This document shows positions 1-32,156 of a stretch of DNA of 32,156 nt, piece by piece. Each line of letters begins with the position of its first letter. The stretch's first letter is position 1. Origin of the DNA: Phycisphaerae bacterium (lineage in GTDB: Bacteria; Planctomycetota; Phycisphaerae; UBA1845; PWPN01). The stretch covers positions 1 through 32,156 of the forward strand of contig JAAYDF010000118.1 in assembly GCA_012729395.1 (NCBI GenBank). Reading direction: 5' to 3'. The position numbers were made by a program, and so were the translations under genes. The notes under the pieces were generated by a model. That model saw nothing but the letters and a program-made list of their open reading frames with translations, searched no databases and was not told the origin of the DNA.

Positions 1-86
1 CCCGCATGATCAAGCGACGGCGTCACCGCTATCCGCTCATGAAAAAGCCCCGACAAGAGCTGCGCCAAGAAATCGGAAAAACGTAA
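1..86 (+). CDS. Possible 3' end of a gene entering from the left
   Basis: One reading frame is open from the left edge to a TAA at 84-86 and would end in a strongly basic tail (RHRYPLMKKPRQELRQEIGKT). No domain can be recognised from so little sequence. A second frame is also open to 150 but reads through the REP-like repeat and has a composition like non-coding sequence, so I prefer the first. It may equally be intergenic DNA; the real gene, if any, lies outside the window. Confidence 0.22.
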   Translation, partial: RMIKRRRHRYPLMKKPRQELRQEIGKT

Positions 87-126
87 CCGCCCCGCGGAAC
101 GCAACTTCCGCACGGCAGTACCATTC

Positions 127-239
127 GGGGACAGGCACTTTTTTGCCTTGAACACCTTCTGACGCAACGGTATCGCCATGCCGTCACGTGACTGATCCAC
201 GTGGGAAGTCTCCAGGTCGGCAAAAAAGAGCCAGTCCCC
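127..239. repeat. REP-like inverted repeat pair
   Basis: Two 21-base arms (127-147 and 219-239) are inverted copies of each other and differ at only 2 positions. Each begins GGGGAC, followed by a GGC element and a T6 run ending in GCC. The 71 bases between them contain a perfect palindrome, GTCACGTGAC, at 183-192 and a CCACGTGG at 197-204. Paired short palindromic units of this kind are typical of the REP/BIME elements that TnpA_REP (RAYT) transposases mobilise. No transposase is visible here, so the assignment to that class is inference. Confidence 0.6.
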
Positions 240-251
240 GGAGGCTTCCTG

Positions 252-270
252 CCGGGGCTGCCGGCCCCGG
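252..270. repeat. Short GC-rich hairpin
   Basis: CCGGGGC at 252-258 pairs perfectly with GCCCCGG at 264-270 around a 5-base loop. No T-run follows on either strand, so it is not an obvious intrinsic terminator. It sits directly beside the REP-like pair and may belong to the same repeat unit. Confidence 0.4.
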
Positions 271-386
271 TATCGAGGCGAGATTCAAGGGGCAGCCCAA
301 TTCCCGCAGCGGGTCCAGACGCTCGGCTCCTCCGCGGCTCACGGCCACGACAGAGCCGCCTCGCGACGCCGACGCCCCACCGCGGC

Positions 387-416
387 TTGCGAACGAGTGA
401 TCGATAGGGATAGAAT
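387..416 (+). promoter_or_regulatory. Putative sigma70-type promoter of the pseudopilin gene
   Basis: TTGCGA at 387-392 and TAGAAT at 411-416 are separated by 18 bases, close to the sigma70 consensus in sequence and spacing. The predicted transcript start is about 67 bases before the ATG at 490. No other gene start lies nearby. Confidence 0.45.
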
Positions 417-489
417 AGATGGGACGCAACGCGGTGCTATCGGTTGCGTACGTCATTTCCGTCCGGGTCGGGTGGCAAGGAGGCATGCG

Positions 490-1401
490 ATGTCGAGAAC
501 AGATCGGGCTGTGTCCGCGACGATGGCTTCCTCGAGATCCAACGGCTCTCTTCGCGCGTTCACGCTCATCGAACTGCTGGTCGTGGTAGCGATCATCGCC
601 CTGCTGATCTCCGTTCTGCTGCCGTCGCTGAAGACCGCTCGCGAGCAGGCCAAAACCGTCACCTGCGTCGCCAATCTGAAGCAAATCGGCAACGCGGCCG
701 TGGCCTACCTGGAGAACGAGAAGGATCGCTTTCCGTTCGGCTGGGACGCTCGGCCGGGCAACCCCAGAATCCAGGGGGCGAGAACCTGGGCATTTGGCGG
801 AAAGCGAGGCCGGGGCGGTGGGGACCTCTGGTGGTATGAGCGTGCCGACTACTATCCCTCCGAAAGAGCACTCAACCGTTACGTATACAACACCACCAAG
901 TTCAACCACTATGCCGATCTTGCCGTCTATAAGTGCCCCTCGGACGGGGGTATCCGGCTGAATGCCGACCCTGCCTCGCCTCCTTCGCAGCAAACGGGCT
1001 ACGATGGGCTCGGGACGAGCTACCAGTCAAACAGCTCATGGCGTTATTACGCCGACGCGGCGGGGGGAACGACGCCCGGCGAAGGATACTCCGGCACCGA
1101 GCTCACCAAGCGCGTGAACTTCCTGTCGAACAACATCATCCGGATCATGCGCCGCCACACACCGAGTCGCTACATCATCGTCTACGAGGACCCCGCCGAC
1201 TGGGCGCTCAATACGTCGGACAGCTTTCCTGTGAACTACAAAGTGGTCGGCTGGCACGGAAAGGCGGATTTCCACAGTGCGGGTTTTCTGGACGGGCACG
1301 CGGAGAACCTGCCGATCGACCATCGCAAGAACAGCCGGACGATTGCCAAGAATAGCGGAACCTCCAGATGGGTTGCTCGCCAGGACTACCGGGAAGAGTG
1401 A
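490..1401 (+). CDS. Prepilin-type N-terminal cleavage/methylation domain protein (pseudopilin)
   Basis: This 303-residue protein is an exported type II secretion or type IV pilus-like pseudopilin of the planctomycete type. The motif A|FTLIELL at residues 23-30 is the class III signal: a prepilin peptidase would cut before Phe24, and Glu28 is the conserved +5 glutamate. The residue before the cut is Ala rather than the usual Gly, which is tolerated. A hydrophobic helix follows to about residue 44, then a large globular part. Near the C terminus, [12 protein letters not shown] resembles the H-X-DG motif of the DUF1559-type proteins common in planctomycetes. The start at 490 is chosen because AAGGAGG (477-483) lies 6 bases upstream; the frame opens earlier at 397 without such support. 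The next gene starts 4 bases after the stop, so the two are probably co-transcribed. The substrate or assembly it belongs to is unknown. Confidence 0.88.
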
Positions 1402-1405
1402 ACTG

Positions 1406-1810
1406 ATGAGTCTTCGACAAGTTTCTTCTGATGGGTCCGGTCGTCTTCTGCCGGTCAAGATCGCCGTCGTTGCCGTGGCCTTGGTGGGGTTGACCTACTT
1501 CCTGTTTCTCAAGTCCGCAGACGACAACGCCCAGTTGGACACACCCGACTCCGCGACGCCTTATGTCTGCTGGGACGATGGTCACGTCTTTAGATTAACC
1601 CCCGCCGAATGGGAGCGATGGAGCAAGGAAGGACGGGTCAAGGCGGAAGGGTCCACGGAGGCGGGCGGGGGCCTCAATCGCAATGCACGCCTGCTTGTTC
1701 AGTGCCCGAAATGCGGCAAGTTCACCTGTGTGCGCGGCCTGGAATGCCCCAATGGCAAAACCGTGCCCTTTGTCACCCGGGATAATCAGGCCGGCAAGTG
1801 CTCTGAGTGA
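1406..1810 (+). CDS. Small single-pass membrane protein with a cysteine cluster
   Basis: This 134-residue protein has one predicted transmembrane helix at about residues 14-35 and a C-terminal domain likely to lie outside the cytoplasm. That domain holds six cysteines: C55, a CPKC knuckle at 100-103, C108, C114 and C132, which suggests a zinc ribbon-like fold. I do not recognise a named family. It begins 4 bases after the pseudopilin stop, which implies co-transcription and perhaps translational coupling, so a role with the pseudopilin is a reasonable inference. The frame opens further upstream at 1277 inside the pseudopilin gene, but the ATG at 1406 is the natural start. Confidence 0.7.
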   Translation: MSLRQVSSDGSGRLLPVKIAVVAVALVGLTYFLFLKSADDNAQLDTPDSATPYVCWDDGHVFRLTPAEWERWSKEGRVKAEGSTEAGGGLNRNARLLVQCPKCGKFTCVRGLECPNGKTVPFVTRDNQAGKCSE

Positions 1811-1984
1811 TCCCTCGGGGCGGCGCCCGGGTTTGGACCGTGTTGCCAAGAGCCATCCCGCCGCCGACAAGCATGGGCCTTGCAGGGGTGTTCACCTCGG
1901 CCGATAGCGGTACTCACTCCGCCGGCCCTCAAGAGCCGGTGTGCCCGGACCCGGCGACGCATTCCCGCAACCAGGAGGAATCCG

Positions 1985-3370
1985 ATGCTTCAGGCACTGC
2001 TGGCTGTGGTCATATGCGGGGGATTGCAGGCTGCACCGGCCGAGGTGTCTCCGCGGACCAACGTGGTCTTCATCATGACCGACGACCAGGGTATCTGGTC
2101 GCTGGGCTGCTATGGCCATGCCGAGCCACATACGCCCGGCGTGGATCGTCTGGCCGCTGAGGGGGTACGTTTCACCCAGGCTTTCGCGACCACCCCGGTC
2201 TGCTCGCCGAGCCGGGCCACTTTCTTCACCGGCCGCATCCCCTCGCAACACGGCATCCACGACTGGATCAAGCACGAAAACATGGGCGAGCGGGCCCGCT
2301 ATTGCCTGGTCGGCGAGACGCTGATCAGCGAGGTGCTGGCGGAGCACGGCTACACCTGCGGCATGGTCGGCAAATGGCACCTGGGCGACAGCCTCGGGCC
2401 CCACGCGGCTTACTCGTACTGGTTCGCCATGCTCCAGGGCTCCGGGCCGTACCAGAATTCGGACATGATCTGGAACGGCCAGGTCATCAAGACCACCGGC
2501 TACGCTACCGACCGAATCACCGACCACGCCGTTGAGTTCCTCGAACTCAATCGCGACAAACCGTTCTTCCTCAACGTCTCCTACGGGGCACCGCACAGCC
2601 CCTGGCGCGACCATCCCCAGGAACTCGTCGACCTCTACAAGGACTGCAAATTCGACTCGATCCCCAAGCTCCCCACACATCCGTGGTCGGCGTTCGACGT
2701 TGAGCGGTTGCGTAACCATGAGATCCTCTCGCAGTACTTCGCCGCGTGCAGCGGGGTCAGCCGCGGCGTCGAGCGAATCATGGCCACCCTCGACACCCTC
2801 AGGCTGACCGAGAAAACGCTGGTCATCTACACCAGCGACCAGGGCTTCTGCGTGGGACACCACGGCCTGTGGAGCAAAGGCAACGCATCCAATCCACGCA
2901 ACATGTACGATACCTCGCTGCGGATCCCATTGATCTGGCGCCAGCCGGGCCGACTGCCCCAGGGCACCAGCTCCGAGGTGCTGTTCAGCGCCTACGATTT
3001 CGTGCCCACACTGCTGGCGTACTTGGGGCTGCCGCCTTCGCCGGGCCGCAATCTGCCGGGGCAAAGCTTCGCCAAAGCCCTCGAAGGCCAAGCCCAGAAG
3101 ACGCCCGACGCGGTGTTCGGCGAATACGGCCGGACACGCATGATCCGCACCCGCAACCTCAAGTATGTGCATCGCGCCGACGGCGGCCCGCACGAACTCT
3201 ACGATCTGGAGAAAGACCCTGGCGAAACCGACAATCTCGCGGATCGGCCGGAACATCGCAGTCGCCTGATCGCCCTGCGTTCCCGGTTGTTCGACTGGTT
3301 CGAGCGTTACGGCGAGGCCGGCCGGGACCCCGTAGGACAGGAGTATCTGCGGCCTGCCGATAAGGAGTAG
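1985..3370 (+). CDS. Secreted arylsulfatase-type sulfatase
   Basis: This 461-residue protein is an exported sulfatase that would remove sulfate esters from a carbohydrate. A short signal peptide occupies about residues 1-19. The metal-binding TDDQG motif is at 32-36. CSPSR at 73-77 is the canonical C-X-P-S-R motif in which Cys73 is converted to formylglycine. KWHLG follows, as do the typical YTSDQG and C-terminal LYDLEKDPGE segments. Length is usual for the sulfatase S1 family. The start at 1985 is supported by AGGAGG at 1973-1978, 6 bases upstream; the frame itself opens at 1880. No formylglycine-generating enzyme is in the window, so maturation depends on a gene elsewhere. It lies just upstream of a secreted glycosidase on the same strand, which suggests work on a sulfated polysaccharide; the exact substrate cannot be told. 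Confidence 0.93.
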   Translation: MLQALLAVVICGGLQAAPAEVSPRTNVVFIMTDDQGIWSLGCYGHAEPHTPGVDRLAAEGVRFTQAFATTPVCSPSRATFFTGRIPSQHGIHDWIKHENMGERARYCLVGETLISEVLAEHGYTCGMVGKWHLGDSLGPHAAYSYWFAMLQGSGPYQNSDMIWNGQVIKTTGYATDRITDHAVEFLELNRDKPFFLNVSYGAPHSPWRDHPQELVDLYKDCKFDSIPKLPTHPWSAFDVERLRNHEILSQYFAACSGVSRGVERIMATLDTLRLTEKTLVIYTSDQGFCVGHHGLWSKGNASNPRNMYDTSLRIPLIWRQPGRLPQGTSSEVLFSAYDFVPTLLAYLGLPPSPGRNLPGQSFAKALEGQAQKTPDAVFGEYGRTRMIRTRNLKYVHRADGGPHELYDLEKDPGETDNLADRPEHRSRLIALRSRLFDWFERYGEAGRDPVGQEYLRPADKE

Positions 3371-3439
3371 ACCGCCATACTAGGGAAAAAGAGGTGCGCA
3401 TTGGCCGCTCAAACCCGACAACCAAGAAAGGCAGTCCTC

Positions 3440-6079
3440 ATGCCGCGAGGCAGCGGACCTTTCCCTAGGCGGTGTATGAGATGCCGGTTCACGGCGGCGA
3501 CCCTCCGCGAGCGGTCGCTCAGTCACTTCTCGCTCGCGTTGGCCACGCTGCTATGCACCGCCGCTGTCAGTCCAGCCAATCAGCCGCCGGCGATCACCAC
3601 GCTGCCGGAGGTCAACACCACTCCCCTCGTGGCGGACAATGCCACCCCCTACACGGTCAGCATGACCGCGTCCGACCCGGATGGGTACAACGACCTGCGC
3701 TGCCTGCGAATTCTGTTCAATTACACCGAGTCAGGTGGTCAGACATCCACAGGCCGTGGGTACCTCGCTTGGGGCAAGACGGACGGCGACATCGCCCAGT
3801 ACGGCGGCAACTGGATCTTCGCCGACGCCACCGGCGGGGGCCGGTGGGCCTACATGACCGACAGTTGGGGGGGCACCGCCTACCTGACACCGCTGAACTG
3901 CACAACCACGGCCGGCGGGCTGGCCAGTGGAGACACCGGCTCGCGCACCGTGAACTTCACCTTCACCGTCAAGAGTGTGTGGGCGTTCTATCCGCTGACC
4001 AACGACGCCGACGCCTGGATCGCCGACTCCGCCGCCATCATCGGGTGGCGCGACGCGACCGCGGACTTCGACGTCGTGGCCGCGCCGTGCGGCATCATCT
4101 GTCAGCCCCCTCGACCGCCCATCCTCTCCAACCCAAGCGCCAATACACTGGATGTGTCAATCCACCCGGACGACTCGGTCGCCGACCTGTTCGCCCTGCG
4201 CGTCTGGCCAAGTGTCGGCGGCAAGAGGTACGTGCAGAGCGACGGCACGCTCGGGCTCATGCCACAATGGCGCAGCCGTAGTGCCTGGGGCACCCGGACC
4301 ATTCAAGGGCTGATGTGGTCGACGTCCTACGAGGTCTCGGCACGGGCCGCCCGGTTCACGGCCGGCTACTGCCCCTCGTCATGGAGCACTCACGCTGAGG
4401 CGGCGACATCCGATGCTCCACCCGTGGTGAACCACTCCGGCGGCACACCCTTCAGCCCCTGGGTTCGCGGGCAGAACCCCTACCGCTCGATTCCCGCTTC
4501 CGGCTACGCCACGGTGTGGTCCCTAGCCGCCGAAGCCTCCGGCCGCGGACTCGCCGGCGGACTCGATGCCGATACCTACGACTGGCGCAACATCCACAGC
4601 GGAGCCAACTGGGGCCTCACCGGCGGGTACTTCACCACCCTGGAGTTCCTCCAGCATGCTCGGGACTACTCGTCCGCACCACTGTTCACCGCCAATATGT
4701 TCGGCGGCGGATACCGCGATCCCGCCCAGGACGACGCGTTCGTGTGCCAGACCGACAACCCCGAGGGCTTGGCGGCGGATTGGGTCCGCTACGCCAACTT
4801 CATCGTGCGGAACTACCGGCAAGGCCAGGAGGGCAGCCTCAGCGGAGAAGACCTCCGGGTGTACAACTCCATCGTGGATTGGGGCGGCAAGGCCAAACTG
4901 CTCTCGCCGGCCGAGGAGGTCGTGCCCGCCATTCAGTATTGGGAGATCGGTAACGAGCCCGAACTGGGCGGCCTATCCGGCTTCCTCCTCGATCACTACC
5001 TCGGCCCCGCCGCTTATCGCGACCGCTACAAGTCCATCAGCCAGGCCATGCTGGCCGTCGATCCCACGCTCAAGATCGGCCCCTGCCTGATGACGCCAAC
5101 CGACCCGAACAGCGGCAGCGGGCAGTGGCTGGCCGCCCTGGCCGACGACGCCCAAGCCCCCATCGACTTCGTCGGCTATCACCCCTACTACTCCGCCATC
5201 AAGGCCAACTGGGATGACCCCGAGGGTATGACCACCGCCCTGCGCGAGTACAAGGCCTACCTCAAGACACGCAGCGACGGGATCCGGACGATCATGAGCC
5301 AGCACGGCCGGAGCGGTTATGACCTCATGGCCACCGAATGGAACCCACTCAGCTGGGACGCGACCGGCGCCCAGCAGCGCTCCATGGCCATGGCCCTCGG
5401 ACTGGCGGAGGGCTGTTTCACCTTCGCCGAGGAGGGCGTGCTGGCCGCCCATTTCTGGGAGCACCCGCAGAGCAAACTCGGAGCCCGGGATATGTTTGCA
5501 GGCCTGCGCGACCACATGGGCAACGTCCTGGTCACCAGCGGCGAGCAAATGGGCCTCGCGCCTGCCGATACCAACTTTCGCGTCTACGTCACACGCGACA
5601 GCACGCTGCCCAACACGATCATGATCTGGGGCCTCAACTTCAACAACAATCAACCCGTCGAGCTGACCATGGCTTTGAGCCCCTGCCGGCCGATCGGCGC
5701 GACGCTCAAACGCTACGGCAAGCCGGGCGGCAGCAGCCTGACCGATGGCACCGGCATGGTTTGGCAGACGCAGGATATCACTGCGGGTTTCGACACGGCC
5801 GCCTTCACATTAACCATGCCCAGCGCCGAGGCCGTCGTGCTCATTCTGGACATCGAGCCGACCGTGGCTCCAGACATGGATCGCGACGGCGACGTGGATC
5901 TCGACGACTTCGGCCTCTTCCAGGCCTGCCTCAGCGGCCCCAGCGTCATCCAGGATAAGCCCGCCTGCCGCGACGCCCGGCTCGACGGTGATCGCGACGT
6001 CGATCACTACGACTTGGCCGACTTCCTCGCCTGCTTCAGCGGCGCCGACATACCAGCGAACCTCGATTGCGCCCCTTGA
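3440..6079 (+). CDS. Secreted clan GH-A-like glycoside hydrolase with C-terminal dockerin-like repeats
   Basis: This protein of about 879 residues has an N-terminal signal peptide (hydrophobic core near residues 28-42), a beta-rich region, an FN3-like region near 215-320 and then a (beta/alpha)8-type catalytic domain. EIGNEPE holds the likely acid/base Glu506 and ATEWN the likely nucleophile Glu633, an arrangement seen in clan GH-A families such as GH39 and GH51; the family is not settled. A beta domain follows. Two dockerin-like calcium loops start at residues 812 (DMDRDGDVDLDDFG) and about 845 (DGDRDVDHYDLADF), a common tail of planctomycete secreted proteins. The ATG at 3440 follows a purine-rich AAGAAAGG; a TTG at 3401 and an ATG at 3476 are alternatives. 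The TGA stop lies inside sequence homologous to a decayed ppk2 gene, so the original end of the coding frame may have been different. Confidence 0.78.
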   Translation: MPRGSGPFPRRCMRCRFTAATLRERSLSHFSLALATLLCTAAVSPANQPPAITTLPEVNTTPLVADNATPYTVSMTASDPDGYNDLRCLRILFNYTESGGQTSTGRGYLAWGKTDGDIAQYGGNWIFADATGGGRWAYMTDSWGGTAYLTPLNCTTTAGGLASGDTGSRTVNFTFTVKSVWAFYPLTNDADAWIADSAAIIGWRDATADFDVVAAPCGIICQPPRPPILSNPSANTLDVSIHPDDSVADLFALRVWPSVGGKRYVQSDGTLGLMPQWRSRSAWGTRTIQGLMWSTSYEVSARAARFTAGYCPSSWSTHAEAATSDAPPVVNHSGGTPFSPWVRGQNPYRSIPASGYATVWSLAAEASGRGLAGGLDADTYDWRNIHSGANWGLTGGYFTTLEFLQHARDYSSAPLFTANMFGGGYRDPAQDDAFVCQTDNPEGLAADWVRYANFIVRNYRQGQEGSLSGEDLRVYNSIVDWGGKAKLLSPAEEVVPAIQYWEIGNEPELGGLSGFLLDHYLGPAAYRDRYKSISQAMLAVDPTLKIGPCLMTPTDPNSGSGQWLAALADDAQAPIDFVGYHPYYSAIKANWDDPEGMTTALREYKAYLKTRSDGIRTIMSQHGRSGYDLMATEWNPLSWDATGAQQRSMAMALGLAEGCFTFAEEGVLAAHFWEHPQSKLGARDMFAGLRDHMGNVLVTSGEQMGLAPADTNFRVYVTRDSTLPNTIMIWGLNFNNNQPVELTMALSPCRPIGATLKRYGKPGGSSLTDGTGMVWQTQDITAGFDTAAFTLTMPSAEAVVLILDIEPTVAPDMDRDGDVDLDDFGLFQACLSGPSVIQDKPACRDARLDGDRDVDHYDLADFLACFSGADIPANLDCAP

Positions 6080-6240
6080 AACTCGCCACACGCACACCCT
6101 GCGGATTAACCGCCTGGAACACGTGCCGGATCGTGCCGTCCTTGCCCCGCGGCCTTCTTGCCGTCGAAGGTCTCCTTGCCATCCGGATCCCAGTCGCTCA
6201 GATCCACGCACTTGCCGGGCTTGACGCGATAACGGTCCAT
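6075..6240 (-). pseudogene. Remnant of a class III polyphosphate kinase 2 gene (ppk2)
   Basis: Reading leftward from an ATG at 6240, with GGAGG 5 bases upstream, the sequence encodes MDRYRVKPGKCVDLSDWDPD and then KETFDGKKAA, which matches the N terminus of class III PPK2 (polyphosphate-dependent nucleotide phosphotransferase). In the next frame it continues at once as GKDGTIRHVFQAVNPQG and VRVASFK, the family's Walker A end and following strand. The joint at about 6147 skips roughly three dozen codons found between these blocks in intact proteins and shifts the frame. The homology stops near 6075, at the glycosidase gene. The retained start opens a 44-codon frame ending at 6106. The catalytic core (Walker B, lid) is absent, so no kinase can be made. 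Family motifs are recalled knowledge; the deletion size is an estimate. Confidence 0.82.
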
Positions 6241-6310
6241 GCGAACCTCCTGCGAGTTCAGAGCCTCGGCTCGCACACCGCGTCGCGCTTGCCGGCCTGC
6301 TTCTTGGCGA

Positions 6311-9163
6311 TCACAGCGCCTGGGCGAGCAGCTCCGCCATGTGCAGCGGCTTGGCGGTCGTCAGATGAGTGATCTGATGTCGGCAGCTCGTACCCGAGGC
6401 CACCAGTTCCGTCCCCGGCTCCAGTGCGTTGATCTTGTCGACCAGCGGCTGGGCGACCTGTCGCGACAATTCGTACTTGCTCTTGAGCATCCCGAACGCC
6501 CCAGCCATGCCGCAACAAGCGGTTTCAAGCAGTCGCACTTGGGCTCCGGGAATCTTGCCGGCAAGTCGCGGCAGCAGGTTCACATCGCCCAGGGCCTTGG
6601 TGTGGCAGTGCCCGTGGATCGCGACGCGCAACCCGTCCTTGCGGAAGGGGATCGCCGCGGGGTCGCGCTCCAACAGACCGAAGATGAAATCCTCGAAGGA
6701 CACGCAGCGCGGGGCCACCCGCTCGGCATTGGGTATGTGCAGGTTGAGGTAGTCGTCGATGAACATCGAGTGGCACGACGGCTCAAGAAAGATGATCGGC
6801 TCATCGCCGCCCTGCTCCATAAACATGCTCACGTTGTGGCGACCCAGCCGGTCCACCATATCGAGCACGCCCCGGCTCATCGCAGGCCGACCGCAGCACT
6901 TGCGACCCTCCGCCAGCGCGATCTCGAAACCCGCCGCCTCAAGAACCTTCACCGCCGCCTGCCCAATGTGCGGCTCGTTGTAGCGCACCCAGGTGTCGTC
7001 CCAGAGGATCACACGCCCCCTCGTGGACCGGGTGGACTTGCTCACGGAGCTTCCCGACCCGCCCTTGCGGTGGCGGGCAAACCATCGGTCGAACCGCTGC
7101 CGCGCGTAAGCCGGCATGGGCCGATCCGGAGTAAAACCCAGAACCAGAGCCATCAACTGACGCGCAAGCGACAAACGCATCACCGCGTTGACCATCGGAG
7201 CCAACAGCCCCGCGTTCATTCGGCCCAGCAGGTCGGCGTTCGCGATAAGGCGATCCAGCAGAGGAACGCCCGACCGCCGATGCCGCGCGTGATTCAGATC
7301 CGCCTTGAGCTGGGCAATATCCACGTTCGACGGACATTCCGTCTTGCACGCCTTGCAGGACAAGCAGTTGTCCAGGGCGGTGCCTAGCTCTTTGGAGGCC
7401 AAGGGATCGCCGGTGCCCAGTCGGCCCTCCAGGGTGGCCCGGATGGTATTGGCCCGGCCGCGAGGAGACATGATCTCCTCCTGCGTCACGATGAACGTCG
7501 GGCACATGACCGGCAGATCCTTACGGCACCCGCCGCACCCGTTGCATTGTTCGAGATTGGCGACGAAGGAGCCGTCGCGTTCGACGTAGCCTAGGACGGG
7601 CAGGAAGGGCAACTCGATACGACGCCCCGGCCCGGTCCGCAGGCAGCGGTCGATCCGATAGCGGCCGTCGTCGATGAGCTTGCCGGGGTTGAGCACCTGC
7701 CGCGGGTCGAAGAGGGCTTTGATGTGCCGCGTCACCGCCTGCAACTGCTCGCCGAGCTGCTCCGCCAGATACTCCGTCCGGGCAATGCCCACGCCGTGCT
7801 CCGACGCCAGCGAGCCCTTGAACTGCTTGCAGAGGGCCGAGACTTCGTCGGTGATCTGCCGGTACTGGGCCACGCCCTCGGCCGTGTGCAGGTCCACCTT
7901 GGGCCGGACGTGCAGTTCGCCCGAGGCCGCGTGGCCGTAGAACGAACCCTGCACACCAACCCGCTTGAACAGATCCATCAGCCCATTGACGTACTCCGGC
8001 AACTGGTGCGGACGGACGCAGACATCCTCAATGCCGGGCGTCGGCTTCGCCGAGCCCTTGCAGCCGGTCAGCAGCGATAACCCCTGCTTGCGAACCTGCC
8101 AAACCAGCTCCTGCTCACGAGGGTCGCGGCAAATCAGCCGCCGCAGGCCAACCTGTCGCCGTCCGATCGCCGCCAGCTTCTCGTCGACATCGTCGTAGAA
8201 CTCGACGATCAAGATCGACTCGCACGGCTCCTCGTCCAGCCGCATCAGCGAGCGCGCCGCCTTGAACGCCAACTGCCCTTTGGTCTGGTCAAACAGCAGT
8301 CGGTCGATGTGCTCGATGGCCACCGGCTTGAGATCCAGGAACTCGACCGTCGCTTGCATCGCCTCGGGGATCGAGGCAAAGAAGAAAATGGCCAGCCCCT
8401 TCTCCCGGGGCACAGGCACGATGTCCAGCTCCGCGGAGATGATCCCCGCCAGCGTGCCCTCGCTGCCGCCGATGAGTTTGCTCAAATCGCCCGGCTCGCG
8501 AAGGTAGTCGTCCAAGCCGTAGCCCGGCCAGCGCTTCGGCATGTCATCGGGCAGGCGTTCACGGATAAGGTCGACATGCGGCCCGATCAGCCGGTCCGCC
8601 GCCGCCCGGATATCCGCCAAGCCGTCACAACCCCGACCAACGGTGGCCACCGTCCCGTCCGCCAGCACCACGTCCACACTCGCGACGTGATCCACCGTCG
8701 TCCCGTACCGCGGCGTCCGGGCTCCCGATGAGTTGCTCGCAATCATGCCGCCCAGCGTAGCCCGCGAGCTGGTCGCCACGTCCGGCCCAAATGTCAAACC
8801 GTGCGGCTTGAGAACTGCGTTGAGCTGATCGAGGACCACGCCCGGACCAACGCGAACCGTCCGGGCTTCCAGGTTCAAGTCGGTCACTTGCCGGGTGTAC
8901 CGGGCAAAGTCGACCACCAGCCCGTCGCCCACCGCCCCGCCCGCCAGGCCGGTCCCCGCCCCTCGCGGAATAACCGACAAGTCGGCGTCCGCGGCGGCAC
9001 GCAGCAGCGTCGACGCTTCGTCCGCGTTTCGCGGAAATGCCACCCCGACCGGCCGAATCTGATAAATCGAGGCGTCGGTCGAGTACAAGGCCCGCGTGAG
9101 ATCGTCAAATCGCAACTCGCAGGCTGTCGCCCGCGCCAAAGACGCTTTCAGTGTTGTACTCAT
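6311..9163 (-). CDS. FAD-linked oxidase / iron-sulfur fusion protein (GlcD-GlcF or YdiJ-like 2-hydroxyacid dehydrogenase)
   Basis: This 950-residue protein fuses a flavin subunit to an iron-sulfur subunit and would oxidise a 2-hydroxyacid such as D-lactate, glycolate or 2-hydroxyglutarate, passing electrons to the respiratory chain at the membrane. The PCMH-type FAD domain comes first, with RGAGTGLAGG at 67-76, followed by the FAD-oxidase C-terminal domain to about 460. Two 4Fe-4S clusters follow: CNGCGGC starting at C540 with a later CP, and CLSCKACKTECP starting at C600. Two CCG-domain motifs, CCGRPA at 756 and CCGMAG at 883, complete the GlcF part. Length matches YdiJ-type fusions. The ATG at 9163 is chosen over 9190 because a perfect TATAAT sits between them. 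No ribosome binding site is visible. The substrate cannot be fixed from sequence alone. Confidence 0.9.
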   Translation of the reverse strand: MSTTLKASLARATACELRFDDLTRALYSTDASIYQIRPVGVAFPRNADEASTLLRAAADADLSVIPRGAGTGLAGGAVGDGLVVDFARYTRQVTDLNLEARTVRVGPGVVLDQLNAVLKPHGLTFGPDVATSSRATLGGMIASNSSGARTPRYGTTVDHVASVDVVLADGTVATVGRGCDGLADIRAAADRLIGPHVDLIRERLPDDMPKRWPGYGLDDYLREPGDLSKLIGGSEGTLAGIISAELDIVPVPREKGLAIFFFASIPEAMQATVEFLDLKPVAIEHIDRLLFDQTKGQLAFKAARSLMRLDEEPCESILIVEFYDDVDEKLAAIGRRQVGLRRLICRDPREQELVWQVRKQGLSLLTGCKGSAKPTPGIEDVCVRPHQLPEYVNGLMDLFKRVGVQGSFYGHAASGELHVRPKVDLHTAEGVAQYRQITDEVSALCKQFKGSLASEHGVGIARTEYLAEQLGEQLQAVTRHIKALFDPRQVLNPGKLIDDGRYRIDRCLRTGPGRRIELPFLPVLGYVERDGSFVANLEQCNGCGGCRKDLPVMCPTFIVTQEEIMSPRGRANTIRATLEGRLGTGDPLASKELGTALDNCLSCKACKTECPSNVDIAQLKADLNHARHRRSGVPLLDRLIANADLLGRMNAGLLAPMVNAVMRLSLARQLMALVLGFTPDRPMPAYARQRFDRWFARHRKGGSGSSVSKSTRSTRGRVILWDDTWVRYNEPHIGQAAVKVLEAAGFEIALAEGRKCCGRPAMSRGVLDMVDRLGRHNVSMFMEQGGDEPIIFLEPSCHSMFIDDYLNLHIPNAERVAPRCVSFEDFIFGLLERDPAAIPFRKDGLRVAIHGHCHTKALGDVNLLPRLAGKIPGAQVRLLETACCGMAGAFGMLKSKYELSRQVAQPLVDKINALEPGTELVASGTSCRHQITHLTTAKPLHMAELLAQAL

Positions 9164-9172
9164 AGGCGGGGT

Positions 9173-9178
9173 ATTATA
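9173..9178 (-). promoter_or_regulatory. Consensus -10 box close to a start codon
   Basis: On the minus strand TATAAT occupies 9178 to 9173 and its last base is 9 bases before the ATG at 9163. A transcript starting about 7 bases after it would have almost no leader, and there is no Shine-Dalgarno sequence. No good -35 hexamer is seen at 16-18 bases. It therefore looks like a -10 element driving a leaderless or near-leaderless mRNA for the GlcD-GlcF fusion. Confidence 0.42.
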
Positions 9179-9331
9179 GCGAAAACCCACGCCGGTGGTG
9201 CAGCAGCCCCACGCTCGCGACCATCCGCGGGTTGGCGCTCAACGCTGCCCCAAACCCACGGCTCGACGGACCCGCAAGCCAAGCCCTTCCTCCGTTGTGG
9301 CCCGCCGTTTCCCGGAACGCAAGGTGATCGG

Positions 9332-10705
9332 TCATTTCGTTTTCAGCGTCACACTGAAGTAATAGTAGTTGTGGTCCACAGGGAACAGGCAATCAATGAC
9401 GTCGTCCCGCACAGAGCCGTTCCGAGGGCAGGACACGGCCAAGCCTGCGTAGGTCGGAGTGAGGCCGGTGTCGAACCGCTTCTCCCCAGCCAGGGTGTAG
9501 CCCAACCCCTGGTCATCGGTAGCGCCCCATATCCGCACGCGGGCCGTCTCCCGATAGGGCATCGCGATGATGTAATGGCGGCCACACGTGGATTGGGCCA
9601 TCCGCATCGCGTGTGCGTCTTGGAACCCCAGCAGCTCGTTGTGCACACAGCTGAACTGGCGATCGTACATCGCATGGCGCTGAACGCTGCCCGACACACC
9701 GTTGTTGTCGTCCGACATGTACAGGACGTGCAGGTGACCCCGCGTGTCCACGTAGGCATCCCCCTGGGCATTGTTCTGCACGTTGGGATAGAGGCCCGCC
9801 TTCTTATCGTAAACCGCGTTCTCCACATCCACCGTCGTGTATGCGGGCGAGGTCAGGTCGCGGATGAGAAACAGCCGTAGCTCATCCCAAACGTAGTTGG
9901 CGTCGATCTTGCGGTTGGTATCCGCCGGCGTGATGCCGGCAGTCGCGTTCTTGATATCACGTTCGGAAAGGATGATCATGCCGCCCCGGCCATCCGCGAA
10001 GCAGTAGTTGTAGCAGTGACGATACCGCAAGTCGATCACGACGGGGCGGGGAAGCCACGCCATGGTAGCCAGATCAAAGGTGAACCAGGCAAAGTAGCCC
10101 GGCGCGTCTCCGCCGCTGTAGACGGCGTAGATTCTCTTCTGAGCCCAATCGATACCCGCGGAGCTGTAGCCGAAGCTGGTCCCGTGACCAAAGGGAATCT
10201 CGGCACAATGATGGGTCACTGTACCGCTTTCCCGATCAAGATGATGGATGCACAAGGAGGCGCGTTCTCTCCCATCGACGGAGACGACGCCGGCGGCCAA
10301 GACATGGACGTTCTCTTGAGCGTCGCTCAACACATGGACGCTATTGGCCCCGGTGAGAGGGGTGGCGGCGCTATGCAGGAGTGAGGCCGAACCCTCACGG
10401 ATGCGAACCAGATGGAAAACCGTACCGCCCTCTTTGTCTTCGGCGAGGAAGGAAGCGTAGGCTCCGTGGGAGGTATGGCAGATACGACTCTGGGTGCCAC
10501 CGTGGGTGCCCCTGCCGCAGGAGACCACGCCACAAGCCGCGTGGAGGTCGAGCAAATCGGAGATGACGACAGAGCCGGCAGCCGGTCGCGTCGCGGATGT
10601 CTGGTTGGCCGTCGAGAGCAACTCCCGCGATGGCGCCGCCGCGAGACAGGGGAGAAAACCATAAAGAAGCAGCATAACGATGAACACAACGGTCCTGTGT
10701 CTCAT
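9332..10705 (-). CDS. Secreted BNR-repeat-like protein of unknown function
   Basis: This 457-residue protein starts with a clear Sec signal peptide (basic start, hydrophobic stretch, cleavage probably after an AAA near residue 24). The mature part has repeated short blocks with GYSSAG, YAVYSGGD, YAWFTFD-like beta strands and aspartate-rich turns, in the style of six-bladed BNR or sialidase-like propeller proteins often annotated next to planctomycete glycosidases. I see no full set of sialidase catalytic residues, so enzymatic activity is not claimed. The start at 10705 has GGGAG about 8 bases upstream; an ATG 18 bases earlier lacks this. It lies between two genes on the same strand and could share their transcript, although gaps of 168 and 196 bases make separate promoters possible. 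Confidence 0.6.
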   Translation of the reverse strand: MRHRTVVFIVMLLLYGFLPCLAAAPSRELLSTANQTSATRPAAGSVVISDLLDLHAACGVVSCGRGTHGGTQSRICHTSHGAYASFLAEDKEGGTVFHLVRIREGSASLLHSAATPLTGANSVHVLSDAQENVHVLAAGVVSVDGRERASLCIHHLDRESGTVTHHCAEIPFGHGTSFGYSSAGIDWAQKRIYAVYSGGDAPGYFAWFTFDLATMAWLPRPVVIDLRYRHCYNYCFADGRGGMIILSERDIKNATAGITPADTNRKIDANYVWDELRLFLIRDLTSPAYTTVDVENAVYDKKAGLYPNVQNNAQGDAYVDTRGHLHVLYMSDDNNGVSGSVQRHAMYDRQFSCVHNELLGFQDAHAMRMAQSTCGRHYIIAMPYRETARVRIWGATDDQGLGYTLAGEKRFDTGLTPTYAGLAVSCPRNGSVRDDVIDCLFPVDHNYYYFSVTLKTK

Positions 10706-10870
10706 CTCAGGAACTCCCGCCACACATCAAGTCCAATCACGCATCACCCGGGCCGAGGTCGCCTCGCTGGGCTCTCTAAGCCTATTCATGCCGCCACGAA
10801 GATTGGCACAGCAGGCGCGCACGGCCCTCAAAACTGCGCCGTACACGCCTGCATGTCCCACCACATAGTA

Positions 10871-10887
10871 GCCGCTCAAGCAGCGGC
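10871..10887. repeat. Hairpin downstream of the DUF1080 gene
   Basis: GCCGCT at 10871-10876 pairs with AGCGGC at 10882-10887 around a 5-base loop, just past the end of the minus-strand DUF1080 gene. There is no T-run, so it is at best a weak or factor-dependent terminator. Its core resembles the CCGCTAC elements in the repeat at 15421-15541. Confidence 0.3.
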
Positions 10888-10901
10888 CACCCCGCTGACG
10901 A

Positions 10902-12215
10902 TCATTCCGCAGCCGGTGTGATAATGATCTTGCGGTACTCGATCTTGCCGTGGTCGCCCTGAAGATAGATGGGGCCAGGCTCATGCTCGTTGCTGTCCAA
11001 CGCCCCGCCGGTAATGCCCTCAATCTCCTGGTTATCGATGATGCGAACGCCATTGTGGTCCACCGTGATGTACTGCCCAATGAGCGTCGCATCATAAGTC
11101 TGCCACTCGCCGGCCGGCTTGGACGCGTTGGTGCTGGGCGTGATCCGACTGTACAGCCCGCCGCACCGACCGCTGGCCGGTTCCTGACCAAAGCTGTCCT
11201 CTATCTGGATTTCGTAACGCCCACGCAGATAAACCCCGCTGTTCCCGTGCTTGGGCACCCGGAACTCAACGTGCAACTTGAAGTCGGCGAACTTGCGCTC
11301 GCTGACGATGTTCGCCCCGCCCGGGGTCATCATCACTCCATCCTCAACCGTCCACCGGAAGTCCCCCTCCTTGCCCAGCGGCTTCCAGCCTTCCAGATCC
11401 TTGCCGTTGAACAGCGCGATGGGCTCGCCCCACTGCCGCTGCCGCTGCCCGGTGAACTCTGCGGGACCGCGTCGCCCTTGCCGAGTCTGCGGCGTTGCCT
11501 GGGCATCCTCAGTGACTGACTCCTGGTGATCAGCACCGGCCCGTCCACGCCGCTCGCCTCGTTCCGCAGTTCCACGCCCACGCGGTTGAAAACGAACGCT
11601 CCCCTCCAGCACGTCGCCCTTGACCTTAGCTTCGTAACGCCGGGACGCATTCTCCTCACCGACCATGAAACTCAGTACACCGTCCTTCAACGTCGCGTCC
11701 CGAAGCGGCAACTCCGCCCGAGCAACCAACTTGCCCGTGATCTCGCCACCCTTCTGCTGCAGGGTCAGAACCTGCTTCTGCTCGGTCTCGCCGCGGTGAA
11801 TGACCAGATCCCAGGTACCCGTCACGTCGATCCGCGGAACAGACCGCTTGGCCGTCCATTCATGCTTATGGTCCTGCCACTCGCGAGTCCCACTCATTGC
11901 GTCGCCTTTGAGCGTGCCCGTGTAGGTGTAGCTCGGGCGGCCATCCACATCGACAACCACTGACTGGAAGGTCACCCGGTCGCCCTCCACCCCGACCTCG
12001 CCAATGTCGTACACACCTCCCACCTCGGAACAGAAACGGCCACGGTACTTGCCATCCTCCTCGCGAACCTCCATCCACGAGGGCCTAGTCTTGCCGTCCA
12101 CGGTGATGGTGACGTTCCACCGCCCCACGATCGGTGCCGTATCCGCCTGTGCGGAGGCAAGAACAACACAGGTCACAGCCATAGCCAAGGTCAGCGTTAC
12201 ACTAAATCGATGCAT
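10902..12215 (-). CDS. Secreted DUF1080 (3-keto-disaccharide hydrolase-type) domain protein
   Basis: This 437-residue protein has a signal peptide (hydrophobic residues 5-22, cleavage near AQA), then two lipocalin-like beta blocks that both begin with a G-x-W pattern (VGRWNVTI near 30 and TGTWDLVI near 120), a charged linker of about 50 residues rich in R, Q and G, and a C-terminal DUF1080 domain from about 245 (FNGKDLEGW). DUF1080 is a concanavalin-like beta sandwich linked to hydrolysis of 3-keto sugars. Its usual features are present: the VEDGVM strand, NSGVYLRGRYEIQI and the C-terminal IEYRKI. The ATG at 12215 has GGAG 8 bases upstream; the open frame extends to 12539 without support. It is probably periplasmic. 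The two N-terminal blocks look like an internal duplication. Substrate is unknown. Confidence 0.85.
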   Translation of the reverse strand: MHRFSVTLTLAMAVTCVVLASAQADTAPIVGRWNVTITVDGKTRPSWMEVREEDGKYRGRFCSEVGGVYDIGEVGVEGDRVTFQSVVVDVDGRPSYTYTGTLKGDAMSGTREWQDHKHEWTAKRSVPRIDVTGTWDLVIHRGETEQKQVLTLQQKGGEITGKLVARAELPLRDATLKDGVLSFMVGEENASRRYEAKVKGDVLEGSVRFQPRGRGTAERGERRGRAGADHQESVTEDAQATPQTRQGRRGPAEFTGQRQRQWGEPIALFNGKDLEGWKPLGKEGDFRWTVEDGVMMTPGGANIVSERKFADFKLHVEFRVPKHGNSGVYLRGRYEIQIEDSFGQEPASGRCGGLYSRITPSTNASKPAGEWQTYDATLIGQYITVDHNGVRIIDNQEIEGITGGALDSNEHEPGPIYLQGDHGKIEYRKIIITPAAE

Positions 12216-12410
12216 GAGCGATTCTCCATACTGTCGGTGCGGCACCGCCAACTCCGTCGCGGCCGCCTTTCGTTCGCCATTGTGCTCCGCGAAAACCCCG
12301 CTGGCAAGCCTGTTGGCTCGCCGAACATGCCCATCGCCCCGCTTGTGCCCCCCCTGTCTCATTAGCTCGATTTGACAACCCGCAGACGTGTACAACTCAC
12401 CCTTCAGCCA

Positions 12411-12416
12411 TATAAT
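12411..12416 (+). promoter_or_regulatory. Consensus -10 box directly before a GTG start
   Basis: TATAAT at 12411-12416 is followed by exactly 7 bases and then GTG at 12424, the distance at which transcription normally begins. This suggests a leaderless transcript for the lipoprotein gene. A TTGACA at 12372-12377 is 33 bases upstream of the box, too far to act as its -35 element. Confidence 0.42.
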
Positions 12417-12423
12417 TGCCGCC

Positions 12424-12999
12424 GTGATACGGACACCGCAATGCCCGCTCGACTGCCGATCCGCCCTGCCGACAGCCATGCTCTGCGCCGCCCTCGCCTC
12501 CCTGCCAGGCTGCGCTCCCCAGGCCCGGCTCACCCTCAAACAACCTCAACTGCCGGGCTGGCAGCAAGAGATGCGACTCGCCAGCGACCAGGTGTACTGG
12601 GCACCCGGCAAAGATAGCGACCACGTATTGGCGGAGTTCCCCCTGCCCGGGGCCACCACCGGCCGACCGTGCTACCTGCTCTACCTCCGCCTGCCGACCG
12701 ATCAGGACAGACCCGCCGTCGGAGCGGGCGACAACGGATTCGTACGCGGCTTCTTCATACAAACACGCGGCGAATTCGCCGGCAAAGCTGAAGTCAAAAC
12801 CGGCGAAGTCCACGTCCGCGGGCGGTCACGTCATCGCGCAGCCACCCGCAAGGTACGCTTCGACCTGCGATGCGAGGACGGTTGCCTCCTCATCGGCGAG
12901 CTGACCGCCACCCGCAACGACTGGCTGATCCAACGCTTCGAAACGCAGCGCAGGCCAGCCGATGTCGAAGAACTGATCCATCCGCCACCAGAACCATGA
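12424..12999 (+). CDS. Putative small lipoprotein beside the GH32 gene
   Basis: Taken from the GTG at 12424 the product has 191 residues. Residues 14-30 form a hydrophobic stretch ending LPGC, a slightly unusual lipobox that would place a lipid on Cys30. The rest is soluble, with alternating beta-like strands and no known motif; I do not recognise the family. The same frame can also start at GTG 12388 or ATG 12478. I chose 12424 because of the TATAAT 7 bases before it, which is inference. The next gene, a fructan hydrolase, starts 73 bases after the stop on the same strand, so a surface role in the same sugar use is possible but not shown. Confidence 0.55.
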   Translation: MIRTPQCPLDCRSALPTAMLCAALASLPGCAPQARLTLKQPQLPGWQQEMRLASDQVYWAPGKDSDHVLAEFPLPGATTGRPCYLLYLRLPTDQDRPAVGAGDNGFVRGFFIQTRGEFAGKAEVKTGEVHVRGRSRHRAATRKVRFDLRCEDGCLLIGELTATRNDWLIQRFETQRRPADVEELIHPPPEP

Positions 13000-13012
13000 C
13001 CGCGGCAATCAG

Positions 13013-13031
13013 GCGAGGCAAACCGCCTCGC
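13013..13031 (+). repeat. Hairpin between lipoprotein and GH32 genes
   Basis: GCGAGGC at 13013-13019 pairs perfectly with GCCTCGC at 13025-13031 around a 5-base loop, 42 bases before the GH32 start. Without a T-run it is not an intrinsic terminator. It could stabilise or separate the two parts of a shared transcript. Confidence 0.35.
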
Positions 13032-13072
13032 AACACTAACGGAAAGCAAACGCAGAAAGCCTGAGGAATATC

Positions 13073-14572
13073 ATGTGTCAACACCGACCGACCATCACAC
13101 CGTGGCTGCTCTCCGCCATACTGGTAAGCTGCCTCCTGACAAACACAACCGCGCGGGCGGATGAACAAACCGCACCTCCGCCGGAACCAGCCAGCACCGC
13201 ACCAGACAGCCAAACCGGTGCACCGCTCTACGACCAACTCTACCGCCCGCAGTTTCACTTCACCGCCGCACGCAACTGGCTCAATGACCCCAATGGACTC
13301 GTGTTCTACAAAGGCGAGTATCACCTCTTCTTCCAACATAACCCGATCGGCATCGCCTGGGGCAACATGACCTGGGGCCACGCGATCAGCACCGATCTCG
13401 TGCACTGGCGGCAACTGCCCAACGCCCTCGAACCCGACGCCCTCGGTACCATGTTCTCCGGGTCCGCCGTCGTGGACTGGCCCAACAGCGCGGGCTTCCA
13501 GCAAGGCACGGAGAAAACCCTGGTCGCCATCTACACCGCCGCCGGCGGGACATCCGACGCGTCCAAAGGCCAGCCGTTCACCCAATGCATCGCCTACAGC
13601 AACGACCGCGGCCGCTCCTGGACTAAGTACGCAGGCAACCCCGTCCTGCCACACCTCGTCGGAAGTAACCGCGACCCCAAAGTGGTCTGGCATCAACCGT
13701 CCCGACACTGGATCATGGCCCTGTTCATGGACGGGAACACCTTCGCCCTCTTCAACTCGCCCGACCTCAAACAATGGAACCGCCTGCACGACATCAACAT
13801 GCCCGACTCGTCGGAATGCCCCGACTTCTTCGAGATGCCCGTCACCGGTGAGCCCGGCTCCCGCAAGTGGGTCCTTACCGCCGCCAACGGACGCTACTTC
13901 GTCGGAACCTTCGACGGCCAACGCTTCACACCCGAAACCGGACCGCACCCCAGCGACCTCGGAGCGAACTTCTACGCCGTGCAAACCTACAGCGATATCC
14001 CGCCCACCGACGACCGACGCATCCAGATCGCTTGGATGGCCGGCGCCAAGTACCCCGACATGCCCTTCAACCAGCAAATGAGCTTCCCCTGCGAACTCAC
14101 CCTGCACCGTTCACCCGAAGGACTGCGCCTCCGCCGCCAGCCCGTACGCGAAATCGAGCGGCTCTACACCCCCCCACACAACCTGGCCAGCCAAACACTG
14201 CATCCAGGCCAAAACCCGCTCGCCGACCTGCAAGGCGACCTGTTCGACATCCAGGCCCAGTGGAACCCGCAAGAGGCGGAAACGTGCGGCTTCGTCATCC
14301 GCGGCGAAAGAGTCACCTACGATGTCAAACAGCATCAACTGACCTGCCTCGGCCGCAGCGCCGAGCTGCAGCCCATCGAGGGCAAGATCGAGCTGCGCAT
14401 CCTGGTCGACCGCAGCTCGATCGAGATCTTCGCCAACGCCGGCCGCGTGAGCATGTCCTCCTGCTTCCTGCCCAAACCCGAGGACCACTCACTGGCCGCA
14501 TTCGCCACCGGTGGCCCGGTGCAAATGACCTCACTCCGTGTCCACCGCTTACGCTCCGCCTGGCAGCAGTGA
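13073..14572 (+). CDS. Secreted glycoside hydrolase family 32 (fructanase / levanase type)
   Basis: This 499-residue enzyme would cleave beta-fructoside bonds in levan, inulin or sucrose outside the cytoplasm. It has a signal peptide (about residues 1-29, ending TARA). The five-bladed propeller begins at about 57 with the hallmark WLNDPNG, whose Asp72 is the nucleophile. RDP at 200-202 stabilises the transition state and ECPD contains the acid/base Glu248. The C-terminal beta-sandwich module is present from about 390 and includes LVDRSSIEIF. Length is normal for family members such as SacC. The ATG at 13073 follows GAGG by 6 bases. Neighbouring genes on the same strand are a putative lipoprotein and a cyclase-family hydrolase. 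Exo- or endo-action and substrate cannot be read from these motifs. Confidence 0.95.
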   Translation: MCQHRPTITPWLLSAILVSCLLTNTTARADEQTAPPPEPASTAPDSQTGAPLYDQLYRPQFHFTAARNWLNDPNGLVFYKGEYHLFFQHNPIGIAWGNMTWGHAISTDLVHWRQLPNALEPDALGTMFSGSAVVDWPNSAGFQQGTEKTLVAIYTAAGGTSDASKGQPFTQCIAYSNDRGRSWTKYAGNPVLPHLVGSNRDPKVVWHQPSRHWIMALFMDGNTFALFNSPDLKQWNRLHDINMPDSSECPDFFEMPVTGEPGSRKWVLTAANGRYFVGTFDGQRFTPETGPHPSDLGANFYAVQTYSDIPPTDDRRIQIAWMAGAKYPDMPFNQQMSFPCELTLHRSPEGLRLRRQPVREIERLYTPPHNLASQTLHPGQNPLADLQGDLFDIQAQWNPQEAETCGFVIRGERVTYDVKQHQLTCLGRSAELQPIEGKIELRILVDRSSIEIFANAGRVSMSSCFLPKPEDHSLAAFATGGPVQMTSLRVHRLRSAWQQ

Positions 14573-14640
14573 GGCATGGGCACCGCTGGCCAACCGAACA
14601 GCCGTGGCCGGCCGATGCGTGCCGGCACCACAGACAGATT

Positions 14641-14668
14641 TTGACGAACGAGCCGTACCGGAGAGAAT
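14641..14668 (+). promoter_or_regulatory. Putative promoter of the cyclase-family gene
   Basis: TTGACG at 14641-14646 matches the -35 consensus at five of six positions. GAGAAT at 14663-14668 follows after 16 bases and matches the -10 consensus at four of six. The predicted transcript would have a leader of about 70 bases, ending in AAGGAA just upstream of the ATG at 14744. Confidence 0.42.
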
Positions 14669-14743
14669 AGAGAACGCAAGACCGGCAGGAAAACCACAAC
14701 GAGAAGGCGGAACCCCGCCGGCCGGTCACGCAAGGAACACGCG

Positions 14744-15397
14744 ATGGCCGAGTGGATTGATGTCACCCGCCCGCTAACCCACGACCTCATCGGTTGGCCG
14801 GGCGATCCGCCGTTCGAGTTACGCCGGATCAGCCACATCACCGGACCCAATACCTGCAACCTCAGCGAGATACGAACCAGTCTGCACGTCGGCACGCACC
14901 TGGACGCACCGCTGCACTTCATCCCCGACGGGCTCGACGTCGCCGACCTGCCGTTGTGGCGACTCTGCGGACCGGCCACCGTCGTCGTCGTCGAGGCCCA
15001 ACGCGATGTGCAACCCGACGACTTGGCCAAAGCGAACGTCACCCCCGGCGACCGCGTCCTGCTCCGAACCGCCAACGAGTCCCTCTGGCGCGAGCGAGTC
15101 TTCAACGAGGGCTTCTTCGCCATCAGCGGCGACGCCGCCCAATGGCTTGCGCAGGCCCACACCCCCCTGGTCGGCATCGACTACCTCTCCGCGGACGGCT
15201 ACCGCACCGTCCACAAAGCCGCCCACTACGCCCTGTTGGGTGCTGGCATCCCTATCATCGAGGGACTGGACCTCTCCGCCGTCGCCCCCGGCCGTTATGA
15301 GCTCGTCGCCCTCCCCCTGCGCATCCCCGGCGGCGACGGTAGCCCTGCACGCGTCGTCCTGCGGCCCCTGCCAAACACTCTCTCCCTGAACGACTGA
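14744..15397 (+). CDS. Cyclase-family metal-dependent hydrolase (kynurenine formamidase-like)
   Basis: This 217-residue cytoplasmic protein belongs to the cyclase family (PF04199), which includes kynurenine formamidase KynB and isatin hydrolase. The signature HVGTHLDAPLHF at 48-59 provides metal-binding His48, His52, Asp54 and His58. DYLSADG and the later HYALLGAGIPIIEGL are also typical of the family. It is preceded by AAGGAA at a usable distance and has its own candidate promoter. No tryptophan-pathway genes are next to it, so a specific kynurenine role is not supported; hydrolysis of some cyclic amide or lactone is the safe statement. Confidence 0.88.
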   Translation: MAEWIDVTRPLTHDLIGWPGDPPFELRRISHITGPNTCNLSEIRTSLHVGTHLDAPLHFIPDGLDVADLPLWRLCGPATVVVVEAQRDVQPDDLAKANVTPGDRVLLRTANESLWRERVFNEGFFAISGDAAQWLAQAHTPLVGIDYLSADGYRTVHKAAHYALLGAGIPIIEGLDLSAVAPGRYELVALPLRIPGGDGSPARVVLRPLPNTLSLND

Positions 15398-15420
15398 ACC
15401 ACGCACTCAAGCAGTTCACG

Positions 15421-15541
15421 CCATAGAGCGATTCACGCCCCATCGTAGCGGTCGCCCCCCGACTTCGGCGAGCTCAGCCGAGCCGCGGCGACCGGCGTGT
15501 CTATGGGGAATCCAGCGGCCTCTGGGAACGAGGGCCGCTAC
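15421..15541. repeat. Nested inverted repeats in a gene-free stretch
   Basis: The right arm at 15487-15506 is one unbroken run of three elements: GGCGACC, GGCGTG and TCTATGG. Their complements appear on the left as CCATAGA (15421-15427), CACGCC (15434-15439) and GGTCGCC (15450-15456), separated by bulges of 6 and 10 bases. The apex contains another stem, TCGGC/GCCGA. Directly after it AGCGGCC (15514-15520) pairs with GGCCGCT (15533-15539), and GTAGCGG at 15445-15451 is the complement of CCGCTAC at 15535-15541. No ORF crosses it. The rest of 15398-15963 shows nothing further except a weak promoter candidate. Confidence 0.6.
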
Positions 15542-15774
15542 ACAAATCCGCAAGATGCTCTCACCCCTCGCTCTGCCCACAGATCAGGCCAACATCCGCC
15601 TCCGACATCACTCCGCTTAACCAAGAGACAGATATTCGCGTGCATCATCTGCTCAGGAACAGGCCTCATCCGCGCGGCACTCCTGACAGCAGTGGCACAC
15701 GACGGCGCGTGCCAGCCCCGCCAGCCATCACGGTTCCGTGGATGCACCCCGGATATTCGCAACCCACCGGCCGA

Positions 15775-15806
15775 TTGTTTCCATCCAATCAGCCCTCAGG
15801 TAGAAT
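15775..15806 (+). promoter_or_regulatory. Weak promoter candidate upstream of the ROK kinase
   Basis: TTGTTT at 15775-15780 and TAGAAT at 15801-15806 are 20 bases apart. Each hexamer is plausible but the spacing is longer than the usual 16-18 bases. It is the best match seen upstream of the ROK-ppx-ppk1 series, and the leader would be about 150 bases. Confidence 0.28.
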
Positions 15807-15963
15807 GCGCAAGGTGTCCGAGTCAAAGTCAGGCGTCAAAGGGATGCGAGAAGCTTGGTGCCCCATGCGTGCTGACCATCATCAGCAGTGAGTCGCGCCA
15901 CAGATACGCGAAGCGGCACATGGCCCAGTCTCCATTCCCCAGCCCCCTCGACCGCATAGGGGT

Positions 15964-16983
15964 ATGGCAGACACAAATATGCCCAAAGCCAAAGACAACC
16001 GCTACTGGGTCGGGTTTGATCTCGGCGGAACCAAAATGCTGGCCACCTTGTTCGACCCGGCATTCCGCCCGGTGGCCGGCAAACGCCGACGCACCAAAGG
16101 CCAGGAAGGAGTCAAGGCCGGCGTCGCACGCGTCATCGAAACCATCCACGACGTGCTCAGCGAGGCACAAGTCGAGCCAAGCCAACTCGGCGGCGTCGGC
16201 ATGGGCTGCCCCGGCCCGCTCGACCTCGATCGCGGTATCCTGCTCGACACGCCCAATCTCGGCTGGAAGAACGTGCCCATCAAAGCAACGATCGAGAAGG
16301 AGTTCGGCTGCCCGGCCTTCATCACCAACGACGTCGACGCCGGCGTCTACGGCGAGTATCGCTTCGGAGCGGGCCAGTCCGCACGATGCGTGCTCGGCGT
16401 CTTCCCAGGTACCGGCATCGGCGGCGGCTGCGTCTACGAAGGAAAGATCCTCCGCGGCCGCACCGGATCGTGCATGGAAATCGGGCATGTAGAGGTCGTG
16501 CCCAACGGCCAGCTCTGCGGCTGCGGACGACGAGGCTGTCTCGAAGCCGAGGCCAGCCGACTGGCGATCTCTGCCGCCGCCGCAACCGCCGTCGCACGCG
16601 GCGAAGCCCCCCACCTGCAAACCATCGCCGGCACCGAAATCGCGAAAATCCGCAGCAGCACCCTCGCCAAGGCTATCGCCGAGGGCGACGTGGTCATCGA
16701 AAAAATCGTCCGGCGGGCAGCCCGCCAAATCGGAACCGCCATCGCCGGCACCATCAACCTGCTCTCCCCCGACGTCGTCATCCTCGGCGGCGGCTTGGTC
16801 GAAGCCATGCCCAACCTCTTCCTCAAGGTCGTCCGCATGACCGCCCGCAAGCGGGTACTACCCTCTTTCTCCCGCTCATTCAAAGTGGCCCTCGCCAAAC
16901 TCGGAGACGACGCCGTCGCCATGGGCGCCGCCGCCTGGGCCGCACAGATCGTCACCAGTGAACGCCGACCGGGGACGCAATAA
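15964..16983 (+). CDS. ROK family sugar kinase (glucokinase-like)
   Basis: This 339-residue protein is a cytoplasmic ROK kinase that would phosphorylate glucose or a related hexose with ATP. The phosphate-binding DLGGTK is at 19-24, GCPGPLD lies in the first domain, FPGTGIGGG is the second phosphate loop, and GHVEV (His175) with CGCGRRGCLE (Cys185, Cys187, Cys192) forms the ROK zinc site and signature. Length is normal. The start is uncertain: the ATG at 15964 has no properly spaced ribosome binding site and a second ATG at 15979 is possible. The next gene starts 3 bases after the stop, so kinase and exopolyphosphatase are very likely one operon. ROK repressors carry an N-terminal helix-turn-helix, which is absent here, so this is an enzyme. 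Confidence 0.92.
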   Translation: MADTNMPKAKDNRYWVGFDLGGTKMLATLFDPAFRPVAGKRRRTKGQEGVKAGVARVIETIHDVLSEAQVEPSQLGGVGMGCPGPLDLDRGILLDTPNLGWKNVPIKATIEKEFGCPAFITNDVDAGVYGEYRFGAGQSARCVLGVFPGTGIGGGCVYEGKILRGRTGSCMEIGHVEVVPNGQLCGCGRRGCLEAEASRLAISAAAATAVARGEAPHLQTIAGTEIAKIRSSTLAKAIAEGDVVIEKIVRRAARQIGTAIAGTINLLSPDVVILGGGLVEAMPNLFLKVVRMTARKRVLPSFSRSFKVALAKLGDDAVAMGAAAWAAQIVTSERRPGTQ

Positions 16984-16986
16984 ACC

Positions 16987-18582
16987 ATGAAGGCCGAGCC
17001 ACGCGACACGTCAACCACCAGCTCAAGCCCCGAGCGAAAGCCCGAGGCCACCCCCACCGCCGTCATCGACATCGGAACCAACGCCATCCGCATGGCCGTC
17101 GCCGAGATCGACGACACCGGCAACGTCCGCGTACTCGATAACCTCGCCCAGGCCGTCGACCTCGGACGAGATACCTTCACCCGTGGCATCATCCGCAAGT
17201 CAACCATCGAAGAATGCGCCCGAATCCTCCGCAGCTACCGCCAGTTCCTGCAGGAATACCAGATCACCCGCGAAGACCGCATCCGCGTCGTCGCAACCAG
17301 CGCCGTCCGCGAGGCGGAGAACAGCTTGGCCTTCGTGGACCGCATCTTCATCGCCACCGGCCTGCAGGTCGAGCCCCTCGACGAGGCCGAGGTCAACCGC
17401 GTAACCTACCTGTCCGTGCAGCCCCTCCTGGCGACCGAACCGAGGCTGACCGACGCCCGTACCATGGTCTGCGAGGTCGGCGGCGGAAGTACCGAACTGC
17501 TGGTCGTGCAAAAAGAAAACGTGCTCTTCTCCAAAACCTACCGCCTTGGCTCCATCCGCCTGCGAGAAACACTCAACGCCTACCGGGCACCAACCGTCAA
17601 ACTCCGCCATCTCATGGAAAGCCAGATCACCCTCACCATCGAGGAGATCATCGAGCACGTCTCACGCGACGGACCCATCGAGATCCTCGCCTTGGGCGGC
17701 GACGCCCGCTTCGCCGCTTCCGAGCTGGTACCCAACTGGACCCCCGGACAACTGGCCCGCGTCCCCGTCGAAGCACTCAGCCGACTCGCCGACCAGGTCC
17801 TCAGCATGACCACCGGCAAACTCGTCCAGCGATACCACCTCACGCCCTCCGACGCCGAGACCCTCGGGCCCGCACTCCTCGCCATGGTCGAACTGACAAA
17901 AGCGTTCACAACCCAGCACCTCTGGGTCGCCAACGTCAACATGCGCGACGGGCTGCTCATGCAGATGGCCGCCAAAGGACAACGCGCCGAGCACTTCGAC
18001 AACCAGATCATCCGGTCCGCCATGGACCTGGCCCGTAAGTTCGATTGCGACGAAGCCCACGCACGCCATGTGGCCGAACTGTCCCGCACCCTGTTTCGTG
18101 CACTGCAAAACGAACACCATCTCGAGCCACGACACGAGCTGTTCCTCTACCTCGCCGCCCTGCTGCACGAGTCGGGGATGTACATCAGCAATGCCAGCCA
18201 TCACAAGCACTCCATGTACCTCATCGCCAATAGTGAAATTTTCGGCCTGCGGAAGGAGGACCTGCGACTCATGGCTCTGGTGGCCCGGTACTACCGCCGG
18301 GCGGCCCCCAAACCCAACCATCCGGGCTACGCCACCCTCGACCGAAAACAACGCGTCGCCGTCACCAAAATGGCCGCCCTCCTGAGAATCGCCGACGCCC
18401 TCGATTGCTCCCGAAGCCAACGCGTCGGAGAAATCGAGTGCCTCCGCGAACACGGCAGACTGGTCATCCTCGTCCCCGGTGTCGACGACCTGTCTCTCGA
18501 GCAGATCGCCGTCAGTCAGAAAGGAACCCTATTCGAGGATACCTTCGGTATGCCCGTCCTCCTGCGAACCACAGGACGCTAG
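16987..18582 (+). CDS. ppx: Exopolyphosphatase (Ppx/GppA family) with C-terminal HD domain
   Basis: This 531-residue protein would degrade inorganic polyphosphate from its ends, and may also act on pppGpp. The actin-like ATPase fold begins with AVIDIGTNAIRMAV near residue 25, where the family usually has DxGSNS; here Thr-Asn replaces Ser-Asn. ATSAVREAEN and the phosphate loop EVGGGSTEL (about 162-170) are present. A C-terminal HD-type helical domain includes His358 and LLHESG near 393-398. Length is that of the long Ppx form. The start lies 3 bases after the ROK kinase stop. ppk1 follows 101 bases downstream, so synthesis and breakdown of polyphosphate are encoded together. The stop codon TAG overlaps the first copy of a repeat, which may have cut or extended the C terminus. 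Confidence 0.9.
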   Translation: MKAEPRDTSTTSSSPERKPEATPTAVIDIGTNAIRMAVAEIDDTGNVRVLDNLAQAVDLGRDTFTRGIIRKSTIEECARILRSYRQFLQEYQITREDRIRVVATSAVREAENSLAFVDRIFIATGLQVEPLDEAEVNRVTYLSVQPLLATEPRLTDARTMVCEVGGGSTELLVVQKENVLFSKTYRLGSIRLRETLNAYRAPTVKLRHLMESQITLTIEEIIEHVSRDGPIEILALGGDARFAASELVPNWTPGQLARVPVEALSRLADQVLSMTTGKLVQRYHLTPSDAETLGPALLAMVELTKAFTTQHLWVANVNMRDGLLMQMAAKGQRAEHFDNQIIRSAMDLARKFDCDEAHARHVAELSRTLFRALQNEHHLEPRHELFLYLAALLHESGMYISNASHHKHSMYLIANSEIFGLRKEDLRLMALVARYYRRAAPKPNHPGYATLDRKQRVAVTKMAALLRIADALDCSRSQRVGEIECLREHGRLVILVPGVDDLSLEQIAVSQKGTLFEDTFGMPVLLRTTGR

Positions 18583-18669
18583 AAAAATGGTGTCAGGATG
18601 ATTTTCTACAGAAAATGGTGTCAGGATGATTTTTCAACGCCTAGAAAATCATCCTGACACCATTTTTCT
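18581..18669. repeat. REP-like triple repeat between ppx and ppk1
   Basis: Copy 1 (18581-18607) and copy 3 (18643-18669) are a perfect 27-base inverted repeat, and copy 2 (18610-18635) is a near-identical direct copy of copy 1. The shared core is GGTGTCAGGATGATTTT. Copy 1 begins with the last two bases of the ppx stop codon and copy 3 ends 14 bases before the ppk1 start, so the element fills the whole intergenic space. It resembles the BIME arrangement of REP elements. A strong RNA hairpin here could protect or end the ppx message; both are inference. Confidence 0.8.
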
Positions 18670-18683
18670 GCGGGTACAGTGAG

Positions 18684-20813
18684 ATGCATGACCTGAAAAC
18701 CGACGAAATATCCCGTTACATCAACCGCGAGCTGAGCTGGCTGGAGTTCAACCATCGGGTGCTCGAGCAGGCACAGGACCCCGATGTTCCACTGCTCGAA
18801 CGACTCAAGTTCCTGGCCATCACCAGCTCAAACCTTGACGAGTTCTTCATGGTCCGGGTGGGCGGGCTGAAAATGCTCGCCGACAGCGGCAGTAGCAAAC
18901 GCGATCCCAACGGCCTCTCCGCCATCGAACAACTTCAAGCCATCCATGCCCGATTCACCCAAATGCTCGCCGACCAATACGCCTGCTACATGCAGGCACT
19001 CGAACCCGCTCTGGCCGCAGCCGGAGTGCGGCGTCGCCGACCTGGCGAACTCACCGAACGCCAAACCCAGGTCATCGAGCAGGTCTTCGACAACGAGATC
19101 CACGCCATCCTCACCCCCATGGCCGTCACCTGCCCCGCCGACTTCCCCCTGCTCCCCGGCCGAGCGCTCAACCTCTGCGTACGCCTCGATCCCGCCCCCG
19201 CCGAACCCGACCGCCCCCGCTTCGCGGTCATCCCCATCGGCCGGACCGTTTCCCGGTTCATCACCCTGCCCTCCGACGGCGGCTACGATTACATGCTCCT
19301 CGAAGACGTCATCAGCGTGTTCATCCAACGGTTCTTCCCCGGTGAACGCATCCAAGAGTGCACCCCCTTCCGCATCACCCGCAACGCCGACATGAGCGTA
19401 CGCGAAGACCTCGCCTTTGATCTGCTCGAGGAAATGGAACAGGTGCTCGACGCCAGACGACACAGCGCCTGCGTCCGGCTCGAACTCGCCGATACCGCAA
19501 GCGATCATACCCGATCCTTCCTGCAGGAAGTTCTCGATGTGGACGGCATGAGACTCTGCCGCGTGCCAGGCCCCCTTGACCTGTCCGCATTCATGCGCCT
19601 GACCGATCTCAAAGGATTCGGCTCCCTGCGCTACGAGGACTGGCCAGCCCAACCGTCGCCCGAAATCAACACCAAGGCCAGCATGTTCGAGGCCATCGCC
19701 CAGCAGGACCTCCTGCTCTGCCACCCGTTCGAGAGCTTCGATCCGGTGGTCCGACTCATCGACGAAGCCGCCGAAGACCCCGACGTCCTCGCCATCAAAC
19801 AGATCCTCTACCGAACCAGCCGCAACAGCCCCATCGTCGCAGCCCTCAAACGAGCCGCCCAACGAGGCAAACACGTGACCGCCCTCGTCGAACTCAAGGC
19901 ACGCTTCGACGAGGCCCGCAACATCGAGTGGGCCCGCAACCTCGAACAAGCCGACGTTCAGGTCATCTACGGCGTCAAAGGCCTCAAAACCCACGCCAAA
20001 CTCTGCCTCATCGTCCGCCGCGAGCCGCATGGCATCCAACGATACGTACACTTCGGCACCGGCAACTACAACGAAATCACCGCCCGGCAATACACCGACG
20101 TCTCCTACATGACCTGCAACGACGAACTCGCCGCCGACGCCAACAGCTTCCTCTGCGCGATCACCGGCTACTCACAACCCCAACGCTTCCGCAGAATCGA
20201 GGCCGCCCCCATCGGCTTACGCGAGACCCTGCTCGAAATGATCCAGCTCGAAATCGCCTGCAAACGACAGGGCCAGAAAGCCCACATCATGGCCAAAATG
20301 AACTCGCTCGCCGACCCGCGAATCATCGACGCCCTCTACGAGGCCTCACGGGCCGGAGTCAAAATCCAACTCAACATCCGCGGAACATGCTGCCTTCGGC
20401 CCGGAATCCCCCGACTCAGCAAAAACATCTCCGTCGTCAGCATCGTCGACCGCTACCTCGAACACAGTCGGATCTTCTACTTCTGCCAGGGCGGCGACGA
20501 ACGCGTGTTCATCTCCAGCGCCGACTGGATGCCGCGAAACCTCGACCGCCGCGTCGAACTGCTCGTCCCCGTCGACGACCCAGCCTGCCGCGATCGACTC
20601 ATCGCCATCCTCCAGGTATGCCTGCGAGATAACGTCAACGGCTGGCGCCTCGGCCCCGACGGCACCTACGAACGACTCCGCCCCGAGCAGGACAAGCCCG
20701 CGATACACTCGCAGGAGATCCTCTATCACGCGGCAATGGAAGTCGCGGCCCAGGGCCAACAGTCCCCCCGAACCATGTTCGAGCCGCACCGAGCGCCCGA
20801 GGCCGAAACGTAA
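18684..20813 (+). CDS. ppk1: Polyphosphate kinase 1
   Basis: This 709-residue enzyme makes inorganic polyphosphate from ATP reversibly, as an oligomer at the membrane face. The N domain starts with YINRELSWLEFNHRVLEQA, a hallmark of the family, and continues with ITSSNLDEFFMVRVGG. LKTHAK contains His437, the expected phospho-accepting histidine, preceded by ELKARFDEARNIEWA. YVHFGTGNYNE and the second conserved histidine, His594 in YLEHSRIFYF, follow. Length fits PPK1. The ATG at 18684 has no strong ribosome binding site and lies 14 bases after a perfect inverted repeat that separates it from ppx. A PPK2-type gene in this window is only a remnant, so PPK1 is the working kinase encoded here. 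Confidence 0.96.
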   Translation: MHDLKTDEISRYINRELSWLEFNHRVLEQAQDPDVPLLERLKFLAITSSNLDEFFMVRVGGLKMLADSGSSKRDPNGLSAIEQLQAIHARFTQMLADQYACYMQALEPALAAAGVRRRRPGELTERQTQVIEQVFDNEIHAILTPMAVTCPADFPLLPGRALNLCVRLDPAPAEPDRPRFAVIPIGRTVSRFITLPSDGGYDYMLLEDVISVFIQRFFPGERIQECTPFRITRNADMSVREDLAFDLLEEMEQVLDARRHSACVRLELADTASDHTRSFLQEVLDVDGMRLCRVPGPLDLSAFMRLTDLKGFGSLRYEDWPAQPSPEINTKASMFEAIAQQDLLLCHPFESFDPVVRLIDEAAEDPDVLAIKQILYRTSRNSPIVAALKRAAQRGKHVTALVELKARFDEARNIEWARNLEQADVQVIYGVKGLKTHAKLCLIVRREPHGIQRYVHFGTGNYNEITARQYTDVSYMTCNDELAADANSFLCAITGYSQPQRFRRIEAAPIGLRETLLEMIQLEIACKRQGQKAHIMAKMNSLADPRIIDALYEASRAGVKIQLNIRGTCCLRPGIPRLSKNISVVSIVDRYLEHSRIFYFCQGGDERVFISSADWMPRNLDRRVELLVPVDDPACRDRLIAILQVCLRDNVNGWRLGPDGTYERLRPEQDKPAIHSQEILYHAAMEVAAQGQQSPRTMFEPHRAPEAET

Positions 20814-20850
20814 CGCGTGTAAAACACATCGCCGCGCGACCCTATCATCC

Positions 20851-21111
20851 TTGTGCCGCCCAACCGTCGCGGCCAACGCCTTGACGAAGGCATACAACCG
20901 GGAGTCGCCGGCCTCCATCCGCGCCGCCCTGCTCGCCGAGCGGGAAATCGCCGCCGAAGAACACACCGACCTCCAAACGCAAATCCCTGCCACCAGAAAG
21001 CGAAAGGACCAAGCGAACTTGTTCGTGGCGGGACCGAGCGAACTTGTTCGTGGCAGGACCGAGCGAACTTGTTCGTGGTGGGACCGAGCGAACTTGTTCG
21101 TGGTGACCTGA
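20851..21111 (+). CDS. Doubtful small ORF ending in a tandem repeat
   Basis: A TTG-initiated frame of 86 codons runs from 20851. Its first 50 codons have the high third-position G+C seen in neighbouring genes and predict a charged helix (SIRAALLAEREIAAEEHT), which hints at real coding. The last third is simply the translation of the 25-base tandem repeat (ANLFVAG, SELVRG). There is no ATG, no clear ribosome binding site and no recognisable domain. It may be a decayed gene whose 3' end was overwritten by the repeat, or chance. The 309 bases between ppk1 and the tlyA-like gene hold nothing else. Confidence 0.25.
   Translation: MCRPTVAANALTKAYNRESPASIRAALLAEREIAAEEHTDLQTQIPATRKRKDQANLFVAGPSELVRGRTERTCSWWDRANLFVVT
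21007..21103. repeat. Tandem repeat of 25 bases, four copies
   Basis: The unit begins GCGAACTTGTTCGTGG and ends in a GGACCGA spacer. Copies start at 21013, 21038, 21063 and 21088, exactly 25 bases apart, and a partial spacer precedes the first. Each unit contains the stem CGAAC/GTTCG with a 2-base loop, so the array could form a row of small hairpins. Differences between copies are limited to two positions next to GGACC, consistent with recent expansion. Because 25 is not a multiple of three, the repeat reads in three different frames. Confidence 0.9.
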
Positions 21112-21122
21112 AACCCCGATCA

Positions 21123-21752
21123 TCATAAGGTCGCGGGCGACAGCAAAGCCAAGTACTCCACATTCCCCTTGCGACCGCGTATCGGACTCTGAATCGTCCG
21201 CACAACCGACAGGCCCAACCCACGAATGCGAGCACACGCCCCCTCAAATGCCAACCGGGCTTCCTCGGGATCCAGCACCCCGCCCTGCTGCCTCCCGGAT
21301 ATGTGTGCCCGCCGGCCCGCCTGGGCCTCATAGTGCGGCTTGATCAGCGCGACAATCCACCGGCCCGACGACCGGCCCCCATCGCCCGCCCCCGCCCCAC
21401 TCCCACGCAGCATCCGCACCGCCGCCGGCAGTATGTACTCCTGCGGCGTCCAGCCCACATCAATCGTCACCAAGTCCACCGGCTCAGGCAGCACCGCGTG
21501 CAGAGCATTCGTCCGCTCCCGAACAACCACCCGCGGATCGCGCCGCAACCGATAGGCCAGCACCCCATAACCCGTATCCAAGGCGTAAACCCGCTCAGCC
21601 CCATGCCGCAGCAGGCAATCGACGAACCCACCCACGTTGCTGCCCAGATCCGCACACACCCACCCCGCCGGCGACACACCAAAAGCCTCCAAAGCCGCCG
21701 CCAGCTTCAGTCCGCCCCGGCTCACATACGCGTGGTCGTCGCTACCCGGCAT
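21123..21752 (-). CDS. TlyA/FtsJ-like rRNA methyltransferase without an S4 domain
   Basis: This 209-residue protein matches the methyltransferase half of TlyA, which methylates ribosomal RNA at ribose 2'-O using S-adenosylmethionine. YVSRGGLKLAAAL lies near residue 9; it normally follows a 60-residue S4 RNA-binding domain, which is missing here. The SAM site is ADLGSNVGGF. A K-D-K-E tetrad can be proposed from SRGGLK, TIDVGW, LIKPHYE and NVEYL. DVGWTPQ differs from the usual DVSFIS, so this is a divergent subgroup. I chose the ATG at 21752; the frame also opens at 21788, still too short for an S4 domain. A terminator separates it from rpsT upstream. Whether it acts on rRNA without S4 is open. 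Confidence 0.75.
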   Translation of the reverse strand: MPGSDDHAYVSRGGLKLAAALEAFGVSPAGWVCADLGSNVGGFVDCLLRHGAERVYALDTGYGVLAYRLRRDPRVVVRERTNALHAVLPEPVDLVTIDVGWTPQEYILPAAVRMLRGSGAGAGDGGRSSGRWIVALIKPHYEAQAGRRAHISGRQQGGVLDPEEARLAFEGACARIRGLGLSVVRTIQSPIRGRKGNVEYLALLSPATL

Positions 21753-21786
21753 CAACCGTGACCCATCTCCGCGCACACCGCGCACC

Positions 21787-21821
21787 AAAACGCGGCGGGC
21801 GATCCTCGATCACCCGCCGCG
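21787..21821 (-). terminator. Rho-independent terminator of rpsT
   Basis: CGCGGCGGG (21791-21799) and GATC (21801-21804) pair with GATC (21808-21811) and CCCGCCGCG (21813-21821), giving a 13-pair stem with one mismatch and a 3-base loop. On the minus strand it is followed directly by TTTT at 21790-21787. It lies 88 bases past the rpsT stop and before the tlyA-like start, so it would end the TPR-rpsT transcript. Confidence 0.72.
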
Positions 21822-21908
21822 AATCAAATCCACTCTATCACAAAGCCCCTGGCCGGATCTCCACACGCCGGCACGACTCACCGCACCGCCGGCACGCAAA
21901 AAACCCGA

Positions 21909-22184
21909 TCAGCTCGAGCTCTTCGCCGCCGCGTTGAGCCGCTTCTGCAACCGCGACTTCCGCCGGCTGGCCGTGTTCTTGTGAATCGTCCCCTTGGCCG
22001 CCACCTGGTCGATCTCCTTGATGGCCGCCCGCAGAGCCTCCGACGCCTTGGCCGAGTCACCCGACTTCAGCGTCTCATCAAACGTCCGGACCACAAGCCG
22101 GATGTCCTTCTTGCGAGCACGGTTGACCGCCCGATGCTTTGCGTTCTGACGAATCCGCTTCTTCGCGGATAACGAGTGAGCCAC
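21909..22184 (-). CDS. rpsT: 30S ribosomal protein S20
   Basis: This 91-residue basic protein is ribosomal protein S20, which binds 16S rRNA early in assembly of the small subunit. The N terminus MAHSLSAKKRIRQNAKHRA and the later GTIHKNTASRRKSRL are the family hallmarks, and the length is normal. It starts with GTG at 22184, preceded by AGAGGAG with 6 bases of spacing. It follows a TPR protein gene by 47 bases on the same strand and is closed by a terminator. In other bacteria S20 controls its own translation; nothing specific for that is seen here beyond the non-ATG start. Confidence 0.97.
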   Translation of the reverse strand: MAHSLSAKKRIRQNAKHRAVNRARKKDIRLVVRTFDETLKSGDSAKASEALRAAIKEIDQVAAKGTIHKNTASRRKSRLQKRLNAAAKSSS

Positions 22185-22231
22185 GGATTTCTCCTCTAAA
22201 CAAACCGCCCTGCCGGGCCGGGTTCCTCTAG

Positions 22232-23680
22232 CTATCCCCCGGCCTTGAGGGCGTCAAGCCGTTTTCTGACCTCGCCGTTCCGGTAGTTGTAGTCCCATTG
22301 TATGAGCTGCCCGTAGGTTTTCAAGGCGTCGTCCACCCGACCGTCGGCCTCGAACGCCCGACCCAGCCGGTAGTGCATCTCCTTGCCCAGCTCGTCGTCC
22401 GGGCTTTCGTACGACCGGATCGCCTCCTGCAGCGTCTCGATCGCCTGCGAATGGTAACCCTTCTCAAAAAAACACCGGCCAACATACAAGTTGCAGTGCA
22501 CCCGAGCCTTGGGATCGCTCCGGGCTTCCTGCAAAATCGGAATCGCGTCGTCGTACTTGCCCGCCTGGAACAACCGCAAACCGTACTGAAAACGCATCCG
22601 CAAGTCGGTCGGGTATTGCTTGCATCGCTCCTTGAAAATATTCAGCTCAAATCGCAGCAGGTCGATCTTGCACTTGCGGAACGCCTCGGCGTCACGACTC
22701 GTCTCTGCCTTCTCCCGCTTCCTCTTGAGCTGGCGAACGCGAATGTCGTCCGCCCGCATCTTGAATCGGTACTCCCCCGTCCGCTCGGCGGCCTCAGAAA
22801 GAAGCTCGATGGCCTCGTTCTCGCTCTTGACGTCCTCCTGCCGACACAAAGCGCTCGCCAACTCGTTGATCGCCAACCGGTCCGTCGGGTCCGCCTCATA
22901 CCGCTTCCGCGCCGCCGCCACCAACTCCACCATCCGCTCGTCAGATTGAAACAACCGCTCCTTGTCGTGGAGCTCCTTCTGACCGGCCGTGTCGTGCACC
23001 GAGTCACGGAACGAATCGGCCGTGCTGTACCGGCCTTTCAGGATGGTCAGCTTCCCCGCCACGTCACGCAGCTCCGTCGATATCTGCATGTCGTTCGGCT
23101 TGAGGGCGTGCAGCTTGGACAACGCATCCACCGCCCGCTCGTACGCCTGGATGGCCAGCTCCGGCTTGTCCTGCTCGTTGCGGCCGGCCAGCTCCTCGTA
23201 AACCTTGCGCAACAGCACAAAACGCTCCGGGGTCGTCTTCGGCTCACGCACCGCCACGTCGGCCAGAAGCTCGCCAATCCACATCACCGTCTGGTCAAAC
23301 CCACCCCGGGCCGCATTCTTGAACAACGCCTCCATATAGCCAACGTTGCCCGGATCCTTGGACAGCAACATCTCGGCGTTCAACATCGCCTTCTTGGGAT
23401 CCTTGTCCGTGACCTTGTACTTGTACCCGTCGGTGAAAGACGCCTTCTTCGAGCCCCGGAACAGGGCGGCCGCCCGACACGGCTTGTGCCCCTCGTCCAC
23501 CGCTTCCGGCCAAAAGTTCAACCCGCTGATGTAGCTCTCGATCGCGTAGTCGTAGTTCTTCTTCTCCGCCAGCCCCTGCCCCTTGGCGAACCAACTGCGG
23601 GCTTTGGCGATCTCCACGTCGCTGAAATGGGGTCGGCCGGGTTGACCCTCCCCGCTAGGCTTGTCGGTTTTCTGTGCCAT
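22232..23680 (-). CDS. Tetratricopeptide repeat protein
   Basis: This 482-residue protein has no signal peptide or membrane segment and is almost wholly helical. TPR-like units are seen near residues 25-60 (FAKGQGLAEKKNYDYAIESY), 170-205 and most clearly 370-480, where GLRLFQAGKYDDAIPILQEA, YVGRCFFEKGYHSQAIETL and YRLGRAFEADGRVDDALKTY follow one another. The middle (about 290-345) is very rich in K, R and E and may form a coiled coil. It should act as a cytoplasmic scaffold; partners are unknown. It precedes rpsT by 47 bases and seems to share its transcript from a promoter near 23820. Confidence 0.8.
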   Translation of the reverse strand: MAQKTDKPSGEGQPGRPHFSDVEIAKARSWFAKGQGLAEKKNYDYAIESYISGLNFWPEAVDEGHKPCRAAALFRGSKKASFTDGYKYKVTDKDPKKAMLNAEMLLSKDPGNVGYMEALFKNAARGGFDQTVMWIGELLADVAVREPKTTPERFVLLRKVYEELAGRNEQDKPELAIQAYERAVDALSKLHALKPNDMQISTELRDVAGKLTILKGRYSTADSFRDSVHDTAGQKELHDKERLFQSDERMVELVAAARKRYEADPTDRLAINELASALCRQEDVKSENEAIELLSEAAERTGEYRFKMRADDIRVRQLKRKREKAETSRDAEAFRKCKIDLLRFELNIFKERCKQYPTDLRMRFQYGLRLFQAGKYDDAIPILQEARSDPKARVHCNLYVGRCFFEKGYHSQAIETLQEAIRSYESPDDELGKEMHYRLGRAFEADGRVDDALKTYGQLIQWDYNYRNGEVRKRLDALKAGG

Positions 23681-23802
23681 CAGCTTCGTTGGTCCGGTTG
23701 CATGTCCCCCCGACCGGGCGCGCCCAGGCCGGCAGGTCGCGCAGCACCCCGCGCCAATCGCTTCCGCCGGAGGTTGGGAGGCGAGAGATTAAACCAGTAA
23801 GT

Positions 23803-23831
23803 ATCGTAACCCCCTGTCGTTACAGGGTCAA
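23803..23831 (-). promoter_or_regulatory. Putative promoter of the TPR-rpsT operon
   Basis: On the minus strand TTGACC (23831-23826) and TACGAT (23808-23803) are exactly 17 bases apart, a strong sigma70-like match. The leader would be about 115 bases long. The rest of the 356-base gap between 23681 and 24036 shows only a TACAAT at 23974-23979 on the plus strand, which might serve def but lacks a -35 element. Confidence 0.55.
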
Positions 23832-24036
23832 CCCCGCATTCACGCCAGGACCAACAGAACCACCCCCCAGCCAGTCTGCCAGCCCACGATGTCGCTGTCG
23901 CCGGGCAGCAACACGTGCCGATCATAAAAGCGTGGCTCGCCCACGCAAGACGCGGGAAAAGCCGCGCGCGCCAAGCTACAATGGGGGATGAATCCTGGGC
24001 GGCACGTGCCGCAACCGGAACAGAACGCGAGCCAAG

Positions 24037-24582
24037 ATGAGTCAACCCATGCCTGTCAAAACACTACCCGCCCGGATCGTCCTGTACCCCGACCCCCGCC
24101 TGCGCAAGAAGTGCGAGCCGATCACCGTCTTCGACCAAGCCTTGGCGGACCTCGCCCAGCGAATGCTGGAGCTGATGCACGCGGGGAATGGCGTGGGGCT
24201 GGCTGGGCCACAAGTCGGCGTCTGCCGGCGGATTTTCGTCGCAAACCCCACCGGCGAGCCAGCCGACGACCGAGTCTTCGTCAACCCCGAGTTATCGGAC
24301 CTTATGGGCTCCGTCGAGTCCGAGGAAGGCTGCCTCTCCATCCCCGATGTACACGTCCAGGTTCGCCGGGCTCGCGTTTGTCGCATCCGTGCCTGCGACG
24401 TGACCGGCCAGCCCTTCCTTCTCGAAGGCGAGGACCTCTCCGCCCGAATCTGGCAACATGAGACCGACCACCTCGACGGCCGCCTGATCATCGACCGCAT
24501 GAACACCGCCGACCAGTTCGCCAACAAGAAGGCGCTGGCCGACCTCGAAAACCGCTACCGGAAGAGAAAGGCTAAAGGCTGA
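24037..24582 (+). CDS. def: Peptide deformylase
   Basis: This 181-residue metalloenzyme removes the formyl group from the N terminus of new proteins. All three family motifs are present: GVGLAGPQVG (52-61; Gly in place of the more usual second Ala of GxGLAAPQ), EEGCLSIP (97-103 region, metal ligand Cys99) and QHETDHLDG (140-148, ligands His141 and His145, catalytic Glu142). The N terminus IVLYPDPRLRKKCEP is also typical. The ATG at 24037 and another at 24049 are both possible; neither has a strong ribosome binding site. It is a single gene with no methionyl-tRNA formyltransferase (fmt) beside it in this window, unlike the common def-fmt pair. Confidence 0.96.
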   Translation: MSQPMPVKTLPARIVLYPDPRLRKKCEPITVFDQALADLAQRMLELMHAGNGVGLAGPQVGVCRRIFVANPTGEPADDRVFVNPELSDLMGSVESEEGCLSIPDVHVQVRRARVCRIRACDVTGQPFLLEGEDLSARIWQHETDHLDGRLIIDRMNTADQFANKKALADLENRYRKRKAKG

Positions 24583-24698
24583 AGCCGCGAGACTGACGCC
24601 TCAGATCCCGGATTCACCCGCGCTCGATAGCGAGCCACGGGATTGCGTTCCGCGCCGCGATTCCCCGCAGCGGTCGATGACACGCATGCCAAGCGGAT

Positions 24699-24737
24699 AT
24701 GAACCTGTCACGCCACCGCTCATGAACCTGACACCCC
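24699..24737. repeat. Short direct repeat with the REP-like core
   Basis: Two 16-base copies (24699-24714 and 24722-24737) differ at 2 positions. The second, read on the minus strand, contains GGTGTCAGG, the core of the repeat between ppx and ppk1. It lies between def and the convergent histidine kinase gene. Confidence 0.5.
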
Positions 24738-24742
24738 GCTGT

Positions 24743-26155
24743 TCACGACGCGGCGGACCCCTCTTTGCCATGCGGCTCGCGGCGATCCTCCGAAAGCGGC
24801 AAGATGATTTCCACAATCAGGCCGCCGTCCGGCGCGTTGGACGCCAACATCCCGCCACCGTGAAGCTTCACCGCCTGCCGGGCAATCGCCAGCCCAAGAC
24901 CTACGCCCCCCGTGCGACGATTGCGATCCTCGCCGACCCGGCAGAACGGTCGAAACATCCACTCGAGCGACTCGTCCGGAACGCCCGGCCCACGGTCCCT
25001 CACGCGAATAGCCGCGCTTCCACCTGAACCCGCGACAACCTCTAGCGACATCTCCACGGTCGTGTCTTCCGGGGTGTGGCGAAGCGCGTTCCGCACCACG
25101 TTGTCGATCGCACTGCGCAGCAGATGCGGAACCCCGGACACCACGCAGTAATCACAACGCACCAGCTTAGCGTCGCGATGGTGGGCACGAGCCTCGAACT
25201 GAGCGTCGGCGGCGATGTCACACATCATCGCAGCCACATCTACATCGATGCACTCGCCGGCCGTCTCCCGATGCTCCAGCCGGCTCAACACCAGCATCCG
25301 CTCGATCAAGTCATTCAGCCGCTCCGCCTCTCGGCCGATCCGATCCAACGCACTCCTGGCGTCCGGACCCGCCCGCTGAACCGCCAACCCCAAGGCCAGG
25401 TTCAACCGCGCCAGCGGCGAACGCAATTCGTGCGACATGTCCAGGACCAATCGCCGCTGACTCGATACCAAGGATTCGATGCGCTCGGCCATGAAGTTGA
25501 AATCCCGGCCCAGATCGCCGATCTCGTCACGCCGGCTCTCCACGCCAGAACCCACGCGGGCATCCAGGTTGCCGCCCGCCAACTCACGCACCGAACAACG
25601 CAGATTCCGCATCGGAGCCGTCAGGTAGTGAGCCAACCCATAGCACAGCAGCCCCGCCATCGTCACCGCCGCCAATACACGGACCAACGTACGATATGGA
25701 GAGGCGAAAAACCGCGACGGAGGGCCACGAAGCCTCGCGACATACACGTACTCTTGATCCACCTCACGCGTGCCCCGCCGGGCCACGATCGGCTCCTCTC
25801 CACGATGCGGCTCCAGCTCGCTGCCCCCGCTGCTTCTCGCCCGCTGCGCAACCTCCCGAGCAGCGGGCGCCAGATCGTGGCCTCGCACATCCACGCCCGC
25901 CTCATCGACAATGAACAACCGAAAACCCGTCCGCTCCTCCAGATCGCTGCGAAAAGAATCGTAGCTGGTCGGCCCCTGGACGCGGAGCACCTCCAACCCT
26001 TGACCACCATAAACCGCCAACGCGTCGCCGGTCATCGCTCGAAACTGATCGGGCTTGGCGCCCCGCGGCGGCCCAATCGCCACCACCAGAATGCCCACCG
26101 TCAAAATGTTCGCGAGCCAGAACCACGCGAAAAGCTTGAAAAACAGGCTACGCAT
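24743..26155 (-). CDS. Membrane sensor histidine kinase, CpxA-like
   Basis: This 470-residue protein is the sensor of a two-component system in the inner membrane. One helix spans about 7-29, a periplasmic sensor region follows to about 155, and a second helix spans 157-178. A HAMP domain comes next (TAPMRNLRCSVREL). The dimerisation domain has MSHELRSPL with phospho-acceptor His242. The ATP-binding domain shows NVVRNALRHT, RDRGPGVP, FRPFCR and GGVGLGLAIA. The overall plan and the RSPLARL segment are CpxA-like. It starts 44 bases after the response regulator on the same strand, so they form an operon. The signal sensed is unknown; envelope stress is the role of E. coli CpxA. Confidence 0.92.
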   Translation of the reverse strand: MRSLFFKLFAWFWLANILTVGILVVAIGPPRGAKPDQFRAMTGDALAVYGGQGLEVLRVQGPTSYDSFRSDLEERTGFRLFIVDEAGVDVRGHDLAPAAREVAQRARSSGGSELEPHRGEEPIVARRGTREVDQEYVYVARLRGPPSRFFASPYRTLVRVLAAVTMAGLLCYGLAHYLTAPMRNLRCSVRELAGGNLDARVGSGVESRRDEIGDLGRDFNFMAERIESLVSSQRRLVLDMSHELRSPLARLNLALGLAVQRAGPDARSALDRIGREAERLNDLIERMLVLSRLEHRETAGECIDVDVAAMMCDIAADAQFEARAHHRDAKLVRCDYCVVSGVPHLLRSAIDNVVRNALRHTPEDTTVEMSLEVVAGSGGSAAIRVRDRGPGVPDESLEWMFRPFCRVGEDRNRRTGGVGLGLAIARQAVKLHGGGMLASNAPDGGLIVEIILPLSEDRREPHGKEGSAAS

Positions 26156-26199
26156 ACCCGCCGCCTCAGAAGATCATCCACCCCGCAACAGCCCACAAT

Positions 26200-26958
26200 T
26201 CACAGCCCCGGCCCCACCGACTCCCGCTGACTCTCCGGAATCGTATACAGGTACCCGTAGCCGCGGATCGACTTGATACGCTCCCGATCCCCAACCATGT
26301 GACCCAGCTTCTTCCGCAAGTTGCTCACGTGCATGTCGATGCTGCGATCGTACGGCATGAAGCGACGACCCAGCAGGGCCTTGGACAGATCGGGACGACT
26401 GATCACCCGCCCCGCAGATCGCAAGAGAATCTCCAGCAACTTGAACTCCGCCCCCGTCAGATCGACCACCGCACCCAGCCGGCGTACCACCCGGGCTCCC
26501 GGGTCGAGCTCCACGTCGTCAAGAACCAACCTCTCACCCGCGCCGGCAACACCCGTCGGATCGATACTCCGCCGAGCCCGCCGCAAAACCGCTCGAATCC
26601 GTGCAATCAACTCACGCGGATTGAACGGCTTGGGCAGGTAATCGTCCGCTCCAAGTTCCAGACCCACAATCCTGTCTACATCATCACCCCGGGCCGTCAA
26701 CATCAGAACCGGCACCGCCGACCGACTGCGGATCGCACGCAACACATCAAACCCATTCAGGGCCGGCATCATCACGTCCAGAATGACCAGCGCGTACCCG
26801 CCACCCAAAGCCCCCTCCAAGCCCTGCCGACCGTCATTCACCACATCGACCTGGAACCCTTCCGGCTCGAGGTACTCCGTGATCAACTCCCCCAGCTCGA
26901 TATCGTCATCAACCAGCAGAAGACGTCGATTCGCCCGCTTGACTTGATCCTCGGCCAT
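26200..26958 (-). CDS. OmpR/CpxR-like response regulator
   Basis: This 252-residue transcription factor has a receiver domain with acidic pocket Asp17-Asp18, phospho-acceptor Asp61 in VILDVMMP and the conserved lysine in LPKPFN. A winged-helix OmpR-type DNA-binding domain follows from about 140, ending in DMHVSNLRKKLG and IKSIRGYGYLY. Sequence style is closest to CpxR. It heads the operon with the sensor kinase. Its upstream region, shared with a divergent small lipoprotein gene, holds a TATAAT and a CpxR-box-like site, so autoregulation is plausible. The start has no strong ribosome binding site. Confidence 0.93.
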   Translation of the reverse strand: MAEDQVKRANRRLLLVDDDIELGELITEYLEPEGFQVDVVNDGRQGLEGALGGGYALVILDVMMPALNGFDVLRAIRSRSAVPVLMLTARGDDVDRIVGLELGADDYLPKPFNPRELIARIRAVLRRARRSIDPTGVAGAGERLVLDDVELDPGARVVRRLGAVVDLTGAEFKLLEILLRSAGRVISRPDLSKALLGRRFMPYDRSIDMHVSNLRKKLGHMVGDRERIKSIRGYGYLYTIPESQRESVGPGL

Positions 26959-27167
26959 ATGCGGCCATCCCGTAAACAGCCCCTACCTGATTCGCCATCA
27001 CCGGGCAACATGATGAAACAAGGATTTGACGACACTTCGCCTTACCCGCTCGCCACTATGCCCTACCTCCCCCAAGACCCCTCCACTCCGATGCAACCTG
27101 TACGCCCACTCGTCCGCAGCGACCTGAGACCGCAGAAGACAACGCCCCGCAATCCCACAAAGACCAC

Positions 27168-27173
27168 ATTATA
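27168..27173 (-). promoter_or_regulatory. -10 box candidate for the CpxRA-like operon
   Basis: On the minus strand TATAAT occupies 27173 to 27168, about 210 bases before the regulator start. No clear -35 hexamer lies at 16-18 bases, so activation by a factor would be needed if it is real. Confidence 0.35.
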
Positions 27174-27227
27174 ACGCCCCATGTTCCACGCCGCCCAGCT
27201 CCGCATGTAAAGATTCGTCAAGCATCC

Positions 27228-27242
27228 TTTTCACTACTTTAC
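27228..27242 (-). promoter_or_regulatory. CpxR-box-like direct repeat
   Basis: Read on the minus strand, GTAAA is followed by 5 bases and GAAAA, one mismatch from the E. coli CpxR consensus GTAAA-N5-GTAAA. It lies about 55 bases upstream of the TATAAT of the CpxRA-like operon and between it and a divergent lipoprotein gene. The E. coli consensus is known; its use in this organism is inference. The remainder of 26959-27410 shows no gene. Confidence 0.33.
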
Positions 27243-27410
27243 TCGATCACAACTCACGCTTGACGCAATCGCGGGAATAATAGAACGACGACGAGGAAGC
27301 CCAATGGACGATCAGTAACCTCGATCGCGGACGACTGATGCGGGCCTTGATCCAGCGCGGGATCACATACAGTCGGACGTCACCGTGCTCCTCAGGAAAG
27401 GACAAAGCGA

Positions 27411-27578
27411 ATGATTTCAAGGAGAACGACCGCCTTGCTCAAACGGGTCGCGATACTGGGAGCCACTGCCGGTGCGACACTCTTCCAGACAACAGGATGT
27501 ACAGCAGACGACCTGCTGGCTGCCTACGGCCTCAGTTCCCTGCTCACCGCCCTGAGAACCGCAGTCCTGGGAGTCTGA
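27411..27578 (+). CDS. Small lipoprotein of 55 residues
   Basis: The reading frame encodes a basic start (MISRRTTALLKR), a hydrophobic stretch and the lipobox-like FQTTGC, which would place a lipid on Cys30, followed by an amphipathic tail (ADDLLAAYGLSSLL). AGGAAAGG at 27394-27401 lies 9 bases before the ATG. I do not recognise a family. It is divergent from the CpxRA-like operon, with a CpxR-box-like site between them, so it could be a target of that system. A TTGACG at 27260-27265 followed after 15 bases by TAGAAC is the only promoter candidate. Confidence 0.6.
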   Translation: MISRRTTALLKRVAILGATAGATLFQTTGCTADDLLAAYGLSSLLTALRTAVLGV

Positions 27579-27730
27579 CCACCCAACACGCTCGGTTTCT
27601 CGGGTGCTCCGATCGACGGCCCCCGGGGGAGCGGCTCTTGGCGGCTACCCCCTGCCGGTTGCGGCTCAATGACAAACCCCACACCCTGTCACACCGTCAA
27701 CCACAAAGAGCCATCGGTCCGGTTGAACCC

Positions 27731-27764
27731 GGAAGGAGGGGCCGACAGCCTTGTCGGCCCTTCC
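27731..27764. repeat. Strong hairpin upstream of the AraC-type gene
   Basis: GGCCGACA (27739-27746 region) pairs with TGTCGGCC around a 4-base loop, and the outer GGAAGG pairs with CCTTCC across a 4-base bulge. It ends 7 bases before one possible ATG (27771) and 31 bases before the start I chose. It looks like a dispersed palindromic element. Confidence 0.6.
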
Positions 27765-27794
27765 AACTTGATGACCCGCAGAGAGGCAGGCGGA

Positions 27795-28787
27795 ATGTCC
27801 GACTCGCTGGCCCCAACCAGATCTTCGTCAGACGCACTCACTGCGGCCATGGAGGATCTCGACCTAAGATGCTGGGTCCCCGGGCCATTTCATCTGTCCG
27901 CCCCTTGGGCCCTGCATAGCTCGGGCCGGTTCGGCTGGTGCCACTTGCTCCGCCAAGGCGAATGCTGCCTGCATACCAACAACCCCGACAGGCTCATTCA
28001 CCTCGATATCGGCGACCTTGTCATCGTGCAACAGGGCACGACCCACACCCTGGCCGATGCCCCCGAAACCCCCGCAAACTCTCTTGAGAAACTCCTCCGC
28101 CCCTCCCACTTCGATCAACACGAAATCCTGAACCATGGCGGCGGCGGAGCAAGAGTACGTGTCAACTCCGTCTGCTTCCTCTCTGGCCAGCCCACACATA
28201 GTCCTCTCCTCAGCTTGATGCCCGATATCCAAGTCGTCCAAGGCCAGGGCTACGGCCCCTCCGCGCACGTCGACTGCATCTTCCAACTCATCGCCAAGGA
28301 AGCCGAGGCCGGCGAACCCTGCGCCCAAACCATCATCAATCGTCTGGTGAGAATCCTCCTTATCAAAAGTTTCTACTCCCACGGCACACCACTGCCCACC
28401 GAGCGCATTGCCTGGCTCAAAGCACTGGTAGACCCGGCCATCGGCCCGGCACTGGCTCTCATGCACCAACACCCCGAGGAACCATGGACGGTCGCTTCCC
28501 TCGCCAATGAGGTCGCCATGTCGCGCACCGCATTCGCCGTCCGATTCACGGAAACACTCGGCAAATCGCCTCTCGAATACTTGACCGAATGGCGGATGCA
28601 ACGCGCCTGCTCACTGCTGGCCAAGAGCCAGGCCTCGATCAAGGAAATCGCCGCCCAAGTCGGATACGACTCCGCCGCGTCGTTCAGTAAGGCCTTCGCC
28701 CGATGGGCCGGCGTCGCCCCAAAAACCCACCGCGAACAAATCCGGGATTCCGCAGCCCACAGCCGAATCCCCCCCGATAAACCATGA
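27795..28787 (+). CDS. AraC-family transcriptional regulator with cupin domain
   Basis: This 330-residue protein has an N-terminal cupin-type sensing domain (about 25-130; GRFGWCHLLRQGECCLH and HLDIGDLVIVQQGTTH) of the Cupin_6 kind, and a C-terminal AraC DNA-binding domain (about 230-325) with two helix-turn-helix units: WTVASLANEVAMSRTAFAVRF and IKEIAAQVGYDSAASFSKAF. The frame opens at 27669, but a start there would translate the hairpin at 27731-27764, so one of the ATGs at 27771, 27795 or 27846 is more likely. I chose 27795, which has a GGCGG just upstream. Its ligand and targets are unknown; no catabolic operon lies beside it. Confidence 0.88.
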   Translation: MSDSLAPTRSSSDALTAAMEDLDLRCWVPGPFHLSAPWALHSSGRFGWCHLLRQGECCLHTNNPDRLIHLDIGDLVIVQQGTTHTLADAPETPANSLEKLLRPSHFDQHEILNHGGGGARVRVNSVCFLSGQPTHSPLLSLMPDIQVVQGQGYGPSAHVDCIFQLIAKEAEAGEPCAQTIINRLVRILLIKSFYSHGTPLPTERIAWLKALVDPAIGPALALMHQHPEEPWTVASLANEVAMSRTAFAVRFTETLGKSPLEYLTEWRMQRACSLLAKSQASIKEIAAQVGYDSAASFSKAFARWAGVAPKTHREQIRDSAAHSRIPPDKP

Positions 28788-28852
28788 CGGGCGCCGCTCC
28801 GCAACGCCCGCCACACCCCCCAATCAGCCTGCTCTCCACACCAACCAGTACA

Positions 28853-29632
28853 TCAGGCCTGCACGTCTACCAACTGCATCAGGCCCAGCAGCCAGTTGGA
28901 TGAACTCGCCGATGAACCCGATTCATTCAGGAAACTCAACAGACTCGCACCCTGCGCCAGACCGCCGCCCATTCCGCGACCTTCCCCAGGCCCTGCCCTG
29001 CCGGCTTCCATCTGGGCATCAAAGGCGGCGCTGTCGATCCCATACCCATCCAGCACCTCGTGAACCGCGGACTTCACCGCTTCGCGATCATCCGAACCGT
29101 CCGTGGACCTCGCCGACTCGATCGCCGACTCGATGGCACTCTGGATTTCGTCCGTCTTGCTCGAATCCACACCCAACGCGTCGAGTGCCTCGGCGATCCC
29201 TCCGCCCGGTCCACCCGCACTACCGGGGCCCCCCGGCCCGCCTGGACCACCGCCAGGAGGACCCTGCGGACGCATCGCGTCCATGCTCTCCTTCAACTGG
29301 GCCGTATCAACCCCGTACTTCTCCAGAGTCGAATCGATCGCTTGCCTGGCCGCCTCTCGCGGATCCGTGCTCCCATCCGAGCCGCTCACCGCCTCAGAAA
29401 CCGCCGACTTGATCTCCGCCTGAACCTCCTCCAACTTCGAGGCGTCCAAACCCGCCGACAACAGGGCCTGCTCGAAACAATCCTCAAACGAAGCCCGATC
29501 CGCCCCCCCACTCTGGCCCAACTGCGACGACCTACTCGCTTCCGCCTGCTCCGCCCGCTTGCGAGCCAACTCCTGGAGCATCTGAATCAGCTCTGAGTTC
29601 GACGCCCCGCCGACGCTCGTGACACCCGTCAT
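28853..29632 (-). CDS. Protein with an internally duplicated helical domain
   Basis: The 259-residue product carries two copies of a domain of about 63 residues (56-120 and 148-210). Each contains a GLD or GVD-S-SK start, a helix ending in A or S, a TD or DD-REA segment and a YGID or YGVD-tA end. A glycine-proline linker (GPGGPGGPGSAGG) separates them. The N terminus (SNSELIQMLQELARKRAEQAEA) is a helix likely to form a coiled coil. The C terminus ends in a short hydrophobic segment (WLLGLMQLV). No signal peptide is seen. I do not recognise the family. The ATG at 29632 is chosen because AAGGG precedes it; the open frame extends to 29731. The gene is alone, facing the AraC-type gene. Confidence 0.65.
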   Translation of the reverse strand: MTGVTSVGGASNSELIQMLQELARKRAEQAEASRSSQLGQSGGADRASFEDCFEQALLSAGLDASKLEEVQAEIKSAVSEAVSGSDGSTDPREAARQAIDSTLEKYGVDTAQLKESMDAMRPQGPPGGGPGGPGGPGSAGGPGGGIAEALDALGVDSSKTDEIQSAIESAIESARSTDGSDDREAVKSAVHEVLDGYGIDSAAFDAQMEAGRAGPGEGRGMGGGLAQGASLLSFLNESGSSASSSNWLLGLMQLVDVQA

Positions 29633-29939
29633 GATCAACCCTTTCTCAAATGACACTCTGGCTACATGTCGGGAAGATCTCCGGGTACGATCAACCAGCC
29701 CGGGGCCCGGCATCCGCCAGTTCATCGGCATTCAAGAGAACAGCCCACATGTCAGGCCGTACCAAAGACATGTCCAAACGTTCAGCCGACAGGCTGCAAA
29801 CCCGAAAAGGCAGAATCCGCTCCCCCATGCGCAAACCTTGCCCAACCCTGGCAATCCAGCACGCTGTACCAAACGACGGAATAACCCGCGGGCAGACCGC
29901 AACGCGGTTCCAGATCACGGCTTTATATGCAGTCGCGAC
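29633..29939. other. Gene-free stretch
   Basis: Between the duplicated-domain gene and the LysE-type gene there is no frame with the codon use of the neighbours. A minus-strand frame at 29691-29918 (75 codons, GTG start) is rich in GTT, GGT and TTT codons and reads like chance. No strong hairpin was found. Confidence 0.5.
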
Positions 29940-30563
29940 TTAGAGCTTGAGAAAGGCATCAACAACAAAGAAGAGACCCAGACAAACCAATGCAACCGAG
30001 CAGACGCCCAGAACCACCTTGTGAACCCGATCACCGACCAGTGTGGTGCCCTTGAAGCTGGCGAAAGACAAAACCTCCAGCCAAACGAAATCGCATAACC
30101 AGTGAATCACGGCAAACAACCCGAACGCCACGACGCCAAGCTGAAGCGCCCGGCTCGTCAGAGTCAACCCAATCGTCACCCACCACAGTAGAAAGTAGGG
30201 ATTCCCCCCCGTCAGTACGATGCCCGTCCAGATCGGGCTCTTCGCGCTGGACGCCTTCGCCGCATCGAACGGCTTGGCCAGGCCCCTGAGTATGTCCCAG
30301 CCCATGACCATCAAGAAGAATCCGCCGACCAGGCCGATGCCCACAGTGACCACCTTCGAGGCCAGCAGCGTACCCATGCCCGCCATAACCAGTACCATCA
30401 ACGGAAACTCGACAAGGCCATGACCCACGGCAATGAGCCCGCCCGCGTGCCGCGAACGCATACCCGCAGCCAGAGTCGCCGCCGTGATCGGCCCGGGAGC
30501 CATCACCCCGGAGAGTGAGATCAAAGCCGCTTGAAGAAGGAAGGAAACATGGGCATCCATCAT
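29940..30563 (-). CDS. LysE/RhtB-family exporter
   Basis: This integral inner-membrane protein of 207 residues has about six hydrophobic helices and belongs to the LysE superfamily, which exports amino acids or similar small molecules. The N-terminal SGVMAPGPITAATLAAGMR segment is the family signature (PGP motif after helix 1), and GNPYFLLWW is typical of the middle. Length is normal. Starts at GTG 30569, ATG 30563 and ATG 30560 are all possible; none has a good ribosome binding site. The gene stands alone, so its substrate cannot be guessed from context. Confidence 0.88.
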   Translation of the reverse strand: MMDAHVSFLLQAALISLSGVMAPGPITAATLAAGMRSRHAGGLIAVGHGLVEFPLMVLVMAGMGTLLASKVVTVGIGLVGGFFLMVMGWDILRGLAKPFDAAKASSAKSPIWTGIVLTGGNPYFLLWWVTIGLTLTSRALQLGVVAFGLFAVIHWLCDFVWLEVLSFASFKGTTLVGDRVHKVVLGVCSVALVCLGLFFVVDAFLKL

Positions 30564-30682
30564 CGCCACGAGGAATAGTCGACACCCCCATCCCTGTCAA
30601 GCGATCCTCGTTCCCCTGCCTCAGCACGGGTGCATCCACCGAACCGTGGCGGCTGGCGGGCCTAGTACGCGCCGGTGCGTGC

Positions 30683-30736
30683 CACTGCTCTGTCAGCAGC
30701 GCCTCTCCCCCGAAAAACACTGCTCACAGAGCAGTG
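30683..30736. repeat. Hairpin with duplicated arm
   Basis: CACTGCTC at 30718-30725 pairs perfectly with GAGCAGTG at 30729-30736 around ACA. A second copy, CACTGCTCTGT at 30683-30693, is the exact complement of ACAGAGCAGTG at 30726-30736, so two alternative stems can form. Confidence 0.65.
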
Positions 30737-30770
30737 CCACACGGGTGCCTGCTCGCGAAGTGGGGTTCCG

Positions 30771-30842
30771 GCAGAGCCGCGACCGTCAGGGAGCGGTTCT
30801 TCTGGGCGGCGAAGAACCGCTCCCTGACGGTCGCGGCTCTGC
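30771..30842. repeat. Perfect 32-base inverted repeat
   Basis: Positions 30771-30802 and 30811-30842 are exact inverted copies around an 8-base loop. The arms contain GCAGAGCCGCGACCGTCAGG. There is no T-run on either side and no ORF needs it. A partial copy of the arm end (GCGGCTCTG) recurs at 30848-30856 and 30863-30871, so the element appears to be a member of a dispersed palindrome family that has partly duplicated. It lies in a 513-base gap (30564-31076) that has no gene, only repeats. Confidence 0.85.
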
Positions 30843-30982
30843 TTTGCGCGGCTCTGCTCGGTGCGGCTCTGATACGCAGCGAAGTTCGTATGCGGGCTCT
30901 CAGCACGGAGGCGCGGCTTGCCGTGCACGCGCTAGGCCTGGGCGTTCACGCCGGGTTCTCAACGTGTGCTGCGTGAATGCGC

Positions 30983-31003
30983 GAGCCCGGTTTACCGGGG
31001 CTC
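30983..31003. repeat. GC-rich hairpin past the end of the FN3-type gene
   Basis: GAGCCCGG (30983-30990) pairs with CCGGGGCTC (30995-31003) with one bulged base and a TTTA loop. It lies about 75 bases downstream of the minus-strand FN3-type gene. Without a T-run its role as terminator is unsure. Confidence 0.4.
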
Positions 31004-31076
31004 TCGATAGGCGGTTTGAGCCATGAAGGCCGAGCGGGTGCCCTCCGCAGGAACACAGTCAAGTTCAACGCTCGGG

Positions 31077-32075
31077 CTATGGCACAGTGACATCTTTCAG
31101 CTTAATCCAGTCGAAACCAACACCGCTGCAAACCGCACCGCTGTATCGGAACCACGCGGTGATGGTATCTGCGCCCGGAGGAAGAGTCATGTCCAACGCC
31201 TCCGATGTCCCACCAGATGGTCCCGTTGTGGACTCGGCAAACTTCCCCTGCGTCGAGGTTCCCGGCGTGTAGGCTACGGCCTGTCGGCTCTGCCAATCGC
31301 CGCTCCCGTCGGGAAGTGAAACGATGCCGGCCATCTGCTCCGCGGTCAAGGTCACCCCGTGATCATGCGGGACGGCGTGAAAGGAGAATGACCAATCGTC
31401 CTTCACCTGATCCATGGCCAAGGTGTTCATTCTGACAGACAGCCGGTACGTATGCCCTGGCTTCAAGCCGAGGAACTTCCGGTACACGCCTCCGACGACG
31501 CCCGGTGAGCGAGTTTTCAGTAGCTGAAAGTAGTCCTTTCCCTCGGCATCGACGGGGCCGCCCATGGAGAGCGAGCGGAATTGCTTCCACGGGCCCCTCA
31601 CCCCTTGTTCGAGAACCAGTGCTCCTGGCTCGCTGCGGTGCGACCATGCCTTCCAGTTCGGGCTAATCCCCGCGGTGAACGGATGGGTATCCAGTTCCTG
31701 CTGCGAGTTGTCCTCGTAGTCCCAGGTGATCGCGGCCGCGTTGGACAGCACCCCGTCTCGGCAACCGACGATGTAGTACCTGCGAAATCCTTTGTTGGCC
31801 CGGATCGCGAGAAGGTCGGTGATGTGCGGTTGAATGGCCTGTTTGGCGGGGGGCCAAGCTTTGACGGTCACGCTGGTCGTCGTGCCGGGATGTATGGCGG
31901 TGAAACCCACCCCGAAAACGCCAATGGCGTCGTAGGGCTCATCGGGGTTTTCCCACGCCAAGGAAATCTCCTGGCGATCGGCGGCATGGGACGCGGTCAG
32001 CGAAGTCGGCGGCGGCGGGATACCCAGGCCGGAGATAGTATCGAAACCTGTGTAAATTGAAAAAGCGAGGGGCAT
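31077..32075 (-). CDS. FN3/carbohydrate-binding-like protein lacking a visible signal peptide
   Basis: Taken from the ATG at 32075 the product has 332 residues. PPPPTSLTASHAADRQEISLAWENP near residue 20 is the start of a fibronectin type III domain. The C-terminal half (about 165-332) is a beta-sandwich in the style of carbohydrate-binding modules: YRLSVRMNT, ITAWFRYSG and GFDWIKLKDV. Such proteins are normally secreted, yet no signal peptide is seen. GGAGG abuts the ATG with no spacer. The frame stays open to the window edge, but codons before the ATG (GTA GTA, TCA CAA CAA) are unlike the rest and overlap a strong ribosome binding site on the other strand. It may be a 5'-truncated gene, or the true start lies beyond the window. 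Confidence 0.5.
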   Translation of the reverse strand: MPLAFSIYTGFDTISGLGIPPPPTSLTASHAADRQEISLAWENPDEPYDAIGVFGVGFTAIHPGTTTSVTVKAWPPAKQAIQPHITDLLAIRANKGFRRYYIVGCRDGVLSNAAAITWDYEDNSQQELDTHPFTAGISPNWKAWSHRSEPGALVLEQGVRGPWKQFRSLSMGGPVDAEGKDYFQLLKTRSPGVVGGVYRKFLGLKPGHTYRLSVRMNTLAMDQVKDDWSFSFHAVPHDHGVTLTAEQMAGIVSLPDGSGDWQSRQAVAYTPGTSTQGKFAESTTGPSGGTSEALDMTLPPGADTITAWFRYSGAVCSGVGFDWIKLKDVTVP

Positions 32076-32121
32076 CCTCCATAAGTGTTGTTGTGACTGC
32101 ACTTTGAAAGGAGGAGCCCTG

Positions 32122-32156
32122 ATGGCTACTACAACCGATCGTGGTCGGAAGGTCAA
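32122..32156 (+). CDS. First codons of a gene leaving the right edge
   Basis: AAAGGAGGAG at 32108-32117 lies 4 bases before an ATG, one of the strongest ribosome binding sites in the window. The frame then reads MATTTDRGRKV to the edge. Eleven residues allow no family call. The gene would be divergent from the FN3-type gene, only 46 bases away. Confidence 0.5.
   Translation, partial: MATTTDRGRKV

Follow-up and report, generated by a model that had tools for sequence, protein, structure and literature searches.

A probable ppk2 pseudogene with joints at GGGGC pentamers in a Phycisphaerae bacterium that retains ppx and ppk1

The window, by which we mean the whole stretch of 32,156 nucleotides that was analysed, carries on its minus strand a short sequence that opens like a gene for polyphosphate kinase 2 (PPK2) and then breaks off. 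This raises the question of whether the sequence is a dead ppk2, how it came apart, and what its loss leaves of polyphosphate metabolism in this lineage. We consider it very likely (roughly 0.9) that it is the pseudogene remnant of a PPK2 gene, probably of class III, which decayed through deletions at GGGGC while PPK1 and PPX were kept and the PPK2 route was lost. The features of the locus, and the closest intact gene that we found, are as follows:

3440-6079, plus strand: convergent gene for a large protein with a dockerin-like C-terminal repeat; stop codon TGA at 6077-6079
6071-6075, minus strand: joint 2, GGGGC, corresponding to CDS 276-280 of the intact gene (by alignment; homology known on the ppk2 side only)
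6071-6143, minus strand: block 2, PPK2 codons 70-93 plus 1 base, from KDGTIRHVF to ASFKG; 63 of 73 bases identical to the intact gene
6144-6148, minus strand: joint 1, GGGGC, at which 110 bp of the intact gene (CDS 98-207) are absent by alignment
6144-6240, minus strand: block 1, PPK2 codons 1-32 plus 1 base; 84 of 97 bases identical to the intact gene
6106-6240, minus strand: residual 44-codon frame, MDRYRVKPGKC...VPGG, with its ATG at 6240; in full MDRYRVKPGKCVDLSDWDPDGKETFDGKKAAGQGRHDPARVPGG, followed by a stop codon
6245-6251, minus strand: Shine-Dalgarno sequence AGGAGGT, 5 bases from the ATG counting from AGGAGG
6311-9163, minus strand: upstream gene, an intact fusion of an FAD oxidase with an Fe-S/CCG protein (GlcD-GlcF type), whose stop lies 70 bp before the ATG of the scar
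Genome G004, contig C157, 10753-11556 (locus L022/L051): closest intact ppk2, 267 codons, from another genus of the same family of Planctomycetota

When the window's own genome was searched with the protein of an intact relative, 6240-6142 matched PPK2 residues 1-33 with 79% identity (E 7e-12), and 6152-6066 matched residues 67-95 with 76% identity (E 1.9e-7). At the DNA level, the match to the intact G004 gene extends over 113 bp at 87% identity (E 6e-33) for the first region and over 74 bp at 86% (E 1e-18) for the second, far beyond chance. The minus strand from 6256 to 6071 carries two consecutive pieces of a PPK2 gene in their original order and orientation. Block 2 (translation KDGTIRHVFQAVNPQGVRVASFKG) matched TIGR03709 (PPK2_rel_1) by itself (E 4.5e-8), and the joined blocks matched both PF03976 (E 1.6e-6) and TIGR03709 (E 2.1e-11), which places the pseudogene in the PPK2 family by the homology of its surviving blocks. 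Block 1 (translation MDRYRVKPGKCVDLSDWDPDGKETFDGKKA) had no match to a family model on its own and is identified through the agreement of 25 of 30 residues with the G004 homologue; in block 2 the agreement is 21 of 24. The start context is also the same in the two genes, since the Shine-Dalgarno leader of the scar, CTCGCAGGAGGTT, is found upstream of the intact ppk2 of G004 as well. The two differ in that the G004 gene is intact and has other neighbours.

The scar is about 170 bases long and keeps about 56 of the 267 codons of the intact homologue. The original prediction had described a good ribosome binding site, an ATG and the PPK2 N terminus, followed by a jump of about three dozen codons and one frame and by an abrupt end after VRVASFK, and all of this proved correct as far as it could be tested. 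The missing 110 bp, a size that is relative to a gene of another genus because no genome of the same genus was among those found, amount to 36 codons plus 2 bases and so explain why the blocks lie in different frames; GKDGTIRHVFQAVNPQGVRVASFKG is readable on the minus strand in a frame other than that of the 44-codon frame. Joint 2 leads into the 3′ end of the convergent gene, and the 3′ part of ppk2 (about 524 bp in the intact gene, everything after CDS base 280) is absent. A working PPK2 is therefore not encoded here: the frame shifts after codon 32, Walker A is cut down to its GKDG end, Walker B and the lid are absent, and nothing remains past codon 93.

The joints themselves indicate how the gene may have come apart. 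The intact gene contains GGGGC at exactly three positions (CDS 93, 203 and 276), and these are all three joints of the scar: the internal deletion runs between those at 93 and 203, and the gene breaks off at the one at 276. The two DNA matches (query 7-119 and 115-188) overlap by exactly 5 bp, GGGGC; were deletions of 50-300 bp placed at random in the intact gene, only 0.8% of them would have joint homology of at least 5 bases. Short direct repeats are thus likely to have mediated the deletions. According to this mechanism, slipped replication or end joining at the 5-base direct repeats would have made the deletions in a ppk2 that was probably no longer under selection; the internal 110 bp would have been lost between two GGGGC pentamers, shifting the frame, and so would the remainder of the gene, from the third GGGGC to the convergent neighbour's TGA. 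As 110 bases are missing, we rejected an isolated base-call error as an explanation.

The same joints could be produced if a population with an intact ppk2 had been misrepresented through faulty assembly, a mixture of strains or amplification, with the contig misjoined at short repeats. Chimeric reads tend to form at such repeats, both joints lie at GGGGC, and the assembly is fragmented (370 contigs) with 3.4% contamination. We nevertheless regard such an artefact as very improbable, since an assembly that is 99.55% complete has no copy of the missing sequence elsewhere, overlaps of 5 bases are below the usual assembly length, two false joints 73 bp apart would be needed, and an error in a G run could not by itself delete 110 bp.

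Decay through deletions at GGGGC also appears to have been recent. The substitutions relative to the intact gene fall on the first, second and third codon positions in the numbers 6, 2 and 15 (p = 0.003), and this third-position excess fits a sequence that was coding until recently. No new stop codon was found in either block in its own frame. Some of the differences belong to the G004 branch, so the pattern indicates only that much of the divergence arose under selection at the protein level. Together, these data suggest that the loss of ppk2 was probably recent.

The second break brings ppk2 up against the convergent gene, whose TGA sits inside ten bases, TTCAAGGGGC (6071-6080, minus strand), that it has in common with ppk2. 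The last codons of the convergent gene are GCC CCT TGA; the final six bases, CCTTGA, read TCAAGG on the opposite strand, as in ppk2. Its stop may thus be native and common to both sequences, or it may have been supplied by the dead ppk2. The end of the encoded protein (DCAP and the stop) coincides with the end of many orthologues and paralogues, and truncation of this neighbour (3440-6079) by the second deletion was rejected, as no truncation is visible. The dockerin-like repeat pair at 5879-6076 gave 53 matches across its own genome, and many of these lie where large open frames end, which suggests that these repeats are a common C-terminal tag of a family of large proteins.

On the other side of the scar, orthologues of the GlcD-GlcF fusion are present in most of the family with 62-72% identity; in the G004 genome (91% complete) only a paralogue with 39% identity is present. 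The 13 genomes of the family and 80 genome-contig loci, a set with no other genome of the same genus, yielded no intact ppk2 alongside the fusion; an ancestral arrangement in which ppk2 lay next to the fusion is what we infer. The neighbourhood of the scar is not conserved in relatives, and the homology begins just upstream of the Shine-Dalgarno sequence, as would be seen if an already broken piece of ppk2, never functional here, had been acquired between the two genes horizontally or by rearrangement. The scar is also closest to the G004 gene (85% over 54 residues) despite the distance of that genome by RecA and deformylase. Against such an acquisition, the intact start and ribosome binding site and the common strand with the upstream gene point to decay in place, as do joints that fall on repeats within the gene, and the same data would result if a whole gene had been transferred and had then lost parts by deletion. 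We therefore give it very little credence.

Decay in place is compatible with an earlier transfer. After the G004 gene, the next relatives of the scar are those of G002 and G011, at 65% over the 54 residues compared. By RecA, used as the marker of distance because RpoB is missing in G004, that genome lies farthest away among five relatives (69% identity), and its partial deformylase is nearly the most distant (54%). The scar is thus closer to the G004 gene than these two proteins predict, a hint, from few residues, of possible horizontal exchange within the family before the loss. A broader picture, in which ppk2 genes of Planctomycetota move horizontally and are shed at G-rich pentamers independently of PPK1, and in which this scar is caught soon after the loss with its neighbour possibly borrowing a stop codon, seems to us rather unlikely. 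If it were true, the route from polyphosphate to nucleotides would come and go independently of PPK1.

Retention of the 44-codon frame as a small protein with a separate function, such as a regulator of polyphosphate metabolism, is extremely unlikely: it has a good Shine-Dalgarno sequence, an ATG and 30 conserved codons (codons 1-30 are the PPK2 N terminus), but its 14 C-terminal codons are frameshifted sequence, it includes no complete part of an active site, and it has no second example among the 13 family genomes, the window's own included. Judging from its sequence, the frame is more probably a by-product, which may be translated into a peptide that would be non-functional since the scar is without Walker B, the lid and most of Walker A.

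The consequences of the loss depend on what else the genome encodes. The assembly measures 5.74 Mb in 370 contigs, with 99.55% completeness and 3.4% contamination, and no other PPK2 copy was found in it: there were two credible matches, both in the scar, the next having an E value of 0.28, and the PF03976 profile had no match in the genome. The window carries the following pair of genes:

16987-18582, plus strand: ppx, an intact-looking gene of the Ppx/GppA family by sequence analysis
18684-20813, plus strand: ppk1, apparently intact; the four PPK1 domains are all present, and so are the two conserved histidines, H437 and H456

The histidines are those expected from E. coli PPK1. The claims that an apparently intact ppx-ppk1 pair lies in the window and that the lineage seems to have lost PPK2 while keeping PPK1 are supported by these findings, and the absence of any other PPK2 together with the retained pair makes the loss well supported. 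The lineage could presumably still make polyphosphate through PPK1 and degrade it through PPX, and would be unable to charge nucleotides through any PPK2. Absence of PPK2 is common and its distribution in the group is patchy, with a PPK2 of any kind in 21 of the 61 relatives compared and in 130 of 298 genomes of the class. PPK1, too, is patchy here: it was found in only three of the 13 genomes of the family, counting the window's own, and none was found in the 91% complete assembly of G004. A DNA-level search of the 13 family genomes revealed no other ppk2 scars in PPK2-free relatives. Polyphosphate biology thus gains one more lineage with PPK1 and PPX and without any PPK2.

The ppk2 scar is a case of ordinary gene decay, and only the legibility of its joints is unusual: some 170 bases record the loss cleanly enough to show where the joints lie, which repeats are involved and that the event is probably young. 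It is also a warning for annotation, as either a working PPK2 or a real 44-residue protein called at this position would be wrong.

As for the class of the lost enzyme, class III PPK2 proteins are marked by a glutamate after Walker B (PMC8776046). The intact G004 homologue reads FNRSHYEDVL in this region, and its best solved relative is the class III PPK2 of Meiothermus ruber (PDB 5LC9/5O6K; E 2e-106), from which the scar differs in retaining only about 56 of 267 codons. The label of class III given in the original prediction is therefore plausible for the intact homologue and cannot be read from the scar, in which the class-specific glutamate region is deleted; by way of that homologue, the scar is probably the remnant of a single-domain class III PPK2 (polyphosphate:NMP/NDP phosphotransferase). 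In the pseudogenes of Salmonella, the most frequent kind of single inactivating change is a short deletion, and 91.5% of the cases (346 of 378) have one inactivating change of whatever kind (PMC2916853). The ppk2 remnant resembles them in being made by deletion, frame-shifted and probably young, and differs from them in having two deletions, both at one pentamer.
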